Shown here: positions 1 to 64,000 of the stretch, piece after piece
Numbering within the stretch: position 1 is the first letter of the stretch
Layout: the number at the start of each line of letters is the position of its first letter
Source: Stigmatella aurantiaca DW4/3-1
Lineage (GTDB): Bacteria; Myxococcota; Myxococcia; Myxococcales; Myxococcaceae
Direction of reading: 5' to 3'
DNA length: 64,000 nucleotides
Assembly: GCF_000165485.1 (NCBI RefSeq)
Contig: NC_014623.1
Location: forward strand, 310,001-374,000
Made by a program: the position numbers and the translations under genes
The notes under the pieces: generated by a model
Seen by the model: the letters and a program-made list of their open reading frames with translations, nothing else
What the model was told of the DNA's origin: nothing
Database searches by the model: none

Positions 1-123
1 GCCCATGCATTGGCGCTGCGCACCGATCGCACTGTTTGGGCTTGGGGAGGGAATCAACGTGGGCAGATTGGAGATGGCACTGCGTCGATCATGCCTGCCC
101 CGGTCAATGTCTCGTTTCCTTGA
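1..123 (+). CDS. C-terminal end of an RCC1-repeat protein (partial)
   Basis: Frame 1 is open from the first base to a TGA at 121-123 and gives the last 40 residues of a protein that starts outside the window. They contain an RCC1 repeat block, VWAWGGNQRGQIGDGT, followed by a short tail ending in VNVSFP. RCC1 repeats form seven-bladed beta-propellers; myxobacteria carry many secreted or surface copies with no known catalytic role. Nothing upstream is visible, so signal peptide, length and operon context cannot be judged. The gene stops about 330 bases before the IS relic and seems to have an intact 3' end. Confidence 0.75.
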   Translation, partial: AHALALRTDRTVWAWGGNQRGQIGDGTASIMPAPVNVSFP

Positions 124-277
124 GGATTCCGGCAGGTGGACGACTCCCTCGGAGGGCTGCGGAGTTCACGGCGGAAATGCCGGGAAAGAGAAGTTCTCGT
201 TGTTCCTGGTGTGCCGTATTCGATTGGATCGTCGCGATGAGTGCCTTGGCCTCGGAGAGGAGTTTGCGCGTGTTCAT
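104..277 (-). CDS. small hypothetical protein, possibly truncated
   Basis: A 57-residue minus-strand frame starts at an ATG (277) preceded by an AGAAAGG-type ribosome site. The first 35 residues (MNTRKLLSEAKALIATIQSN and following) look like a designed amphipathic helix with many Glu, Ala, Leu and Gln. The last 20 residues lose that character and run into the antisense of the RCC1 gene end, overlapping its last 20 bases. This suggests a real small gene whose 3' part was lost or frameshifted. No family is recognised. It could also be chance coding in GC-rich DNA. Confidence 0.35.
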   Translation of the reverse strand: MNTRKLLSEAKALIATIQSNTAHQEQRELLFPGISAVNSAALRGSRPPAGILKETRH

Positions 278-315
278 GCCCATCCTTTCTGGTGAAAGCG
301 CAGGGCCATAGTCCA

Positions 316-450
316 AAAAGGACATGGTGTCTCAAAGCTGTGATGGCGACAGTGGTCGGTGGCCTGACCATGTACGCGATCTTGCTCGCCCTTCCCGAAC
401 CTGTGAGCAAGGGCGCGGCTGTGCCCCTGACTCTGGGGGCTGTGGCTTAA
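316..450 (+). pseudogene. fragment of a membrane-segment-containing protein cut by the IS5 relic
   Basis: A plus frame across 316-450 encodes a hydrophobic stretch, GGLTMYAILLALPEPVSKGA, and ends at a TAA directly beside the left inverted repeat of the IS5 relic at 451. Hydrophobic segments with a PEPxSKG turn occur, to my recollection, in the membrane part of myxobacterial polymorphic-toxin lipoproteins (SitA type), but this is too short to assign. There is no convincing start or ribosome site, and the frame does not continue on the far side of the element. I read it as debris left when the element or a later deletion removed the rest. Confidence 0.3.
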
Positions 451-477
451 AGCTCCTAACAAAAATAAGGTTTGAGG
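451..477 (+). repeat. left terminal inverted repeat of the IS5 relic
   Basis: This 27-bp sequence begins AGCTCCTAAC and matches the reverse complement of 3147-3173 at 26 of 27 positions. Its inner end supplied the GGTTTGAGGGG target (469-479) used by the nested IS4-type element. Confidence 0.85.
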
Positions 478-479
478 GG
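469..479 (+). repeat. 11-bp target-site duplication of the IS4-type element (left copy; right copy 1994-2004)
   Basis: GGTTTGAGGGG occurs immediately outside both inverted repeats of the IS4-type element with no mismatch. The exact match points to a recent insertion and fixes the ends of the element. Confidence 0.9.
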
Positions 480-1993
480 CACCCCTTTCAAGGTGTCTAT
501 AAACCAAGAGAAAGCAGGAAATGAGCGCCCTGCGCGCGCCCGAGGGAATAGAGGACTGCTGCGGCGAATCAAGGAGGCCTCTGCGACTGGAGAGGTGTGA
601 TGGCCTTCGATGCAATCCTTGAGCGGTTCGTGAAAAACAGCCCGGTCAGTGTCATGGCCCGGCTGGTGCTGCAGCGTGCCGTCAGCGCGGAGTGGATGGA
701 CTCACTGTTCGAGGCGCATCGGAAGAGGCAGTACACCCGGGAGTTGCTGTTCTCCACCGTGGTGGAGTTGATGTCCGTGGTGGCCATGGGGCTGCGACCC
801 TCGCTGCATGCGGCCGCCAAGGCCACAGAGGGAGGCACCTCGATCGCTGCGCTCTACGAGAAGGTGAATCGAATGGAGCCGGACTTGGTGCGAGCTCTGG
901 TCCGTGGCAGCGCCCAACGACTGGAGCCTGTAGTCCAGCCGCTGAGGACAGGGGAGAAGCCCTGGGCAGAGGGCTATCGCGTCCGAGTCATGGACGGCAA
1001 TCATCTGCCTGCCAGCGAGAAAAGGCTCAAGCCGCTGCGTGAGTTTCGAGGCGCCGCCCTGCCCGGACACTCGCTGGTAGTGTACGCCCCGGAGCAGGGC
1101 TTGGTGGTGGACGTGGTGCCGTGTGAGGACGCACACGCTCAGGAGCGGACGCTGGTGGCTGCTGTGCTGGAGCACGCCCAGCAGGGCGACTTGTGGATAG
1201 CCGATAGGAACTTCTCCACGACTCGGATTGTCTTTGGCCTGGAGGACAGGCACGCCGCCTTCATCATCCGAGAGCATGGACGCACGCCCAGCCCTACAGA
1301 GGTGGGGAAGCGAAAGAGGGTGGGCCGTGTGGAAACGGGCGTTGTCTTCGAGCAACCCGTCCAGGTGGAGGACGACGGTGGGCGCCTGCTCACGCTGCGT
1401 CGCATCGAACTTCAGCTGGATGAGCCCACCGAGGAGGGGGAGCCCCTCATTCGTCTGCTCACCAACGCTCCCAAAGAAAAGCTCTCCGCCGAGAAGGTAG
1501 CGTGTTTGTACCGCAAACGGTGGAGCATCGAAGGCATGTTTCAGAGCTTGGAGTCTGCGCTCCATAGTGAGGTGCGGACGCTGGGTCATCCACGAGCGGC
1601 GCTGCTCGCATTCGGGACTGCCGTGGTGGCCTACAACATCCTGGCGGTCATCCAGGCGGCAGTCGAGGCAGCGCACCCCGAGGCCAAGGCCGAGGGCATT
1701 GAACTTTCCCCCTTCTTCGTTGCTACCGAAGTGCAGGCCACCTATGGCGGGAGGATGATTGCTGTGGGGGATGACGTTTGGACCGCCTTCGACGAGCAGT
1801 CTCCTCTCCAACTCAGTCGAACCCTCATCCGCATTGCGCAGCACGCTCAGCCCAAGCGTCTGCGCAAGCACCCGCGGGGGCCCAAAAAGAAAACGAAGAA
1901 GGGCTACGTCTCAGGACGCACTGCACGTCAGCACGTCGCCACGGCTCGAGTCCTCGCCTCCGGGCGCATTGATTCAACATCTTGAAAGGGGTG
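480..1993 (+). mobile_element. IS4-family insertion sequence, 1514 bp, structurally complete
   Basis: Inverted repeats lie at 480-496 and 1977-1993 and match at 16 of 17 positions (core TTGAAAGGGGTG). The element is flanked by an 11-bp direct repeat, GGTTTGAGGGG, at 469-479 and 1994-2004. An 11-bp duplication, about 1.5 kb length and a single DDE transposase with a YREK-type motif fit the IS4 family. The element sits in the left end of the older IS5 relic, so it is the younger insertion. It looks intact and may be active. Confidence 0.9.
597..1985 (+). CDS. IS4-family transposase (DDE)
   Basis: This 462-residue protein is the only gene of the nested insertion sequence and should cut and rejoin its ends. 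The catalytic triad is visible as D133 in VMDGN, D203 in the second block DRNF, and E312 in the YREK-like block YRKRWSIEGMF. The C-terminus is Lys-rich and ends inside the right inverted repeat. GTG at 597 and ATG at 600 are adjacent possible starts, preceded by GGAGAGG. The frame has no interruption, so the enzyme is probably functional. It is oriented left to right in the element. Confidence 0.9.
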   Translation: MMAFDAILERFVKNSPVSVMARLVLQRAVSAEWMDSLFEAHRKRQYTRELLFSTVVELMSVVAMGLRPSLHAAAKATEGGTSIAALYEKVNRMEPDLVRALVRGSAQRLEPVVQPLRTGEKPWAEGYRVRVMDGNHLPASEKRLKPLREFRGAALPGHSLVVYAPEQGLVVDVVPCEDAHAQERTLVAAVLEHAQQGDLWIADRNFSTTRIVFGLEDRHAAFIIREHGRTPSPTEVGKRKRVGRVETGVVFEQPVQVEDDGGRLLTLRRIELQLDEPTEEGEPLIRLLTNAPKEKLSAEKVACLYRKRWSIEGMFQSLESALHSEVRTLGHPRAALLAFGTAVVAYNILAVIQAAVEAAHPEAKAEGIELSPFFVATEVQATYGGRMIAVGDDVWTAFDEQSPLQLSRTLIRIAQHAQPKRLRKHPRGPKKKTKKGYVSGRTARQHVATARVLASGRIDSTS

Positions 1994-2015
1994 GGTTTGA
2001 GGGGTGGAATCAGGA

Positions 2016-2135
2016 ATGGACGGACGGGAGGGCCATGAGCACCTGAGCCTCGCGGCTCGCGACCTCGTACCGGACACGTTGTGGGAGCCAGTGGACCCTC
2101 TGCTGCCAGTGGCCAAGAAGAAGGAGTTTGGGTGA
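2016..2135 (+). pseudogene. N-terminal remnant of an IS5-type transposase
   Basis: The frame from ATG 2016 to TGA 2133-2135 encodes 39 residues with the typical IS5 opening, a short lead followed by LVPDTLWEPVDPLLPV and a Lys-rich KKKEFG. Full-length relatives run to about 250-280 residues. The stop comes where the family continues, so the gene is broken. Its position just inside the left repeat, after mentally removing the IS4-type element, is where an IS5 transposase should start. Confidence 0.6.
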
Positions 2136-2219
2136 GGCCTGCCTCGGGCAAGCCCAGCGGGGTGCGTGGGTCAGCCGAGAGCGCCTCGGGTGGGGAGCCG
2201 CCCGTGGGCGTCCGTTGGC

Positions 2220-2247
2220 TCAAACCTGTAGGACAAGCAGACAGGTT
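2220..2247. repeat. short palindromic repeat, same family as 17173
   Basis: AACCTGT at 2223-2229 is followed 11 bases later by its reverse complement ACAGGTT at 2241-2247. The 16 bases at 2220-2235 recur identically at 17173-17188 in the second decayed island. This looks like a dispersed REP-like palindrome. Confidence 0.5.
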
Positions 2248-2284
2248 GGGGCCCTTCTCCTGCGACAGCCTCGCCGAGGCGTCC

Positions 2285-2810
2285 TCATCCTCCGGGGTGG
2301 GGTGAGCGGGGGCTGTGTCTGTGCAGAGAGGGAGACGTGACGACCCCCTTGGCGCCTGCGGAGGTGGGAGGTGGGCGAGCAGGTGCGCATCGCTGGCCTG
2401 GAGCAGGGCTGGCCGTTCCCGGCGCAGTGGCTGTGCGTCCTTGGCGGCCAGCGCACAGAGCGCCCACTGATGAGTGGCCTGCGCATTCAGGTGCGGCCTC
2501 AGCCGACGGGCCAGTCCCCGGTCCGCGCGCTCCAGGGATTGCAGCAGCAGCCCCTGGCCGGGACGGTCCACCGCGCGGGCTGCCTGCCTCAGCAACTCGA
2601 ACTCCCACTGCGCCCACCTGCCGGGGGGGTCGTCCCAGCGGGCCGCCTCCGCCAACTCGAAGCAGAGGCTTGCTGGCCACTCGCCGCCAGCAATTCCACA
2701 GTCGTCTGTCGCTGGAGGGCCAGAAAACCCTCCAGCAGCCTGCGCCTCTCCGGGTGAGCGGCGCCCGGGCCCTCCAGCACCACCGCCAGATTCTCCAGGG
2801 TCACCGCCCC
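2285..2810 (-). pseudogene. unrecognised protein-coding remnant with a frameshift
   Basis: Inside the IS5 relic the minus strand has coding character in two successive frames. The first (about 2810-2670) gives VTLENLAVVLEGPGAAHPER and an EGFLALQRQTTVELLA helix. The text then shifts frame near 2670 into a helical Ala/Leu/Arg-rich run that includes ELAEAARWDDPPGRWAQWE and reaches about 2350. No stop-free single frame joins the two. I do not recognise a family. It may be a passenger gene or a fragment captured when the interior of the element was replaced; the antisense reading is much less protein-like. Confidence 0.3.
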
Positions 2811-3027
2811 CTCCCAGATGACACCACCTGGGGCTGACAGGGTGGGGGGAGCTTGCCCCGCTTGGGAGACTCTCCCTCACTTCGCCTGGATGACGCAGCC
2901 AGAAGCACTCGACGCCTCAGCCCATCAACGCTGGCGCGCCTGTACATTTGACGCTTGAGGCACTTGAGCCTTGGGCATTCAGCGCTCGAGCCGGGATGCC
3001 CTTTCGTCTGGGGCAGCACTGGTGGGG

Positions 3028-3168
3028 GGGGAGTGCTCCAACGCGTGGCTCCACCCCCAGACGCGTCTGCGCGTGCGCGATGAGCCGCGCGACGAGGTCC
3101 ACTTCGGCTTCCTTGTTCTGAGCGGCTGCCTCATCTTCTTCCGGAACCTCAAACCTTCTTTTTGTTAG
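3028..3168 (+). pseudogene. C-terminal remnant of the IS5-type transposase
   Basis: The plus frame to TAG 3166-3168 reads NAWLHPQTRLRVRDEPRDEV and then HFGFLVLSGCLIFF. This matches the C-terminal pattern of IS5 transposases (NAWLxxFRRLRxRxERRxDxH followed by a hydrophobic tail). The invariant Glu of the last catalytic block would lie just upstream of the Asn; here that place holds GGECS, so the ERT/ERx block is damaged. The stop lies in the right inverted repeat. Together with 2016-2135 it identifies the outer element. Confidence 0.6.
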
Positions 3169-3173
3169 GAGCT
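3147..3173 (-). repeat. right terminal inverted repeat of the IS5 relic
   Basis: 27 bp ending TTAGGAGCT, the mate of 451-477 with one mismatch. It contains the stop codon of the transposase remnant and also a TTG from which the cas6 remnant could be read. Confidence 0.85.
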
Positions 3174-3647
3174 CTCAATCTGAAAGGAAGACTCGTGGAG
3201 GGGGAGTCGCTGTTTCTCGGAGCGGGCTCGCTGCGCATCCGCTGTCCCGCGGACATGGTGACGCTCTTTCTAGGCCTCGTGAGCCATCGGTTAGAGGTGG
3301 CTGGGCAACGCCTTGCCTTGGGATCCCCCACCGTGCGCGTCATGGCGCCGGTGTCTCAGCTCAGCGCCCGGGTCGTCACCTTCATGAACGCCGTGGACGC
3401 GTCCACCTTCCGGGATACCGCTCACCGCTTCATCACGGAACTGACGGGGGCTCCGTGCCTTCTGGAAGTCGGGCGGCGGCGCATCGTCATCATCGCGGGC
3501 CGCAAGGTGGTGGGCTTCGGTCTGAGACTCGGAGGCTTGAAGCCCGAAGCGGCCATGGCGCTTCAGGAGCAGGGGCTGGGAGGACGGCGTCACATGGGCT
3601 GTGGTCTGTTCCTGCCAGCGCGGATCGGGCGGGCGCTCCCTGGTTGA
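3162..3647 (+). pseudogene. cas6: 5'-truncated cas6, type I MYXAN (cmx6) CRISPR pre-crRNA endonuclease remnant
   Basis: The frame enters from the IS5 end (TTG at 3162) and gives about 160 residues that match the C-terminal two-thirds of Cmx6-type Cas6 proteins. The match includes the VGRRRIVIIAGRKVVGFG block and the family ending MALQEQGLGGRRHMGCGLF. Intact homologues are about 200-240 residues, so roughly the first 60-80 are missing. Cas6 cuts precursor crRNA in type I systems. No other recognisable cas gene and no repeat array is nearby, so this is a relic of a lost locus, cut off by the IS5 element. The gene has no ribosome site of its own. Confidence 0.7.
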
Positions 3648-3813
3648 CCTTTGTCCCTTCCGGCAAAGAGCGAGCTCACGTCCGAGAGCTATCGAGCCTC
3701 ATCGAGCGCGGGCTGGAATACCGCCCCTTTCCACTGGAGCTCGCGGAAGTGGTTATTCCTGGGCTCCGAGTGGGTTACCTCCATCGAATGGAGCCGCCTC
3801 CGCGCGCGGCGCG
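3648..3813 (+). other. short coding-like stretch after the cas6 remnant
   Basis: A plus frame overlapping the cas6 stop contains SLIERGLEYRPFPLELAEVV, which is more protein-like than its surroundings. It has no start or ribosome site and runs into the antisense of the CHAT gene end. It could be the remains of the next gene of the lost locus. No family is recognised. Confidence 0.2.
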
Positions 3814-5662
3814 CTACTTCAGGGCGCTGCCCTCGCTGCGGATGGCTCGGAGCAGCGGCGCCTCCTGGCCGATGGAGATGAACGGCGCCCAATAGTGGGG
3901 ATGAGGGTGCTTTTGGCGCAGTTCCCGCATCGCTTGTTGCAGTGCCATGGCGCGGCCCTGTGCCCCCAGGAGGTGACGGTAATAGCGCTCCATCAGCTCG
4001 CTCGTGACCTCATCGCTCACTTTCCACAGGCTCGTCACCACCGTCTGAGTGCCCGCCACCACCAGCGCCCGGCGCAGGCCGTAGACCCCCTGGCCTAGCT
4101 TGACGTCGCCGCGTCCGGTATCGCAGGCGGAAAGCACCACCAGCTGGGTTCCCCACAAGTTCATCCCCGAGAGTTCCAGCGCCGTCACCAAGAACGCCTC
4201 TTCGTGCGTGACACCAGGCGGGGACCGCTCGGCGCTGGCCCCCGAGAGGACCAGTCCCGCGCGCAGCAGCGGGTCCGGCGAGCGGGCCGGTCCCGCGTCC
4301 CCCACGGCCCCGAAGTGAGCCACCGTGCGAGTGAGGTCCGCCGAGGGCGTGGAGTCCTCCAGGAAGAAGCCGTGGGTGGCAATGTGCAAGATGCCCGGCG
4401 CGCGCAGGCTCAGCAGGGCGGTCTTGGTGGCCTCGTGGCCCAACAGCAACTGGGCCTCGGGCAGCAGGTGCTGGATGGCCTTGGCTTCCTGGCGCGTGCC
4501 GGGCAACGGGGGCCAGGGCCGATCCGCCAGCTCGGAGCGCGGCGTGGAGAAGAAGCGGCGAAGGGCTGGAGCCGAGCCGTCCTGTACTGCAACGGCTTCC
4601 CCCTCCTGGGCAAGCTCCTCGGTGGGCGAAGCGAAGCCGGGGTCCGCGAGCACCACCACGGATCGTGAGACAGGGGACCCGTCTGCGCGCGGCAACAGGT
4701 CCTTGCCCGAGGTGAGATAGGTGAACTCGAACGCATCGGCGAGGAAGTGGTCTCCGTCGTGCAGCGCGGCGAAGGGAACCAAAGTGAGCTGGCCATCGGG
4801 AGACACGAAGAGCCGACGGCTGTCGCCCAGCAGCGGCATCAAGGGCTGGAAGGCAAGCGCGTACAGGGACTGGGCCACGGCGAGGACATCGGTGTTGCGG
4901 CGGGCCAGTGCCTCTTGCAGCCGCAGGGCGGCCTGGTCGATGGGCTCCGCGGGACCGAGATCCACCGTGTGCGTTCGACCATCCGGGAAGAGCAGGAGCG
5001 CGAGGTAGCGCAGCTCCGCGGAGGCCGGAGTGGGGGGGGGGGCCCGCTTTGGGAAGAATCGGGCGGTCATGGTAGGCCGCGTACTCGAGCAGAACCCCTT
5101 CGAGGGGAAGGAACTGAGAGACCTGGTCGAGGATGTCCTCGGCCGAGGGAATCGCGGAGAAGGCCCGCAGCGGCGCTGAGCGCCGGGCGAGGTTCTCCTC
5201 AAGGGCGTCTCCCTTCCGGGCCAGTTCCTGGAGGCGCTGCTGGTGGGCGGCCGGTGTGCCCGTGCCAGGGCCCGCGAGGGACAGGGTGGCGAGCTGAGCG
5301 CGCAGCGCGCGCAGGGTCTCGAAGACCTTCCGGTCCTCCGGGCCCAATCTGCGGGCGATGAGGCGGGAGGTCTCGGTCACCTCTTCGACGGAGCGGCCCT
5401 TGCGCAGCAGCGCGGCGGCGAACGCGAGGTTCCGCGCCCGGACATCCTCTGGCCGGGCGCGGGCGAGCGCGTAGAGCCGCTCTTCATCGGCGCGAAGCAG
5501 GTTCAGCAGGTTGGCCAGGCGGGCCTCGGAGAAGCCAAATACCTCCTGGCGAAGGTGCTCCTCGGACACGGTGAGGGCCCGCTCGAATGCACGGTTTTTG
5601 CTCGGGTTCCGGCGGTGAGGCCGGAAAAGACGGGGTTGCTTGGCCGGCCGTTCTCCAGGCAC
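3814..5662 (-). pseudogene. CHAT-domain caspase-like protease, TPR half missing and frameshifted
   Basis: Two minus frames together encode a protein colinear with the last ~500 residues of the intact TPR-CHAT protein at 22376-25573. The N-terminal part (5600 down to about 5045) holds the helical linker with SEEHLRQEVFGFSEARL. The C-terminal part (about 5045 to 3814) holds the CHAT fold with the catalytic His in ATHGFFL and Cys in SACDTG. The join needs a frameshift inside an 11-base G tract (5032-5042). Homology starts abruptly inside the last TPR helix, and the eleven TPR units of the paralogue are absent. The first 20 codons after GTG 5662 are unrelated and lack a ribosome site; a 7-bp hairpin lies at 5607-5626. 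The gene is probably dead, although the protease domain itself is undamaged. Confidence 0.75.
5032..5042 (+). repeat. 11-base G homopolymer at the CHAT frameshift
   Basis: Eleven consecutive G (C on the coding strand, encoding prolines) lie exactly where the two frames of the CHAT gene must be joined. A change of one or two bases in the tract would restore one frame, so this could be slipped-strand variation, decay, or a sequencing error. Confidence 0.8.
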
Positions 5663-5751
5663 GAGGGACCCAGGCCACTGGGCGAAGGTGCCCGGGGAAA
5701 TGCCCGCCCCTTACCTTGTGGGAAACCCAAGGAATGGGATGGGAGACGCCC

Positions 5752-6030
5752 ATGGCGCGGAAGAGCACCCCCAAGGCGGGGCAGAGCAAGCAAGGCCGGG
5801 TGAAGGGTCGGGCGGTGGGCGCTGGACGCCTCGTGGTCCGCCGGGAAACCGCGGCCTACCGGGCCGTCGAGAGCGAGCAGACGGTCCGGGTTCGCGCGGA
5901 GATCGACGCGGCCCTGGAGAACGCCCGCCGGACGCGCCAGGAAATCGAGGCGCACATCGAGAGCGAGTGGCAGAACCGGTCCTCGCCCCTGGCCACACGG
6001 GCGGTGAATCGAAGCGGTTTCCGGAAGTAG
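5752..6030 (+). CDS. small basic hypothetical protein
   Basis: The 92-residue frame starts at ATG 5752, about 7 bases after GGGAGA, and ends at TAG 6028-6030. The first 35 residues are rich in Lys, Arg and Gly (MARKSTPKAGQSKQGRVKGR), followed by an acidic, probably coiled-coil helix (VRAEIDAALENARRTRQEIE). There is no signal peptide or membrane segment. A basic tail plus helix could bind nucleic acid, but no family is recognised. A GATTG/CAATC hairpin follows the stop at 6030-6043. Confidence 0.55.
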   Translation: MARKSTPKAGQSKQGRVKGRAVGAGRLVVRRETAAYRAVESEQTVRVRAEIDAALENARRTRQEIEAHIESEWQNRSSPLATRAVNRSGFRK

Positions 6031-6205
6031 ATTGTACGCAATCAAAGAAGGCTCGGATCAGACCGTGTCTCTGGGCCTTGCTTGAAATGGCACCGGGCGG
6101 AGCGCTCGCCTCCAGGCGATACCCGATAAAACATGCTCTTGGGTGAGAACAGGGAGTGCGTGATTTATCGCCCCTGCTCGCTTGCTCCGGCGCCGCCCCG
6201 GCTTC

Positions 6206-6234
6206 TTGACACATCAAAAGATCAGCGGTGACAT
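6206..6234 (+). promoter_or_regulatory. candidate sigma-70-type promoter of the adhesin/OmpA gene
   Basis: TTGACA at 6206-6211 is a perfect -35 box. After 17 bases comes TGACAT at 6229-6234, which matches four of six -10 positions. The start codon is about 130 bases downstream. The 331-bp gap 6031-6361 otherwise holds only the hairpin at 6030-6043; no gene was seen in it. Confidence 0.4.
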
Positions 6235-6361
6235 GCCGTGAGACATTGCCAGCCAGGGTCCTGGCTTCCCTCTCCCTCGGGCAAGGTCGCTCCCAACACA
6301 GGGTCCACCCCGTGTAACAGCACTGCGTTGGACCGCACGGTCTCTTCCTTTTGAAAGCAGG

Positions 6362-9300
6362 GTGCACGTGAAGCCGCATTGGAGTGTCTCATCCCGGTTC
6401 TTGTCCGCGCCGACGCAGGTGCTGTGCCTGCTCGTGGGCGTCCTAAGCGCCTCGTGCGCGCAGGAGTCCGCCGAGCCCGGACAGGGACTGGCCTCCGTTT
6501 CCGAGGCCACCGCTGTCTCGAGCGCCGCGCTCGTGGGAACGGACGGCGATCTCACCGTCACCGCCGCCAATACGGAACTCAACCAGTACTCGGCCCTGGC
6601 CGAGGCCGCTGCGGCGGGGGCCACGAGCTTCCGCGTGGCGGACGTGGGTGACCTCGCCAGCCCTCAGTTCGGTGCCCTGGCGGCGGGGGACCTGCTGATG
6701 ATCATCCAGATGCAGGGCGCCACCCTGGGCACGGACAACTCGCCAGCGTTCGGCGCCATCACGGCGCTCAATGGCGCGGGGCTCTACGAGCTTGTCACGG
6801 TGGCCTCGGTGGGGGCCAACAACACCCTGTCGATCAGCACGGTGGGTTGCAGCGGGCTGCGCAACAGCTACCCCGCGGGCGCGGGGACCCAGGTGGTCCG
6901 CGTGCCGCAGTTGGCCAGCCTCACCGTCAACGCGGGCGCCAGCGTGGTGGCCCGGCCCTGGAATGGAACCACCGGTGGCGTCCTGGCGTTGCAGGTGCAG
7001 AACGCGCTGACGGTCAACGGAAATTTGAGCGCGAGCGAGGCGGGCTTCCGGGGCGGCGAGGTGGACAATGACTCCAACGTCAACATCGTGTCCTACGTCT
7101 CCAACTCGAGCCTCGATGGGGCGGAGAAGGGCGAGAGCATCGCCGGGTACAAGGCGGGGTACGATGCCTTCGGCGGCAGGTTCGCCCGCGGCGCGGCGGC
7201 CAACGGGGGCGGCGGTGGCAACGCCCACAACGGGGGCGGCGGCGGCGGCGCCAACGGCGACAACAGCAATCCCTGGTCGGGCCAGGGCGTCATGAGTGGT
7301 TCGAGCACGGGGGCCGCGGCGTGGATGCTGGACCCGGGGTACACCGCGAACGGCAACGCGCTGACGAACTCCTCGGGCGGCGGGCGAGGCGGGTACACCT
7401 TCTCCGCCAACGACTTCGACGCCCTCGTGTTCCCCCCTGGGTTTGGGGGGTGGAACGGTGACTATCGCCGCGAGGTGGGAGGACTGGGCGGCCGGCCGGT
7501 GAGCAATGATCCGGCCTCTCGGCTGTTCCTGGGAGGTGGCGGTGGCGCCGGAGATGGCAACAACCTCACCTCCGGCAAGGGCGGCAATGGCGGCGGCATC
7601 GTGTGGGTGGTGGCCGATGTGGTGACGGGCTCGGGCACCATCACCGCCAACGGGCAGAACGGCGGCAACACGCCGCTGGCGCCCTACAACGACTCGGCGG
7701 GCGGTGCCGGCGCGGGCGGGACGGTGGTGGTGGCGGCCCGGTCGTTGACCCAAGTGAGCCTCTTCGCCCGGGGTGGCAAGGGAGGCGATCAGCTCATCGT
7801 GGTGACTGAAGCGGAGGGCCCCGGCGGCGGCGGTGGCGGTGGCTACATTGCCACCTCGGGAGGCACGGTGGCGCGCGATGTGTCCGGTGGCACGTCGGGC
7901 ATCACCCTGTCTCCGTCCTTGACGGAGTTCCCCGCCAACGGCGCCACGGATGGCGCGGATGGACAGCTGGGGGCGGCGGTGGCGGCCCTGCCGTTGTGCC
8001 TGCCCTCGGACCTGGCCATCACGGTGACGGATGGGCAGACGAGCGTGGAGCAGGGCGCGCCGCTGACCTACACCCTCACCGTTACCAACAACGGGCCCAA
8101 CGCGGTGTCTGGGGCCGCGGTGACGGACACCTTCCCCTCGGCGCTGACGGGCGTGAGCTGGACGTGCGCGCCCGCCTCAGCGTGCTCGGTGGCCAGTGGG
8201 ACGGGCAACCTCGCGGAGGTGCTCCTGTCGCTGCCCAGCGGCGGCTCGGCGACCTTCACCGTGACCGGCACGGTCAGCCCTACCGCGACCGGCACATTGA
8301 GCAATACCGCCACGGTGGCCTCTCCGGCGAGCAACACGGATCCCACCCCGGCGAACAACACCGCCACGGATACGACCACCATCACCGCCGCTTCGAGCGC
8401 GGATCTGCAAGTGACTCTCCAGGATTCCCCGGACCCGGTCGTCGCGGGAGGAGCGCTTGCTTATACGGTGAACGTCACCAACAACGGTCCGAACACCGCC
8501 TCCACGGTGACGGCGACGGTGAACCTGCCCGCGGGCGCGACGTTCGTGGGCGCCACGGGCACGGGGTGGACGTGCAGTCAGGCCGGAGGGGTCGTGACGT
8601 GCACGCGGCCTTCACTGGGGGCTGGCGCGGCTCCGCCCATCACCGTGCAGGTGACGGCACCGGCCTCGGCTGGGTCGATCACGGCCACCGCGGCGGTGAG
8701 CGCGTCCACCGCGGATCCTGTGTCGGCCAACAACACCGCTTCGCAGAGCACCACCGTGACGGCGGCCAACAATCCGCCTGTGGCGAATGACGACAGCGTG
8801 ACGGTGGGGGTGAACAGTGGCGCCACCGTGGTGAACGTGCTGGCCAACGACACGGATGCGGATTCGGGCACGGTGCTGAGCGTGACGGCAGTGACCCAGC
8901 CCGCCCACGGCACGGTGTCGCTCGTCAATGGCGTGGTGAGCTACACGCCAAGCCCGGGCTATGTCGGTACGGACACGTTCACGTACACGGTGTCCGATGG
9001 CAACGGGGGCACGGATACAGCCACCGTGACGGTCACCATTACTCCTCCGGGAAATGTCCCGCCCACGGCGGTGGATGACAGCATCACCGTGGCGGGAAGC
9101 AGCGGCGCCACGGTGGTGCCGGTGCTGGCCAACGACACGGACCCAGACACGGGCACGGTGCTGAGCGTGACGGCGGTGACGCAGCCCGCCCACGGCACGG
9201 TGTCGCTCGTCAATGGCGTGGTGAGCTACACGCCCGCCCCGGGTTATGTTGGCACCGACACGTTCACGTACACGGTGTCCGATGGCAACGGAGGGACGGA

Positions 9301-11701
9301 CACGGCCACCGTCACCGTCACCGTCACCAACAACCCACCCGTGGCGAATGACGACAGCGTGACGGTGGGGGCGAACAGCGGCGCCACCGCGGTGGATGTG
9401 CTGGCCAACGACACGGATGCGGATCCGGGCACGGTGCTCACGGTGACGGGGTACACCCAGCCGTCCAACGGCACGGTGACGATCGTCGATGGCGTGGCGA
9501 CCTATACGCCAAACCCAGGCTTCATTGGCACCGACACGTTCACGTACACGGTGTCCGATGGCAATGGAGGGACCTCCACGGCCACCGTCACCATCACCAT
9601 TGCCCCGCCCAACAGCCCGCCCGTAGGTGTGGATGACACCCTCGAGGTGTTCCCCAACAGCGGCCCCACCGTGGTGCCCGTATTGGAGAACGACACGGAT
9701 CCGGACACGGGCGATACGCTCACCGTGATCAGCGTCACCGAGCCCGCCAACGGCCAGGTGACGCTCGATGAGAACGGGGGGGTGCGCTACCAGCCCAACC
9801 CGGGCTTCTCCGGTACCGACACGTTCACCTACACGGTGTCGGACGGGCACGGCGGCACCGCGGTTGTCACGGTGACCGTCACCGTCACCTTTGGGGAGGA
9901 CATTCGCGTCGCGGGCCGAGGTTGTGCCTCCTCGGGCTCCGGGAGCTTCGTCCCGCTGGCCCTGATGCTGCTTGCCCTGCCGCTGTTGCGCCGCCACCGG
10001 TCCTCTCTGAGATTGGCGGGGACGTGGAAGCTCCTGGGGGTGCTCGCCGCCGTGTTCGTCTCGGTGCCGGCCCTGGCCCAGGACTCCCAGAGCATCGATG
10101 TGCAGCAGTACAAGCCGGCCCCCGGTTCCCGGGACGTGCTGGGCCTCCACAGCGCCCAGATCGCTCCTCACTTAGGGTGGAACCTGGGGCTGTCCATCAA
10201 CTACGCCCGGAATCCGCTCAACTTCCTGCGGACCAGCACGGACGAGTTTCTCTACAACCTCGTCCACCACCAGTACACCCTCGACCTGATGGGCTCCATC
10301 TCGCTGTTCGACCGGCTCGAGATCGGCGTGGCGCTGCCCATCTCCCTTCAAAAGGAGGAGTCCGGAAGCCCGTTCGCCCCCCTTTTGGCCGAAGCGGTGG
10401 ATACCACCGGCCTGGGTGACCTGCGCTTGGTGCCCAAACTGCGCCTGCTGTCCACCAACGGCGGGCTGCACCTGGCCGTCGTGGCACCGGTGCTCCTGCC
10501 CTCCTCGGGGGGCACGAAGTTCATGGGCCGGGATGGGGTGGCCGTTTTTCCCCGGCTGGTGGGGGAGTGGTCCAGCGAGCGCGGCACGCGCGTCATCGCC
10601 AACGTGGGCGTCAACCTCCAGTCCCGCCAGGAGTTTCGCAACCTGAGCGTGGGCAACGAGTTCGCCTACGGGGTGGGCGCGGAGGTGCCCTTTCACCTCC
10701 GTGACCACAAGCTCGCCGCCGAGGCCACGGTGGGCGGGGCCCTGGGCCTGAAGGATGCCAACTCGGAGGAGCGGCCCCTGGAGGTGCTTGCCGCGCTGAA
10801 GTACTTTTTTTCGGAGCAGCTGTCCGCCCATGTGGGTGCTGGCCCAGGCCTCACCCGGGGGTATGGCACGCCTGCCTTTCGCATCCTCGCGGGGGTGAAC
10901 TGGACCGCGAAGCCCCGGGCGAAGCCCGAGCCTGCCCCGGTGTGCCCGCTGGGCCCCGAGGACAAGGATGGCTTCGAGGATGAGGACGGCTGCGCGGATC
11001 CGGACAACGACCAGGACGGCTTCCCGGATGTGTCCGACCAGTGCCCCAACGTGCCGGAGACGGTCAACGGCTTCGAGGACGGGGATGGTTGCCCGGATGA
11101 GGTGCCCGCGCCGGTGGACTCGGATGGGGACGGCCTGACGGATGACAAGGACCGCTGCCCGAATCAGCCCGAGGACAAAGATGGCTTCGAGGATGAAGAC
11201 GGCTGCCCGGATCCGGACAACGACCAGGACGGCATCCTGGATGGCTCCGACAAGTGCCCGAACGAACCGGAGGTCATCAACGGGCGGGAGGACGAGGATG
11301 GGTGCCCGGATCAGGGCGAGGTGAATGTCCGCGTGGAGGGCAAGAAGATCCTCATCCTCCAGAAGGTCTACTTCGCCACGAACAAGGACATCATCCTGGA
11401 TCGCTCCTTCAGCCTGCTGAAGCAGGTGGCCGCGGTGCTGCGCGCCAACCCCCAGCTCACCAAGATCCGCGTGGAGGGCCACACGGACAGCCAGGGCTCG
11501 GATGCGTTCAACCTGGATCTCTCCGATCGCCGCGCGAAGAGCGTGCGCACGTACCTCATCGAGAAGGAGGGCATCGCCGCGGACCGTCTGGAGGCCGTGG
11601 GCTACGGAGAGACGAAGCCGGTGGACACCAACGACACGGTCGCGGGCCGCGAGAACAACCGCCGCGTGGAGTTCATCATCGTGGGGGCCCCGGGCGAGTA
11701 G
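6362..11701 (+). CDS. giant surface adhesin fused to an OmpA-type outer membrane protein
   Basis: One frame of 1779 residues. It starts with a lipoprotein signal (LSAS then C32), then a Gly-rich beta region (to about 540), two DUF11-type repeats (about 550-800) and four cadherin/Ig-like repeats (about 803-1177). At about 1183-1212 comes a MYXO-CTERM-like tag, GRGCASSGSG plus a hydrophobic segment plus RRHR. Directly after it is a second signal-like segment ending VPALA. The rest is a beta-barrel-like region, thrombospondin type 3 calcium-binding repeats (about 1530-1655) and an OmpA peptidoglycan-binding domain (about 1660-1775, VEGHTDSQGSD). It should act at the cell surface. Two secretion units in one frame suggest fusion of two former genes; no good internal start or ribosome site was found. 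GTG 6368 is an alternative start. Confidence 0.8.
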   Translation: MHVKPHWSVSSRFLSAPTQVLCLLVGVLSASCAQESAEPGQGLASVSEATAVSSAALVGTDGDLTVTAANTELNQYSALAEAAAAGATSFRVADVGDLASPQFGALAAGDLLMIIQMQGATLGTDNSPAFGAITALNGAGLYELVTVASVGANNTLSISTVGCSGLRNSYPAGAGTQVVRVPQLASLTVNAGASVVARPWNGTTGGVLALQVQNALTVNGNLSASEAGFRGGEVDNDSNVNIVSYVSNSSLDGAEKGESIAGYKAGYDAFGGRFARGAAANGGGGGNAHNGGGGGGANGDNSNPWSGQGVMSGSSTGAAAWMLDPGYTANGNALTNSSGGGRGGYTFSANDFDALVFPPGFGGWNGDYRREVGGLGGRPVSNDPASRLFLGGGGGAGDGNNLTSGKGGNGGGIVWVVADVVTGSGTITANGQNGGNTPLAPYNDSAGGAGAGGTVVVAARSLTQVSLFARGGKGGDQLIVVTEAEGPGGGGGGGYIATSGGTVARDVSGGTSGITLSPSLTEFPANGATDGADGQLGAAVAALPLCLPSDLAITVTDGQTSVEQGAPLTYTLTVTNNGPNAVSGAAVTDTFPSALTGVSWTCAPASACSVASGTGNLAEVLLSLPSGGSATFTVTGTVSPTATGTLSNTATVASPASNTDPTPANNTATDTTTITAASSADLQVTLQDSPDPVVAGGALAYTVNVTNNGPNTASTVTATVNLPAGATFVGATGTGWTCSQAGGVVTCTRPSLGAGAAPPITVQVTAPASAGSITATAAVSASTADPVSANNTASQSTTVTAANNPPVANDDSVTVGVNSGATVVNVLANDTDADSGTVLSVTAVTQPAHGTVSLVNGVVSYTPSPGYVGTDTFTYTVSDGNGGTDTATVTVTITPPGNVPPTAVDDSITVAGSSGATVVPVLANDTDPDTGTVLSVTAVTQPAHGTVSLVNGVVSYTPAPGYVGTDTFTYTVSDGNGGTDTATVTVTVTNNPPVANDDSVTVGANSGATAVDVLANDTDADPGTVLTVTGYTQPSNGTVTIVDGVATYTPNPGFIGTDTFTYTVSDGNGGTSTATVTITIAPPNSPPVGVDDTLEVFPNSGPTVVPVLENDTDPDTGDTLTVISVTEPANGQVTLDENGGVRYQPNPGFSGTDTFTYTVSDGHGGTAVVTVTVTVTFGEDIRVAGRGCASSGSGSFVPLALMLLALPLLRRHRSSLRLAGTWKLLGVLAAVFVSVPALAQDSQSIDVQQYKPAPGSRDVLGLHSAQIAPHLGWNLGLSINYARNPLNFLRTSTDEFLYNLVHHQYTLDLMGSISLFDRLEIGVALPISLQKEESGSPFAPLLAEAVDTTGLGDLRLVPKLRLLSTNGGLHLAVVAPVLLPSSGGTKFMGRDGVAVFPRLVGEWSSERGTRVIANVGVNLQSRQEFRNLSVGNEFAYGVGAEVPFHLRDHKLAAEATVGGALGLKDANSEERPLEVLAALKYFFSEQLSAHVGAGPGLTRGYGTPAFRILAGVNWTAKPRAKPEPAPVCPLGPEDKDGFEDEDGCADPDNDQDGFPDVSDQCPNVPETVNGFEDGDGCPDEVPAPVDSDGDGLTDDKDRCPNQPEDKDGFEDEDGCPDPDNDQDGILDGSDKCPNEPEVINGREDEDGCPDQGEVNVRVEGKKILILQKVYFATNKDIILDRSFSLLKQVAAVLRANPQLTKIRVEGHTDSQGSDAFNLDLSDRRAKSVRTYLIEKEGIAADRLEAVGYGETKPVDTNDTVAGRENNRRVEFIIVGAPGE
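8770..9890 (+). repeat. four tandem ~280-bp repeats encoding cadherin/Ig-like modules
   Basis: Units starting near 8770, 9058, 9337 and 9616 share long blocks such as the codons for GTDTFTYTVSDG and VVPVLANDTDPDTG. The first three are nearly identical over parts of their length; the fourth is more diverged. This is internal duplication within the adhesin gene and a likely site of length variation by recombination. Confidence 0.85.
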
Positions 11702-11707
11702 CCCTCC

Positions 11708-11740
11708 GCGCTTCCCCTCACGGCGTTCCAGGGGAAGCGC
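11708..11740. terminator. hairpin between convergent genes
   Basis: GCGCTTCCCC (11708-11717) and its exact reverse complement (11731-11740) are separated by 13 bases, between the stop of the OmpA fusion and the stop of the convergent acyltransferase. There is no T run, so it may act as a bidirectional or Rho-assisted terminator. Confidence 0.5.
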
Positions 11741-12866
11741 TGGGCCGGTGGAGCGCCCCCCGCTCCACCCACCCCTGAAGCCGCTTGCGGCCCCAGGACC
11801 GGAGGGGCATCTCGAAGAGCCGGTAGGTGAGCCACGAGAGCCCCACCAGCAGCACGAGGTACACGGCGAAGAGGGGCTTCGGGGCGCGGAAGTCCGCCCA
11901 GGGCGCCACGGCCTCCGCCAGGGCCTGGCACGCTTTCCAGACGGGATACTGGAGGATGTAGAGCGCATAGCTGGCCTCTCCCAGCCGGACGCACAGCGGC
12001 CGTGACAGCACCCATCCGAGCGGCCCTCCTCCCCGCGCCAGCCCATACACGAGCGCGCCGAACACGGGGGCCAGCAGCGCGTTGTGCAGCAGGACGAAGG
12101 GCACGGCCGGGCTGAACGCGAAGACTCCGAGCGTGAGCAGGGCTGCCGCCGTCGCCAGGAACGCCCCCGAGGGGCGAGGCGTGGCGGACTCCCAGAGAAA
12201 GAACCGGCCCAGCACCAGCCCCATGAGGAACTCGGGCAGGCGCAGCAGCGGGTTGAACTTGAGGACATTCAGGCCCCCGTCCACCTGGAGGCCCAAGTAG
12301 AGCAGCGACGGCAGCAGCCCCAGCATCCAGAGGCCTCCCAGCGCGCCCCACAGTTGCCCGCGCCGCAGCCGCCCCACCCATGCCGCGGCGAGCGGAAACA
12401 CCGCGTAGAAAAAGGCCTCCACGGAGACCGACCAGCCTGGAGGGTTCCAGTAGAGCGCCAAGGGCGGCAGCCACGCATGGACGAGCAGCAGCGCGCTCAG
12501 CCCTCCGGCCAGCAGCTTCGCGGCGGCGACGGCAGGGGTGTTGGCTTCCAGGGAGCCCTGAATGACCGGGGGGGCCAGCAGGAGCAGGGCGAGGGCATAG
12601 ACGGGGTACACCCGCGCGAGCCGTGCCGCCCAGAAACTCCGGGGCTCCGCCTTCAGCCGTCCATCCGGCGTCAGGTAGTTGTAGGAGAGCACGAAGCCGG
12701 ACAGCACATAGAAGAGCCCCACCGAGGCGTAGCCACACGCGGAGATGGCCTGAAGCCAGCCGGGGAGGGCCTCGAACCAGACGCCTCCGAAGTGGAACAC
12801 CACCACGTGCAGGGCGGCCAGGAACCGCAGGCCGGTGAGCGCATCGCGTGCACCGCCTGCGCTCAC
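11718..12866 (-). CDS. acyltransferase 3 family membrane protein (OafA/YrhL-like)
   Basis: The 382-residue protein starts at GTG 12866 and has about ten membrane helices. The family opening ALTGLRFLAALHVVVFHFGG contains the conserved Arg and His of acyltransferase 3 enzymes, followed by GLFYVLSGFVLSY and SVSVEAFFYAVFP, both family blocks. These proteins move acetyl or longer acyl groups from the cytoplasm to sugars of O-antigen, exopolysaccharide or secondary metabolites at the inner membrane. The acceptor cannot be told from sequence. It converges with the OmpA fusion and stands alone on its strand, about 130 bases from the next gene. Ordinary length for the family. Confidence 0.85.
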   Translation of the reverse strand: MSAGGARDALTGLRFLAALHVVVFHFGGVWFEALPGWLQAISACGYASVGLFYVLSGFVLSYNYLTPDGRLKAEPRSFWAARLARVYPVYALALLLLAPPVIQGSLEANTPAVAAAKLLAGGLSALLLVHAWLPPLALYWNPPGWSVSVEAFFYAVFPLAAAWVGRLRRGQLWGALGGLWMLGLLPSLLYLGLQVDGGLNVLKFNPLLRLPEFLMGLVLGRFFLWESATPRPSGAFLATAAALLTLGVFAFSPAVPFVLLHNALLAPVFGALVYGLARGGGPLGWVLSRPLCVRLGEASYALYILQYPVWKACQALAEAVAPWADFRAPKPLFAVYLVLLVGLSWLTYRLFEMPLRSWGRKRLQGWVERGALHRPSASPGTP

Positions 12867-12994
12867 GGGTGTCCGCTGCCAGAGGGAAGGGGGCTCATGT
12901 GGGCGAGTCTATGCGCCCCACTCCCCACAGGGGGCCCTTTCGGACTGGCCGAAAGGCCCCTCGCCCGCCAGGAGGGCTTCCTGGGGGCCAGTCG

Positions 12995-13954
12995 TTACCG
13001 AGGAGAGAAGTCCATGAAGTCAATCACGGGCCGTCCGCGAACACCGCCCGCTTCGAGCAGGCGGTGGGCTTCCGCGGCCTGTGAGGCAGGAAAGACCTTG
13101 GCGACGCGGAGCGTGAGCGCGCCTGCCTCGGCTTGGTCACGGAGCCGCTCGAGCCGGGCCGTGTCCGTCAGCGCCGTTCCGACCATGACGGGATGCACGG
13201 AGAGCCCACGCTCGAGAGGCTGCGTCCACCCGCGCAGGGTCACCAGCCCCCCGCCATCTGCAATCGCGGGCACGGTCTTCTCGTGCTGAAGCGCGGCATC
13301 GATGAGGCCGTGCACACCTTCGGGGACGGCCGCGCGGATGTTCTTCGCGACCGCGTCCCCTCGCTCCACGACCAAGTCCGCGCCCAGCGACTTCACGAGT
13401 TCGCGGTCCTTGTCCGCCGCATCGGCGACGACGCGCAGGCCATCCGCCTTGGCCAGTTCAATGGCGAAGCCCCCCACCGCGCCTGCCGAGCCCGTGATGG
13501 CCACGGTGCGCCCCGGCTGGAGCGCCAGCGCATCCAGCGCGAGCCGGATCGTGAGCGCATTCATGAGGAGGGTCGAAGCCTCGGCGAAGCTCGCCTTCGA
13601 CGGTGCGAGGACAACGGAGGCGGCGGGCACGATGATCTGCTCGGCATAGGCACCCTTGTGGGGACTCAGGGGAGTCACCACCGCGATGACCTTGTCGCCC
13701 ACCTTCAGGCGTCCATCGTTGCCTGGCCCCACCTCGTCGATGATCCCCGCGGCGTCCATGCCGGGCACGTACGGCGGCGGCAGATGCTTGAGCCGCTCGG
13801 CCTGGGAGCCGTTGCGGATCAAGATGTCGGTCGGGTTCACCGTGACGGCGTGAACCCGGATCCGGACCTCGCCCTTTCCAGGGTGGGGCTCGGGCAGTTC
13901 CACGATCCGGAGCGCCTCTGGGCCGCCGTACTCCACAACGCCAATCGCCTTCAT
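12995..13954 (-). CDS. zinc-free MDR-type NADPH:quinone oxidoreductase-like enzyme
   Basis: The 319-residue protein starts at ATG 13954. It has the GroES-like N-terminal half (HAVTVNPTDILIRNG, PYVPGMDAAGIIDEVG) and a Rossmann half with the NADPH-binding motif TGSAGAVGGFAIELA. The structural and catalytic Cys/His zinc ligands of alcohol dehydrogenases are absent, as in quinone reductases. It probably reduces quinones or enones with NADPH in the cytosol. It is divergent from the FAD hydroxylase at 14157, with which it may share regulation and possibly an aromatic substrate. A longer upstream frame exists but lacks a ribosome site and family similarity. Confidence 0.85.
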   Translation of the reverse strand: MKAIGVVEYGGPEALRIVELPEPHPGKGEVRIRVHAVTVNPTDILIRNGSQAERLKHLPPPYVPGMDAAGIIDEVGPGNDGRLKVGDKVIAVVTPLSPHKGAYAEQIIVPAASVVLAPSKASFAEASTLLMNALTIRLALDALALQPGRTVAITGSAGAVGGFAIELAKADGLRVVADAADKDRELVKSLGADLVVERGDAVAKNIRAAVPEGVHGLIDAALQHEKTVPAIADGGGLVTLRGWTQPLERGLSVHPVMVGTALTDTARLERLRDQAEAGALTLRVAKVFPASQAAEAHRLLEAGGVRGRPVIDFMDFSPR

Positions 13955-13963
13955 GGCGCGTAA

Positions 13964-13985
13964 TATAATCTCCTCCTCAGCTGAG
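13964..13985. promoter_or_regulatory. divergent control region: TATAAT box and palindrome
   Basis: A perfect TATAAT (13964-13969, plus strand) is followed by the 10-bp palindrome CTCAGCTGAG (13976-13985) in the 202-bp gap between the oxidoreductase and the hydroxylase. A box beside a palindrome would suit a repressed promoter, but the -35 is not clear. Confidence 0.25.
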
Positions 13986-14156
13986 TGGCATGGAGCTTTG
14001 GAGGGGGCGTTTCGCTTCGGGGAGGCGCATGCGGGACGCGACATCTCCCCCTTGCTACATCCAGCTGTATGCCACGACCGGGGGATTGCCACAAGACCCC
14101 CTCTGTGAGGCACAGACGCCGGCCGCACGCGAAAAACAGCGGGCGCGGAGGAACCA

Positions 14157-15656
14157 ATGCACCACGAATCCGGACGCAGTGTGGCCACGAACAACCATGC
14201 AGTGCTGATCGCCGGAGGCGGCCCGGCGGGCCTGATGCTGGCAGCCGAGTTGGCGTTGGCGGGGATCGACGTCGCCGTCGTCGAGCGCCGCGTGAACCAG
14301 GAGCTCCCCGGGTCACGCGCTGGCGGCCTGCACGCCCGCACGATCGAGGTGTTCGATCAGCGGGGCGTCGCCGAGCGCTTCCTCTCGCAGGGGCAGATCA
14401 TGCAGGTCGCGGGCTTCTCGTTCATCCCGCTCGACATCAGCGACTTCCCGACGCGCCACAACTACGGGCTCGCGCTCAGGCAGGCTCGCATCGAGCGCAT
14501 CATGGCCGAGTGGGTCGCCGAGCTGCCGGTGACGTTCTATCGAGGGCGTGAGGTGACGGGGTTCGCGCAGGACGACACCGGCGTCGACGTCGAGCTGTCG
14601 GACGGCGCCTCGCTCCGGGCGACGTACCTCGTCGGGTGCGACGGAGGCCGGAGCCTGATTCGCAAGCAGGCCGGGATCGAGTTCCCCGGCTGGGACGCGT
14701 CGACCAGCTTCCTCATCGCCGAGGTCGAGATGACCGAGGAGCCCGCGTGGGGCATCCGCCGTGGAGAGAAGGGCGTCAACGCCATCGGCAAGCTCGACGA
14801 CGGGAAGCGCGCCGGCGTCGTGCTGGTCGAGCCGCAGGTCGGCGACAGAACCGAGCCGACCCTGGATGATCTGCGCGCGGCGCTGATGGCGGTCTACGGG
14901 ACCGACTTCGGTGTTCGCAATCCGACCTGGCTCTCCCGATTCTCCGACATGGCCCGGCAGGCGGCGTCCTACCGGGAGCGACGGGTGCTCCTCGCCGGCG
15001 ACGCGGCGCACGTGCATGCCCCCACGGGTGGACAGGGACTCAACATCGGCGTGCAGGACGCCGTGAATCTCGGCTGGAAGCTCGCGCAGGTGGTGAAGGG
15101 CCTCTCGCCGGAGACCCTCCTCGACACCTACCACGCCGAGCGGCACCCCATCGGTGCCCGCGTGCTCCGCCTGACGATGGCCCAGATCGCGCTCGGCCGC
15201 GGCGACGATCGCACCGAGGCCTTGCGCGAGAACATGGCCGGGCTGCTGAAGATGGAGCAGCCTCGCAAGCAGTACGCCGCGATGATGTCGGGCCTCGACG
15301 TCCACTACGACCTCGGTGCGGGGCACCCGCTGCTCGGGCGTCGCATGCCCGACCTCGAGCTGAGCACTGAGGGCGGTCCGAAGCGCGTGTTCTCGCTGCT
15401 GCACGAGGCCCGACCGGTCTTCCTCAACCTCGGCGAACCGGGCGCCTTCGACATCACTCCGTGGGCGGAGCGGGTTCGGCGGGTCGATGCCCGATACACG
15501 GGCGCGTGGGAGCTCCCGGTGTTCGGTGCGGTCGCTGCGCCCTCGGCCGTTCTGGTTCGGCCCGATGGCCATGTCGCGTGGGTGGGAGACGGCACGGATT
15601 CGGGGCTGCGTGACGCGCTCACCAAGTGGTTCGGACCGCCCACGCCGACGGTGTAG
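14157..15656 (+). CDS. FAD-dependent aromatic hydroxylase (PHBH/MhpA-RdmE class)
   Basis: The 499-residue protein has the class A flavin monooxygenase motifs in order: the FAD dinucleotide fold VLIAGGGPAGLMLA near residue 17, the DG motif YLVGCDGGRSLIRK near 163, and the GD motif LLAGDAAHVHAPTGGQGLN near 280. A C-terminal thioredoxin-like domain follows (last ~130 residues). Such enzymes use NAD(P)H and O2 to hydroxylate phenols, polyketide quinones or antibiotics such as rifamycin or tetracycline. The C-terminal domain and the GGLHARTIEVFDQRG block fit the polyketide/antibiotic-modifying branch, but the substrate is unknown. It is divergent from the oxidoreductase. No ribosome site is strong at ATG 14157. 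Confidence 0.85.
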   Translation: MHHESGRSVATNNHAVLIAGGGPAGLMLAAELALAGIDVAVVERRVNQELPGSRAGGLHARTIEVFDQRGVAERFLSQGQIMQVAGFSFIPLDISDFPTRHNYGLALRQARIERIMAEWVAELPVTFYRGREVTGFAQDDTGVDVELSDGASLRATYLVGCDGGRSLIRKQAGIEFPGWDASTSFLIAEVEMTEEPAWGIRRGEKGVNAIGKLDDGKRAGVVLVEPQVGDRTEPTLDDLRAALMAVYGTDFGVRNPTWLSRFSDMARQAASYRERRVLLAGDAAHVHAPTGGQGLNIGVQDAVNLGWKLAQVVKGLSPETLLDTYHAERHPIGARVLRLTMAQIALGRGDDRTEALRENMAGLLKMEQPRKQYAAMMSGLDVHYDLGAGHPLLGRRMPDLELSTEGGPKRVFSLLHEARPVFLNLGEPGAFDITPWAERVRRVDARYTGAWELPVFGAVAAPSAVLVRPDGHVAWVGDGTDSGLRDALTKWFGPPTPTV

Positions 15657-15904
15657 GGGGCGGACTCAGGCGAACTGGCACAGCCCCTCGTGGTGGCGAA
15701 GCGCATGTCTCCCGCTGCTGGCTTCATATCCTCCTGGCATGTAAGGACAGAAGGACGCAACTGCTCGATGTGTCCCATCCTGGTGCGAAGGACGGATACA
15801 CCATTGCAGAGACACTCGCGGGGGGCACACTCGGGCTCGCCTCCATGACCCACGTCCTCGACCAGAGAAGCCGCCTGAAGGACCCCCCCCCTCCGCCCGT
15901 GTTG

Positions 15905-16025
15905 CGTCAGTGTTGCGCGCGGGCGCAAGCGGCAGGTCGAGGACACTGACCGCTTCGCGCCGCGTGTCGGGGCTCAGGTGGGCGTAGCTCGGTCATCTCG
16001 ATCGTCGCGTGTCCCATCAGCTCCT
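15905..16025 (-). pseudogene. C-terminal remnant of a tyrosine recombinase (integrase), frameshifted
   Basis: The minus strand reads PEELMGHATIEMTE. After a 2-base loss it continues in another frame as YAHLSPDTRREAVSVLDLPL. Together this is the classic end of a phage/ICE tyrosine recombinase, with the second active-site His in GHA and the nucleophile Tyr in YAHL on either side of the frameshift. Nothing upstream of PEELMGH resembles the rest of an integrase. It is a dead scrap of a mobile element, lying 1.4 kb from a tRNA-end-like sequence. The remainder of the 540-bp gap 15657-16195 holds only the fragment listed next. Confidence 0.65.
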
Positions 16026-16029
16026 CGGG

Positions 16030-16195
16030 ATGGGCGTGAACGTGATCGTGCCGATCCAGAAGGGGCCGCTTTTCAGCGTCGACGAGATGGTGAAGGTCAC
16101 GGCGATCGTGCTCGGCTTCGACGACTGGATCGGCCGCTTTGGGCCCAACCCAAGACCAGACTTCAGCGGCGATTTCCATCCGGCGAGTCGCGAGA

Positions 16196-16200
<5 letters not shown>
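16030..16200 (+). other. orphan coding-like fragment
   Basis: A plus frame starting MGVNVIVPIQKGPLF and including TAIVLGFDDWIGRFG looks like folded protein for about 55 residues, then runs into the end of the next gene. It begins exactly where similarity to the recombinase stops. No start site or family is recognised. I read it as a gene scrap. Confidence 0.2.
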
Positions 16201-16492
<292 letters not shown>

Positions 16493-16526
16493 ATCCTTTC
16501 CTCACACAGCACATTCGCACGGTTCT

Positions 16527-16543
16527 GATTGCATTATGCAATC
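16527..16543. promoter_or_regulatory. 17-bp perfect palindrome between two divergent broken genes
   Basis: GATTGCATTATGCAATC is an exact inverted repeat (8-bp arms, 1-base centre) in the gap between the reductase remnant and the HxlR remnant. Its position and AT-rich core fit the operator of the HxlR-type regulator that once controlled both genes. It has outlived both proteins. Confidence 0.5.
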
Positions 16544-16594
16544 GGTTGTAAGCTAGATCGACTGATTTTATATCGCAATTGGTTTGGAGTGGGC

Positions 16595-17032
16595 ATGAAC
16601 GCCCCACGCTCGGGCTGCCCGATCAATCTGGCTCTCGAGGCGCTGGGGGATCGCTGGAGCCTGATCGTCATCCGCGCTCTGATGTTGGGCGTGCCTATGA
16701 GGAAAGATGCGACTTCGCTCGACGATCTCAAGCCGATCGTCGGGACGCTTCCGTGCAAGCTGGCTCGCGAGCGCGTTCACCTGCTCGGGCTCGGGTTTAA
16801 CTCGCCCCGCTTCGACGACTCGGTCGCCGCCATGCGCAAAGTAGGATCGGCGCGGCGGGCAGATCTAGCCGCTGCGAACAAGCCCGGGGAAGGTGAGCGC
16901 GCGAGCTTCCGGCTCCCTGCCGCCATGCGCGAAGCCGTTAAGAAGGACGCGAAGCGGCTCAGCATTGAGGAGTCGGAATGGTGGCGGCGGGCGGGCGGGG
17001 AAAAGCTCGGGGTCACGTTCCGACGGGGCTAG
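16595..17032 (+). pseudogene. truncated HxlR-type regulator fused to an unrelated tail
   Basis: From ATG 16595 the first ~35 residues, CPINLALEALGDRWSLIVIR and what follows, are the start of the HxlR winged-helix domain. Family members are 110-140 residues, with the recognition helix after this point. Here the sequence changes after about residue 38. The tail contains ASFRLPAAMREAVKKDAKRL and SIEESEWWRRAG, which resembles a ribbon-helix-helix (CopG-like) DNA-binding motif. The frame is open to TAG 17030-17032, so a hybrid protein could be made, but neither domain is whole. I infer a deletion joining two genes. Confidence 0.5.
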
Positions 17033-17167
17033 TGGAGTGTCTTCCAAGTTCTTCGACAGAATCGTGAGGGTGTCGACGAATCGATTTGTTTGGGCCCACC
17101 GTGGCCCTGCCCGTGCCGTCGCCCTGAAGGACACGCATGCGGGTGCAGGCGCCCTTGCCGACGGAAG

Positions 17168-17295
17168 TCCGGTCAAACCTGTAGGACAGCCGTACCAGTT
17201 CGTCCCGAGTGCGCCGAGGGGCGACACCTCGACCCAACCGGTCCTACAACCCGACCCGTTCGTCCAGAGCGCGCCCGAGAGGGGTTCCCTCGAAC
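17168..17295. repeat. two imperfect ~58-bp direct repeats with palindromic cores
   Basis: Units beginning near 17170 and 17238 share CCGTTCGTCC-like and GAGxGCGCC(C)GAG blocks and end in CCTCGA or CCCTCGA. The first contains the 16-mer also found at 2220-2235. Each unit has a loose inverted repeat (AACCTG to CAGTT; AACCGG to CCCGTT). They lie in the 627-bp gap 17033-17659, which has no intact gene. Confidence 0.45.
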
Positions 17296-17430
17296 GGGTT
17301 GAGCAGACCGGGGCGTGCGCAAAAACACGTTCGACCTGCGACGCGCCGCCTCCATCCAGAACATTGAATCCTGGCAGCGGCACTCCCAGCGCCTCCTGCT
17401 CAAAGCGGGATAGCTGGCATTTCAAACGGC

Positions 17431-17486
17431 TCGGTGCTCTAGCGGTTTCGCACCGCCCGGCGTGGGTTCGATTCCCGCCGCATCCA
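17431..17486 (+). tRNA. tRNA 3'-end-like fragment, possible attachment site
   Basis: GTGGGTTCGATTCCCGC at 17462-17478 forms a T-arm, and CGCATCCA follows as the 3' acceptor strand. Upstream, AGCGG-TTTCGCA-CCGCC can be drawn as a 7-base anticodon loop (anticodon would read TCG) with a mismatched stem. No D-arm and no 5' acceptor strand (GGATGCG) is found, so it is not a working tRNA gene. Tyrosine recombinases often use tRNA 3' ends as attachment sites, and a recombinase scrap lies 1.4 kb away, so this may be a leftover attachment site. Chance similarity cannot be excluded. Confidence 0.4.
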
Positions 17487-17659
17487 CTGCGAGATGCGCC
17501 GAGTCAACTCCTGCACCGCGCGCCCCCGCCTCGTGCGACGCCTACGTCTGCTCTCGGCGGAGCGCCCCCACGGCTCTTTGCTGGGCGCAATGCACAGTGC
17601 CGCGGGGGATGGGAATCCAGCCCCCGGGGGCCCTGGCCTGCCTGGGATTGCCCTTTGGA

Positions 17660-18145
17660 CTACAGGCAGTCCATCAGGCCGTCGTAGAGCGACGTGGTGG
17701 TGCCGGGCAGGGGCGCGTACAGCGGCTGCGACCCGGAGAGCGCGGTCAGCAGGGCGGTGATGGTGGTGCCGCTGGCCAGCGGGCTGACACAGGACCACGT
17801 CTGTGTCTGCACGTCGATGGTGCCCGTGGACGGGAGGATCTCCTCATTGCTGGCAGCGAACACCCAGACGCACTGGCCCACGACGCCCGTGCTGCTGTGA
17901 ATGGAACATTGGAAGCGCAGCGGCTGGATGTTGCTGTAATCGCCCTCGCAGAACGTGTCCCCACAGATGTCGTCGAAGTTCTCCCTCAGGTTGGAGCGCA
18001 GCTCCAGCCAGGCCGGGTACTGCGGCCGGGACGACAGATAGGACGTGGCGTCGGTGTAGAAGGACCGCGTCTGCGCCACCACCACCGGCGCGGAGAGGGA
18101 CAGCCCCAGCGAGGACAGCGCCAGCCACGAACGGATGTTCTTCAC
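17660..18145 (-). CDS. secreted hypothetical protein
   Basis: The 161-residue protein starts at GTG 18145 after a GGAGG site. A Sec signal peptide spans about 20 residues (WLALSSLGLSLSAPVVVAQ). The mature part has six Cys (three near ICGDTFCEGDY and QCSI), which may form disulfides, and repeated Ser/Thr/Tyr. The C-terminus reads SLYDGLMDCL. There is no known domain. It is exported to the periplasm or outside. It lies just right of the decayed island, with 180 bp of empty sequence before the isonitrile gene, and is not clearly part of that cluster. Confidence 0.7.
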   Translation of the reverse strand: MKNIRSWLALSSLGLSLSAPVVVAQTRSFYTDATSYLSSRPQYPAWLELRSNLRENFDDICGDTFCEGDYSNIQPLRFQCSIHSSTGVVGQCVWVFAASNEEILPSTGTIDVQTQTWSCVSPLASGTTITALLTALSGSQPLYAPLPGTTTSLYDGLMDCL

Positions 18146-18325
18146 GGAAGACCTCCAAGAAACGGTCACCCCACAGGCGGGGCGGCCACCTGGGAGACCA
18201 CCCGGGTTTGACATGAGTTTCAAGCAAAGCCTCTTTAACATTGAGTCCACGATGACAGCTGGGGACCGCCTTGACGCCCGTCCGTCCGGTGTCAGGTCAG
18301 GGAAAAGGGGCTTGCCCCGATCACC

Positions 18326-19258
18326 TCAGTCCTGCTGGAAGTGGCTGGGCTTGCCGTCGAGGTGCACCAGGCGCCCGAGTGTCGCGGCCTTCGCGCGCGG
18401 CATGAGGGTCCAGGTGCCGTCCGCGCGGCGCAGGGCCGCCGAGTGCCAGGGGGTGGTCCAGGCGTCGGGGGCGTCGAGGAGGCGGATGCCGAATTTGGCC
18501 GCGCCAACGGGCTGGGGGTGGATGGACAGCCGTACGGCGTTCGGGTGGTGCTCGGCGATGAGGTTGCCCCAGGCGCGGCTGCGCTGGATGACACCGTAGG
18601 CGCGCTGCCGGCAGGCGCGTTGGAGCGCGGAGCGGGTGCCGGGCCAGTCAGGGGTGTCCTCGACGAGGAAGCGGGTGATGCCCCGGTAGAGGGCGAGGGT
18701 GTGGTCGTCGACGTGGATCTCGGCGCGCACGTCGTCCAGGGCGGGGGCGTAGCGGTCGTGGGCGTGGGCGCGTTTCGCAGCATGAGGGAGGGGGCCGAAG
18801 ACGTCGCGCAGGTCGAAGACGCACAGTCTCTCCAGGCCCAGTTGATCGATCAGTGTGCGGAGTTCGTCGCTGTAGGCGTCGATGTGGTCATCTGGGACGC
18901 CGATGAGGTCGCTGAAGATGTGGCCGTCGGAGCAGATGATCACGCGGGCGCCGGGCCAGTGGATCCGTTGGATCTCGGTGCACAGGGTGTCCAGGAAGGT
19001 GAGGGAGAGGCGTTCTCCGTGGTCGGGCAGGTGGCCCAGAACCTTGGCCGGGTTGGGGGACTTGCAGGGGAAGCCGGGCAAGGTGAAGACGATGGGGGCG
19101 CCGTCGCGGACGAATGTGGCGATGCTGCGCAGTTGGTGGGGGAACGCCTTCACAGAGGCGGGGGTCAGGTCGGTCGTGCGGTGGTAACGGAGGAGGAGGT
19201 TCAGGATCGAGGCGCTGATGCTCGTGGGGAGGGCGTCCGGTGCGTTCGTCTGCAGCAT
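18326..19258 (-). CDS. isonitrile (isocyanide) synthase, PvcA/IsnA/DIT1 family
   Basis: The 310-residue protein starts at ATG 19258 after AGGAGA. It carries the DIT1_PvcA signature blocks GFPCKSPNPAKVLGHLPDHG and ARVIICSDGHIFSDLIGV, at the usual place in the first half, with normal family length. Members turn the amino group of L-Tyr or L-Trp (or, in another branch, related substrates) into an isonitrile using ribulose 5-phosphate as the carbon source. The common partner, a 2-oxoglutarate oxygenase of the PvcB/IsnB type, is absent. Instead a P450 lies 111 bases upstream on the same strand, with a second P450 and a ferredoxin divergent. This layout recalls xanthocillin- or hazimycin-type dimeric isonitriles. 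Which amino acid is used cannot be read from the sequence. Confidence 0.85.
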   Translation of the reverse strand: MLQTNAPDALPTSISASILNLLLRYHRTTDLTPASVKAFPHQLRSIATFVRDGAPIVFTLPGFPCKSPNPAKVLGHLPDHGERLSLTFLDTLCTEIQRIHWPGARVIICSDGHIFSDLIGVPDDHIDAYSDELRTLIDQLGLERLCVFDLRDVFGPLPHAAKRAHAHDRYAPALDDVRAEIHVDDHTLALYRGITRFLVEDTPDWPGTRSALQRACRQRAYGVIQRSRAWGNLIAEHHPNAVRLSIHPQPVGAAKFGIRLLDAPDAWTTPWHSAALRRADGTWTLMPRAKAATLGRLVHLDGKPSHFQQD

Positions 19259-19369
19259 GGCAGGTCTCCTGGCGCTGTGGCGGGATGCGGCCGGGCGCCG
19301 TCGGTAGCGGGTGGAACTGGTGGGCCGGATCGGACGGTGCGGCCGGATCCGGTCAGCCGAGTGTCGGTG

Positions 19370-20608
19370 TCAGAGGCGCCGGCCGTAGCCGACGGGCAGG
19401 TGGTTGGTGCCGCGGCCGAGGACGGCCGGGATCCACGCGATGGCCTCATCCCTGATGGACAGGTGCAGGCCGGGCAGCCGGGAGAGCAGGGTGCCGAGGG
19501 CGATCTGGAGTTCGGTGCGAGCGAGGGCGGCGCCGGGGCAGAAGTGGATGCCGTGGCCGAAGGCGAGGTGGGGGTTGGGGCTGCGGTCGAAGTCGAGGGT
19601 GTCGGGGTCGGGGAAGCGGCGCGGGTCGCGGTTGGCGGCGCACAGGGAGACGATCACCGAATCGCCAGCGGGAACACGCGTGCCGTGCAGGTCGCTGTCC
19701 CGGTCGAAGAAACGCCAAGTGGTCAGCTCGAAGGCGCTGTCGTAGCGCAGGAGTTCCTCGACGGCGCGGGGCAGCAGGTCCGGGTTGCCGCGGAGGCGGG
19801 CGAGCTGGCTGGGGTGACGGAACAGGGCGATCAAGGCGGTGGTGATCTGGTTGGTGACCGGTTCCTGGCCGGCGACGAGGAGCTGGAAGATCATCGAGCC
19901 CAGTTCCTCCTGGGACAGTTCACTGCGTTCGTGGGCCACGACGAGGCGGCTGAGCAGGTCGTCCTCCCTGTGCTCGCGTTTGTGGGCGACGACGCCGGCG
20001 ATGTAGCTCTGCAGGCCGTGCAGGCGTGCCTCGTACAGCGGCCGGCCTGGGTCGGTGGGGCCGACCGGCTGGACGACCTTCCCCCAGTCGCGGTCGAAGC
20101 GGCCTGCCAACTCGGGGGGGAGACCGATGAATTCGGCGAGGACCTGGAAGGGGAAGCGGGCGGCGAAGCCGGTGACCAGGTCCGCGGGGCCATGCTCGGG
20201 CAGCCCGTCGACGAGCGCGTCGGCCAGTGCCTGGAAACGGGGGCGGAGCTGTTCGATGCGCCGGGGCGTGAAGGCGTCCGTCACGAACCGGCGCATGCGG
20301 GTGTGCCGGGGCGGGTCCTGGTGGAGCAGGTGCACCTGGAGTTGGGAGTGCTGCGGCTCTGGCATGATCGAGGCGCGGGCTCGCCAGCGGTCGTTGCCTC
20401 GGCCGTGGTTCTTGCCGAGGCGGTCGTCGTTCAGCGCGGAGCGCGCGGCCTCGTAGCCGGTGACGAGCCAGGCCCGGACGCCGCTGGGGAAGAGCACGCG
20501 ATGGACCGGCCCTGCTTCACGCATCCGCTTGTATAGGAAGTAAGGGTTGGCCTTATAGGGGCAGCCCGTGAGCGGGACCGGATCGGGCAGGGGTTCGTGA
20601 AGGGCCAT
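19370..20608 (-). CDS. cytochrome P450, isonitrile cluster, unusual I-helix
   Basis: The 412-residue class I bacterial P450 starts at ATG 20608. The heme loop is FGHGIHFCPGAALA with the Cys ligand at about residue 357; ExxR is in VEELLRYD. The I-helix reads LLVAGQEPVTNQ where most P450s have AGxET: the acid is kept but the usual Thr that helps O-O cleavage is Pro. This is seen in some P450s with atypical chemistry. It is cytosolic and needs electrons from a ferredoxin, perhaps the one at 22089. It is probably co-transcribed with the isonitrile synthase downstream. Likely roles are oxidative coupling, desaturation or hydroxylation of the isonitrile product. The style of the sequence resembles actinobacterial P450s. 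Confidence 0.85.
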   Translation of the reverse strand: MALHEPLPDPVPLTGCPYKANPYFLYKRMREAGPVHRVLFPSGVRAWLVTGYEAARSALNDDRLGKNHGRGNDRWRARASIMPEPQHSQLQVHLLHQDPPRHTRMRRFVTDAFTPRRIEQLRPRFQALADALVDGLPEHGPADLVTGFAARFPFQVLAEFIGLPPELAGRFDRDWGKVVQPVGPTDPGRPLYEARLHGLQSYIAGVVAHKREHREDDLLSRLVVAHERSELSQEELGSMIFQLLVAGQEPVTNQITTALIALFRHPSQLARLRGNPDLLPRAVEELLRYDSAFELTTWRFFDRDSDLHGTRVPAGDSVIVSLCAANRDPRRFPDPDTLDFDRSPNPHLAFGHGIHFCPGAALARTELQIALGTLLSRLPGLHLSIRDEAIAWIPAVLGRGTNHLPVGYGRRL

Positions 20609-20862
20609 GGGTTCTTCTCAGTGGGCGAGATCGGGCTGGCAGTGGCGCCGACGAGGCCGCGGATGCGGCTCACATGGGTAGAGAAGTGAAATGGGTTTGT
20701 GAGGGCAGTGGGGGGATGGCCCCAACCGGCCTGGGTACTCGGTATTCGTGCAAGGCACGTCCGGAGCACGCGCGGCATCACAAGCGCGAGGGATTCCTTA
20801 CGCTCGCTCGTGACAAACGCTATCGGTGTGTCACACGGGTGCGGTCGCCACTCTGTCGACGT
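20609..20862. promoter_or_regulatory. divergent promoter region of the isonitrile cluster with an inverted repeat
   Basis: This 254-bp gap separates the two divergent P450 genes, so both transcripts should start here. GTGACA (20810-20815) and its reverse complement TGTCAC (20829-20834) are spaced 13 bases apart, about 30 bases before the plus-strand start, and could bind a dimeric regulator. No regulator gene lies in the cluster. No -10/-35 pair is clear. Confidence 0.4.
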
Positions 20863-22092
20863 ATGAGCACGAGAAACGCCAGTCGTGGGGATGCTCAGGC
20901 AATTCCTGGTTCACCGCCGCACTATCCGTTCGGGCCCGTCCGGGCCTTGGACCTCCACCCGCGGTACGCGGAACTGTGCCGGGAGGAGCCGGTCAGCCGC
21001 GTGAGGATGCCGTTCGGTGGTGAAGCGTGGCTGCTGACCGGCTACGCCGAGATCAAGCAGTTCCTGGCCGACCCGAGGTTCAGCTCCCTGAAAGCCACGG
21101 CGCCGGATACTGCCCGGGTTACCCCATTGCCGCTGCGGCCGGGAAACCTGCTCACGATGGATCCACCGGACCACACCCGGATCCGTCGCGTCGTGGCGAA
21201 GGCCTTCACGATGCGGCGGGTGGAGCAGTTGCGCGACCGGATCCGTGACGTGGTGGACAAGCAACTCGACCTGCTCGTTGCGCAGGGACCCCCGGCGGAC
21301 CTGGTCGCCAGTCTGGCGGTCCCGCTGCCGGTCGTGATGATCTCCGAGCTGTTTGGCATCCCCTACGCGGATCGGGAGCAGTTCCGCCGGTACGCCGACG
21401 TCTTCGTCGCCACGACGGCCTACGACGCCGTCGAGATCGACCGATCCCGGACGGCGCTGGAGCAGTACTTCCAGGAGTTGCTGGAACAGCGCCGCTCATG
21501 CCCCACGGACGACCTCGTCAGCACCTTGCTGGAGGCGATGGACACCGAGCGGCTGACGCCGCTCGAAACCGCTCGAACCGGTATCGGAATTCTCATGGCC
21601 GGCCACGAGACGTCGCTCAGCATGATCTCGAACAGCTGCTTCCTGTTGCTCTCCCACCGAGCGCTCTACGCCCAACTGGTGGCTGAACCCTTGCTGCTGC
21701 CGACGGCGGTCGAGGAACTGCTGCGGTACATCCCGTTGCGCTCGACCGGGAGCTTCCCGCGGCGAGCGACGGAGGACGTCGAGCTGGGGGGCGTCCTGAT
21801 CCGCAAGGGGGAGACGGTCATCTTCCAGCGCGCGTCCGCGGATCGTGACGAGCGCGTCTTCACGTGCCCCGAGAAGATCGACCTCACCCGCAGACCCAAC
21901 CCGCACCTCGGTTTCGGCCACGGGGCGCATCACTGCCTCGGAGCGTCGCTGGCCAGGTGCGAGTTGAGCCTCGCGATCGAGGGCCTGATCCGTAGGTTTC
22001 CAAACCTGCGGCTCGCAGTCCCTGATGGCGAGGTGCCGTGGAAGCCCGGGCTGATCGCCCGCTGCCCCGCACACCTCGAGGTGACGTGGTGA
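20863..22092 (+). CDS. cytochrome P450, isonitrile cluster
   Basis: The 409-residue P450 has the canonical I-helix GILMAGHETSLSMI, ExxR in VEELLRY, PERF-like ADRDERVF, and heme loop FGHGAHHCLGASLA with Cys at about 358. It resembles the CYP105/CYP107-like enzymes of actinobacteria. ATG 20863 is chosen because upstream sequence in the longer frame is not P450-like; a shorter start cannot be excluded. The stop overlaps the ferredoxin start by 4 bases (GTGA), so the two are translationally coupled and very likely a redox pair. The role is presumably oxidation of the isonitrile or its dimer, by analogy with the fungal xanthocillin pathway. Confidence 0.88.
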   Translation: MSTRNASRGDAQAIPGSPPHYPFGPVRALDLHPRYAELCREEPVSRVRMPFGGEAWLLTGYAEIKQFLADPRFSSLKATAPDTARVTPLPLRPGNLLTMDPPDHTRIRRVVAKAFTMRRVEQLRDRIRDVVDKQLDLLVAQGPPADLVASLAVPLPVVMISELFGIPYADREQFRRYADVFVATTAYDAVEIDRSRTALEQYFQELLEQRRSCPTDDLVSTLLEAMDTERLTPLETARTGIGILMAGHETSLSMISNSCFLLLSHRALYAQLVAEPLLLPTAVEELLRYIPLRSTGSFPRRATEDVELGGVLIRKGETVIFQRASADRDERVFTCPEKIDLTRRPNPHLGFGHGAHHCLGASLARCELSLAIEGLIRRFPNLRLAVPDGEVPWKPGLIARCPAHLEVTW

Positions 22093-22331
22093 GCGGCGGA
22101 ACCTCCCTGCCCCGTCGCTGGCGGGTCAGGGTCACGGAGAACTGTGCCGGCTGCGGGATGTGCGCCATGGCGGCACGCCGCTACTTCCACCTCGTGGACG
22201 GCCACTCGCAAGCCCGGCACAGCGAGGTCGATCCGGACGACGCCGTGATCGCTGCGGCCGAGCTGTGCCCGATGAACGCCATCGAAGTGTTCGACGCTGA
22301 CACCGGCGCCGAGGTGACACCCACGCCCTGA
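22089..22331 (+). CDS. small ferredoxin, electron donor for the P450s
   Basis: The 80-residue ferredoxin starts at GTG 22089, overlapping the P450 stop. The cluster motif is CAGCGMC (C19, C22, C25), with CP near residue 63 giving a fourth Cys. Many P450-associated ferredoxins have a non-Cys residue at the second position and bind [3Fe-4S]; four Cys here suggest [4Fe-4S] instead, or exchange between the two. It should pass electrons to the coupled P450 and perhaps to the one at 19370. No reductase gene is nearby, so a housekeeping ferredoxin reductase must supply it. Confidence 0.88.
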   Translation: MSGGTSLPRRWRVRVTENCAGCGMCAMAARRYFHLVDGHSQARHSEVDPDDAVIAAAELCPMNAIEVFDADTGAEVTPTP

Positions 22332-22375
22332 ACCGGCCTCAGGACCCGTTGGCGGGGCGGCAAGGGGGCCTGCTG

Positions 22376-25300
22376 TCAGGGTTGCGCTGTCCTCGGTGAG
22401 GTGGGCGCGATGGATCGCAAGGGGGCATCGCTGCCCAGGGCGATGAAGGGAGCCCAATCGTGGGGATGAGGCCGGGAAGCGCGAAGTGAGCGCATGGCCT
22501 CGTGCAGAGCGAAGGCCCGGCCCTGGCCGGCCAGGAGGTTGCGGTAGTAGGCGTCCATGAGCAGGCGGGTGGAGTCGTCATTGACCTTCCACAGGCTCAT
22601 GACGATGGTCTCGGCGCCGGCCACCACGAGCGAGCGGCGCAGGCCCTGGACGCCCTGGCCCAGTTGGACCTGGCCGCGGCCGGTGTCGCAGGCGGAGAGG
22701 ACGACGAGCTGGGTGCCCCAGAGGTTGAGCCCGGCCAGCTCGAGCGCGGTGACCAGTGCGGCGTCGGGACGATGCGGGGAAGGCGCGGAGGCGCCGTCAG
22801 ATTCCAGGGCGCGTGCCCCCGCGAGGGCGAGGCCCGAGCGCAGCAGCGGTGCCTGGAGGCTGGGTGGCTGGGGGAGCTCGCCGAGCGCACCGAAGTGGAC
22901 CACGGCGCGGGAGCCCGGGGGCACAGGGGCATCGTCGATGAAGAATCCATGGGTGGCCAGGTGGAGGATGCCAGGCGTGGGCAGCTTGAAAAGCCGCTCC
23001 TTGGAGGCCTCGGGGCCCAGGAAGAGCTGGGCTTGAGACAGCAGGCGCTGAATGCTCTCGGCCTCCTGACGGGTGCCAGGCAGGGGGACCCATGTGCTGC
23101 TGGGGAGGTCCGCGCGGGCGGTGGAGAGGAAGCGCTCAATGGCGCTGGAAGACACGGCCCGCGTGGAGAGAAGGCTGGCGCCGGAGGGGGGCGCGGTGAA
23201 GTCCGGGTCGGCGAGGACGACGACAGAGGAAGAGGGGGCGAGCTCTTCGGGATGCGGCAGCAGCTGTCTTCCAGAGGTGAGGTAGAGGAAATCGAAGGAG
23301 TCGAGAAGGAAGCCGTGGCCGTCGTGGAGCGCGGCGAAGGGAATGAGGCTCAGCTGCCCATCGGGAGACAGCAGAATGCGGCGGGTGGATCCCAGCAGGG
23401 GGAGGAGGGGCTGAAAGGCGCTCTGGTAGAGCGCCTGGGCGGTGACTTGGAAGGAGGTGTCGCGGTTGGCCAGGGCGTCGCGCAGGCGCGAGGCGTCGCG
23501 GTCGATGGGGGCGGCGGGGCCCAGGTCCACGGCGCGCGTGGAGGCATCGGGGAAGAGGACCAGGGCCAGGTAGCGCAGCTGGCTGGGAAGCTGTTCGGAA
23601 GGCGTCCCGTTTTGGGGGATGAGGGGTTTGTCCGTGTAGGTGATGAACTCGACCAGGGCGCCATCCTGGGGGAGAGAGGCGGCGACGCGGTCGACGATGT
23701 CGGCGGGAGAGGGCAGGGCGGTGAGGACGCGGAAGGGAGCGGAGCGCCGGGCGAGGCCCGCTTCGAGGGCGTCGCCCGCGTCGGTCAGAGACTGGAGCCG
23801 CTGTGGGTAGTCTCCAGGGCTGAGGGAGCCGGGCCCCTTGAGCGAGAGCGTGGCCAGTTGGGTGCGCAGTTCCCGCAGCCGCTCGAAGGCGTCGCGGTCC
23901 TCGGGGCTCAGGCTTTGGGCGAGGGTGAGGGAGATGTTGGCGGCTTCCTCGATGGAGCGGCCCTTGCGCAGGAGCACCGCACCGAGGGCCAGGCGTTGGA
24001 CGCGGGGGTCCTCCGGGTGCATGCGCAGCAGGGTGTAGAGGGTTTGCTCGTTCGCGCGGAGATACTGGAGGAAGGCCGTCAGGCGTGACTCGGAGAAGTC
24101 GAGCGCCTCCTGGCGCAAGCGCTGCTCGGAGAGGGAGAAGGCGCGGGTGAAGAGAGGCAATGCGTCAGAGAGGCGATGCTGGGCCAGGCGCAGCAGGGCG
24201 AAGTTGTTGAGCGAGGCGGCGACATCCGGGTGGCTCTTGCCGAGGGTCGCCTCCCGGGTGGTGAGCGCGCGCCGGTAGAGGGGCTCGGCCTGGCCGTAGA
24301 GTTCTTGCTCAAAGAAGAAGACGGCGAGGTTGTTGCGCGAGGTGGCGGTCTTGGGGTGGTTTTTGCCGAGGGCCGCCTCCCGGAGGGTGAGCGCACGTTG
24401 AAGCAGGGGTTTGGCCCGCTCGTACAACCCTTGGTCCGAGTAGAGGCTGGCGAGGTGTTGGAGGGTTTGGGCGACGTCGGGGTGGCTCTTGCCGAGGGCC
24501 TCTTCCTGGAGGGCGAGTGCACGTTGGAGGAGGGGTTCGGCCCGGCCGTACAATTCCTGGGATTGGTAGAAGATGGCGAAGTTGGTGAGCAATGTGGCGA
24601 CTTGGGGGTGGGCCTCGCCCAAGGCGGTCTCCGAGATGGCGAGCGCGCGCTGATGAAGCGGCTCGGACCGGTCATAGAGCCCCTGCAAATCGTAAAGTTT
24701 GGCGAGGTTGTTGAGCGCCATGGCGACGTGGGGGTGGTCAGGGCCCAGGACCTCCTCCCAGTTCGAGAGTGCGCGTTGGAAGAGCGGTTCGGCCCGGTCG
24801 TACAACCCCTGCTCGAGAAAGAGCGCGGCCAGGTTGTTGAGCGTCATGGAGACGTAGGGGTGGTGGGGGCCCCGCTCCTTCTCCCAGAGCGAGAGCGCGC
24901 GCTGGAAGAGCGGTTCGGCCCGGCCGTACAACCCCTGCTCGAGAAAGAGCGCGGCCAGGTTGTTGAGCGAGGTGGCGACGTCCGGGTGGTGGGGGCCGAG
25001 CGCTTCGCGGATGGCGAGCGCGCGCTGATAGAGAGGCTCGGCCCGGTCGTACAACCCCTGCTTCAGGGCGATCACGGCGAGGGCATCGAGCGAGTTGGCG
25101 ACATCCGGGTGGTTCTTGCCGAAGGCCGCTTCGCGGATGGCGAGCGCGCGCTGGAAGAGGGGCTCGGCCTGGCCGTACAAGCCTTGATCCGTATAGAGGA
25201 TGGCGAGGCTCTGGAGCGAGGCAGCGACGTGGGGGTGGCTCTTGCCAAGGGCCGCTTCCCGGAGGGAAAGCGCGCGCTGAAGCAGCGGCTTGGCATGGGC

Positions 25301-25573
25301 CAAGTCTCCTTGCAGCCGGTAGAGGTTACCCAGTTGATTCAGACAGCTGGCAACCTCGGGATGGGTCCTTCCCAGGACGGCTTCCCGGAGCGCACTGGCA
25401 TGTTGGACCCGGGCAAGCGCACTGGAATAGTCACCTGAGCGTTGGAGCTCCGCTGCCTCGTCGAGCGCGGCTTGTGCCTCCGCCAGCCGCGCATCCGGCT
25501 CCCTCTTGTCGGCTTCTCCGCTCGCCGCACAGCACAGCACCACCACCAGCATCCATCCGAAAACGCGACGCAT
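22376..25573 (-). CDS. secreted TPR-CHAT caspase-like protease
   Basis: The 1065-residue protein starts at ATG 25573, well placed after AGGGGAC. A signal peptide (FGWMLVVVLCCAASG) precedes about eleven 42-residue TPR units of the kinesin-light-chain type (to about residue 480; unit four lacks one residue), a helical linker, and a C-terminal CHAT peptidase domain. The catalytic dyad is His875 in ATHGFF and Cys962 in SACDTG. CHAT proteases cut after activation by a TPR-sensed partner. An export signal is unusual because most act in the cytoplasm, so it may work in the periplasm. Longer starts lack a ribosome site. A decayed paralogue lies at 3814-5662. It is convergent with the ferredoxin gene and not obviously part of that cluster. 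Confidence 0.88.
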   Translation of the reverse strand: MRRVFGWMLVVVLCCAASGEADKREPDARLAEAQAALDEAAELQRSGDYSSALARVQHASALREAVLGRTHPEVASCLNQLGNLYRLQGDLAHAKPLLQRALSLREAALGKSHPHVAASLQSLAILYTDQGLYGQAEPLFQRALAIREAAFGKNHPDVANSLDALAVIALKQGLYDRAEPLYQRALAIREALGPHHPDVATSLNNLAALFLEQGLYGRAEPLFQRALSLWEKERGPHHPYVSMTLNNLAALFLEQGLYDRAEPLFQRALSNWEEVLGPDHPHVAMALNNLAKLYDLQGLYDRSEPLHQRALAISETALGEAHPQVATLLTNFAIFYQSQELYGRAEPLLQRALALQEEALGKSHPDVAQTLQHLASLYSDQGLYERAKPLLQRALTLREAALGKNHPKTATSRNNLAVFFFEQELYGQAEPLYRRALTTREATLGKSHPDVAASLNNFALLRLAQHRLSDALPLFTRAFSLSEQRLRQEALDFSESRLTAFLQYLRANEQTLYTLLRMHPEDPRVQRLALGAVLLRKGRSIEEAANISLTLAQSLSPEDRDAFERLRELRTQLATLSLKGPGSLSPGDYPQRLQSLTDAGDALEAGLARRSAPFRVLTALPSPADIVDRVAASLPQDGALVEFITYTDKPLIPQNGTPSEQLPSQLRYLALVLFPDASTRAVDLGPAAPIDRDASRLRDALANRDTSFQVTAQALYQSAFQPLLPLLGSTRRILLSPDGQLSLIPFAALHDGHGFLLDSFDFLYLTSGRQLLPHPEELAPSSSVVVLADPDFTAPPSGASLLSTRAVSSSAIERFLSTARADLPSSTWVPLPGTRQEAESIQRLLSQAQLFLGPEASKERLFKLPTPGILHLATHGFFIDDAPVPPGSRAVVHFGALGELPQPPSLQAPLLRSGLALAGARALESDGASAPSPHRPDAALVTALELAGLNLWGTQLVVLSACDTGRGQVQLGQGVQGLRRSLVVAGAETIVMSLWKVNDDSTRLLMDAYYRNLLAGQGRAFALHEAMRSLRASRPHPHDWAPFIALGSDAPLRSIAPTSPRTAQP
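24130..25440 (-). repeat. tandem 126-bp repeats encoding TPR units
   Basis: About ten to eleven units encode the pattern LNNLAxLFLEQGLYxRAEP then LFQRALxxxE and GxxHPDVAxS. Neighbouring units share long near-identical stretches, for example the two around 24780-24970, so copy-number change by recombination is likely. Confidence 0.85.
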
Positions 25574-25708
25574 CTCGTCCCCTGTTCCGCAAAGCCCACC
25601 CACTCACGGACGACCGTGGAGAGCATGAGACATGGCCAGAAGCGCCGCGACAACGGTGTATCGCGCTGACAAGATCGTGTTTATCCGGTAAAGAAAGATT
25701 TTCTGTTT

Positions 25709-27106
25709 ATGAAAGGGACTGCGGTGAGCCATCCAGAAACAGACCATGGCCGGATTCTCCTATCCGGTACGGAGCAGACGACGCGCGGCGGGTTGAACCG
25801 GAGAACCCTCCTGACAGGAAGTGGCGCGCTCGCCGCGCTCTCATTCGGCGGCACATTGATGGCTCCGCGGATCGCCTCCGCAGCAGGCGGTTACATCTAC
25901 CCGACCTCGTCGCGAAGGGTCTCCGATTCCTTCGCGGACCACGTGGCCCGGGGGTCCGTGAATCCGGGAACCGACTACGTGTGCCCCACGGGAACGCGCG
26001 TTGTCGCGGTGAAGGCCGGCACGGTCGTGGGGATCACGAATACCATCGGCGGTTCCGGGGGCCGCATGGTGTTCATCGACCATCCCGATGGGTCCAAGAC
26101 CGACTACCTGCATCTTTCTGTGATCCAAGTCGGCCTGGGCGCTCAGGTCGCACAGGGACAACAGATTGCGCTCTCGGGTGGATCCGGGAACGGGTCGGAA
26201 AACGGTTACGGAGCGCATTTGCACCTCAGCCTTCACGTCGGTGCCGGCGCGCAGCACGCCACTCGAGGCGGCTCCGTGGACTTCGAGGCTTACGTCGGCG
26301 AGGGAGGCTCGAGCGCGCCGGGACCGCTCCGGCAGGTGTACTCCACCAACGCGGGAGCAAGCTGGCAGAGCGGCGACACGGGGTTGCTGTTCAATCCCTC
26401 TCAGCTCTCCGCCGTCAACATGGGGGGGGCCTGGCCGCAGCTCATGATGACGCAGGCGGGCGTGCTCTATCAGGTCTATGGGACGAGCAGTGGGTGGACC
26501 TTTGGCAATACCGGCGTCGCGAGCAACCCCACCTCCATGAGCGCGGTGAACATGGGCGGCTCGTGGCCGACCGTGATGAGTATCGAGAACAGCACCCTCT
26601 TCCAAACCGTGGGAACGTCTTCGGGGTGGCAGAAGCTCTCCACCGGCCAGACGTTGATCGGCCAGATCTCGGCCGTCAACATGGGCGGCAGCTGGCCGAC
26701 GATCATGTTGGCCCAAGGCGGCGTGCTGTATCACGTCTACGGAACGACCGCTGGCTGGAAGGTCGCGTCCACGGGAATTTCGATCAATGGGCAGATCTCG
26801 GCCGTCAACATGGGCGGCGGTGTGCCTCAGGTGATGGCGATCGAGAACGGGTATCTCTACCAGATCTGGGGCGACTCGGCGGGCTGGCACAAGCAGTCGA
26901 CGGGCCTGAACCTGATCGGCCAGATCTCGGCGGTCGCAACGGGGGGCACGTGGCCCACCGTCATGCTCGATCAAGGAGGAGCGCTCTATCGCGTATGGGG
27001 TGATGCGTCCGGCTGGCACGTCCAGCCAACGGGAATCGCCGGAACGGGCCGGTTCTCGGCGGTTGATATGGGCGGTGGCGCGCCTCAGGTGCTCAAGATC
27101 GGCTGA
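25709..27106 (+). CDS. Tat-exported M23-like peptidase domain with beta-propeller-like repeats
   Basis: The 465-residue protein begins with a Tat signal (RRTLLTG at 31-37, cleavage after ASA near 58). An M23/LytM fold follows: NPGTDY at 85-90, YLHLS with H135, and HLHLS with H170 and H172. In M23 peptidases the first zinc ligand is the His of HxxxD; here that position is Asn85, while D89 and the HxH pair remain, so zinc binding and activity are doubtful. Residues ~205-465 hold about six 42-45-residue repeats with SAVNMGGSWPTVM blocks, probably a beta-propeller or tectonin-like binding module. It may bind or cut cell walls outside the cell. GTG 25724, better spaced after AAAGGGA, is a possible alternative start. 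Convergent with the GH32 gene. Confidence 0.8.
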   Translation: MKGTAVSHPETDHGRILLSGTEQTTRGGLNRRTLLTGSGALAALSFGGTLMAPRIASAAGGYIYPTSSRRVSDSFADHVARGSVNPGTDYVCPTGTRVVAVKAGTVVGITNTIGGSGGRMVFIDHPDGSKTDYLHLSVIQVGLGAQVAQGQQIALSGGSGNGSENGYGAHLHLSLHVGAGAQHATRGGSVDFEAYVGEGGSSAPGPLRQVYSTNAGASWQSGDTGLLFNPSQLSAVNMGGAWPQLMMTQAGVLYQVYGTSSGWTFGNTGVASNPTSMSAVNMGGSWPTVMSIENSTLFQTVGTSSGWQKLSTGQTLIGQISAVNMGGSWPTIMLAQGGVLYHVYGTTAGWKVASTGISINGQISAVNMGGGVPQVMAIENGYLYQIWGDSAGWHKQSTGLNLIGQISAVATGGTWPTVMLDQGGALYRVWGDASGWHVQPTGIAGTGRFSAVDMGGGAPQVLKIG

Positions 27107-27175
27107 CCGGCGGGGCGGCGAGGGGCATCACCGCCGCGATGCCCTCGTCGCCCACCGGGTTTGCCGTCCCAGACG

Positions 27176-29614
27176 TCAGGGGCTCACGTTGACGTTCTGG
27201 ATGAGCGCGGTGGCATCATGGGCATTGAGCCCGAAGAGGCCGCTCGCAAAGGAGGTGTCCGTGGCGTCGATGACCGGCGCGGTGCCGTTGTTCAGGTACA
27301 CCTGGATGCGAGCGCCGTTGGCCACCACCTTGAGGTGATAGGTCCGTCCCGCCACGATGGGGGTGGGGTACACGGCGATGTCCCGGCCTGGACGCCAGAG
27401 CTTGACCATCCCCATCGTGTCCACGTTGACGGTGTAATGCTGGGTCGCGTCGGCGTTGGCGCGGAAGGTCAGCGCCGCCGCGCCTCCGTAGGCCAGGCCA
27501 CCGTTGACCACGCGCACGTCCCCCTCGTAGGTAAAGTTGCTTCCCGTCTGCGCGCTGAGGAAAAACCCATCTCCTGCCACCGCGCCTTGCTTGCCGCCCA
27601 GCGGTTCGGTCCAGGTCCCCGCGGTGGAGCGCCAGGGGCCGGCGAGGTTGGTCCGAAAGCCAGGGGCATTCACGAGGATGTTCTGCAGAAGGCCCGTGCT
27701 CTCGAAGACATTGAGCCCGAAGCGTCCGCTGGCGTAAGCCGTATCGGTGGCATCGATGATGGGCGTGGTGCCTCCATCCAGGTACACCCGGAACCGTGCG
27801 CCCTGGGCGGACACCTTGAGGTGGTAGGTCCGGCCCGTGACGATGGGCGCCGGATACAGGGCGATGTCCCGCCCGGGCCGCCACAGCTTGACGCCCATCC
27901 CCGTGTGCACGTTGAGCGTGTAGTGCTGGGTCGCGTCGGCGTTCGCCCGGAAGGTCAGCGCTGCCGCCACGCCGTTGACGATGCGCACGTCCCCCTCGTA
28001 GGTGAAGTCCGTGCCGGTCTGCTCGCTGAGATAGAAGCCGTTGGTGGCACTTCCCGCGGTGCCCTGCTTGCCGCCCGTCACGTCTTGCCAGGTGCCTCCC
28101 GCCGCCTTCCAGTTCCCCGTGAGGTTGGTGTCGAGCGTGGACTCGCCCGGTCCCCAGATGGAGCCCAGCCGGTAGAGCTGCAACGAGACGAGCTTCACAC
28201 TGCCGCCCTCCGCGGAGAGGCGAATGCCCTGGCTGGCCGGTGAGGAATTGAACGCGACGTTGTCCGTCACCGACAGCTTGCCATCGTTGCCGAAGATCTC
28301 GAGTTGGCCCCGGTCGACGAGCAGCCGCATCTTCACCCGGCCATTGACGGGCGCCAGCGGTGCTCCATCCAGCGTCTGCGCGGCGCGGTCATAGGTGACC
28401 GAGCGATCGGCGGACCCGTCCGCGCGGGCGTGGAGCTTGAAGCCGAAGCGCGACGCGGTGGCGCCCGTGAGATCGAACTCGGCGAGCAGCTCGTAGGTGT
28501 CGGCGGCAATCCCAGCGAGGGGGTCCGTGGCCGGATCGCTGGTAATCGTCCGGTTGCTCCAGGAGTTGCTCTGGGTGCGCAGCGATTCGATCTCCGCGAT
28601 GGGAAAGCGGGTCAGCCGCACTCCCTCGGGGAAGGTCCGCAGCTTCAACTCGGCGGGAAAGGAGGCACTGCCGGTCCAGGTGCTCCCCCTGTTGCTCGGC
28701 ATCCAGACCATCTGGATGGTGCGCCCATCGGGCAGATTGCTGAAGACGAGCCCCGCGTAGAAGGCGCCGTCAAAGGTGTTGCGGCCCATGTCCATTCGCT
28801 GAGGCACGGTCCACGCAGGTGTGAACACCGTGCCGTTGAACGCGCCAATCACATACTCCCCACTGGCATCGGTCATGACCCACTGGGTGTTGGCCGTGTT
28901 GCCGTCCACCGCGAGCGGGAAGAAGTCCGGACACTCGAAGAGCCAGCCTGCCGAGTACCGGCTGCGCCAGGTCCAGTGCAGCAGGTCCGTCGAATTGTAG
29001 AGGTCCACGCCGTTTCCGCCCCCGTCAGACCAGACCACCATGACCCACCGTGACGTCGGTGCGTGCCAGAACACCTTCGGATCACGGCTGGTCCCCGAGG
29101 GCGTGACGACCTTGCGGCCGCCGTCGTAGGTCTGGAACGTCCGGCCCGCGTCGGTGCTGTAGTGGATGATGACGCCGTTGGTTCCGGAGAACACGACGAT
29201 GGGCGCCTCGGTTCCGGTGCGCAATCCCGAGGTGTTGAGGGTGTCCACGACGCCGCCCCCGGACCAGAGGTCCCCGGGGTGTACGCCGGGCTCGAGCGAT
29301 ATGGGCTTCTGGGTCCAGTGCACCAGGTCTGGGCTGGTGGCGTGTCCCCAGTGCATGGTGTCCCAGGCCAACCCGTGGGGATTGTGTTGGAAGAAGAGGT
29401 GGTAGGTCCCGTTGTAGTAGAGCGGCGCGTTGACATCGTTCATCCAGCCCCCACGGGAGCTGAAGTGAAATTGTCCGCGGTAAGGCTCCGAGTACGCCGT
29501 CGCGGGATAGGGGAACTCGGGGTAGTCCGCCACGGATCCCGCCTGGCTCGGCAAGCCTGTGAGCACGGTGGCAAGGGTGGCAGCCCACCAAGACATGGCA
29601 GCGCTGGGTTTCAT
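27176..29614 (-). CDS. GH32 fructan hydrolase (levanase/exo-inulinase type) with two C-terminal modules
   Basis: The 812-residue secreted enzyme starts at ATG 29614 and has a Sec signal (~26 residues). The GH32 core has the nucleophile D60 in WMNDVNAP (usually WMNDPNG), the RDP block at 177-179 and the acid/base E227 in ECPDFF, followed by a beta-sandwich to about 490. Two ~150-residue repeats follow, each with TYEGDVR and FRANADATQHYTxNVxT blocks, of the LamG/concanavalin-like type, probably for binding. It should release fructose from levan, inulin or sucrose outside the cell. Changes in the WMNDPNG block (V and A) are unusual but leave the catalytic Asp. It sits alone between the M23-like gene and a low-complexity gene. 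Confidence 0.88.
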   Translation of the reverse strand: MKPSAAMSWWAATLATVLTGLPSQAGSVADYPEFPYPATAYSEPYRGQFHFSSRGGWMNDVNAPLYYNGTYHLFFQHNPHGLAWDTMHWGHATSPDLVHWTQKPISLEPGVHPGDLWSGGGVVDTLNTSGLRTGTEAPIVVFSGTNGVIIHYSTDAGRTFQTYDGGRKVVTPSGTSRDPKVFWHAPTSRWVMVVWSDGGGNGVDLYNSTDLLHWTWRSRYSAGWLFECPDFFPLAVDGNTANTQWVMTDASGEYVIGAFNGTVFTPAWTVPQRMDMGRNTFDGAFYAGLVFSNLPDGRTIQMVWMPSNRGSTWTGSASFPAELKLRTFPEGVRLTRFPIAEIESLRTQSNSWSNRTITSDPATDPLAGIAADTYELLAEFDLTGATASRFGFKLHARADGSADRSVTYDRAAQTLDGAPLAPVNGRVKMRLLVDRGQLEIFGNDGKLSVTDNVAFNSSPASQGIRLSAEGGSVKLVSLQLYRLGSIWGPGESTLDTNLTGNWKAAGGTWQDVTGGKQGTAGSATNGFYLSEQTGTDFTYEGDVRIVNGVAAALTFRANADATQHYTLNVHTGMGVKLWRPGRDIALYPAPIVTGRTYHLKVSAQGARFRVYLDGGTTPIIDATDTAYASGRFGLNVFESTGLLQNILVNAPGFRTNLAGPWRSTAGTWTEPLGGKQGAVAGDGFFLSAQTGSNFTYEGDVRVVNGGLAYGGAAALTFRANADATQHYTVNVDTMGMVKLWRPGRDIAVYPTPIVAGRTYHLKVVANGARIQVYLNNGTAPVIDATDTSFASGLFGLNAHDATALIQNVNVSP

Positions 29615-29828
29615 GGGAAGGGCTCCGGGGAGAGAGGAAGGAGGACGGATGGCCTGACAGCAGCATCCGTCATAGCAGAAAAACGAGCAACTCCTGTCTA
29701 CCCAGTTTTCTTTCCGATGTTGTCTCCTGCGGTGACGGCGGTGCGATGACGTCATGCAGCACGAGCCCGCCCGCTGCAACAGGCCCGTCGACGCAAGGCG
29801 AGCCCCTCCCGTGGCGAGGCGCGTGTGC

Positions 29829-30989
29829 TTACCAGCCGGTCGCCTTGGAGAAGAACTTCTCGAACCCGGACTTCTCGGGCTCCACCACGCCCGCGGACGA
29901 GCCGACACCCGCCGCCGAGGCCAGGTTGGTGCGCAGGCCCGAGGCGATGCCGGGCTTCATGTGGTGGCGCAGGTCGAGCGCGACGTCGGTCTTGAGGTGC
30001 GTGCCCACCCCCATGGCCGCGTTGACGTCGGCGGAGTGCTTGAGGAAGCCGTTTTCCAGTCCCAGCTTGCCGCCCGCCTGCGCCGCCACGCCCGCCACGG
30101 CACCCGCGGTGGCGGAGCCGTGCAGCCGGCCCAGATGCCCGCCCACCGTGCCATACGCTCCCGCCGTGGCGCTCGCGCCCACCTGGCCCGAGAGCATCGC
30201 CGTGGCCGTCCTCGGATCCAACGAAGCCACCCCTTCGGCGTAGGCGCCGGCCGAGGCCTTGGCCTCGCCCTTGAGGTAGCCCCCCACGTGCCGGTTGAAG
30301 TCATGGTTCACGCTGCCCGTCACCCCCACGCCCGTCTCCGCCTTGCCCGTCAGCGCGGCCGTGTACGCGTGGTTCTTGGTATCGGCCGAGATGCCCGCCT
30401 GCCCGCTCGCCCGGAAGGCATTGGCATCGGCGGTGAACTGGCTGCTGGTGATGCCCAGCCGCCCCGCGTGAACCTTCTGCGCTTCGTAGGAAGCCTGCGG
30501 CCCGTTGATCTGGGCCTGCGCCGAGTGGTGATACACGCCCCCGCCGTTGTGGTGGGTGGTGGACGCCTGCATCGAGCCCAGCTGGGCGTTCACCCTGCCG
30601 CCAAAGACATCCTTCTGATAGGGATTGCCCGGCTTGTCGATGAGCATGTTCTGCGTGGCGTTCGGGGGCGCCGTCAGCTTGTTGTCGCCGCCCGACAGCA
30701 TCAGGTTCCCGGCCTCGCCCGTGTTCTTCTCGAAGGGGGTGTACGCGGGGGCACCCGAGAGCTGGCCCGGGTGCTTCAACGGATTGGACTGCTGGGCCGC
30801 TGGGGTGGCCGTCGCGGCAGGAGACGCCGCGGCGGGAGAAGTCGCGGGCCGGGTGGGCTTGGTGACCGACGGCGAGGCCGCGGAGGGCGGCAGCGTGGAG
30901 GCCCGCGCGGGAGCCTGAGGACGGGACGCGCTGGGAGTGGGCAGGGTCGAGGAGCGGTGGGGCAGCTTGGATCCGAACGAGGTCTTCAT
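29829..30989 (-). CDS. low-complexity Ala/Gly-rich hypothetical protein
   Basis: The 386-residue protein starts at ATG 30989 after GGGAGAG. Residues 1-65 are a disordered Pro/Ser/Thr/Ala tail. The rest is rich in Gly, Ala, His and Asn with loosely repeated blocks such as GVGVTGSVNHDFNRHVGGYL and AGAYGTVGGHLGRLHGSATA, and ends FEKFFSKATGW. There is no signal peptide or clear membrane helix. The alternating small and polar pattern resembles beta-rich fibre or large-toxin stalk regions, but no family is recognised. The 214-bp gap to the GH32 gene downstream holds nothing I can identify. Confidence 0.65.
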   Translation of the reverse strand: MKTSFGSKLPHRSSTLPTPSASRPQAPARASTLPPSAASPSVTKPTRPATSPAAASPAATATPAAQQSNPLKHPGQLSGAPAYTPFEKNTGEAGNLMLSGGDNKLTAPPNATQNMLIDKPGNPYQKDVFGGRVNAQLGSMQASTTHHNGGGVYHHSAQAQINGPQASYEAQKVHAGRLGITSSQFTADANAFRASGQAGISADTKNHAYTAALTGKAETGVGVTGSVNHDFNRHVGGYLKGEAKASAGAYAEGVASLDPRTATAMLSGQVGASATAGAYGTVGGHLGRLHGSATAGAVAGVAAQAGGKLGLENGFLKHSADVNAAMGVGTHLKTDVALDLRHHMKPGIASGLRTNLASAAGVGSSAGVVEPEKSGFEKFFSKATGW

Positions 30990-31148
30990 GGTGTGCTCTC
31001 CCAGCGTTGGTGCGGAAAGGTGATGTCGTGTCTCTGTGCACCTGACATGCCACGCCAATGTCGCACCCGGAGGGCAAGAGGCCTGACGAATTTCAGGGGG
31101 TTACGGGCCGAAGAAGCGGAGGAGGCGGTGACGGCGCTCACCAGCCCC

Positions 31149-31162
31149 GTGACAGTTGTCAC
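31149..31162. promoter_or_regulatory. inverted repeat upstream of the Ser/Thr kinase gene
   Basis: GTGACA-GT-TGTCAC is a 14-bp inverted repeat in the 322-bp divergent gap 30990-31311, about 150 bases before the kinase start. The same GTGACA/TGTCAC arms, at wider spacing, occur at 20810-20834. It may be an operator. Nothing else was identified in the gap. Confidence 0.3.
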
Positions 31163-31311
31163 CACCCACGGAGTGCACCCCCGCCCAGGTACTTCCGCGC
31201 AGACCTCGATTTCCTGAGTCGTTGAGTATTCCGGGAATCTTTGCCAGGATGGGTCATTCGTGACACACGGCTGGAGGTGGGACCCTTTGGGGGCCGCCGG
31301 GGAAGACGCGA

Positions 31312-34068
31312 ATGAGCGACAGGACTCGGGAGGACAAGAAGCGAAGTCCATCGGCTCCCTCGCCGGATGATCAGGACACCCAGGTCATTCCCCCTCCCTC
31401 GCCGCCCGTCCCCTGGGATGCCTCCCCGGGGCGGGCCATGAGCTCTCCCCCCGTCGCGGAGAATCAGGACCCGCAGGTCTTCGAGACGACGACGACGAGC
31501 CCGAGCCTCTGGCGGCCGCCCCGGGATGTGCCGCTCCCGGGGCGCACCGTGGCCGGCCGCTACACGGTGTTGGATCGGCTCGGCGAGGGGGGAATGAGTG
31601 TCGTGCTGGCCGCCTATGACGTGCGGCTGGACCGGCGCGTGGCCCTCAAGCTGTTGAACCCGCGTCCGGGGACTGCCCAGGAGCGCTCGGAGCTGCGCAT
31701 GGTGCGCGAGGCCCAGGCCATGGCCCGCCTCAACCATCCGCACGTGGTGGCGGTCTACGACTCGGGCACGCTCGAGGATGGCTCGCTCTTCATCGCCATG
31801 GAGTACGTGGAAGGGCAGACGCTGCGCCAGTGGCACGCAGAGAAACCCCGGAACTGGCGCGAGGTGCTGGAGGTCTTCCTGGCCGCGGGGCGGGGGCTGG
31901 CCGCGGCGCACCAGGCGGGCCTCGTGCACCGGGACTTCAAGCCGGACAACGTGCTGGTGGGCCGGGATGGGCGTGTCCGGGTGACGGACTTTGGTGTGGC
32001 GCGCACGGAGTCTTCATCGGGCGGGCCCGTGCTGGCCCTGCCCATGCCGCTGCCCCCGGGCGCCTGGGACACCTCGCTCACCCAGCCAGGCTTCGTGGTG
32101 GGCACGCCGAGGTATCTGGCCCCGGAGCTGCTCCAGGGCGCCTCGGCGGACGCGCGCAGCGATCTGTTCTCCTTCTGTGTCGCCCTCTACGAGGCCCTGT
32201 GTGGCCAGCCGGCCTTCGCGGGGAGCACGGACCGCGAGCGCTCCCTGGCCCGCATCGAGGGGCGCATCACGCCGCCCCCGCCCCAGTTGCCGGGCTGGCT
32301 CATGCGGGCGGTGCTCCAGGGGTTGTCTCCTCAGCCCGCGCAGCGCCCCGCCTCCATGCCCGTGCTGCTCAAGGCGCTGGCGGAGGATCCTGCCCTCCGG
32401 CGCGGCGTCTGGATTCGCGGCGCCTTGGTGGCCTCGGTGGGCTTGGGGTTGGCGGCGCTGGCCGCCTGGGGCTGGTGGGGACAACAGGAGCAGGGCCCCC
32501 GGTGTTCTCAGATGCCCAGCCGGTTGGACGGTGTCTGGGATGGTGCCGTCCAGCAACGGATCCGGCAGGCCCTGGAGGGCACGGGATTGCCCTATGCGCC
32601 GGCCACCGCGGATCGCGTCTCGGCGGCGTTGGAGGGGTACGCGCGGACGTGGGGGCGGATGCGCGTGGAGGCCTGCGAGGCGGCGCGTGGGCAGGCGCGG
32701 GAGTCCCGGGGGCTGGCGGTGTTGCAGGAGTATTGCCTGGAGCGGCGGCGCAGCCAGCTGCGCGCCGTCACCGAGTTGCTGGGGCGGGGCCCGGATCCCG
32801 AGCTCGTGCCCCGCGCCGTGGAGGCCGCCCAGGCCTTGCCGCCCCTGGAGTATTGCATGGACGCCCAGGCGCTGATGGCGGCGGTGCCTCCGCCCGAGGA
32901 TCCGCGCGTGCGCGCCCAGGCCGAGGCGCTGCATGCGGAGGTGGACCGGCTGGAGACGTTGTATGAGGCCGGCAAATACGCGGAAGGGATGGCACTCGGC
33001 GAGCAGCTGTTGCCGAAGGTGGAGCCGGTCGCCCATGCGCCCCTGAGGGCACGGACCCTGTACCACTTCGCCCAGAATCTGGAGGGGGCCGGCGAGTTCA
33101 AGCGGGCCGAGGCCCTGGCGCGAGAGGCCATTCCCCTGGCCGCGGAGGGGCGGGACGATGCCCTGACGGCGCGCTCCTGGGGGTTGCTGGTGCTGCTGGT
33201 GAGCAACCGGCAGGGGCGCCATGACGAGGCGAAGGGATTGCAGCTCATCACGTCCGCGGCGGCGGCGCGGACCGAGGATGTGCTGGCGCGCGCCGAGGCC
33301 CTCAACGCGCTGGGCATGCTGTTCAACGGCCAGGAGCAATACGCCGAGGCGCGAGAGGCCTTCGAGCGGGCGCGGGTGCTCTGGGAGCAGGTACGGGGCC
33401 CGAAGCATCCCTACGTGGCGGGGTTCCGCAGCAACCTGGGCATCGCGCTGTTTCTCCAGGGGCGGTACGAAGAGGCCCGGCAACAATCGGCCGGGGCGCA
33501 GGCGGTCTGGGAGGAAGTCCTCGGGCCCGAGCACCCGTACCTCATCCACGCGCTCATCAGCCAGGGGGCCGCGCTCTGGCGGCTGGGAAGGCTCCCGGAG
33601 GCGGTGGCCCTGCTGGAGCGGGCGCAAGCCCTGATCGAAAAGGGATTGGGCCCCGAGCACCCTTTTCTGACGGAGCCCTTGAGCGTGCTGGGGTTCGTGT
33701 TGACGGACATGGGGCGTTATCCGGAAGCGCGTCAGCGGTTGAGCCGGTCGCTGGCGCTGGTCGAGAAGGTGATGGGCCCGGAGCATCCAGGGGTGGCCGA
33801 TCCCCTGCTGGGCCTGGCCCACCTCCACCGGCTGCAGGGGGCGTCCGCCGAGGCCCTGCCCTTGCTGGAGCGAGCGCTGGAGCGTGCTCAGGGCTCCACC
33901 CGCGCCGAGGTGCAGTTCGAGCTGGCCCAGACGCTCTGGCAATTCCAAACACGGCGTCCGCGCGCCCGCGAACTGGCCACCCAGGCCCATGCGTACTGGC
34001 AGCGGTTGGAACACCCGCAGAGCGCGCAGGTCCAGCAATGGCTGTCGAGCCATTCCCTGTCGCCATGA
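31312..34068 (+). CDS. membrane-anchored Ser/Thr protein kinase with TPR sensor region
   Basis: The 918-residue protein has a Pro-rich N-terminus, then a Hanks-type kinase domain (about 80-345): glycine loop GEGGMSVV near 91, Lys113, VHRDFKPDN with D208, DFG near 226. One membrane helix follows (about 370-390, ALVASVGLGLAALAAWGWWG). The extracytoplasmic part (about 395-918) is helical and contains several kinesin-light-chain-type TPRs with GPxHPY motifs. HRDFKPDN and a C-terminal TPR tail are common in myxobacterial kinases. It should phosphorylate Ser/Thr in the cytoplasm in response to a periplasmic partner. All catalytic residues are present. It converges with the membrane/VWA gene pair. 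Confidence 0.9.
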   Translation: MSDRTREDKKRSPSAPSPDDQDTQVIPPPSPPVPWDASPGRAMSSPPVAENQDPQVFETTTTSPSLWRPPRDVPLPGRTVAGRYTVLDRLGEGGMSVVLAAYDVRLDRRVALKLLNPRPGTAQERSELRMVREAQAMARLNHPHVVAVYDSGTLEDGSLFIAMEYVEGQTLRQWHAEKPRNWREVLEVFLAAGRGLAAAHQAGLVHRDFKPDNVLVGRDGRVRVTDFGVARTESSSGGPVLALPMPLPPGAWDTSLTQPGFVVGTPRYLAPELLQGASADARSDLFSFCVALYEALCGQPAFAGSTDRERSLARIEGRITPPPPQLPGWLMRAVLQGLSPQPAQRPASMPVLLKALAEDPALRRGVWIRGALVASVGLGLAALAAWGWWGQQEQGPRCSQMPSRLDGVWDGAVQQRIRQALEGTGLPYAPATADRVSAALEGYARTWGRMRVEACEAARGQARESRGLAVLQEYCLERRRSQLRAVTELLGRGPDPELVPRAVEAAQALPPLEYCMDAQALMAAVPPPEDPRVRAQAEALHAEVDRLETLYEAGKYAEGMALGEQLLPKVEPVAHAPLRARTLYHFAQNLEGAGEFKRAEALAREAIPLAAEGRDDALTARSWGLLVLLVSNRQGRHDEAKGLQLITSAAAARTEDVLARAEALNALGMLFNGQEQYAEAREAFERARVLWEQVRGPKHPYVAGFRSNLGIALFLQGRYEEARQQSAGAQAVWEEVLGPEHPYLIHALISQGAALWRLGRLPEAVALLERAQALIEKGLGPEHPFLTEPLSVLGFVLTDMGRYPEARQRLSRSLALVEKVMGPEHPGVADPLLGLAHLHRLQGASAEALPLLERALERAQGSTRAEVQFELAQTLWQFQTRRPRARELATQAHAYWQRLEHPQSAQVQQWLSSHSLSP

Positions 34069-34104
34069 CGCGTCTCGGAGGCTGCCCGTAGGACAGCCCC
34101 CGGT

Positions 34105-35208
34105 TCATCCTCTCAAGCGGGTGACGGAGGCGCCGGGGGACTCGTCGATGGGCTCGGGGTTGTCCTGGCCCAGGGCCGCGAGCCGCTGGGCCAGGTGGGC
34201 CGCCTGGGCCCCCTTGGCGCTGGCCTCGCTGCCCGCCACGCCCACCAAGGACATCCGCGCACGCTCCAGCAAGGCCACCTGTGCGTGGAGCTGGGCCAGA
34301 AAGCGGGAGCGCTTGCGGGCCAGGAGCTGCAACCGGTTGAGCTCCTCCCCCAGCGAGGAGGCCGCCAGCTCCAGCTGCCGCCGCGCCACCGCGTCCTCCG
34401 TGGCCGAGGCGCGCTGGCGCAGCTGTTCCACCTGGGCTTCCACGTCTTGAGGCACCACGGCCGCCAGTTGCGTTTCCAGCTCGGCATGGGACTCGGCCAG
34501 GGTGAAGGACTCGTTGGCCATCTTTTGCAGCACGCCCAGCAGCTCGTCGCGGCCCGCGCCCGAGGGCATCTTCAGGGTCAGCGTCCGGCACTGCCGGTAC
34601 AAGGACCGGGTGCGCTCCAGCAGCTCCTTCGCCTCGCCGCCCACTCGGTCCTCCAGCTGGCCCCCGCGTGACTCCACCGCGTCCACATGCACCGTCACAT
34701 GCGAGGCCAGCGTGCCCACGCCCCAGAAGAGGGCCACGGTGCTGAAGCCCACCAGCGCCCCCAACAGCCCCTCCTGGGGAAAGAAGCGCGCGTTCATCAC
34801 CTGCTGCACGTACAGCCCCAGGGGCACCAGCGCTCCGGTGGCCACCGCGCCCGCGGCCACTTCGGAGGGCTTGCCGAGCCGCTCGCCCCCGGGCCCTATC
34901 CAGAGGACCAGCGCCGCGGCGATGGCGCCGGACAGGGCCTGGGGCACCGGTGCTCCGGCCCGAAAGAGGTAGGGGAGGGCCGCCAGCAGGGGGACTCCCA
35001 CCCACAGCAAGGTCTGGGTGCTGGGCTTCGGCCGGGCGCCCGCCAGCGCCGCCGCCATCACGGCAAGGCCGGGGTTCAGCGTCAGGTCGAAGCCCTCGGC
35101 CAGCCCTGCCAGGAGGCCCAGGGCAGCGCCTCCCACCAAGGCGCGCAATGTGCGTCTTTCGAAATCGTCACGGTGAACCAGCTGCAGGGAGGGCGCCATG
35201 GTGTTCAT
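34105..35208 (-). CDS. membrane protein with C-terminal coiled coil
   Basis: About 367 residues from ATG 35208 (ATG 35199 and 35238 are alternatives). The first half has four to five membrane helices (ALVGGAALGLLAGLAEG, LLWVGVPLLAALPYLF, AIAAALVLWIG and later FSTVALFWGVGTLA). The second half, from about 185, is a long acidic/basic coiled coil rich in Glu, Gln, Ala and Leu. No enzyme motif is seen. It begins 7 bases after the stop of the VWA gene, so the two are an operon and may form a complex at the inner membrane. Confidence 0.7.
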   Translation of the reverse strand: MNTMAPSLQLVHRDDFERRTLRALVGGAALGLLAGLAEGFDLTLNPGLAVMAAALAGARPKPSTQTLLWVGVPLLAALPYLFRAGAPVPQALSGAIAAALVLWIGPGGERLGKPSEVAAGAVATGALVPLGLYVQQVMNARFFPQEGLLGALVGFSTVALFWGVGTLASHVTVHVDAVESRGGQLEDRVGGEAKELLERTRSLYRQCRTLTLKMPSGAGRDELLGVLQKMANESFTLAESHAELETQLAAVVPQDVEAQVEQLRQRASATEDAVARRQLELAASSLGEELNRLQLLARKRSRFLAQLHAQVALLERARMSLVGVAGSEASAKGAQAAHLAQRLAALGQDNPEPIDESPGASVTRLRG

Positions 35209-35215
35209 GCCCCCA

Positions 35216-36628
35216 TCAATACGAATTTTCCTGCCCAAAGTTCTTGATGGCTTTGTTTTGGAGCTGGCGGGCCTGGTGGCGCTGCTCGGACTCGCTCTGG
35301 GCGCCCTCGTAGGCGGCCTGGGAGCGGTCCAACTCCGCGATGTCGCCCGCCAGCGCCGCGGCGCTCGCGCCGAAGAGGCTCCGGGCGTTGCCCATCAGGT
35401 CCAAGGCGCCCCGGCGGTTGCCCTTCTTCATCTCCTCGGCCGCCGCGCGCATCTGCTGGGTGCCCAGGGCCCGGTGTGCGTGCACGCGCACGTCCTTGTC
35501 CAGGTGGGCCCTGACCACCTGGGCGTCCTCCGTGGAGCGCGCCGTCAGCACGACGCTCGCCTGCGCCGGGCGGTCTTTCTCCACGTCGATGTAGTGCACC
35601 GTGCCGGTGAGCAGCTCCAAGGGGCGCTCCGAGGGCTTCGTCTCCAGGGAGAGCTTCACCACCAGCCGGGCCGATTGGCCGCCCGCCATGTCGTACAGCG
35701 GCACGCGCACGGCGTGGGCCTCGCGCACGGCGTTCACGCCCATCACCTCCACCGAGAGGACGGAGGGCGGCAGGCTCAGCCGCACTTCCACGGCGCGCGC
35801 CACCGTGCTCGTGGCTTGCTCCAACTCGCGGGTGAACACCTCGGCGAGCTGATCCGAGCGCAAGAAGCCGCTGAAGCCGCCGCCCTGGTCCGCGATGCCC
35901 TGCATCAGGTTCTCGTTGAAGTCCTCGCCCACGCCCAGGGCGCTCACGGCCATGCCCTGGGAGCGCAGGTTGCGTGCCAGCGCCGTCAGTTGCTCCTCGC
36001 GTGTGAGGCCCGCGGTGGGCTGCCCATCGCTCAGGAGGATGATGCGGCTCACCCGGAACTGGTCCGCGTTTTTCTGGAGCTGCTGGGCGGCCGCCTCCAG
36101 GCCTCCGCTGATGTTGGTGGAGCCCTCATCCTCGATGGCGTTCACGAAGGTCAGCATCTGCTCCCGGGTCTCCGGCGTCGCCAGCGTGCTGGGGAACACG
36201 GTGACGTCCGTGCCGTAGTGCACCAGCGCCACCCGGTCCTCCTCGCTCACCCGGGTGATGAACTCGCGCGCGGCGCGCTTGGCGTCATCCAGCTTCTGCC
36301 CGCGCATGGAGCCGGAGCGGTCGATGACCAGCGCCACGTTCACCGGCACGCGGCGCCGCTCCTGGGGCGCGTGGGCCTTCACCTCCAGCACGGCGAAGGC
36401 CTCGCTCGGACCCGAGTGCACCCAGGCCCCGGACAGCTTGCCCTCCAGCGACAGGGCCCCCGTGTCTTGGGAGACCACCAGGGGGAGCACCTGGGTGGCG
36501 GCCTCCTCGTCCGGCAGGGCCACGGTGTGGGTGGTGTCCGTGACGGGCGGCGGTGGGGGGCGGCCCAGGGCCAGCGCGCCCACGGCGAGCAGCGCGGCGG
36601 CGGACAGCAGCAGGACGGTGCGGCTCAT
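35216..36628 (-). CDS. von Willebrand factor type A domain protein
   Basis: The 470-residue protein has an N-terminal signal/anchor (LLLSAAALLAVGALAL) and a VWA domain at about 95-270. The MIDAS metal site is DRSGSM near 103, with the Thr of STNISGG near 170 and the Asp of LLSDGQP near 196. A beta-rich domain and a helical C-terminus follow. VWA/batA-like secreted proteins bind partners through a divalent metal. Coupled to the downstream membrane protein at 34105, it is probably displayed in the periplasm. A 110-bp gap separates it from the histidine kinase behind it. Confidence 0.85.
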   Translation of the reverse strand: MSRTVLLLSAAALLAVGALALGRPPPPPVTDTTHTVALPDEEAATQVLPLVVSQDTGALSLEGKLSGAWVHSGPSEAFAVLEVKAHAPQERRRVPVNVALVIDRSGSMRGQKLDDAKRAAREFITRVSEEDRVALVHYGTDVTVFPSTLATPETREQMLTFVNAIEDEGSTNISGGLEAAAQQLQKNADQFRVSRIILLSDGQPTAGLTREEQLTALARNLRSQGMAVSALGVGEDFNENLMQGIADQGGGFSGFLRSDQLAEVFTRELEQATSTVARAVEVRLSLPPSVLSVEVMGVNAVREAHAVRVPLYDMAGGQSARLVVKLSLETKPSERPLELLTGTVHYIDVEKDRPAQASVVLTARSTEDAQVVRAHLDKDVRVHAHRALGTQQMRAAAEEMKKGNRRGALDLMGNARSLFGASAAALAGDIAELDRSQAAYEGAQSESEQRHQARQLQNKAIKNFGQENSY

Positions 36629-36739
36629 GCGGAAGAGACCTCGCAGGCGGAAGGTGGGAAGCAGGCTAGAGACTTTCCTGCTTCCGCCACATCGGACACT
36701 GGGAGGACTCCGGGCGTTCCAGGCCCGTTTCCGTATCGG

Positions 36740-39670
36740 TCAACGGGAGGATGGGCCCCGGCTCACGAGGTCCTGGACGATCTGCCGCAGGGCCGGCTCA
36801 TTGAAGGGCTTCTCCAACTTGGGGTTGGGGATGGCCTCCAGGAACTCGCGCGCGTTGGTGGTGAAGGCGCCGCCGGACACGAAGATGAAGCGCCGCTCCA
36901 GTCCCGACTGGGTCCTTCGCACCGCCTCGTAGAGGTCCTTGCCGCCCAGGTCCGGCATCATCACGTCGCACAGCACGGCGTCGAAGAAGTCCGGCTCGCG
37001 CTGCAACCGCTCCAGCGCCTGCCGCCCGCCGGAGGCCACCTCCACCTCGTGCTCCTTGAGGATGCGCCGCAGCACCTTGCCCACGCCGGGCTCATCGTCC
37101 ACCACCAGCACGCGGCCCTTGCGCTGCGTGGCTGGCTGCGCCGCGGGCAGGGCGGCGTGGGCGCGCGTGCGGGTGCGCGGCTCCAGCGAGGGCAGGATGA
37201 CGCGGAACGTGGAGCCCTTGCCCATCTCGCTGTCGGCGGAAATCTCGCCGCCCAGGTTGGTGATGATGCCGTGGCAGATGGACAGGCCCAGCCCCGTGCC
37301 CACGCCCACCGGTTTGGTGGTGAAGAACGGGTCGAAGATGCGGCCCAGTGCCTCGCGGGGAATCCCCGAGCCCGAGTCCTGCACCTCGATGAGCACGCGG
37401 CCCGGATCCAGGCGCCGGGTGACCAGGCGGATGGAGTGCCGCTGCGCATCGCCCTCGGGGATGGCCTGGGCGGCGTTCACCACCAGGTTGAGGAACACCT
37501 GGCACAGCCTGCCCTCGTTGGCCATGACCATGGGCACCGAGGCGTAGTCCCGGTGCAGCTGGGCGCGGTGGCGGATCTCGTTGGCCGCCATCATCACCAC
37601 CGAGTCGAGCACCTGGTGGATGTCCACCGGGCTCAGCCGCTCCTCGTCCGGGCGCGAGAAGGTCTTCAGCTGGCGGACGATCTGCCGCACGCGCTCGGCG
37701 CCCTCGTACGCCTCGCTGAGCACCTCCTGCCACTCGGCGAGATCCAACTCCGCGCGCTGGCGCAGCTTCGGGCCGGTGCCGGAGGCGGCGTTGCTCGACT
37801 GGGAGCCCTCCAGCGACAGCTGGCTGCGGCGCATCTCCTCGGACAGGAAGCTCAGGTTGGAGATGACGAAGGCCAGCGGGTTGTTGATTTCGTGGGCGAT
37901 GCCCGCCGCCAGCGTGCCCACCGAGGCGAGCCGGTCCGCCAGCGTCAGCCGCGCCTGGAGCTGGCGCTGCTCCGTCACGTCGCGCGCGATGGAGACCACC
38001 GCGGGGGCGCCGTCGAACAGCAGCGGCAGCGAGACGAGCTCCGCCACGCGCGTCTTGCCGTCGCGCCGCACCAGCCGCCGCTCACCGGTGATCATCCCCT
38101 TGATGCCGCTGGGATCCGGGGGCGGGCCGGGCACCTCTTCCAGGTCATCCTCGACGAAGCGCATGAGCGCCCGTCCGACAAGCTGATCGGGCCGGTCGAA
38201 GCCCAGCGTGGTGACGAGCGCCATGTTGGCGTAGACGATGCGGCCATCGCGCTGGATGGCCGCCGCGTCCGTCACCCCCTCCAGGAGGATGCGGAAGCTG
38301 GCCTCGGACATCTTGAGGGCCTCTTCCACCTCGCGGCGGTCGGTGATGTCCCGGGCGATGCCTTCCACGGACACCGGGCGCCCGTTGCCATTGAGCACCG
38401 GGGCCACGGTGTGCTCCAGCCACCGCGTGCGCCCATCCCGGCAGGTGAAGCGCAGCACCACCGGCTTGTTGCTCACCGACTGGGGGCTCTCCAGGAGCTG
38501 GGTGAGCGCCGGCAGATCTCCGGGGTGGATCCGCTTGTGCCACAGCTCGGGGTCCGCGTAGTGCTCCTCGGGGCTGTAGCCCAGCCGGTCACTCACCACG
38601 CGGCTGACGAAGAGGAAGCTGCGCGGGTTCTCCAGCCGGTACCGGTACTGGATGTCCGAGGCGTTCTCCGCGAGCTGCCGGTAGCGCGTCTCCCGCTCAC
38701 GCAGCGCGCTCTCGAACTGGCGGTGCTCCAGCTCCAGGGAGATGGCGCCGGCGGCCGCCGACAGCAGGTCCACCTCCAACTGCGCCCAGGGGCGGGCCTC
38801 CACGCAGTTGTCGAAGCCGATGAAGCCCGCCAGCACGTCGTTGACGCGCAGCGGCAAAACGAGGACCGATTTCACGTCCTGCTGCTCGAGGAGGGCGCGC
38901 TCCGCGTCGGGGAGGTCCTTCACCAGGGCCGCGATCTTCTCCCCCCGGGACAGCTGCTCCACCCAGCGGGAGAAGGCGGGCTCCATGGGGAGGTTCTGCA
39001 GGGACGGGTTGTCGATCTCCGGGGAGATGCCGGGCGCGCACCACTCGGCGCGCTGGCTCACGAGCACCTTGCCGGCCTCGTCCCGGTGCAGGATGAAGAC
39101 GTAGACGCGGCTGGCGCCGGTGGCCTGGCCGATGGGCCCCAGCACTCCTTTATAAGACTCCTCTCCCTGCTGGGCCACGAGCAGCCGCTGCTGCATCTCC
39201 ACGAGCGCGCCCAGGTAGCGCTCGCGCTGGGAGAGCGCGTCGTGGGTCCGGCGCCGCTCGCTCACGTCGGTGAGCGTCCCACAGAGGCCCTGCACGCTGC
39301 CGTCTTCGCCGCGCAGGGGCCGGGCCACCATCTCCACCCAGCGCTCGCCGCCATCCCGGGACAGGTAGCGCCCCTCGAACCGTTGACGCGCGGGAGGCTG
39401 TTTCAGGACTTCTTGAAACAGCTGCTGGTGGGCTTCCCGGTCCTTCGGGTGGACGGAGTCGAGGAAGGAGTGGCCCACGCTCTCTTCGGGGCGATAGCCC
39501 GTCAGCGCCGTCCACGCAGGGTTGAGAAATGTCCACACCCCTTGGGTGTCCAGTTGGAACACCACTTCATCGAGGCTGTCGATGATCTGCCGGTGGACGC
39601 GATCGCTGCGGCTGGGCTCGGACATGACCGAAGACATCGTTCTGTGGGCCTTGAGGAGAGGGGATTGCAT
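36740..39670 (-). CDS. hybrid histidine kinase: PAS-GAF-PAS-PAS-HisKA-HATPase-REC
   Basis: The 976-residue cytosolic kinase has no membrane segment. In order: PAS (about 20-130), GAF (about 165-310), two PAS (about 325-440 and 445-560), the phosphoacceptor H593 in GIAHEINNPL, an ATPase domain with DSGSGIPREALGRIFDPFFT and GTGLGLS, and a C-terminal receiver with D902 in AVLCDVMMPD. Multiple PAS/GAF domains imply small-molecule, redox or light input. Phosphate probably moves from His to its own receiver and then to a distant phosphotransferase. ATG 39637 is a possible alternative start. It is divergent from a second kinase gene that carries a frameshift. Confidence 0.9.
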   Translation of the reverse strand: MQSPLLKAHRTMSSVMSEPSRSDRVHRQIIDSLDEVVFQLDTQGVWTFLNPAWTALTGYRPEESVGHSFLDSVHPKDREAHQQLFQEVLKQPPARQRFEGRYLSRDGGERWVEMVARPLRGEDGSVQGLCGTLTDVSERRRTHDALSQRERYLGALVEMQQRLLVAQQGEESYKGVLGPIGQATGASRVYVFILHRDEAGKVLVSQRAEWCAPGISPEIDNPSLQNLPMEPAFSRWVEQLSRGEKIAALVKDLPDAERALLEQQDVKSVLVLPLRVNDVLAGFIGFDNCVEARPWAQLEVDLLSAAAGAISLELEHRQFESALRERETRYRQLAENASDIQYRYRLENPRSFLFVSRVVSDRLGYSPEEHYADPELWHKRIHPGDLPALTQLLESPQSVSNKPVVLRFTCRDGRTRWLEHTVAPVLNGNGRPVSVEGIARDITDRREVEEALKMSEASFRILLEGVTDAAAIQRDGRIVYANMALVTTLGFDRPDQLVGRALMRFVEDDLEEVPGPPPDPSGIKGMITGERRLVRRDGKTRVAELVSLPLLFDGAPAVVSIARDVTEQRQLQARLTLADRLASVGTLAAGIAHEINNPLAFVISNLSFLSEEMRRSQLSLEGSQSSNAASGTGPKLRQRAELDLAEWQEVLSEAYEGAERVRQIVRQLKTFSRPDEERLSPVDIHQVLDSVVMMAANEIRHRAQLHRDYASVPMVMANEGRLCQVFLNLVVNAAQAIPEGDAQRHSIRLVTRRLDPGRVLIEVQDSGSGIPREALGRIFDPFFTTKPVGVGTGLGLSICHGIITNLGGEISADSEMGKGSTFRVILPSLEPRTRTRAHAALPAAQPATQRKGRVLVVDDEPGVGKVLRRILKEHEVEVASGGRQALERLQREPDFFDAVLCDVMMPDLGGKDLYEAVRRTQSGLERRFIFVSGGAFTTNAREFLEAIPNPKLEKPFNEPALRQIVQDLVSRGPSSR

Positions 39671-39934
39671 TATTTCACGAGCCGAGGTGCCCGTGCTCGC
39701 CGTGTCTCATGCCCTCAAGGGGCATGCAGGAGCACCAAAGTTCGCGAAAAGCACGGGTTCCGGCAAGTTGGGTCAGCCGCTACCCGTCCGTGAGGTAGGG
39801 CGCGCCGTGGAGAGGCTTCGGGCTCCGCCTGCCCAGCAGGACACCAGGCCAGGGAGGTGGGCATAAAACCTGAAGGGGAGGCTTCCGGAAGAAGGGGACT
39901 GTCGAGCAAGATGGGCGCCTGGGGGAACCTGCGG

Positions 39935-41670
39935 ATGTCCTTGGATCGTGCCTGGCTGGCCTCGCGTGAGGAAATGGACGAGGACGACTCTGCCACCGGC
40001 CTCGAGTCGGAGACAGGGCGGGACGAGCCTGTTCGCGGGGGCGCAGGGGCTCGCTCCGGGAAGGAAGGAGAGCTGGTGCGGCGGCTGATGCGGGTGCCGA
40101 TGCCGGCCTTGGCCGTCATGGATGCCGCGGGCCGGGTGGTGGATGCCAACGACAGTTTCCTGCGCCTGGGCGGCGTCGGGCGGGAGGACTTGGAGGCGGG
40201 CCGGATGCGCTGGGACGCGCTGGCGGCGCCGGAGTCTCCCGCCGCCGGGGCGCAGGCGATGGACATGTTGCGCCGGCTGGGCACGGCGGGCCCCTTGAGA
40301 CGGAGTACGAGCGTCCGGACGGCTCGCGGGTGCCCGTGCTGCTGGCGGCGCTGAGCTTGGAGGCGCCCGAGCGGCTGCTGGTGCTGGTGCAGGACCTGAC
40401 GCCGCGCCGGCGGGCGGAGGAGGCCCTGCGCTTCCTGTCCGACGCCAGCCGGGAGCTGGCCGAGGTGCGGGCCGAGCCGGAGGCCATCCTGGTGGGGGTG
40501 GCGCACCTGGCGGTCAGCGCGATGGCGAGCTGGTGTCTGGTGGATGTGCTGCAGGAGGATGGGTGTTTCCGGCGAGTGGCCGCGGCGCACCGGGAGCCCA
40601 ACTGCGAGGCGCTCCTGCGCGAGGCGCCGCGCTATCCCCCCATCACGGATGCCACCAGCTCGCTGTTCCAGGCGCTGGCGCGGGGGGAGTCGCGCGTCTA
40701 CCCGGACTTCCTTCCGGAGCATCGCGCCCTGATGGCGCGGGGGGCCGAGCAACTCGGCCTGCTGGAGCAGCTGGGGGCGCGCTCGGTGATGCTGGTGCCC
40801 ATGCGTTCGCGGGGCCGGGCGGTGGGCCTGCTCACCTTCGCCTCGTGTGACGTGGGGCGGCGCTACGGCTCGGAGGACCTGGAGATGGTGGAGGAGTTGG
40901 CGCGCCGCGTCGTGGCGGCGGTGGACAACGCCCGGCTCTACCACGAGGGCCAGGATGCGGTGCGCCTGCGCGACGAGTTCCTGGGCATCGCCAGCCATGA
41001 GCTGAAGACACCGCTGACGCCCTTGCGGCTCCGGCTCCAGATGCTCCAGCGCCAGGTGGAAGGGGCCAGCCGCAGCGGGGAGCCCCTGCCGGCCGAGCGC
41101 TTCTCGGAGGCGCTGGATGTCGCACTGCGTCAGGTGCGCAAGCTGACGGACCTGGTGGACAACCTGCTGGATGTCTCACGCATCTCGGCTGGCCGGATGA
41201 AGCTGGAGCTGGAGGAGGTGGACCTCGCGGCGCTGGCGGCGGAGCTGGTCTCGCGCTTCACCCCATCGGCGGCCCAGCTGGGCTGTGTGCTGGAACTGCA
41301 CGCGCCGGCGCCGGTGCTCGGGCGCTGGGACCGGCTGCGGGTGGAGCAGGTGGTGACGAACCTGCTGACCAACGCGCTGAAGTACGGCGCGGGGCGGCCG
41401 GTGGCGGTGCGGGTGGAGGGGGCCGGGGAGCGGGCCCGCCTCACGGTGAAGGATCAAGGCATCGGCATCGCCGAGGAGGACCTCGCCCGCATCTTCGAGC
41501 GCTTCGAGCGGGCGGTGAGCGACCGCCACTACGGAGGGCTGGGGTTGGGGCTCTACATCACCCGGCAGATCGTCGAGGCCTTTGGCGGCACGGTCGGGGT
41601 GACCAGCAGGCCTGGCATGGGCTCCACCTTCACGCTGGAGCTGCCGAGGGGCACGGCCTCCGTGCCGTGA
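39935..41670 (+). pseudogene. PAS-GAF histidine kinase with a single-base frameshift
   Basis: Two overlapping plus frames make one kinase of about 578 residues. The first (from ATG 39935, after GGGGGA; upstream starts at 39857 or 39911 are possible) has a PAS domain and runs out of frame at about 40297, where the text CCCTTGAGACGGAG lacks one G. The second resumes with VPVLLAALSLEAPERLLVLV and holds a GAF domain, HisKA (IASHELKTPL, His near 41000) and the ATPase (KDQGIGIAEEDLARIFERFE, GLGLGLY). A restored G gives TAGPLETEYERPDGSRV, a normal PAS continuation. Either the gene is newly inactivated or there is a sequencing error. No receiver domain. Convergent with the GreA-like gene, 4 bases apart. 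Confidence 0.8.
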
Positions 41671-41674
41671 GCCC

Positions 41675-42190
41675 TCAGGCCACCTCGAGCACCGTCCACT
41701 CCCGCACGTCGCCGCCGAGGGTGACGTCCACGCTGTCTCCGGCGCGGCGGCCCAGGAGGGCCCGGCCCACGGGGGAGGCGGGGGTGATGACGGAGAGGAA
41801 GCCGTCGCCGCCAGGGCCGGTCAGCTCGGTGCCCGCGCCCACGGGGAGCACGAAGAAGGTGCGCTCGTCATAGCCCTGCTCGTCCTCGGTGCGCACATCG
41901 ACGACGGCGCCCAGGGCGACGGGGTCTCCCCGGCGGAAGCGGGGCGCTCCTGCTTCGGAGAAGGCGGCGAGGATCCCCAACTCCTCGTGGAGGCGGCGGG
42001 CGCGGGCGGACTGCCCGGTGGCGAGGCTGCCGTACTCGATGGCGGCCCGGCCATCCTCTTTCTTCTCGGACTCGGTGGCGAGGCTGCGCGCGGCCTCCCG
42101 GGCCTCGGCCTGGGCGCGGTGGGCGAGCCGGTCACTGTGCTGGAGGCGCTCCGCGAGCTGGGCCATCAGCGCTCTTTTGTCGATTCCCAT
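41675..42190 (-). CDS. GreA/GreB-family transcript elongation factor-like protein
   Basis: The 171-residue protein starts at ATG 42190. The N-terminal half is a helical hairpin (ALMAQLAERLQHSDRLAHRA through ARARRLHEELG) with acidic residues at its turn (ESEKKED). The C-terminal half is the Gre FKBP-like domain ending SPVGRALLGRRAGDSVDV, which matches the GreA block SPLGRALLGKKxGD. Gre factors enter the RNA polymerase secondary channel and trigger cleavage of backtracked RNA. This is a diverged paralogue of about normal length, so it may act on RNA polymerase under special conditions. Divergent from the rhodanese gene. Confidence 0.8.
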   Translation of the reverse strand: MGIDKRALMAQLAERLQHSDRLAHRAQAEAREAARSLATESEKKEDGRAAIEYGSLATGQSARARRLHEELGILAAFSEAGAPRFRRGDPVALGAVVDVRTEDEQGYDERTFFVLPVGAGTELTGPGGDGFLSVITPASPVGRALLGRRAGDSVDVTLGGDVREWTVLEVA

Positions 42191-42250
42191 GCCACAGGAC
42201 TGTAGCGGCGCTGCCAGAAGGCTCCAGTTTCTGGATTAGAGTGCCCGGCC

Positions 42251-42532
42251 ATGAACCCGAAAGAACTCTCAGAGAAGGCCCGGCAGCTCGTCGCGGAAGG
42301 CGCGGTGCTGCTGGATGTGCGGACGCCGGAGGAGTTCCGGCAAGGCCACCCCGAGCAGGCGCTCAACATCCCGGTGCACGACCTGCCGCATCGGCTGGCG
42401 GAGCTGGGCGCGCCGGGAACCCGGGTGGTGGTGTACTGCGCCGCTGGAGGCCGCAGCGCGATGGCTGTGCAGGTGCTGCGCGGCGGTGGCTATCCGGACG
42501 TCTTCGACCTGAAGTCCGTCTCGTACTGGTGA
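42251..42532 (+). CDS. single-domain rhodanese
   Basis: The 93-residue protein is one rhodanese domain: DVRTPEEFRQGHPEQALNIP, and the active-site loop CAAGGRS with the persulfide Cys near residue 66, six residues ending in Arg-Ser as in the family. It should carry or transfer sulfane sulfur in the cytosol; there is no signal peptide. It lies 60 bases from the GreA-like gene and converges with the Lgt-like gene 18 bases on. Confidence 0.88.
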   Translation: MNPKELSEKARQLVAEGAVLLDVRTPEEFRQGHPEQALNIPVHDLPHRLAELGAPGTRVVVYCAAGGRSAMAVQVLRGGGYPDVFDLKSVSYW

Positions 42533-42550
42533 GCCCCGGCGGGCTGCGGC

Positions 42551-43354
42551 CTACCGCGCCGTGCCCACCGCGCGCGGCGTGGGGGAGGAGGCGCCGTCCT
42601 GAGGGGCGCGCTTCTTCACCAGCCCCCAGACCCCATAGATGACCAGCAGGAAGCAGCTGTACTGGGCGGGGGTGAGGCCGAAGTAGCGCGCATCGACGTA
42701 GCTCAGGTCGGTGGCGCGCATGAAGTCGAAGCAGAAACGGCCACAGGCGTAGATCAGGGCGAGCAGGTGCAGGAGCCGGCCCTGGAGCTTGCCCGCGTTG
42801 CGCAGGGCGTAGAGCAGGCCGGTGATGGAGAACAGCAGGATGGCATCGTAGAGGCCGAGATCATGCCGGGGCCCCCCATAGATGGATGCGGGGAAGTCCA
42901 CGGCCAGGAAGAAGTCGGTGCGCGTGCCGGGATGGTCGTGTGCGACGAAGCAGCCAAGCCGGGCCACGCCCCAGCCTGGGGCCACCCCGAGGGCGAAGGC
43001 ATCGGCGTACCGGGAGAAGGGGATGCCGCGCAGGCGGAAGAAGATGACGGCGGCGATGATGCCGCCCAGCAATCCGCCGAAGGAGGACAGACCGTCCCAG
43101 ACCTTGAAGAGCTGGAAGGGGCTCTTGGAGAGCTCCTCGGGGTGGTAGAAGAGCAGGTGAACGAGGTGGCCCACGACCACTCCGCCGGCCACGCCCCACA
43201 TGGAGTAGTCATGAATGGGGTTGGGATCGAGCCCCTGCCGCTCGGATTGCTTCACGATGAGGCGTGCGGCCAGGAAGATGCCCAGCGCGACGAAAATGCC
43301 GAACGGCTCGATGGGGCCGATCTTCAGCGAGTGAGGATTGACGTAGGGAATCAC
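42551..43354 (-). CDS. Lgt-like prolipoprotein diacylglyceryl transferase paralogue
   Basis: The 267-residue protein starts at GTG 43354 after GGAG; the longer frame to 43432 is not family-like. It has seven predicted membrane helices and the Lgt layout, including GLSSFGGLLGGIIAAV and RLGCFVAHDHPGTRT. In Lgt the first block is normally GMSFHGG with an essential His; here His is absent (SSF). The Arg of the RxGNF-type block is kept. So it either transfers by an altered route, uses another acceptor, or is inactive. Standard Lgt attaches diacylglycerol to lipoprotein Cys at the inner membrane; many lipoproteins in this window would be substrates of the main Lgt elsewhere. Confidence 0.75.
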   Translation of the reverse strand: MIPYVNPHSLKIGPIEPFGIFVALGIFLAARLIVKQSERQGLDPNPIHDYSMWGVAGGVVVGHLVHLLFYHPEELSKSPFQLFKVWDGLSSFGGLLGGIIAAVIFFRLRGIPFSRYADAFALGVAPGWGVARLGCFVAHDHPGTRTDFFLAVDFPASIYGGPRHDLGLYDAILLFSITGLLYALRNAGKLQGRLLHLLALIYACGRFCFDFMRATDLSYVDARYFGLTPAQYSCFLLVIYGVWGLVKKRAPQDGASSPTPRAVGTAR

Positions 43355-43965
43355 GGTGGCTCTCCAACGGGCGGGGACCTCCCCATACCCGCATGACGCG
43401 AGCCTGACGAACAATTCGTGACGGTGAATCATCCTGGGGCCGCGCCACCGGCGGGGACGGGACGAAGGTCAGGACCACAACATGCGCCATTGAACGACAT
43501 CATTGAACGACATCATTGTCGTCCTTCGGATGACGTGGGCGCACCCAGTAGGGAATGATTCTCACTTCCGGACGTTCAGGGAGGCACTGAAGGACCCGCG
43601 CATCGTGGATTGGCGTCTAATAAGGGAAAACCCGTGATTTTTTGTCAGGGTTCCCCGTCTCGAACCACAGAGAGCCTGGGCACCCGAAGTGAAGTGGGGG
43701 GATGACATGAAGGTGGTTGCGGCGTCAGGTGTGGACCTGTTGGGGCATGTTCCCAGTGGGGGGCAAGGCGACGTGAGGGGCCTCCCGAAGCGCGTGGGAC
43801 CCCCTCTGTAGCATCTCCCCCGGCGCCGCCGGTGCGCCCCCATGCTTCGCCCTTTGCCGGGGGTTGGCCCACCCCCCTGTCAGATTCGGAGGTTTCCCAT
43901 CCCCCATCCCAGCAGCACACGAGGTCCCCAGCAGCCCGGAGTCCCCAGTAAGGAGTGAACGTTCC
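43355..43965. other. 611-bp intergenic region upstream of the subtilisin gene
   Basis: No gene was recognised. It contains a 13-bp tandem repeat (43488-43518), an imperfect hairpin near 43632-43658 (GGGAAAACCC to GGGTTCCC) around a T run, and an AAGGAG ribosome site (43950-43955) for the protease. It probably holds the promoters of the two divergent genes. Confidence 0.5.
43488..43518. repeat. 13-bp tandem repeat, 2.4 copies
   Basis: CATTGAACGACAT occurs twice without spacer (43488-43500, 43501-43513), followed by CATTG. It could be a pair of regulator sites or a slippage duplication. Confidence 0.8.
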
Positions 43966-45384
43966 ATGAAGTCCTATCTGTTGGTTTCCAAGGAGAGCAT
44001 CGAGACCCAAGCTCGTGAGGGGGTCAGGGGGACGGCGAGGGGAGAGCGGCAGTTGCTGCGGTCCACGGCACTGCGTTTCGGGGGGGCGGAGCGGGCAGCC
44101 GAAGCCTTGCAACAGCTCGGGCTGCGCTCGGCAACCCTGCCGGGCGCGCGGCCCGCGGTCAGCCAGTCGTCGGACAAGACGGACAAGGCGGACAAGAAGC
44201 AGGGGCGCGCGCGGGGCCACGTCGTCACCGCCCAGGCCACGCCCATTCCCGGGCCGGTGCAAGAGCTGACCGGCGTGGAGAATGGCTCGTACCGTTACAT
44301 GCCGCTCATCGGCGCGACGATGGCGCACTTCTACTCGGAGCAGGCCGAACGCTCCGCGCGCGGCGAGCTGGAAGGCGACTTCGAGTTCGTCCCGGACGTG
44401 GTGCCCTTGTCCTTCCCCGGTCCCGTGGCGGGACAGACGGGCCCCCGCAACCGCGGCATGGCCTCGCTGTCCGAGCGGGAGTGGCCCGCGGAGTGCGGCG
44501 TGTCGCTCGCGCACGCCCAAGGCATCCGGGGGGCCGGTGTCATGCTGGGCATCCTCGATACCGGCGTGGATGCCGACCACCCCGAGCACGCCAGCAAGGT
44601 CATCCAGTTCCGTTACGTCTCGCTGTTCCCCAACTCGCCGCACACGCCGGCGCGGGACATCCGTGGCTTTGATCCGTCGGGCCACGGCACGCACGTCTCG
44701 GGCATCGCGGCGGGGGTGCACCACGGGGTGGCCCCGGAGGTGGATCTCTATGTCGCCTCGGTCATCGAGTCGGAGACCATCCGCACCAGCTTGGGGCGGG
44801 TGGCCGCGGGCATGGACTGGTTGCTGCACCAGTTCTCCCGGCCCGAGAACGCCACGCGCCCGGCGGTGGTGAACATGTCGCTGGGGTTCCCGGTGCAGTG
44901 CCCCGCGGGCATCAGCGAGGCCGACTACCGCCTCAACCTGAGGGCCCTGCAGAGCATGATTCGTCGGCTGCTGGACAGCAATGTGCTCCCCGTTGTTGCG
45001 GCAGGCAACAGTGGGCCCAACACGGTTGGTTACCCAGCAGGCTTTCCAGAGGCACTGGCCATCGGTGCAGTCGACTTTGACCGCCGCGTGGCCAGCTTCT
45101 CGGCCAGCGGAGCCGTGGGGAAGCGGTCCGTGCCGGATGTCATGGGGTACGGTGTTAACATCTACTCAAGCACCGAGCGGCGCTGCAACAACCAGGCTTT
45201 CTATGAGAGAATGAGTGGCACAAGTATGGCGGCCCCTTATGTAGCTGGTATTGCAGCACTGTACCGTTGCCGTGCTCCTGACTTGACGGCGTCTGAAGTG
45301 AGGGATTTGATACTGGGGAGTGCGGTCAAGCTTCCCCGCTCGTCCGTGCACCGGACAGGCAAGGGCTTGGCTGTATACCGGTGA
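43966..45384 (+). CDS. subtilisin-family (S8) serine protease
   Basis: The 472-residue protease starts at ATG 43966, about 10 bases after AAGGAG. The catalytic triad is D198 in ILDTGVD, H240 in GHGTHVSG and S420 in GTSMAAPYVAG, with oxyanion Asn348 in AAGNSGPN. About 190 residues precede the catalytic core, including SDKTDKADKKQG, a charged linker. No classical signal peptide is visible (MKSYLLVSKESIETQ), so export is uncertain or uses another route. The 3' end is followed at once by a small gene (45444) that may encode its partner. Base use drops in GC toward the last 300 bases, unlike the rest. Confidence 0.9.
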   Translation: MKSYLLVSKESIETQAREGVRGTARGERQLLRSTALRFGGAERAAEALQQLGLRSATLPGARPAVSQSSDKTDKADKKQGRARGHVVTAQATPIPGPVQELTGVENGSYRYMPLIGATMAHFYSEQAERSARGELEGDFEFVPDVVPLSFPGPVAGQTGPRNRGMASLSEREWPAECGVSLAHAQGIRGAGVMLGILDTGVDADHPEHASKVIQFRYVSLFPNSPHTPARDIRGFDPSGHGTHVSGIAAGVHHGVAPEVDLYVASVIESETIRTSLGRVAAGMDWLLHQFSRPENATRPAVVNMSLGFPVQCPAGISEADYRLNLRALQSMIRRLLDSNVLPVVAAGNSGPNTVGYPAGFPEALAIGAVDFDRRVASFSASGAVGKRSVPDVMGYGVNIYSSTERRCNNQAFYERMSGTSMAAPYVAGIAALYRCRAPDLTASEVRDLILGSAVKLPRSSVHRTGKGLAVYR

Positions 45385-45443
45385 CGGTGGTCGTGTCTGG
45401 GGTCGGCGCCATGGGAGCGCCGGGCCCGGGGAGGATGAAGGCC

Positions 45444-45854
45444 ATGAGCAGGAAACAGAACGGATCGGAAAAGAGCCTGTACGCCTTACCGCGCGAGTCT
45501 CTCCGGGTCCGGACCCTGCCGGGTCACAGCAGCGACGAGGCGTTGGCCTCGGACTGGATCGACGTCACGGTCATGCCCGCGGAGGATCGAATTCCTCCTC
45601 CTCCCGTCTCCTCACGGCCGCGCAGCCGGGCAGACGTGTATCGGGACGGCCTGGCCGCCCACACGCAATTTCGGGACAGCCTGATGCGCTGGTTGGAGGC
45701 GCACCACCTGCTAGGCGCGGTCCGGGCCGTCAGCGAGCCAGGCGGCTCCCTTCCCATGTTGACCTTGCGCTGTGCGCCCCGGGTTCTGGACCAGTTGCGG
45801 CGCGCTCCTGAGTTCGAAGCCGGCACAGCCATGTCGCTCGAACTTCATTCCTGA
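45444..45854 (+). CDS. small protein coupled to the subtilisin, possible propeptide-like partner
   Basis: The 136-residue protein starts at ATG 45444, nine bases after GGGGAGG. A GTG at 45381 that overlaps the protease stop in GTGA is an alternative that would couple translation. The N-terminal half is Pro/Ser-rich and probably disordered. The C-terminal half (DGLAAHTQFRDSLMRWLEAH, then GGSLPMLTLRCAPRVLDQLR) has the length and alpha-beta pattern of an I9-type protease propeptide. A stand-alone inhibitor or chaperone for the adjacent protease is therefore plausible. This is inference; no signature is matched. Confidence 0.6.
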   Translation: MSRKQNGSEKSLYALPRESLRVRTLPGHSSDEALASDWIDVTVMPAEDRIPPPPVSSRPRSRADVYRDGLAAHTQFRDSLMRWLEAHHLLGAVRAVSEPGGSLPMLTLRCAPRVLDQLRRAPEFEAGTAMSLELHS

Positions 45855-46203
45855 GGCGCCACCCACCTACCCCCCCGCGGGCCCTCCTCCTTCTTTGGGA
45901 AGGACGGTTGCGGTCGGCACTTGGGGGAGGCCGCTTCCCAGACTGCCCGTCGGTTGCGTTCTCTGTCTCTTGGAACGGACGAGACCGGCGTCTTGTTCCT
46001 GAATAACCTAAAATCTCTGATTTGTCATGGCAACCTGCCAAGACGCAGGAATGGCGGATTCCCTGTTGGAGGCTCGACAGGGGTGCGGAAAGCCGTTCAC
46101 CCCAGAATAACCGTCTCATCCCTGTTTCAATGTTTCATGTGGGTCAGGCGGCGCGGTGCGGCTGCCGAGGGCACCGCTGTCGGCCTGCTCCGGACACGGG
46201 CGC
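45855..46203. other. 349-bp intergenic region
   Basis: Between the convergent small partner gene and the SDR gene. It is poorer in GC than its neighbours around 45990-46140, has C/T-rich runs, and shows no ORF with a ribosome site and no clear hairpin plus T run. I see nothing assignable in it. Confidence 0.5.
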
Positions 46204-46950
46204 CTAGAAGTTGAGGCCGCCGTCCACATCGAGGGTGCGGCCGTTGAAGTAGTCGCACTCGAGGATGAACTTCACGGCGAGCCAGATGTCCTCCGGCAGA
46301 CCGATGCGGCCCACGGGGATGGCGGCCACCAGCGTGTCTCGCGCCTTCTGGTTCATCCCCTGGGTCATCGGCGTTTCGATCATGCCGGGGGCCACGGCGC
46401 CCACGCGGACGCCGAACGGGGCGAACTCGCGCGACCAGGTGACGGTGTTGGCGGCCAGCGAGGCCTTGGCCGCGACGTAGTTGGACTGGCCGCGGTTGCC
46501 GTGCCGTGCGATGGACGACATGTTGACGATGACGCCGGGTTTCTGATCCGTCTCCACCATCTTGGTGACGACCTCGCGCACCATGAGGGTGGCGCCGGTC
46601 AGGTTGACACCGATGACGGCGTTCCAATCCGCGGCGCTCAGCTTCTTCACCTGGCCGGTGGCCTTGTCCTTCTTCACCAGCAGGGCGTCGCGCAGGATGC
46701 CCGCGTTGTTGATGAGGCCGTTGAGGCCGCCCATGGCTTGGTGTGCCCAGTGGACGAAGGACGTACAGTCCTCCTCATTGGACACATCCAGCCGCCGGCG
46801 GTGAATTCCCGAGGGGAGCGAGGCGAGCTTCTCCTCGCTGACATCTCCGACCGCGACCTGAGCCCCTGACTCGAGCAGCCGCTGGGCGAAGTGCGCGCCC
46901 ATGCCCTGGGCTCCGCCCGTCACCACGATCTTCAGGTCCTTGAGCTGCAT
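46204..46950 (-). CDS. short-chain dehydrogenase/reductase (FabG-like)
   Basis: The 248-residue SDR has the NAD(P) motif VVTGGAQGMGAHFAQRLLES, the NNAG block (GLINNAGIL), and the catalytic Ser in NMSSIARHG with the YxxxK pair in NYVAAKAS. It closes with GRTLDVDGGLNF, as in 3-oxoacyl-ACP/CoA reductases. It probably reduces or oxidises a 3-hydroxy/3-oxoacyl chain in the cytosol. It lies 72 bases downstream of the beta-lactamase-like gene on the same strand and near the TetR/KASIII/acyl-CoA ligase operon, so a shared lipid pathway is likely but not shown. Confidence 0.88.
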   Translation of the reverse strand: MQLKDLKIVVTGGAQGMGAHFAQRLLESGAQVAVGDVSEEKLASLPSGIHRRRLDVSNEEDCTSFVHWAHQAMGGLNGLINNAGILRDALLVKKDKATGQVKKLSAADWNAVIGVNLTGATLMVREVVTKMVETDQKPGVIVNMSSIARHGNRGQSNYVAAKASLAANTVTWSREFAPFGVRVGAVAPGMIETPMTQGMNQKARDTLVAAIPVGRIGLPEDIWLAVKFILECDYFNGRTLDVDGGLNF

Positions 46951-47022
46951 GGATGATCTCCTGGAAGTGCGGTGGCACCGGCCACCGGAAAAAGAGGGCC
47001 GGAGGGTATGTCCAACCCGCGC

Positions 47023-47925
47023 TCACTGGCCAGCATCCCGCCCTTGAAACATGAATCGCGTGGCGTGGGCATGCACGCTCCGGGAGAGGTCCACGATGAG
47101 CGCGCGGGCCACCTGCTCGTCGGCAATGCCGCGGGTGAGCACGACGAGGACATACGGGGCGCGGCCCGCCGGGTAGACGATGGCCGCGTCATGGAGCACG
47201 GCGGTGATCTGCCCCGTCTTGTGCGCCACGGGGGTCCCGGGCGGCAGCCCCGCCGGGATGAGCGCATTGAGCTCCTGGGCGAGGAGGATGTCGCGCATGG
47301 CTTGGGTGGAGCGCGGCGATGCGGCCTTTCCCTGCTCGAGGGCGGCCAGCAACGTGGCGAGGTCCCTCGCCGTCGCGGTGTTGTTGAGCCCCTTCGCGTA
47401 TGCCTTGCCGTCCTCCACGCCCCGCAGCACCGTCATCGAGGGGGCGCCCAGGGTGCGCAGCGTGCGGGTGACCCGCTTGGCGCCCACCAGGGCGATGAGC
47501 GAGTTGGTCGCCAGGTTGCTGGAGCGGGTGATCATCCGCTTCAACAACTCGCTGGCGGGCATGGGTCTGCCGAGGTGCTCATAGAGCGTGGCGTCCTCAT
47601 CCTCCTTGGCGTCGAGCGAGTAGGGCGAGCCATCCACGATGGAGGCGAACCGGTTGGTCAGGACGATGGGCTGGTCCAAGGCCAGCACGCCGGCGTCCAC
47701 TTGCCGGAAGAACTCGATCATCACCGGCACCTTCATGGTGCTGGCCGCGTGGAAGGAGGTGTCCGCCTCCAGGAACACCGCGTCCCGGGAATCGCCGAGA
47801 TCCCGGTATGCGACGGCCACCGTGCCCCCCTTCACCTGGGAGATCCGTTGCTGGAGGAGCTCCTGGAGGGAGCTGGACCCTGGCGGGGCCGCGAGGAGCA
47901 TGAGGAGCAGGGAGGTCTGGAACAT
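47023..47925 (-). CDS. class A beta-lactamase-like serine hydrolase
   Basis: The 300-residue protein has a signal peptide (MFQTSLLLMLLAAPPG), the nucleophile S62 with K65 in ASTMK, an SxN-type block in RSSNLATN, and KTG in HKTGQI near residue 237. The usual omega-loop Glu of ExxLN is not obvious; the region reads GVEDGKAYAKGLNN, so deacylation of beta-lactams may be weak. It could be a beta-lactamase or a related periplasmic transpeptidase/hydrolase. It is divergent from the TetR gene with 146 bp between and shares its strand with the SDR. Confidence 0.8.
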   Translation of the reverse strand: MFQTSLLLMLLAAPPGSSSLQELLQQRISQVKGGTVAVAYRDLGDSRDAVFLEADTSFHAASTMKVPVMIEFFRQVDAGVLALDQPIVLTNRFASIVDGSPYSLDAKEDEDATLYEHLGRPMPASELLKRMITRSSNLATNSLIALVGAKRVTRTLRTLGAPSMTVLRGVEDGKAYAKGLNNTATARDLATLLAALEQGKAASPRSTQAMRDILLAQELNALIPAGLPPGTPVAHKTGQITAVLHDAAIVYPAGRAPYVLVVLTRGIADEQVARALIVDLSRSVHAHATRFMFQGRDAGQ

Positions 47926-48017
47926 GGGCGGCGTGCGAGACTAGCAAAGGGGCCGGGGCGGCTCGTGCGAGGCAACGCACCGCGCCGTGGCATGACGCAC
48001 GGGGCCATGTGCGGCGA

Positions 48018-48047
48018 TGACGCGTGAGGTTTTGACAAGCGCGTCAA
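48018..48047. promoter_or_regulatory. operator-like overlapping inverted repeats before the TetR gene
   Basis: TTGAC-AAGCGC-GTCAA (48032-48047) is a perfect inverted repeat 24 bases before the TetR start. A second pair, TGACGCG (48018-48024) and CGCGTCA (48040-48046), overlaps it. TTGACA at 48032 could also be the -35 box, so a bound repressor would block its own promoter. This fits autoregulation of the operon. Confidence 0.55.
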
Positions 48048-48071
48048 CGCGGTGCTACCCGTAGCTGAAAG

Positions 48072-48764
48072 ATGAATCGGCCTTCAACTTCAGAACGCGT
48101 CTTGCCTGTGACGCCACGAGGCCAGAAAACACGGCAGAAGTTGCTCCGGGCCGCGGAGAGCGTATTCGGGGAGAAGGGCTATGAGCGCGCCTCCATCGCG
48201 GACATCACCCGGAAGGGCGGGGTGGCGCTGGGCACCTTCTATGTCTACTTCCCCGACAAGCAGTCCATCTTCGTGGAGGTGGTGGACGAGCTGGGCGAGC
48301 GCCTGCGCCGTCTCATCGCCGAGGCCGTAGGCGGGCTGAAAGACCGCCTCCAGGTGGAGCGCACGGGGCTGCGCACCTTCTTCGAGTTTGCCCGCAAGCA
48401 CCCCAACCTCTACCGCGTGGTCCGCCAGGCCGAGTTCGTCGACGAGGCCTGCTACCGCCGCTACTACGACCGCTTCGCCAAGGGCTACGTGAGTGGCCTC
48501 ACCCAGGCCATGGAGGCCGGCCAGGTGCGGCGCATGGATCCCGAGGTGCTCGCCTATTGCCTGATGGGCATTGGGGACTTTCTCGGCATGCGCTGGATCA
48601 TGTGGGAGGCCGATCCCGGCCTGGAGCGCGTGCTGGACACGGCCATGGCGCTCATCCGCCACGGGCTCGAACCCCGCCCCTCGACCAAGCCGGCCAAGGC
48701 CCCGGCGGTTTCCCCCAAGCGCGGCACGCGTGGCGCGCGCAACTCCCTCCGGAACCTCGCATGA
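48072..48764 (+). CDS. TetR-family transcriptional regulator
   Basis: The 230-residue regulator has the TetR helix-turn-helix at about 18-65 (KTRQKLLRAAESVFGEKGYE, IADITRKGGVALGTFYVYFP), then a ligand-binding helical domain and a basic tail of about 35 residues. TetR proteins next to acyl-CoA ligases usually sense acyl-CoA. Its stop overlaps the KASIII start by four bases (ATGA), so it is the first gene of the operon. The palindrome at 48032-48047 is the likely operator. Confidence 0.9.
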   Translation: MNRPSTSERVLPVTPRGQKTRQKLLRAAESVFGEKGYERASIADITRKGGVALGTFYVYFPDKQSIFVEVVDELGERLRRLIAEAVGGLKDRLQVERTGLRTFFEFARKHPNLYRVVRQAEFVDEACYRRYYDRFAKGYVSGLTQAMEAGQVRRMDPEVLAYCLMGIGDFLGMRWIMWEADPGLERVLDTAMALIRHGLEPRPSTKPAKAPAVSPKRGTRGARNSLRNLA

Positions 48765-49756
48765 GATACGCCCAGATCCTCTCCACCGGCCGCTACGTCC
48801 CCGAGAAGGTCATCACCAACGCGGACATGGACCGCATACTCGGTGAGCCCGTGGGCGACTGGCTCGTTCAGAACGTGGGCATCCGTCAGCGGCACGTGAT
48901 GGCGGACGATCAAGCCACCTCGGACCTGTGCGTGGCCGCCGCGAAGCAGGCGCTGCAGCGCGCGGGCACCCGCCCCGAGGAGCTGGACCTCATCATCATC
49001 GCCACGGACACGCCGGACTACCTCAGCCCGGCCACCGCCTCGGTGGTGCAGGCCAAGCTGGGGGCGGTGAACGCGGGGACGTATGATCTCAACTGCGCCT
49101 GCGCCGGGTGGGTGACGGCCCTGGACGTCGCGAGCAAGACGATCGCCGCGGACGACAGCTACCAGCGCATCCTCGTGGTGGGCGCGTACGGCATGACGCG
49201 CTATGTGAACTGGAAGGACAAGAAGACCTGCACCCTCTTCGCGGATGGGGCGGGCGCGGTGGTGCTCGGCGCGGGCACCACGTCCGGCTTCCTGGGCGCG
49301 AAGCTGCTCGCCAACGGCGAGTACCACGACGCGTTGGGCGTCTACACGGGCGGCACGCACCGGCCCGCCACCGCGGAGTCGTTGCAGCTCACCGGCGGCA
49401 AGCCCGCGGTGCAGTTCGTGCGCAAGTTCCCCTCCACCTTCAACACCGAGCGCTGGCCGCAGCTTCTGGACACGCTGCTCAAGCGCGCCGGCCTGAAGCT
49501 GGACGACGTGAAGCTCTTCGTCTTCACCCAGCTCAACCTGCGCACCATCGAGGCCACCATGAAGACGCTGGAGCAGCCCATGGAGAAGGCCCACTACACG
49601 ATGGACAAGTGGGGCTACACGGGCTCGGCCTGCATCCCCATGACGCTGGATGACGCGGTGGAGCAGAACAAGGTGCGGCGCGGGGACCTGGTCGCCTTCT
49701 GTGCCAGCGGCGGTGGGCTCGCCATGGCCTCGGCCCTCTACCGCTGGACGGCCTGA
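48761..49756 (+). CDS. KASIII (FabH)-like condensing enzyme with altered active site
   Basis: The 331-residue protein has the thiolase fold of 3-oxoacyl-ACP synthase III. The nucleophile is C114 in CACAGWVTAL. The two other residues of the usual Cys-His-Asn triad are changed: the His of HQAN is T256 in FTQLNLR and the Asn of GNTSA is Y286 in GYTGSA. Decarboxylative condensation needs those residues, so this enzyme probably does something else, such as acyl transfer, or acts on a preformed thioester. Start ATG 48761 overlaps the TetR stop; the longer frame is not KAS-like. It is followed 27 bases on by the acyl-CoA ligase, which could make its substrate. Confidence 0.85.
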   Translation: MRYAQILSTGRYVPEKVITNADMDRILGEPVGDWLVQNVGIRQRHVMADDQATSDLCVAAAKQALQRAGTRPEELDLIIIATDTPDYLSPATASVVQAKLGAVNAGTYDLNCACAGWVTALDVASKTIAADDSYQRILVVGAYGMTRYVNWKDKKTCTLFADGAGAVVLGAGTTSGFLGAKLLANGEYHDALGVYTGGTHRPATAESLQLTGGKPAVQFVRKFPSTFNTERWPQLLDTLLKRAGLKLDDVKLFVFTQLNLRTIEATMKTLEQPMEKAHYTMDKWGYTGSACIPMTLDDAVEQNKVRRGDLVAFCASGGGLAMASALYRWTA

Positions 49757-49783
49757 GCCGGTTGGGCCGAGGAGAGGACGCGC

Positions 49784-51334
49784 ATGTTCATCGGCGACTG
49801 GATGGGGCGGGGTGCCCTGTACTGGCCAGAGGCGCTGGCGGCCGTGGACGTGGCCAAGGGCGACGCGGGCCGCTTCACCTACCGGGCGCTGAACGCTCGC
49901 GCGGAGGCGCTGGGCGGCTGGCTGCGGGAGGTGGCCGGCGTGCGGCCCGGAGCGCGCGTCGGGCTCGTGGCCCACAACGGCGTGGAGTACCTGGACGTCC
50001 TCTTCGCCTGCTCCAAGATCGGCGCCCTCTTCGTTCCCTTCAACTGGCGCCTGCATGCCCAGGAACTCACGGAGCTGGTGCGCGACACCACGCCGGACGT
50101 GCTGTTCTTCGGCGGTGAGTTCCGCGCCACCGTGGCCCAGGTGAAGGAGCGCACCGGCGAGTCCCTGCGGCTGGTTCACCTCGACAAGGAAGCGCTGCCT
50201 GGCAGCACGCCCTATGCGGAGGCGCTGGCCTACCGGCCCTCCGTCCGGGTGGTGAACGAGCAGGTCGAGGCCGAGGACATCTTCTGCCTGCTCTTCACCG
50301 GAGGCACCACCGGGCGCTCCAAGGGCGCGAGGATCTCCTACCGCATGGCCGCGTGGAACGCGCTCAACACGCTGGTGCACGAGGCCCGCGCGGGTGACGT
50401 CACCCTCACCCATACGCCCATGTTCCATACGGGCGGGCTGTTCGTGTACACGCTGCCGCTGCTCACCGTGGGCGGCACCGTCGTCATCATGCGCCGGTGG
50501 GATCCGGACGAATTGCTCTCCCTGGTGGAGCGCGAGAAGGTGACGCTCTTCTTCGCGGTGCCCACGCAATACCAGCAGCTCCTTGACTCGCCGCGCTTCC
50601 GCTCCACCCGGTTCTCCACCGTGCGCTTCATGACGAGCGGTGGCGCGCCCTTGCCCGTGCCCCTCATCCAGGCCTGGCAGGCCGTCCACGCGGTGCCCTT
50701 CAAGCAGGGCTTCGGGATGACGGAGTTCGGCCCGGGCATCTTCAGCATGGGGCCGGAGTTTTCCGTCTCCAAGGCGGGCTCCATCGGGCGGCCTAATTAC
50801 TTCATCGATGCGAAGCTGGTGGATGACGGCGGCCGCGAGGTCCCCACGGGTGAGGTGGGCGAGCTGGTCCTCAAGGGACCGTCGATGTGCTCCGGCTACT
50901 TCAACGACGAGGCTTCCACGCGGGAGGCCATCGATGCGCAGGGCTGGTTCCACACGGGAGATCTGGCGCGCAAGGACGCGGAGGGCTTCTTCACCATCGC
51001 GGGCCGCAAGAAGGACATGTTCATCTCCGGCGGAGAGAACGTGTACCCGCTGGAGCTGGAGACGGTCCTCTATGAGCACCCCGCCGTGCAGCAGTGCGCG
51101 GTGACGGGCGTGCCGGACGCCCAGTGGGGCGAGGCTGGGCGCGCCTTCGTGGTGCTGAAGCCCGGCACGGCCGCCTCCCCGGAGGAGCTGCTCGCGCACC
51201 TGCGCGAGCGGGTGGCGCGCTTCAAGGTGCCCAAGCGGGTGGAGCTGATGGAGCGCCTCCCCATTTCACCGGCAGGCAAGATTCTGAAGCGGGAGCTGCG
51301 CGCGGCCGCGATTGCCTCGGAAATCCCACGCTGA
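49784..51334 (+). CDS. AMP-forming acyl-CoA synthetase (fatty-acid:CoA ligase)
   Basis: The 516-residue enzyme has the ANL motifs: the P-loop LLFTGGTTGRSKGA near residue 170, GFGMTE near 310, the GWFHTGDLARKD hinge block near 387, GRKKDMFISGGENVYP near 406, and the catalytic Lys in SPAGKILKREL near the end. It activates a carboxylic acid to acyl-AMP and then acyl-CoA in the cytosol. Motifs match medium/long-chain FadD-like ligases better than OleC. It is third in the TetR-led operon. Confidence 0.9.
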   Translation: MFIGDWMGRGALYWPEALAAVDVAKGDAGRFTYRALNARAEALGGWLREVAGVRPGARVGLVAHNGVEYLDVLFACSKIGALFVPFNWRLHAQELTELVRDTTPDVLFFGGEFRATVAQVKERTGESLRLVHLDKEALPGSTPYAEALAYRPSVRVVNEQVEAEDIFCLLFTGGTTGRSKGARISYRMAAWNALNTLVHEARAGDVTLTHTPMFHTGGLFVYTLPLLTVGGTVVIMRRWDPDELLSLVEREKVTLFFAVPTQYQQLLDSPRFRSTRFSTVRFMTSGGAPLPVPLIQAWQAVHAVPFKQGFGMTEFGPGIFSMGPEFSVSKAGSIGRPNYFIDAKLVDDGGREVPTGEVGELVLKGPSMCSGYFNDEASTREAIDAQGWFHTGDLARKDAEGFFTIAGRKKDMFISGGENVYPLELETVLYEHPAVQQCAVTGVPDAQWGEAGRAFVVLKPGTAASPEELLAHLRERVARFKVPKRVELMERLPISPAGKILKRELRAAAIASEIPR

Positions 51335-51382
51335 TTCCCTGTCGTCCCCCGGCCTTCCCGCCGGATCCAAGAGGAGTAACAC

Positions 51383-51988
51383 ATGAAGAAGAAGCTGCTG
51401 TCAGCGGTGATGGTGTGCGCGCTCGGATTCGTGGGCTGCGGGGATGATGAAGAAGAAGGTCCCCCCCCGCCTCCGGCCACGAAGTTCAACACGGCCGATA
51501 GCATCCGCACCTATCTCGACGGGAAGTCCATGCTGATGGAGGGGGAAAACATTCCCAGCCACCCCAATGGCTACAGCGAGGATGTCAACTACGGCTCCGC
51601 CTCGCAGTGCTACCAGAAGGTGATGATGACCAACTCCGGTGGGAACTTCACCGTGAACAGCACGCTGGCCACCATCCGGGACACTGGGTGCGATCATAAC
51701 GCTGTCTCCGGCAACCAGTCCTTCACCTCCACGGGCGTCCTCATCGAGAACGTGAAGGAGGACGCCTCGTGTTTCGACATCACCCTCACCTACGTGGGCT
51801 TCAAGCAGGTGGGTCGCGGCGTGCTGAGCCAGGACGGCAAGACGCTTACCCTGGAGCTCTACTTCGAGGGCCAGGCCTCGGGCGCGACCTGCACGACAGG
51901 CGCCGTCGGCGCTTCCACCGTGACGCTCAACAAAGCGCCCTTCACCGGTAACGCGAAGCAGGTCTATATGGTTTCCGCCGGGCAGTAG
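51383..51988 (+). CDS. lipoprotein of unknown function
   Basis: The 201-residue protein has a lipoprotein signal (KKKLLSAVMVCALGFVGC, Cys19) followed by an acidic and Pro-rich linker. The mature part has four more Cys and a Ser/Thr/Asn-rich beta pattern, for example NFTVNSTLATIRDTGCDHNA. The residue after Cys is Gly, which does not signal inner-membrane retention, so the outer membrane is likely. The start is preceded by AGAGGAG. It is fourth in the operon, before the beta-barrel; a role in handling the lipid product is a guess. Confidence 0.75.
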   Translation: MKKKLLSAVMVCALGFVGCGDDEEEGPPPPPATKFNTADSIRTYLDGKSMLMEGENIPSHPNGYSEDVNYGSASQCYQKVMMTNSGGNFTVNSTLATIRDTGCDHNAVSGNQSFTSTGVLIENVKEDASCFDITLTYVGFKQVGRGVLSQDGKTLTLELYFEGQASGATCTTGAVGASTVTLNKAPFTGNAKQVYMVSAGQ

Positions 51989-52040
51989 CTCTCCCAGCGC
52001 GCTTCGCGCGCTCTGGCTCCTTCTTGCGCTTGAGGGGTTT

Positions 52041-53699
52041 ATGACGTGGTGGTCGAAGGCTGAGGCAGGCAGGACCCTTCGGGCAGGCGCGGCCGCGCTC
52101 GTCCTGGGGGCTTTGGGAGTCGGGCTTCCCGCACAGGCAAGCCCGACGACCGTCCCGGGCGCGTATCACGGCCCCTGGCAGGACGAGAAAGACCGCGAGA
52201 AGGAAGCCGAGCCGCGCGAGTTCTCGCTCATCAACTACTTCTTCAGCCGAGCGACGATCACCAATCAGGTCGGAGATCCGAGCGGCCTCAAGGGCGTGGC
52301 CCTCGGCCCCATCGGAAACCTGACCGGCAGCGCGGTGCGCGTGCAGGACGCGAAGGCGTACTACATCGAGCAGCGGTGGATCCCCATCATCGAATACAGC
52401 CCGTGGTTCGTGGACGGGCTGGCCAGCTTCCGCGCCCAGTTCGAGGTGGACTTCCTCTGGGGCCGCGCGGCCAACACCGTGCAGCCCAACGAGGGCGGTG
52501 GCTTCAACGCCGACCAGGTCAACATCCAAACCAAGAACGTCAACGTCGCCGTCTACCCCTTCCGGGATCCCACGAAGCTCACGCTGCTCATCGGTGCTCA
52601 ACCCGTCTACGACTCCTATCAAGATCCGACACGCTCCCCGCTCAACGAGATCATCCGCACCGGCTACAAACTGAGCTTCCTGGGCAGTGATGCGACGGGC
52701 CTGTCCCTCTTCAGCAGCTACAAGGGACACGCCAAGCTGAGCTTGCTCCCGCTGGGCACCGCGCAGTCGGACAAGGCGCTCGAGGATGATCCACGCCTGA
52801 AGTACATCTGGCTGCTCACCGCTGACTACGTGTACCCGGTGCGGCCTGGCACGAACGTGGGCGTCTCCGCCTGGGGGCTCAAGGACGGCACCAAGGGCGA
52901 TGCCTTCGCCTTCGAGGGGCTCGTGAAGAGCGGTCCCTCCTCCTCGGGCCTGAGCGGCTTCACCGGCGCGGCGCGCTTCAGCATCGACCGTCCCACAGGC
53001 TCGGTGTTCTGGCTGGGCGCGCACTTCAATCACAACATCGACTTCCGCACGGGTCCCCTCGGCGCCTCCGGCTTCGTCATGTACAACGGGGGCAGCTACG
53101 AGAGCAGCAACCCCGAGACGCCCCTCAACCGCACGGTGGACATCAGCGGCCTGTCCGCCAACGCGGAGGTCACCTACAACTGGGGCCGCACCGGCAGCGA
53201 CGTGGTGACGCTGGAGGGCATCTACACCACCGGCGACAAGGATCTGACCGACGGCAAGTACACGGGCGCCTTCACCCTCAACCAGTACGGCCTGCCGGGC
53301 GCGGTGTGGTTCAACCACAAGACGCTGATCCTCTTCCCCTTCACCAGCACGGCCAACAACTACACGGGCGCGGTGACGGACATCTCCAACCAGGGCTACG
53401 GACTCCAGGCCGCCATCGCCACGGGCGCGATGGACCTCATCCCCAACAAGCTGAACCTGAAGCTGGGCGCGGCGCTGGCCTCCAGCACCGTCACCCCGCC
53501 GCGCTGGGACGAGAGCGTGGAGCGCGGGCGCTTCATCGGCGCCGAGGTGAACGCGGAGCTGAAGTACCACATCCGCTACCTCATGACCGTGGGTCTGCAC
53601 ACCGGCTACATGTTCAAGGGGAGCTTCTATGACGGGGCCTCGCGGGTGACGTCCAACCCCTGGGCCGCCTTCACCACCTTCACCTGGTACGCGTTCTGA
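52041..53699 (+). CDS. outer-membrane beta-barrel protein (porin/exporter-like)
   Basis: The 552-residue protein has a signal peptide ending AQA near residue 37 and a mature part of alternating polar/hydrophobic strands with aromatic girdles. It ends in TTFTWYAF, and the terminal Phe is the hallmark of barrels inserted by the Bam machinery. The block WIPIIEYSPWFVDGLASFRA and the long loops are reminiscent of alginate-export or DUF1302-type barrels that occur beside lipid-metabolism genes, but the family was not confirmed. It ends 2 bases before the hydrolase gene, so the two are co-translated. Confidence 0.82.
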   Translation: MTWWSKAEAGRTLRAGAAALVLGALGVGLPAQASPTTVPGAYHGPWQDEKDREKEAEPREFSLINYFFSRATITNQVGDPSGLKGVALGPIGNLTGSAVRVQDAKAYYIEQRWIPIIEYSPWFVDGLASFRAQFEVDFLWGRAANTVQPNEGGGFNADQVNIQTKNVNVAVYPFRDPTKLTLLIGAQPVYDSYQDPTRSPLNEIIRTGYKLSFLGSDATGLSLFSSYKGHAKLSLLPLGTAQSDKALEDDPRLKYIWLLTADYVYPVRPGTNVGVSAWGLKDGTKGDAFAFEGLVKSGPSSSGLSGFTGAARFSIDRPTGSVFWLGAHFNHNIDFRTGPLGASGFVMYNGGSYESSNPETPLNRTVDISGLSANAEVTYNWGRTGSDVVTLEGIYTTGDKDLTDGKYTGAFTLNQYGLPGAVWFNHKTLILFPFTSTANNYTGAVTDISNQGYGLQAAIATGAMDLIPNKLNLKLGAALASSTVTPPRWDESVERGRFIGAEVNAELKYHIRYLMTVGLHTGYMFKGSFYDGASRVTSNPWAAFTTFTWYAF

Positions 53700-53701
53700 T
53701 C

Positions 53702-54730
53702 ATGACGACTTCTCGCGCCGTCCCGGCCCTGCTGCTCTCCGCCGTGCTCGCCTCGGGCTGTGTCCGCTCATACCGCTCCGAGCCACCGCTGGACTTCCAG
53801 GACTTTCCCTACACCTCGCTCGACGGCCAGCCGTGGCCCCTCCAGCGTCTGCCGCTGCCCAAGACGGCGGAGACGTACCAGATGGCCACCGTCCCCCAGG
53901 TGGCCTATGTGGAACTCAATCCCCAGGGGGCCCGCACGCTCGTCTTCATCCACGGGCTGGGCTCCTACCTGAAGTTCTGGCGCTATCAGCTCGATGCCTT
54001 CGCCCAGCAGGGCTACCGCGTGGTGGCGGTGGACTTGCCCGGCTACGGCAAGTCCGACAAGCCCGCCACCTTCCCGTACACCATGGAGGCCATGGCGGAC
54101 GCGGTGCGCGAGGTGGTGCAGGCGCTGGGCGTGGAGCGCCCCCTCCTGGTGGGGCACTCGATGGGCGCGCAGACGGCGCTCTCCTACGCCATCCGCTACC
54201 CCGAGGAGCCCGGCGCGCTGGTGCTGACCTCGCCCGCGGGCTTCGAGAAGTTCTCCGACAAGGAGAAGCGGTGGTTCCGGCGCTCGCTCACCACCACGTT
54301 CATCAAGTCCTCGCCCGAGTACAACATCTGGGGCAGCGTGCGGCAGGCCAACTTCTCGCGCTGGCGCCCGGAGCTGGAGTGGCTCATCGAGGAGCGCGTG
54401 CGCGTGGTCGGCACCCCCGCGTTCGATGCCTATGCCTACGCCAACGTGCGCACCGTGGATGGGCTGGCGCACAATGACTTCGTGCGCGACAACCTGGGCC
54501 GTGTCCAGGCGCCCGCCCTCATCGTCTTCGGCGAGGAGGACCGGCTCATTCCCAATCCGTTCCTCCATGGGGGCTGGGCCCGGGACATCATGGCGTACGG
54601 ACACGCGGGGCTCCGCGGCTCGTCGCTGGTGGGGCTCGAGGGCTGCGGCCACTCGGTGCAGCTCGACTGCCCCCAGGAGTACAACGCGGCGGTGACCACG
54701 TTCCTCGGGAAGCTGGCGCCCGCCCCCTGA
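53702..54730 (+). CDS. lipoprotein alpha/beta hydrolase
   Basis: The 342-residue protein begins with a lipobox (LASGC, Cys20). The alpha/beta-hydrolase core has the oxyanion block FIHGLGSY, the nucleophile Ser in VGHSMGAQTAL near 160, the acid in FGEEDRLIPN and the His in GCGHSVQL near 318. It is probably an esterase or lipase held at the outer membrane. The Ser nucleophile rules out the Asp-type OleB beta-lactone decarboxylase. Last gene of the TetR operon, immediately after the barrel. Confidence 0.88.
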   Translation: MTTSRAVPALLLSAVLASGCVRSYRSEPPLDFQDFPYTSLDGQPWPLQRLPLPKTAETYQMATVPQVAYVELNPQGARTLVFIHGLGSYLKFWRYQLDAFAQQGYRVVAVDLPGYGKSDKPATFPYTMEAMADAVREVVQALGVERPLLVGHSMGAQTALSYAIRYPEEPGALVLTSPAGFEKFSDKEKRWFRRSLTTTFIKSSPEYNIWGSVRQANFSRWRPELEWLIEERVRVVGTPAFDAYAYANVRTVDGLAHNDFVRDNLGRVQAPALIVFGEEDRLIPNPFLHGGWARDIMAYGHAGLRGSSLVGLEGCGHSVQLDCPQEYNAAVTTFLGKLAPAP

Positions 54731-54753
54731 GCCGGGCGCCCTCGGGCACGGCG

Positions 54754-55767
54754 TTACGGGATGAGGTGGCTCTTCACCATGTTGTACTGCACCTCGCCCG
54801 TGAGGTCCTTCGAGTTGAAGTGGCCGTACGGATAGCCGGTGTACACCTTCTCGCCCGTCTGTCCCGGGATGCGCGAGGTGTACTCGCCGTAGACGATGCC
54901 GCCGTAGCCCACCACCTCGTCCGCGGTGGAATAGAGGGCGTAGCGGTAGGCGCCCTCGTAGCCCCGGCTGGACTGGAGGTTCTTCAGGTAGTTCGAGGGG
55001 CCAGCGCCCGCCCAGCTACCGGGGAACAGGCCGTTGGTGGCCCCGCACGTGGGCGTGGTGGCTCCCGCCGTGTAGCAGTTCGTCAGCCCCAGGTTGGCGC
55101 CGGCGATGCCCACGAAGGTGTCCACCGAATCGGTGAGCGGGCTGCCCACGTTGTACTGGCCGCCCTCCAGTGCGTCGGTCGCGGTGCCGCCAAGGATGGC
55201 CTTGCGCGCCAGCGTCACGCCCATGGAGTGGGTGATGATGTCCACCTTCGAGGCCCCGGTATAGGCCTTCACCGCCTCGATGAACTTGCGGACCCGCATC
55301 ACGTGCGTCTTCGAGTGGTACTGCTGCGCCGAGAGCAGCGCGTTCGCCGGGCCCCACGTCATCGCGTAGAGCTCGCTCGTCTTGTAGCCCCGGGATTGGA
55401 AGTACTCGATGGAGGCGTTCCAGCCCGTCTGGCCCGCAGTCCCCGTGCCGATCGCCTTGTCCGAATTGCCGTGGATGAAGATGACCGGTTGATTCACCAC
55501 CGTGTCACTGGCGCTGCTCTTGCCGCCGTAGCTGCCACCCGAGAGATCCTTCCGCGCGAAGTCGTAGGTGCCGTAGCCGTTGGCCGAGAGCCACTGGCTG
55601 AAATGGGAGGTGATGCCCGAGGTGGAGACCGCCTCCGCTTCTTGGGTGGCCAGCGCCCCGGCGGGCGCTCCGAGGTCCACATCGGGTCCCATGTCCGGGC
55701 CACAGCCCAGGGACAAAGAGCCCAAGCACAACGCACCCAGCACGGTATGGCAGGAGCGCAAACGCAT
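54754..55767 (-). CDS. secreted lipase (class 2/EstA-like), lipoprotein
   Basis: The 337-residue protein starts at ATG 55767 after AAGGAG; longer starts add a non-signal lead. The signal ends in a lipobox (LGSLSLGC, Cys22). The core has the oxyanion block VIFIHGNSD, the nucleophile Ser in IITHSMGVTLARKA and a likely His in GYPYGHFNSKD near the end. THSMG in place of GHSMG is seen in Lipase_2-type enzymes. It should hydrolyse lipids or esters outside the cytoplasm. Convergent with the hydrolase of the TetR operon, 23 bases apart. Confidence 0.85.
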   Translation of the reverse strand: MRLRSCHTVLGALCLGSLSLGCGPDMGPDVDLGAPAGALATQEAEAVSTSGITSHFSQWLSANGYGTYDFARKDLSGGSYGGKSSASDTVVNQPVIFIHGNSDKAIGTGTAGQTGWNASIEYFQSRGYKTSELYAMTWGPANALLSAQQYHSKTHVMRVRKFIEAVKAYTGASKVDIITHSMGVTLARKAILGGTATDALEGGQYNVGSPLTDSVDTFVGIAGANLGLTNCYTAGATTPTCGATNGLFPGSWAGAGPSNYLKNLQSSRGYEGAYRYALYSTADEVVGYGGIVYGEYTSRIPGQTGEKVYTGYPYGHFNSKDLTGEVQYNMVKSHLIP

Positions 55768-55948
55768 CGTGATTCTCCTTGAAGGGGGATGCACCCACCC
55801 AGGGGGTGGGCGCACGCGAAAGTGTATGGGTTCTCTCGGGAGAAAGTCGTCAGGCAAGGGAATCAAAGTTGAAACCTGATTCACCTTTGCAGTGCGTCAA
55901 TCGCCGCGCGTCACAGTCGCGGTGCGTCAATCTGGCGGCCGCGGGAGG

Positions 55949-56524
55949 TCAGCGGCGACGGCGGGGGGCGGGGGTCCGCTTCGGCGTCGGGGCTGGCATG
56001 GCGGCCATCACCGGTGTCAGTGACGTGGCGATGCGCACGGAGTCCGGGAAGAGCTGCTGTGCGCGCTTGCCCAGCGCCACGGCTTCTTCCAGCCGCCCCT
56101 GGGCATACAGCACGTCGATGAGTCCGCTCCACCCATCCTCCAGCACGGTCTGCGCCTTCTCCACGCCCGCGAGCAGGTAGCGCTCCGCCGCATCGGAGGC
56201 GCCTTCCGTGACGTGCAGGAAGTAGCCCAGCTCCACCAGGGAGGCCGCGGAGCGATCCGAGGCCAGCACCGCCTGCTGGAGGTACCGGCGGGCCTTGCGC
56301 AGCCCCGCGCGCTTCTCGGCGGGTCCCTCCGAGGCGCTCATCTGGAGCCGCCGGCCCGCCAGCAGCAAGGCGGGCACGTAGGCCGGACAGGCCTCCAGCG
56401 CCTCGTCCAGCATCTCCAGGGATTGGGACGATTCCTCCGCCCGCTTCATCCGCGAGGCTTGGCGGTGCAGGGAGGCCACTTCGCTCAGGGCCACGTGTTG
56501 CGAGGGCTTCCGAGGCTTCATCAT
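55949..56524 (-). CDS. TPR-like helical protein
   Basis: The 191-residue protein (ATG 56524 or 56521) is almost all helix with TPR-type spacing, e.g. LEMLDEALEACPAYVPALLL and RLEEAVALGKRAQQLFPDSV. It ends in a basic Pro/Arg tail (TPKRTPAPRRRR). No signal peptide. Probably a cytosolic adaptor. It lies alone between the lipase and the chemoreceptor on the same strand; the 180-bp gap on its left has no gene. Confidence 0.75.
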   Translation of the reverse strand: MMKPRKPSQHVALSEVASLHRQASRMKRAEESSQSLEMLDEALEACPAYVPALLLAGRRLQMSASEGPAEKRAGLRKARRYLQQAVLASDRSAASLVELGYFLHVTEGASDAAERYLLAGVEKAQTVLEDGWSGLIDVLYAQGRLEEAVALGKRAQQLFPDSVRIATSLTPVMAAMPAPTPKRTPAPRRRR

Positions 56525-56620
56525 TGTTCCTGGGGTCAGGGCAGAGACGGCGTGGGCATGGCGAGGCCGGAGGATTTACTCACGCGGGAAGCGTCCTTCT
56601 CAACCACCCTACGGGTGGGG

Positions 56621-58297
56621 TCAGGCATCTGTTGTGGGAGGGACGATGGGCTGCTGCGCCTCCGAGGGCGAGAAGCGCGCGGCCAACGTCCACAAGTGCT
56701 GGGCCTGGGTGTGCAGGTCCTGCACCGATTGGGCGATCTGCTCCATCCCCGAGACGGCATCCGCCGCGCTGGCGGAGATGGTGTGGATGCGCTTGGCGAG
56801 GGCTTGGCCCGAGCTGGACTGGCGCGTCCCCTCGGAGGCCAGGTGCCCCACGCGCGCCTGGATCTCCTGGGCGCCGGAGACGATGCGCTCGAGCGCATCC
56901 GCGGTGGCGGTGGACAGCCGCACCCCTTCTTCCACCTTCAAGGTGCCCTGACGCATCTGGAGCGCCGCGGCCGTGGTCTCCTCCTGATTCTGTTTCAGCA
57001 GATGGTCGATCTGCTGGACCACGTCGCGCGAGCGCTCGGCGAGCTTGCGGACCTCGGCGGCCACCACGCCGAAGCCCTTGCCGCTCTCCCCCGCGCGGGC
57101 CGCCTCGATGGCGGTGTTGATGGCCAGGATGTTCGTCTCGGTGGAGATGTCCTCGATGAGCTGCAACATCTGTCCGACCACCTCGCTGGAGGCTTGGAGC
57201 CGCGCCACCATCTGCGCCGCGCGGTGCACCATCTGGACGAGCTCGGAGATCTTCCGCGAGGCGCGCTCCACCGCCTCGTTGCCTTCGGAGGCCACGCGGC
57301 CATTGTTCTCGGCGGCCTGGGCGGTGAGCGTCGCCAGTTGGGCGCCCTGGGAAATCCCCTGGCTCATCTCCTGGACGGCGTCCGCCACCATCTGCATCTG
57401 CTCGGAGCGCTGGCGGGTTCCCATGGAGAGCACGTCCGCCGAGCGCCGGATGCGGTCGGCGTTGGCCACCGTGGAGACCGCCACCGAGGCGATGCCCTGC
57501 ACTGTCTCCCGGAGGCCCGTCACCATGGTGTTGAAGGCGTGGCCCAGTTGGCCCACCTCGTCCTCCTTGTCCACGGAGACCCGGACGCTCAGGTCTCCCG
57601 CCGCGACGCGCTTGGCCACTTCCGACAACACGCGCAAGGGCTTCACCACCCGCCGAGAGAAGACCGCGCCCACCCCCACCACCAGGAGCAGCACCGCGCC
57701 CACCGTCACCATCAGGCGCTCCTCCATCACCGCCATCTCCTTGTCGATGTCCTCCACGTACACGCCCGTGCCGAGGATCCACCCCCAGGGGGCGAAGAGC
57801 TTCACATAGGACTCCTTGGGGATGGGCTCCCGGCTGCCTGGACGGGTGGCGGCATAGGCGATGTCCCCTTCGCCCTGCGCCTGGACCAGCTGGACGATGT
57901 CCACGAAGACGGCCTTGCCGCGCGCATCCCGGTACCCAGTCATGTCCTGGCCCACCATGGCGGGCAGGTAGGGGTGCATCACCAGCCGTGTCGACAAGTC
58001 ATTTACCCAGAAATATTCGACCTTGCCGTAGCGCAGGTCCTGGAGCATCCGCGCGGCCTGGCGCTGGGCCTGCTCCCGTGACAGCTCTCCCGTGGTGACC
58101 TTCGCTTCGTATGCCTCCATCACGCCGTATGCCGTCTCCACCGTGCTGCGGAGTGTGCGCACCCGGTCCTCGCGCAGCTGGGCCCGTACGGCGGGGAGCA
58201 CGTAGAGCGGATGGAGCAGCAGCAGCGGCAGGGCCACCAGGCCGATGGCGATGTAGAGCTTCGTGAGAAGGCTGCGGTGTCCCGGTCTCCACTTCAT
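56621..58297 (-). CDS. methyl-accepting chemotaxis protein with single Cache domain
   Basis: The 558-residue receptor has a first membrane helix (about 10-32), a periplasmic sCache-type domain (about 35-190, [20 protein letters not shown]), a second helix (about 192-215), a HAMP domain (about 216-270) and a long signalling coiled coil. The tip [20 protein letters not shown], which contacts CheA/CheW, is intact. sCache domains of this kind bind small organic acids. No che genes are adjacent, so it joins a pathway elsewhere and may serve gliding or developmental chemosensing. Confidence 0.92.
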
Positions 58298-58804
58298 GCC
58301 CGCAGCCTAGGGCACTCACGCCCTTCGCAGGAGGGTTCCTCCCCACTTCCGGGGCGGAAAAAGTGCCTCGATTCAGGGCTTCCCGGATGTGTCAGGTCCA
58401 GGCCCAAAAGGACCTTGCAAGCATGATAGAGGGGGGACCTCCCAGGTCGGGTACTCATTTCTCACCCGGGGAGGCCCGGAAGTGCCGCACCGGGCCGCAA
58501 CCCCCCGGCGCCGGCCTTCCCGCGGCGCACGCGGAGGGGGAACCGGAGGCAGGCCTGCCCGGACGGGAACTCGCTCGGAGGATCTCCCCTTGGGAGCGCG
58601 GTGGCGGACAGGGTGTCTCACCCCGTAGGCCTTGCTCACCCGACGTGGTACATCCCCCTGCGAGCCATGACGCCGCGGCGTGCCATCTTGTCTCAGTCAG
58701 CGACCTGCCAGGTGAAGACACACCGATCTACCCGGCAAGTTCTGTGCGTCTGCCTCCATACGTCCTAAGCCGTCAACCGCACCCTTCGGGTCGGGCAAGG
58801 AAGC
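58298..58804. other. 507-bp intergenic region between chemoreceptor and XRE gene
   Basis: No convincing gene, despite open frames of 60-90 codons in three registers, none with a ribosome site or family match. It probably carries the promoters of the two divergent genes. The only notable pattern is a G-run and GGACCTCCC/CCCGGGGAGG-rich segment near 58431-58485. Confidence 0.5.
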
Positions 58805-59167
58805 ATGGACAAAGAACTCGCATCGACAATCGGCGCTGCGGCGCGTGCCGCCCGGACGCGCCTGGAGCTGACTCAGGCAGATGTGGCGGAGCGCATCGAC
58901 GTGGCGACCGAGGTGTATGGGCGCCTGGAGCGCGGGGGCATGCTTCCCAGCGTGCAGACCCTGCTCAAGCTCTGCCACGAGCTGAACGTCTCCTCCGACG
59001 AGCTGCTGGGCCTGGCGCAGCTCAGCCCCGTCAACCGTGTATCAGAGACGCCTTCCGCGCCGGCGGAACGGCCGGAGATCCGCCGGCTGCTGCGCAACAT
59101 GCGCCAGCTGGACGCGGCTCACATCAAGCTGCTGGGCCTGGTGGCCAAAGCGCTGCTGCGCCGGTAG
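58805..59167 (+). CDS. XRE-family helix-turn-helix regulator
   Basis: The 120-residue protein has an XRE/HTH_3 domain at about 8-65 (AARTRLELTQADVAERIDVA, TEVYGRLERGGMLPS) and a C-terminal helix of about 35 residues that may mediate dimer or partner contact. The start is preceded by GCAAGGAAGC. It is convergent with the hybrid kinase operon, 12 bases away. Role unknown. Confidence 0.88.
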   Translation: MDKELASTIGAAARAARTRLELTQADVAERIDVATEVYGRLERGGMLPSVQTLLKLCHELNVSSDELLGLAQLSPVNRVSETPSAPAERPEIRRLLRNMRQLDAAHIKLLGLVAKALLRR

Positions 59168-59179
59168 GCCCAGGCAGGC

Positions 59180-60712
59180 TCACAGGTCCATCAGCAGCCG
59201 GTTCAGCTCATCCGGCTTCACCGGCTTGACCATGTGGTGGTCGAACCCCGCCTGAAGCGCCCGCGAGCGATCCTCGGGGCCGCCGTAGCCCGTGATGGCC
59301 ACCAGGCGGATGTTCCGGCCCACCCGCGCCCTCAGCTCCTTCGCCACGCGGTATCCATCCAGCCCCGGCAGTCCGATGTCCACCAGGGCCAAGTCCGGAC
59401 GGACCTCCAGCGCCAGGGCCAGACCCTCCATCCCGTCCTGAGCGACCTGCACCCGGTGCCCCCACAGCTCCAGCAGGTCCTTGAGCGCCTGGCGCGCGTC
59501 CGAGTTGTCTTCCACCAGGAGGATGCGGCGGTGGAGGGAGTGGCCGGTGGGGGGCTGCGGCTTGCCGAACGGGGGGGAGAGGTGAGGGGCCACGGGCAGC
59601 TTCACCACGAACTCGCTGCCTTGGCCCGGTCCATCGCTGGTGGCGCCAATGGTGCCGCCGTGCAGCTCCACCAGGTTGCGCACCAGGGTCAGCCCGATGC
59701 CGAGGCCTCCCCGGGAGCGCTCCAGGGACTCGTCCGCCTGGGCGAACAGCTCGAAGATGTCGGGCAGCTTGTGGCTGGGGATGCCGATGCCCGTGTCCCG
59801 GATGCGCACCACCACCTGGGCGCTCCCGTCCACCCCCTCCTGGGAGGCGTGAACGGTGATGTGGCCACCGGCATCCGTGTACTTGGCCGCGTTGTCGAGC
59901 AGGTTCATGAAGATCTGCTCCAGGCGGGTGCTGTCACCCTCCACCCACAAGGGGGTTCCGGGCAGGTGGCTCTCCAGGCTCAGTCCGCGCCCCTCGGCGG
60001 TCGGGCGGATGAGGGAGAGGACCTGCTGGAGCACGGACAGGGTGTCCATGCGCTCCCGGCGCAGCTCCACCTTCCCGCGGGTGATGCGGCTGACATCCAG
60101 CAGGTCGTCCACGAGGCGCGCCAGGTGGTGCGTCTGCCGCTGGATGATGGCGCGCATGCGCGCTTCCTTGACGTCATCGGTGGGCTTGCGCTCGAGGATG
60201 CCGATGGCCGTCATGATGGCGGCCAGGGGGTTGCGCAGCTCGTGGGCGAGCATGGCCAGGAACTCGTCCTTGCGGCGGTCCGCGGCGGTGAGCTGGTCGG
60301 CGCGCACGCGCAGCTCGCGCTCCGCGTGGCGCAGGCGCAGCAGGCTGCGCACCGTGGCGATGAGCTCGGCGGGCTCGAAGGGCTGGGTGAGGTAGCCATC
60401 CGCGCCCGCGTCCAGCCCCTGCACGCGCTTGTCCGGGGTGACGAAGGTGGCGGAGGTGTGCAGCACGGAGATGGAGGCGGTGTCCGGGCTGGCGCGCAGG
60501 CGCGAGGCCACCTCGTAGCCGAGGATGTCCGGCAGCTGCACGTCCAGGATGACGAGGTCCGGGCGGTGCTGGGCGGCCAACTTCAAGGCCTCCTGGCCGG
60601 TGCTGGCCTCGATGACCCGGTAGCCCCCCATCTCGAGGATGCGGCTGGCGACGTAGCGGCTGGCGCTGTCGTCGTTGACGTTGAGGATGGTAGCCTTGAA
60701 GGGCTCAGCCAC
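59180..60712 (-). CDS. REC-histidine kinase-REC hybrid, last gene of the B12 operon
   Basis: The 510-residue protein starts best at GTG 60712, seven bases after AAGGAGG and overlapping the stop of the upstream kinase by 8 bases; ATG 60730 is an alternative. Domains: a receiver (about 5-125, Asp in LVILDVQLPD), HisKA with His in LAMLAHELRNPL, HATPase (IRDTGIGIPSHKLPDIFELF, GGLGIGLTLV), and a second receiver (Asp in LALVDIGLPG). It is cytosolic. A receiver on each side of the kinase suggests it takes phosphate from the preceding hybrid kinase and passes it on. Start choice rests on ribosome site and overlap. Confidence 0.9.
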   Translation of the reverse strand: MAEPFKATILNVNDDSASRYVASRILEMGGYRVIEASTGQEALKLAAQHRPDLVILDVQLPDILGYEVASRLRASPDTASISVLHTSATFVTPDKRVQGLDAGADGYLTQPFEPAELIATVRSLLRLRHAERELRVRADQLTAADRRKDEFLAMLAHELRNPLAAIMTAIGILERKPTDDVKEARMRAIIQRQTHHLARLVDDLLDVSRITRGKVELRRERMDTLSVLQQVLSLIRPTAEGRGLSLESHLPGTPLWVEGDSTRLEQIFMNLLDNAAKYTDAGGHITVHASQEGVDGSAQVVVRIRDTGIGIPSHKLPDIFELFAQADESLERSRGGLGIGLTLVRNLVELHGGTIGATSDGPGQGSEFVVKLPVAPHLSPPFGKPQPPTGHSLHRRILLVEDNSDARQALKDLLELWGHRVQVAQDGMEGLALALEVRPDLALVDIGLPGLDGYRVAKELRARVGRNIRLVAITGYGGPEDRSRALQAGFDHHMVKPVKPDELNRLLMDL

Positions 60713-62753
60713 GGCGCGCCTCCTTTTCATCGAACCGGGCCCCAAGCCCCGCCTTGGCCAGGGCATCCCGGATGCGCGCGATGGCCACCTCCCGGCTCAG
60801 CGTGTGCTTGGCGAGGATGGCCGCCGTCTCCCGGGCCAGCCGCGTGCGCTCGCTCTCCTTCAGCTCCTGGGAGGTGTGGAGGATGACGGGGATTTCGCGC
60901 GTGCGCGGGTCGGCCTTCAGCTCGTCCAGCACATCGAACGCCGTCATGTCCTGCAGCAGGAAGTCCAGGAAGATGAGGTGGGGGGATTTCTCCCGGGCCA
61001 GCTGAACGCCGTCCCGGCCCCCACTGGCCTCCATCAACACATAGGAGGTGTCCTTGAGCACCTGCTTCAGCAGGTAGCGGTGCACCTCGTCGTCATCGAT
61101 GATGAGCAGCCGCTCGACGGGGCCGCGGTTGGCCAGCTCCTCCAGCTTGCGCCGCAGCTGGTGGGGCTCCACGGGCTTGAGCCAGAACTCGTCGGCGCCC
61201 AGGGCGCGCGCCTTCTGCTCGCGGTCGGTGATGGTGACCACCAGGATGGGGATGTCCCGGGTGTCCTCCTTGCTCTTCATCTCGGCGAGGAAGTTCCAGC
61301 TCGTCTCGCCCTCCAGCATCACGTCGAGCACCATGGCCGCGGGGCGCATGCGCTGGACGGCGCGGCGGGCCTCCTCCACGGAGCGGACCGCGACCACCTG
61401 GAAGCCAGAGCGCTCCAGGTACTTCTCGTAGAGAAAGAGCGTCTGCCGGTCGTCCTCCAGCACCAGCACGGGCGCGCGCGCCGGATCCAGGTGCTGGCTG
61501 CGCTCGGTGAGCCCGGCCATCTCCAGCACCTCCGGGTGCACCCGGGGAATGGTGACGGTGAAGGTGGAGCCCTGGCCCTCCACGCTCTGGACGGTGAGCG
61601 TTCCGCCCAGCATCTCCGTGAGGCGGCGCGCCAGCGGCAGGCCCAGGCCGGTGCCCTTCACCTTCTTGTGCAGTGGCGTCTCCACCTGGATGAACTCCTC
61701 GAAGATCCGCTCGTGGTACTCCGGGGGGATGCCGATGCCGGTGTCCTTGACGATGAAGGACACGGTGTCGCGGGGGCCCTGGGCCACGTTGATGGCGATG
61801 CTGCCCTTCTCGGTGAACTTCACCGCGTTGGAGACGAGGTTGCGCAGCACCTGGCTGAGCTTTGCCTCGTCCGTCTCCAGCTCCACCGTCGAAGGGATCT
61901 CCGGGAAGAGGATCTCCGTCGAGGACTCTGGCGGCAGCAGGGGCCGCATCATGCCGCGCAGCGCGCTGATGAACTCGCCGGCCACGAAGCGGTTGGGGCG
62001 CAGCACCGCCTTGCCGGCCTCCATCTTGGAGAGATCCAGCAAGTCGTTCACCAGATCATAGAGGGCCTCGGCCGAGGTGCGGACGAACTGCACCTGCTTC
62101 TCCTGCTCGCTGGTGAGCGGCCCGTTGAGCGGGTTGAGCAGCACCTTGGACAGGCCGAGGATGGAGTGCAGCGGGGTGCGGAACTCGTGGCTGACGTTGG
62201 CCACCACGCGGCCCTTCACCTCGGCGGCCCGCTGGAGGCTCTCGGCCTTCTCGTCCAGGGCGGCATGGAGGCTGCGCACGCCGCGGTTGGATTCCTCCAA
62301 CTCGCGGTTGAGCCGCTGCAACTCGTCCGCGCGGCGCTGGAGCTCGCGCTGCTGGCGCTCCGTCTCCCGGTGGAGCGCGGACAGCTCGCTCAAGGTGGAG
62401 CTGACCTGGGAGAGCGCCGCGCCGTAGTCCTCGGGCACCAGGCTGCCCACCATCACCACCTGGCCCTCGTAGGGCTGGGCGCGGAAGGCGAAGGTGGTGG
62501 GCTTGTGATCCGAGGTGCAGAGGATGAGCTCCCAGCCCTCCACACGCTCCTCGTGGGCCTGGAGCAGAAGCCGGTCCACCTTCTCCTCCGTCCCCTGGGC
62601 CGCGAGGAGCCGCAGCCGCGTGCCCTTCCGCGCCCCGAGGATGCTCTCCGCCCGGGCATCCGCCCAGGTGATGAGCCCAGAGGGCTCGCAAACGAGGGCC
62701 ACTTCCCGGCTCAACGCGTCGAGCAGGCGTGAGGCAAATGGGGCAGCCGTCAT
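60705..62753 (-). CDS. PAS-like histidine kinase with two receiver domains
   Basis: The 682-residue cytosolic protein starts at ATG 62753, about 10 bases after AGGAG. It has an N-terminal PAS-like domain (about 8-110), a long coiled coil (about 115-185), HisKA with His in VANVSHEFRTPLHSI near 196, HATPase (VKDTGIGIPPEYHERIFEEF, GTGLGLPLA), receiver 1 (Asp in AAMVLDVMLEG near 478) and receiver 2 (Asp in LIFLDFLLQD near 600). It lies 12 bases after the unknown helical gene. With the next gene it makes a four-receiver/two-kinase relay fed by the B12 protein. Confidence 0.9.
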   Translation of the reverse strand: MTAAPFASRLLDALSREVALVCEPSGLITWADARAESILGARKGTRLRLLAAQGTEEKVDRLLLQAHEERVEGWELILCTSDHKPTTFAFRAQPYEGQVVMVGSLVPEDYGAALSQVSSTLSELSALHRETERQQRELQRRADELQRLNRELEESNRGVRSLHAALDEKAESLQRAAEVKGRVVANVSHEFRTPLHSILGLSKVLLNPLNGPLTSEQEKQVQFVRTSAEALYDLVNDLLDLSKMEAGKAVLRPNRFVAGEFISALRGMMRPLLPPESSTEILFPEIPSTVELETDEAKLSQVLRNLVSNAVKFTEKGSIAINVAQGPRDTVSFIVKDTGIGIPPEYHERIFEEFIQVETPLHKKVKGTGLGLPLARRLTEMLGGTLTVQSVEGQGSTFTVTIPRVHPEVLEMAGLTERSQHLDPARAPVLVLEDDRQTLFLYEKYLERSGFQVVAVRSVEEARRAVQRMRPAAMVLDVMLEGETSWNFLAEMKSKEDTRDIPILVVTITDREQKARALGADEFWLKPVEPHQLRRKLEELANRGPVERLLIIDDDEVHRYLLKQVLKDTSYVLMEASGGRDGVQLAREKSPHLIFLDFLLQDMTAFDVLDELKADPRTREIPVILHTSQELKESERTRLARETAAILAKHTLSREVAIARIRDALAKAGLGARFDEKEARRG

Positions 62754-62765
62754 GAAAAACTTCTC

Positions 62766-63482
62766 CTAATCGGCGGCGCGCGCCGGGGCGAGCACCGCTC
62801 TCACGGTATCCAGATCCGCAGGAGCGAAGTGCGCCCCGAGCGCGGAATCCAGGGCTTCAAGAAATCGCTGAAAAGAAAGTCTGTCCAGCGCCCGCTGAGG
62901 CCAGAACGCCCTATACCAACTGGCATGCTGTGCAAAGAGTTCGGGCCGGCCCGTCCCGACCGCGTCGGCCAGGTAGGACAGCTGGAGCAGGGCTTCCTCC
63001 TCCAACCGGGGATGGATCGAGAGGGGCAGCTCCGGGGTCAGGGTCTGGAGCAGGGTCCGGGCCAGCGCGGGGGTGGCGTCCTGGAGCGAGCGGGCGAGGC
63101 CCTCGGGGTAGCGCAGCGCCGTGCGTCCGGCCTGGACGTAGGCCTGAGCGGGTGAGTCCAGCCCGAAGCCCGAGGCGGCCAGCGCCGCTTGAAGCCCCGC
63201 GAAATGCTGATCCAGGTGACGTGTGCACATGCCCCGGGCCACGAGCAGGGGGCGCAGCCAGGCCGCATAGCCCTCCATCACCGAGGGGCGCCGTTCCTGA
63301 AGCGCCTGGATGAGGTAGCGCACGTGGAAGAGCGCATCCTCGTTGCCGAAGCGGCGGGCCCGCTCCTCGCCATAGCGCGCCCTCCAGAAAGGATCCGCGT
63401 ACATCCACTCCACGGACGAGGAGGCGAGTTCGGGGGCACGGGCTTCGAGTTGCTGGTGGAGCGTGGGGGGGAGCGAGGTCAT
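62766..63482 (-). CDS. unknown helical protein between B12 sensor and kinase
   Basis: The 238-residue protein starts at ATG 63482, 7 bases after the B12 gene stop. It is predicted all-helical with no signal or membrane segment. It seems to contain an internal repeat: RPSVMEGYAAWLRPLLVARG in the first half and RPELFAQHASWYRAFWPQRA in the second, each followed by a helix with a QHFAGLQAAL/RFLEALDSAL pattern. No family is recognised. Its fixed place between the B12-binding protein and the first kinase suggests an adaptor that relays the B12 protein's state. Confidence 0.75.
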   Translation of the reverse strand: MTSLPPTLHQQLEARAPELASSSVEWMYADPFWRARYGEERARRFGNEDALFHVRYLIQALQERRPSVMEGYAAWLRPLLVARGMCTRHLDQHFAGLQAALAASGFGLDSPAQAYVQAGRTALRYPEGLARSLQDATPALARTLLQTLTPELPLSIHPRLEEEALLQLSYLADAVGTGRPELFAQHASWYRAFWPQRALDRLSFQRFLEALDSALGAHFAPADLDTVRAVLAPARAAD

Positions 63483-63489
63483 GGGAGGG

Positions 63490-64000
63490 CTAGACTCCCA
63501 GCGCTCTGCAAGCCGAGGCGACCAACTCGCGCGCGTCTTTTCCAAAGAAGGAGACGCCGAGCTCCTGTTCCAGGCCGGGCGCCCAGTTGAAGGCCAGACC
63601 GCCCACGGCGATGGGCAGGCGCGGCACCGCCTCGCGGACGGCTGCCACGGCGGTGCGGAGGGCGGGCAGGTGGTAGGTCATCGTGACGGAGAGGGCCAGC
63701 AGGTCCGGGGTCTGCTCCCGGATCATTCGCACCAGGTGGTGGCTGGGGACGTTGGCTCCCAAGAAACGTACGTCGAAGCCCGCCATCTCCAGGAAGTCCG
63801 CAGCCATGCGCGCCCCCACCTCGTGCAGCTCGCCTTCCACGCACGATAACATCACCACTTTTCCGTTGGGGGGATCTCTCGGCAGGTGGCGGTAGAGGTG
63901 AGACAGGGCGAGCTGGGAGATGGCCGTGGCCAGGTGTTCCTGGGCCACGGAGATGTGGTTCTCCTGCCAGAGGCGGCCAATCTCGTACTGCGCGGGCTGG
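63490..64000 (-). CDS. cobalamin-binding, CarH-like B12 sensor (N-terminus outside window)
   Basis: The frame is open to the window edge; 169 C-terminal residues are visible. They include LWQENHISVAQEH, which is exactly the Wx9EH motif of adenosylcobalamin photoreceptors such as CarH. Then comes the B12 Rossmann domain with GELHEVG (variant of DxHxxG, Glu for Asp), SVTMTY and VGGLAF (the SxL and GG elements). In CarH the Trp and His of Wx9EH cap the upper face of B12 and the His of DxHxxG is the lower ligand. A DNA-binding domain, if any, would be outside. It is the first visible gene of a four-gene operon ending in two hybrid kinases, so it probably signals through phosphorylation rather than directly on DNA. 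Confidence 0.85.
   Translation of the reverse strand, partial: QPAQYEIGRLWQENHISVAQEHLATAISQLALSHLYRHLPRDPPNGKVVMLSCVEGELHEVGARMAADFLEMAGFDVRFLGANVPSHHLVRMIREQTPDLLALSVTMTYHLPALRTAVAAVREAVPRLPIAVGGLAFNWAPGLEQELGVSFFGKDARELVASACRALGV

Follow-up and report, generated by a model that had tools for sequence, protein, structure and literature searches.

A putative acquired isonitrile cassette with two cytochromes P450 and a ferredoxin in Stigmatella aurantiaca DW4/3-1

The hazimycins are copper-binding isonitrile antibiotics made by a Streptomyces pathway, and their structure retains a saturated side chain. The biosynthesis of hazimycin, a diisonitrile chalkophore, in actinobacteria is reportedly the subject of work by Matsuda et al. 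in 2024 (J. Antibiot. 77:228). Rhabduscin and byelyankacin are glycosylated vinyl isonitriles and, together with paerucumarin and the hapalindoles, belong to the PvcA-PvcB or IsnA-IsnB systems, which share a PvcA-family isonitrile synthase with the locus described here. In such classic pathways the synthase is accompanied by a desaturating Fe/2OG partner, PvcB or IsnB (PMC9467999). Two further papers describe how the yeast PvcA-family enzyme Dit1 and the divergent P450 Dit2 give rise to the bisformyl dityrosine of the spore wall, and how yeast Dit1/Dit2 and fungal XanB/XanG each combine a PvcA-family enzyme with a P450 that is thought to dimerise a tyrosine derivative (PMC7345447, PMC5974471). 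Yeast Dit1 is itself reported not to be an isocyanide synthase, and the locus described here differs from the yeast and fungal systems in having bacterial-type P450s with a ferredoxin.

Four intact genes form the cassette considered here: isnA and P450A, followed by a divergent P450B and an overlapping ferredoxin. They are found in Stigmatella aurantiaca DW4/3-1, a soil-dwelling predatory bacterium, and are numbered below within the window, the whole stretch of 64,000 nucleotides that was analysed.

isnA, 18326..19258, minus strand: isonitrile (isocyanide) synthase, 310 aa; Pfam DIT1_PvcA, E 2.6e-75
P450A, 19370..20608, minus strand: cytochrome P450, 412 aa; Pfam p450, E 9.3e-30; putative phenol-coupling enzyme
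Divergent intergenic region, 20609..20862, no strand: from blastn and alignments between five genomes
P450B, 20863..22092, plus strand: cytochrome P450, 409 aa from the presumed ATG; Pfam p450, E 8.4e-28
Fdx, 22089..22331, plus strand: small 4-Cys iron-sulphur ferredoxin, 80 aa; Pfam Fer4_13, E 3.2e-7
Module 1 (isnA-P450A), 18321..20644, minus strand: moves as a unit, with flanks unrelated between genomes; blastn to L013-L016
Module 2 (P450B-Fdx), 20818..22346, plus strand: blastn to L013, L015, L108 and L109

The full frame of P450B spans 20674-22092 on the plus strand, and an alternative upstream ATG at 20674 would give a protein of 472 aa. Nucleotide conservation of this region starts at 20818-20828 in the three genomes in which P450B lies apart from isnA, and as 20863 is the first in-frame ATG within the conserved part, the protein is likely to have 409 residues. 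The ferredoxin starts with a GTG at 22089 that overlaps the P450B stop codon. Two conserved stretches lie in the intergenic region, one upstream of P450A that extends to about 20796, and another, just upstream of P450B, that begins at about 20818. An antisense frame (18341-20536, plus strand, 731 aa) was set aside as a shadow of isnA and P450A, and Pfam matched none of the four left-flank ORFs (16.5-18.25 kb) that were searched.

The original prediction had recognised an isonitrile synthase, two P450s and a ferredoxin from the letters of the DNA, and these calls hold. The PF05141 (DIT1_PvcA) profile, a search that it had proposed, gives isnA 253.9 bits against a curated cut-off of 26.4, with no second match in the whole 10.26 Mb genome, and the best PDB match is PvcA itself (3e59, E 5e-79). 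The NCBIfam equivalog for L-tyrosine, TyIsonSynPvcA, scores 282 bits, short of its curated cut-off of 600 bits. Pfam likewise confirms both P450s and the ferredoxin. The I-helix motif AGQEPVT occurs in all 89 P450A rows, with Pro in place of the conserved Thr, while AGHETS is kept in 11 of 11 P450B sequences. Since P450eryF also lacks this Thr and hydroxylates nonetheless, its absence from P450A is not diagnostic for phenol coupling. A heme-motif pattern was matched by 86 of 89 P450A and 15 of 15 P450B rows, and an ExxR pattern, which is too strict to test loss, by 80 of 89 and 7 of 15. The PDB sequence matches of the two P450s identified no substrate.

The core of the cassette has close relatives in actinobacteria. 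The isnA product is 62-80% identical to its best 78 actinobacterial homologues, and 75 of these 78 loci have P450A upstream of isnA, 56 of them with 80-89% identity to the P450A here. At an identity of at least 45%, the fetched flanks of the 78 loci contain importer-type genes (binding protein in 75, FecCD in 74, ABC ATPase in 76), an MFS gene (65), an Asn-synthase-type amidotransferase (59), an ECF sigma factor (58) and copper genes (PCuAC in 24, CopA-type ATPase in 21, HMA in 13). From this gene content we take these loci to be hazimycin-type. The earlier guess of hazimycin-like P450 coupling thus gains support, as the closest relatives of the isnA-P450A pair sit in importer, exporter and amidotransferase loci, some with copper genes. 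The isnA-P450A core is of an already known kind, and it is very likely that the published hazimycin pathway covers it: the isnA genes belong to one lineage, with identities of up to 80%, and P450A is adjacent in both. In contrast to the hazimycin-type loci, an amidotransferase, an MFS exporter, a FecCD importer and copper genes are all missing from the neighbourhood of the cassette, which instead carries P450B and the ferredoxin; neither of these two occurs in any of the 78. It is not a strict choice between amidotransferase and P450B, because 19 of the 78 loci, 14 of which were covered for 9.4 kb or more upstream, show neither; a further copper-linked isnA-P450A locus, L167 in G199, also gave no amidotransferase match.

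The isnA lineage is common in Streptomyces: of 392 genomes sampled, 69 have a match at E <= 1e-90 (best five candidates per genome). Relatives also appear in 15 plasmid records, six of which are Streptomyces plasmids at about 74%. In the isnA tree the five myxobacterial sequences form one clade (SH-aLRT 100) among Streptomyces sequences, the nesting branches having values of only 80-83, and the P450A tree agrees, placing the five myxobacterial and 20 actinobacterial rows in a set with a support of 97. These trees indicate that the isnA-P450A pair was horizontally acquired and is of actinobacterial origin.

A PvcB-type partner had been described as missing, as had any linked transporter or NRPS, and none was seen. 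Two queries, the TauD parts of IsnB homologues from L019 and L020, gave no tblastn match at E <= 1e-3 in the window or in the compared stretches L013-L016, L108, L109, L021-L102, L152-L157 and L164-L168; the cassette therefore differs from the classic systems in having two P450s and a ferredoxin where those have an Fe/2OG desaturase. As a positive control, the queries found the gene beside isnA in L017 and L018 (42-45%) as well as in their own source loci, these four being divergent myxobacterial loci with a PvcB-type gene next to isnA. The strongest TauD-region match across the whole genome has 24% identity (E 8e-4), too little for a credible PvcB/IsnB, and none of the 78 actinobacterial loci has a PvcB-like gene beside isnA. 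No Asn-synthase-type amidotransferase and no importer, exporter or copper genes were matched in the window, L013-L016, L108 or L109, and there is thus no sign of a co-inherited amidotransferase or importer. In a search across the order, amidotransferase homologues were located elsewhere in this genome (49%) and in G044 (41%), the former with counterparts in three genomes without any isnA match (G075, G078 and G079), whereas the cassette genomes G043, G046 and G083 have none at E <= 1e-60 among the best eight candidates per genome. Hazimycin-type FecCD is found at only 37-44% in seven myxobacterial genomes, namely the five with the cassette and two without it (G045 and G077). These candidates were set aside as homologues of a general kind, whose distribution does not follow that of the cassette.

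Within the order, close isnA occurs in five of 145 genomes, the copy here being 82-87% identical to the other four. P450B, 89-91% identical in four other myxobacteria, is present (E <= 1e-90) in exactly the same five of 145 genomes, even where it is unlinked; this search scored the best 12 candidates per genome, so that absences are not exhaustive. A single ancestral acquisition could explain the overlap. Module 2 adjoins module 1 here and in G083, lies 3 kb off in G044, and is unlinked in G043 and in G046, which has lost the ferredoxin. The block at 18321-22352 is 88% identical to that of G083, the blastn alignment stopping at the gene edges, and pairwise dN/dS between the myxobacterial copies is 0.15-0.60, which indicates that the cassette is maintained coding sequence. 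A repeat scan of 18150-22500 returned short imperfect repeats and no clear terminal repeat; a repeat of 18 bases (78%) is present close to the module edges, at 20724-20741 and again at 22331-22348. In the same-genus genome G077 the flanks (CHAT-TPR and M23) are separated from each other, so that no clean empty site was obtained.

Close P450B sequences (66-69%) are also found in six of 392 Streptomyces genomes, when the best four candidates per genome are scored. All six contain isnA, compared with the baseline of 69 in 392 (P 2.5e-5, a value that ignores shared ancestry), so that, with the myxobacteria, all 11 close P450Bs reside in isnA-bearing genomes. P450B lies within about 11 kb of isnA in five of the six, whereas in G199 the nearest isnA is about 116 kb away. 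Like the cassette, all six genomes (L152-L157) have isnA, P450A and P450B, and in five (L153-L157) a related ferredoxin (39-45%) lies near P450B; isnA is 57-62% and P450A 63-69% identical in the five genomes with both near P450B. The four-gene layout had been expected to be a new arrangement, a view that a synteny comparison does not support: G083 has the identical layout, and in L155 and L156 the four genes are contiguous, on one strand rather than divergent as here. L155 and L156 differ from the cassette in carrying deoxysugar and ABC exporter-type genes, and L154 in an EryCIII-like glycosyltransferase and an FAD monooxygenase. No amidotransferase match was obtained in the stretches around these P450Bs (L152-L157, L164, L165). 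Importer loss may not mark the P450B branch, as copper or related genes persist near isnA in some of its genomes (CopA 70% and PCuAC 38% in L165, MFS 58% in L164, ECF 61% in L154). We know of no described two-P450 variant of the isonitrile cassette, and the open-licence PMC literature yielded no myxobacterial isonitrile cluster with P450s, though others may be in print.

On balance we slightly favour a reading in which the locus is an acquired isonitrile cassette that acts in three steps. IsnA would form an alpha-isocyano acid from an aromatic amino acid, for which L-tyrosine is the most likely candidate. P450A, the usual partner of this isnA lineage, would then couple two phenols to give a biaryl diisonitrile, as is supposed for hazimycin. 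P450B, with electrons from its ferredoxin, would finally oxidise the product, either by hydroxylation or by desaturation/decarboxylation at the side chain, at the position in the pathway where the amidotransferase acts in hazimycin-type loci and PvcB/IsnB in classic loci. The end product would probably be a diisonitrile that binds copper. As the cassette was inherited without a dedicated importer, this compound would probably be released and serve as an antibiotic or to withhold metal.

The same genes could belong to a plain hazimycin pathway, in which isnA and P450A suffice, the amide comes from a chromosomal amidotransferase elsewhere, and P450B-Fdx is a bystander or makes a minor change. 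The high identity of P450A to the actinobacterial enzymes, the distant amidotransferase homologues and the 19 actinobacterial loci without a linked amidotransferase all fit this idea, yet we think it rather unlikely given that the homologue in this genome recurs where isnA is absent, that three cassette genomes lack one by the search described, and that P450B and isnA co-occur in two phyla. About as improbable is a route in which P450B alone replaces PvcB/IsnB, turning the monomer into a vinyl isonitrile by desaturation or oxidative decarboxylation before P450A dimerises it to a xanthocillin-like product. The absence of a linked Fe/2OG gene, the standard oxygen-activating motif kept in P450B and the deoxysugar genes in two of the six Streptomyces stretches, which fit glycosylated vinyl isonitriles, speak for such a route; against it, no P450 is to our knowledge capable of this conversion, and because the hazimycin side chain stays saturated, a desaturase is not obligatory in the isnA-P450A lineage.

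A Dit1/Dit2-like role, in which formyl- or isocyano-tyrosine and a P450 yield no secreted antibiotic but a dityrosine-type cross-linker of the spore wall, draws on the yeast precedent, on the pairing of a PvcA-family enzyme with a P450 that isnA-P450A shares, and on the fact that Streptomyces and many myxobacteria are spore formers. A general spore-wall trait would not be predicted to occur in so few genomes of the order, however, and importers and exporters are encoded at most of the actinobacterial loci, with copper genes at some; we regard this role as very improbable. Less credible still is that the cassette is an acquired fragment in decay from which this strain makes no product. The missing importer, exporter and amidotransferase partners and the left-flank ORFs without Pfam matches could be taken as signs of decay, but all four frames are open, the dN/dS values indicate constraint, and isnA, P450A and P450B are kept in five genomes.

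P450B and its ferredoxin might, on a tentative and rather doubtful reading, represent an unrecognised family of isonitrile-tailoring P450s in myxobacteria and Streptomyces, one that replaces both PvcB desaturation and hazimycin amidation and so defines a third tyrosine-isonitrile branch with a new diisonitrile scaffold. Whereas well-studied bacterial isonitrile synthases have an Fe/2OG desaturase as partner, one lineage here is regularly partnered by P450A, and a sub-branch of it adds P450B and a ferredoxin, with every close P450B in two phyla found in a genome that encodes an isonitrile synthase. The cassette thus offers a compact and testable set of four genes that may lead to a new diisonitrile scaffold, and P450B a marker with which further such clusters may be found. 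It would also exemplify how a pathway of actinobacteria, there often linked to copper genes, has reached the myxobacteria without its importer.

The complete genome of Stigmatella aurantiaca DW4/3-1, a single contig of 10.26 Mb, contains only one PF05141 match, which is isnA. The four genes of the original prediction lie at the positions claimed, with the starts of P450B and the ferredoxin corrected:

18326-19258, minus strand: isnA, isonitrile synthase (Pfam DIT1_PvcA)
19370-20608, minus strand: P450A (Pfam p450)
start most likely 20863, plus strand: P450B (Pfam p450)
start most likely 22089, plus strand: ferredoxin, Fdx (Pfam Fer4_13)
left of the cassette: zinc-dependent dehydrogenase and aromatic-ring FAD monooxygenase (Pfam)
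right of the cassette: CHAT-TPR protein (22376-25603, minus strand) and M23 peptidase (Pfam)

Pfam gave no link to isonitrile chemistry among the scanned neighbors. The CHAT-TPR family is multicopy in the host genome and its relatives.

The cassette is neither a chance assembly nor decaying. A block of ~4.0 kb (18321-22352) is 88% identical to its counterpart in the myxobacterial genome G083 and ends at the gene edges, beyond which the flanks are unrelated. Compared pairwise with the other myxobacterial copies, isnA has a dN/dS of 0.35-0.60, P450A 0.15-0.29, P450B 0.30-0.38 and the ferredoxin 0.43-0.55. The left cassette flank in G083 (prolyl oligopeptidase, L013:1467-3541) and the right flank in the window (CHAT-TPR, 22381-25612) both map within one 6.5 kb stretch (L150) of the cassette-free myxobacterium G077, which may point to a common region of insertion.

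Of the 145 genomes examined from the order, four besides the host have a close isnA copy (82-87%), and six more matches are distant (29-45%). P450B, at E <= 1e-90, occurs in the same five genomes and no others, an overlap with a chance probability of ~2e-9 when kinship is ignored; one acquisition by a common ancestor, with scattering afterwards, would also give it. The two modules, isnA-P450A and P450B-Fdx, are adjoining and divergent in the window and in G083, and separated by ~3 kb in G044 (Archangium lansinium). They are unlinked in G043, at a distance of 3.7 Mb, and in G046 (A. violaceum Cb vi76), where they occupy different contigs and no ferredoxin follows P450B. Very divergent PF05141 proteins (55-61 bits) are also encoded in G057 and G043 (L021:7724-9148 and L022:8302-9528, both plus strand), in 20 kb loci with no P450A, P450B or IsnB match.

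A PvcB/IsnB partner was sought with the TauD portion of two IsnB homologues from divergent myxobacterial loci, L019 and L020. This query matches a gene adjoining isnA in L017 and L018 (42-45%), as it necessarily does in the two loci that supplied it. No match was found in the window, the related myxobacterial loci (L013-L016, L108, L109), L021-L102, which include the actinobacterial set, or L152-L157 and L164-L168; the best match in the whole host genome is 24%. In L019 (4738-6309, minus strand) and L020 (8879-10489, plus strand) the isonitrile synthase carries a TetR DNA-binding domain at its N terminus, in a single open frame, and the gene beside it joins a TauD-type IsnB to a UbiA prenyltransferase domain; this is possibly a self-regulating, prenylating isonitrile locus.

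A GTDB genome scan yielded 379 isnA relatives, the best 80 of which comprise 2 from Archangium and 78 from actinobacteria, chiefly Streptomyces and Kitasatospora. The five myxobacterial isnA sequences form one clade (support 100) among the Streptomyces sequences, placed there by branches of just 80-83. The P450A tree, built on 51 of 89 rows, agrees, with five myxobacterial rows (97) within a 25-row set (97) that includes 20 actinobacterial rows; a transfer of the isnA-P450A pair from actinobacteria to myxobacteria is thus most likely. Close isnA relatives (~74%) also reside on Streptomyces plasmids of 93-223 kb (NZ_CP109039.1, NZ_CP108296.1, NZ_CP108254.1, NZ_CP108107.1, NZ_CP130717.1 and NZ_CP109020.1), a possible transfer route.

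Partner genes in the fetched flanks of these 78 loci were counted at >= 45% identity and named from Pfam. In 75 of them P450A and isnA share a strand, with P450A upstream; of the misses, L053 and L098 start close to or at the end of a contig, and the isnA match in L082 is partial. P450B and the ferredoxin were found in none. As flanks are cut in several loci, the partner counts are lower bounds: binding protein at least 75, FecCD 74, ABC ATPase 76, MFS 65, Asn-synthase/GATase amidotransferase 59, ECF sigma 58, PCuAC copper chaperone 24, CopA-type ATPase 21, membrane protein 18 and HMA copper chaperone 13. The amidotransferase is not universal, since 14 of the 19 loci lacking it have at least 9.4 kb upstream. 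This gene set fits the hazimycin pathway, with its isonitrile synthase, amidation, phenol coupling, import/export and copper. In a Kitasatospora/Streptomyces sub-group (L085, L089, L092, L094, L095, L096) with no amidotransferase match, an additional P450 that differs from P450A (36-38%) lies on the opposite strand, ~6 kb upstream of isnA.

P450B goes with isonitrile pathways beyond the myxobacteria too. It is present at 66-69% in 6 of 392 sampled Streptomyces genomes (best four or fewer candidates scored per genome), all of which have isnA, compared with 69 of 392 overall (hypergeometric P 2.5e-5). The two genes lie within ~11 kb in five; in the sixth, G199, the nearest isnA is ~116 kb off. 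Across 396 genomes of the phylum, just one match met this limit, a weaker one (51%). All 11 P450B sequences fall in a single clade (100/100), which splits into 5 from myxobacteria and 6 from Streptomyces. L155 and L156 have the gene order P450B-Fdx-P450A-isnA, all on a single strand, adjoined by a sugar nucleotidyltransferase gene in L155 and by 3,5-epimerase, epimerase/dehydratase-family and 2,3-dehydratase genes in L156. L154 has an EryCIII-like glycosyltransferase, an FAD monooxygenase and an ECF sigma factor, L164 an MFS gene, and L165 CopA- and PCuAC-like genes.

No amidotransferase was found in the stretches from P450B-bearing Streptomyces (L152-L157, L164, L165). Because it was never seen together with P450B in a fetched locus, the evidence suggests that the two are alternative partners of the isnA-P450A core, which can stand without either, as in 19 loci and in L167 of G199. 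Both occur in one genome, G344, as a P450B cluster and a separate amidotransferase locus, L166 (G344:C24:49318-50237). The hazimycin-type isnA of L166 is divided, giving two matches that fall in different open frames; beside it, P450A and the amidotransferase match over their full length, and the importer and exporter genes in part.

The P450A I helix reads AGQEPVT in 89/89 rows, in place of the usual AGHETT seen in PikC, its best match in the PDB; that of P450B reads AGHETS in 11/11. These motifs fit, and do not prove, radical coupling by P450A and ordinary oxygenation by P450B. From them we propose, for the gene content observed, a three-step scheme of putative reactions, in which isnA would form isocyano-tyrosine, P450A would couple it to a biaryl diisonitrile, and P450B/Fdx would give an oxidized product.

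No report of a two-P450 set without PvcB or an amidotransferase was recognized in searches of the open-licence literature. The core of isonitrile synthase and P450A is of a known kind, and this set is, to our knowledge, an undescribed variant of it. FecCD homologues reach at most 44% and occur also in the cassette-free G045 and G077. Because the importer is missing, an antibiotic or copper-withholding agent that is released seems more likely here than a chalkophore with re-uptake.
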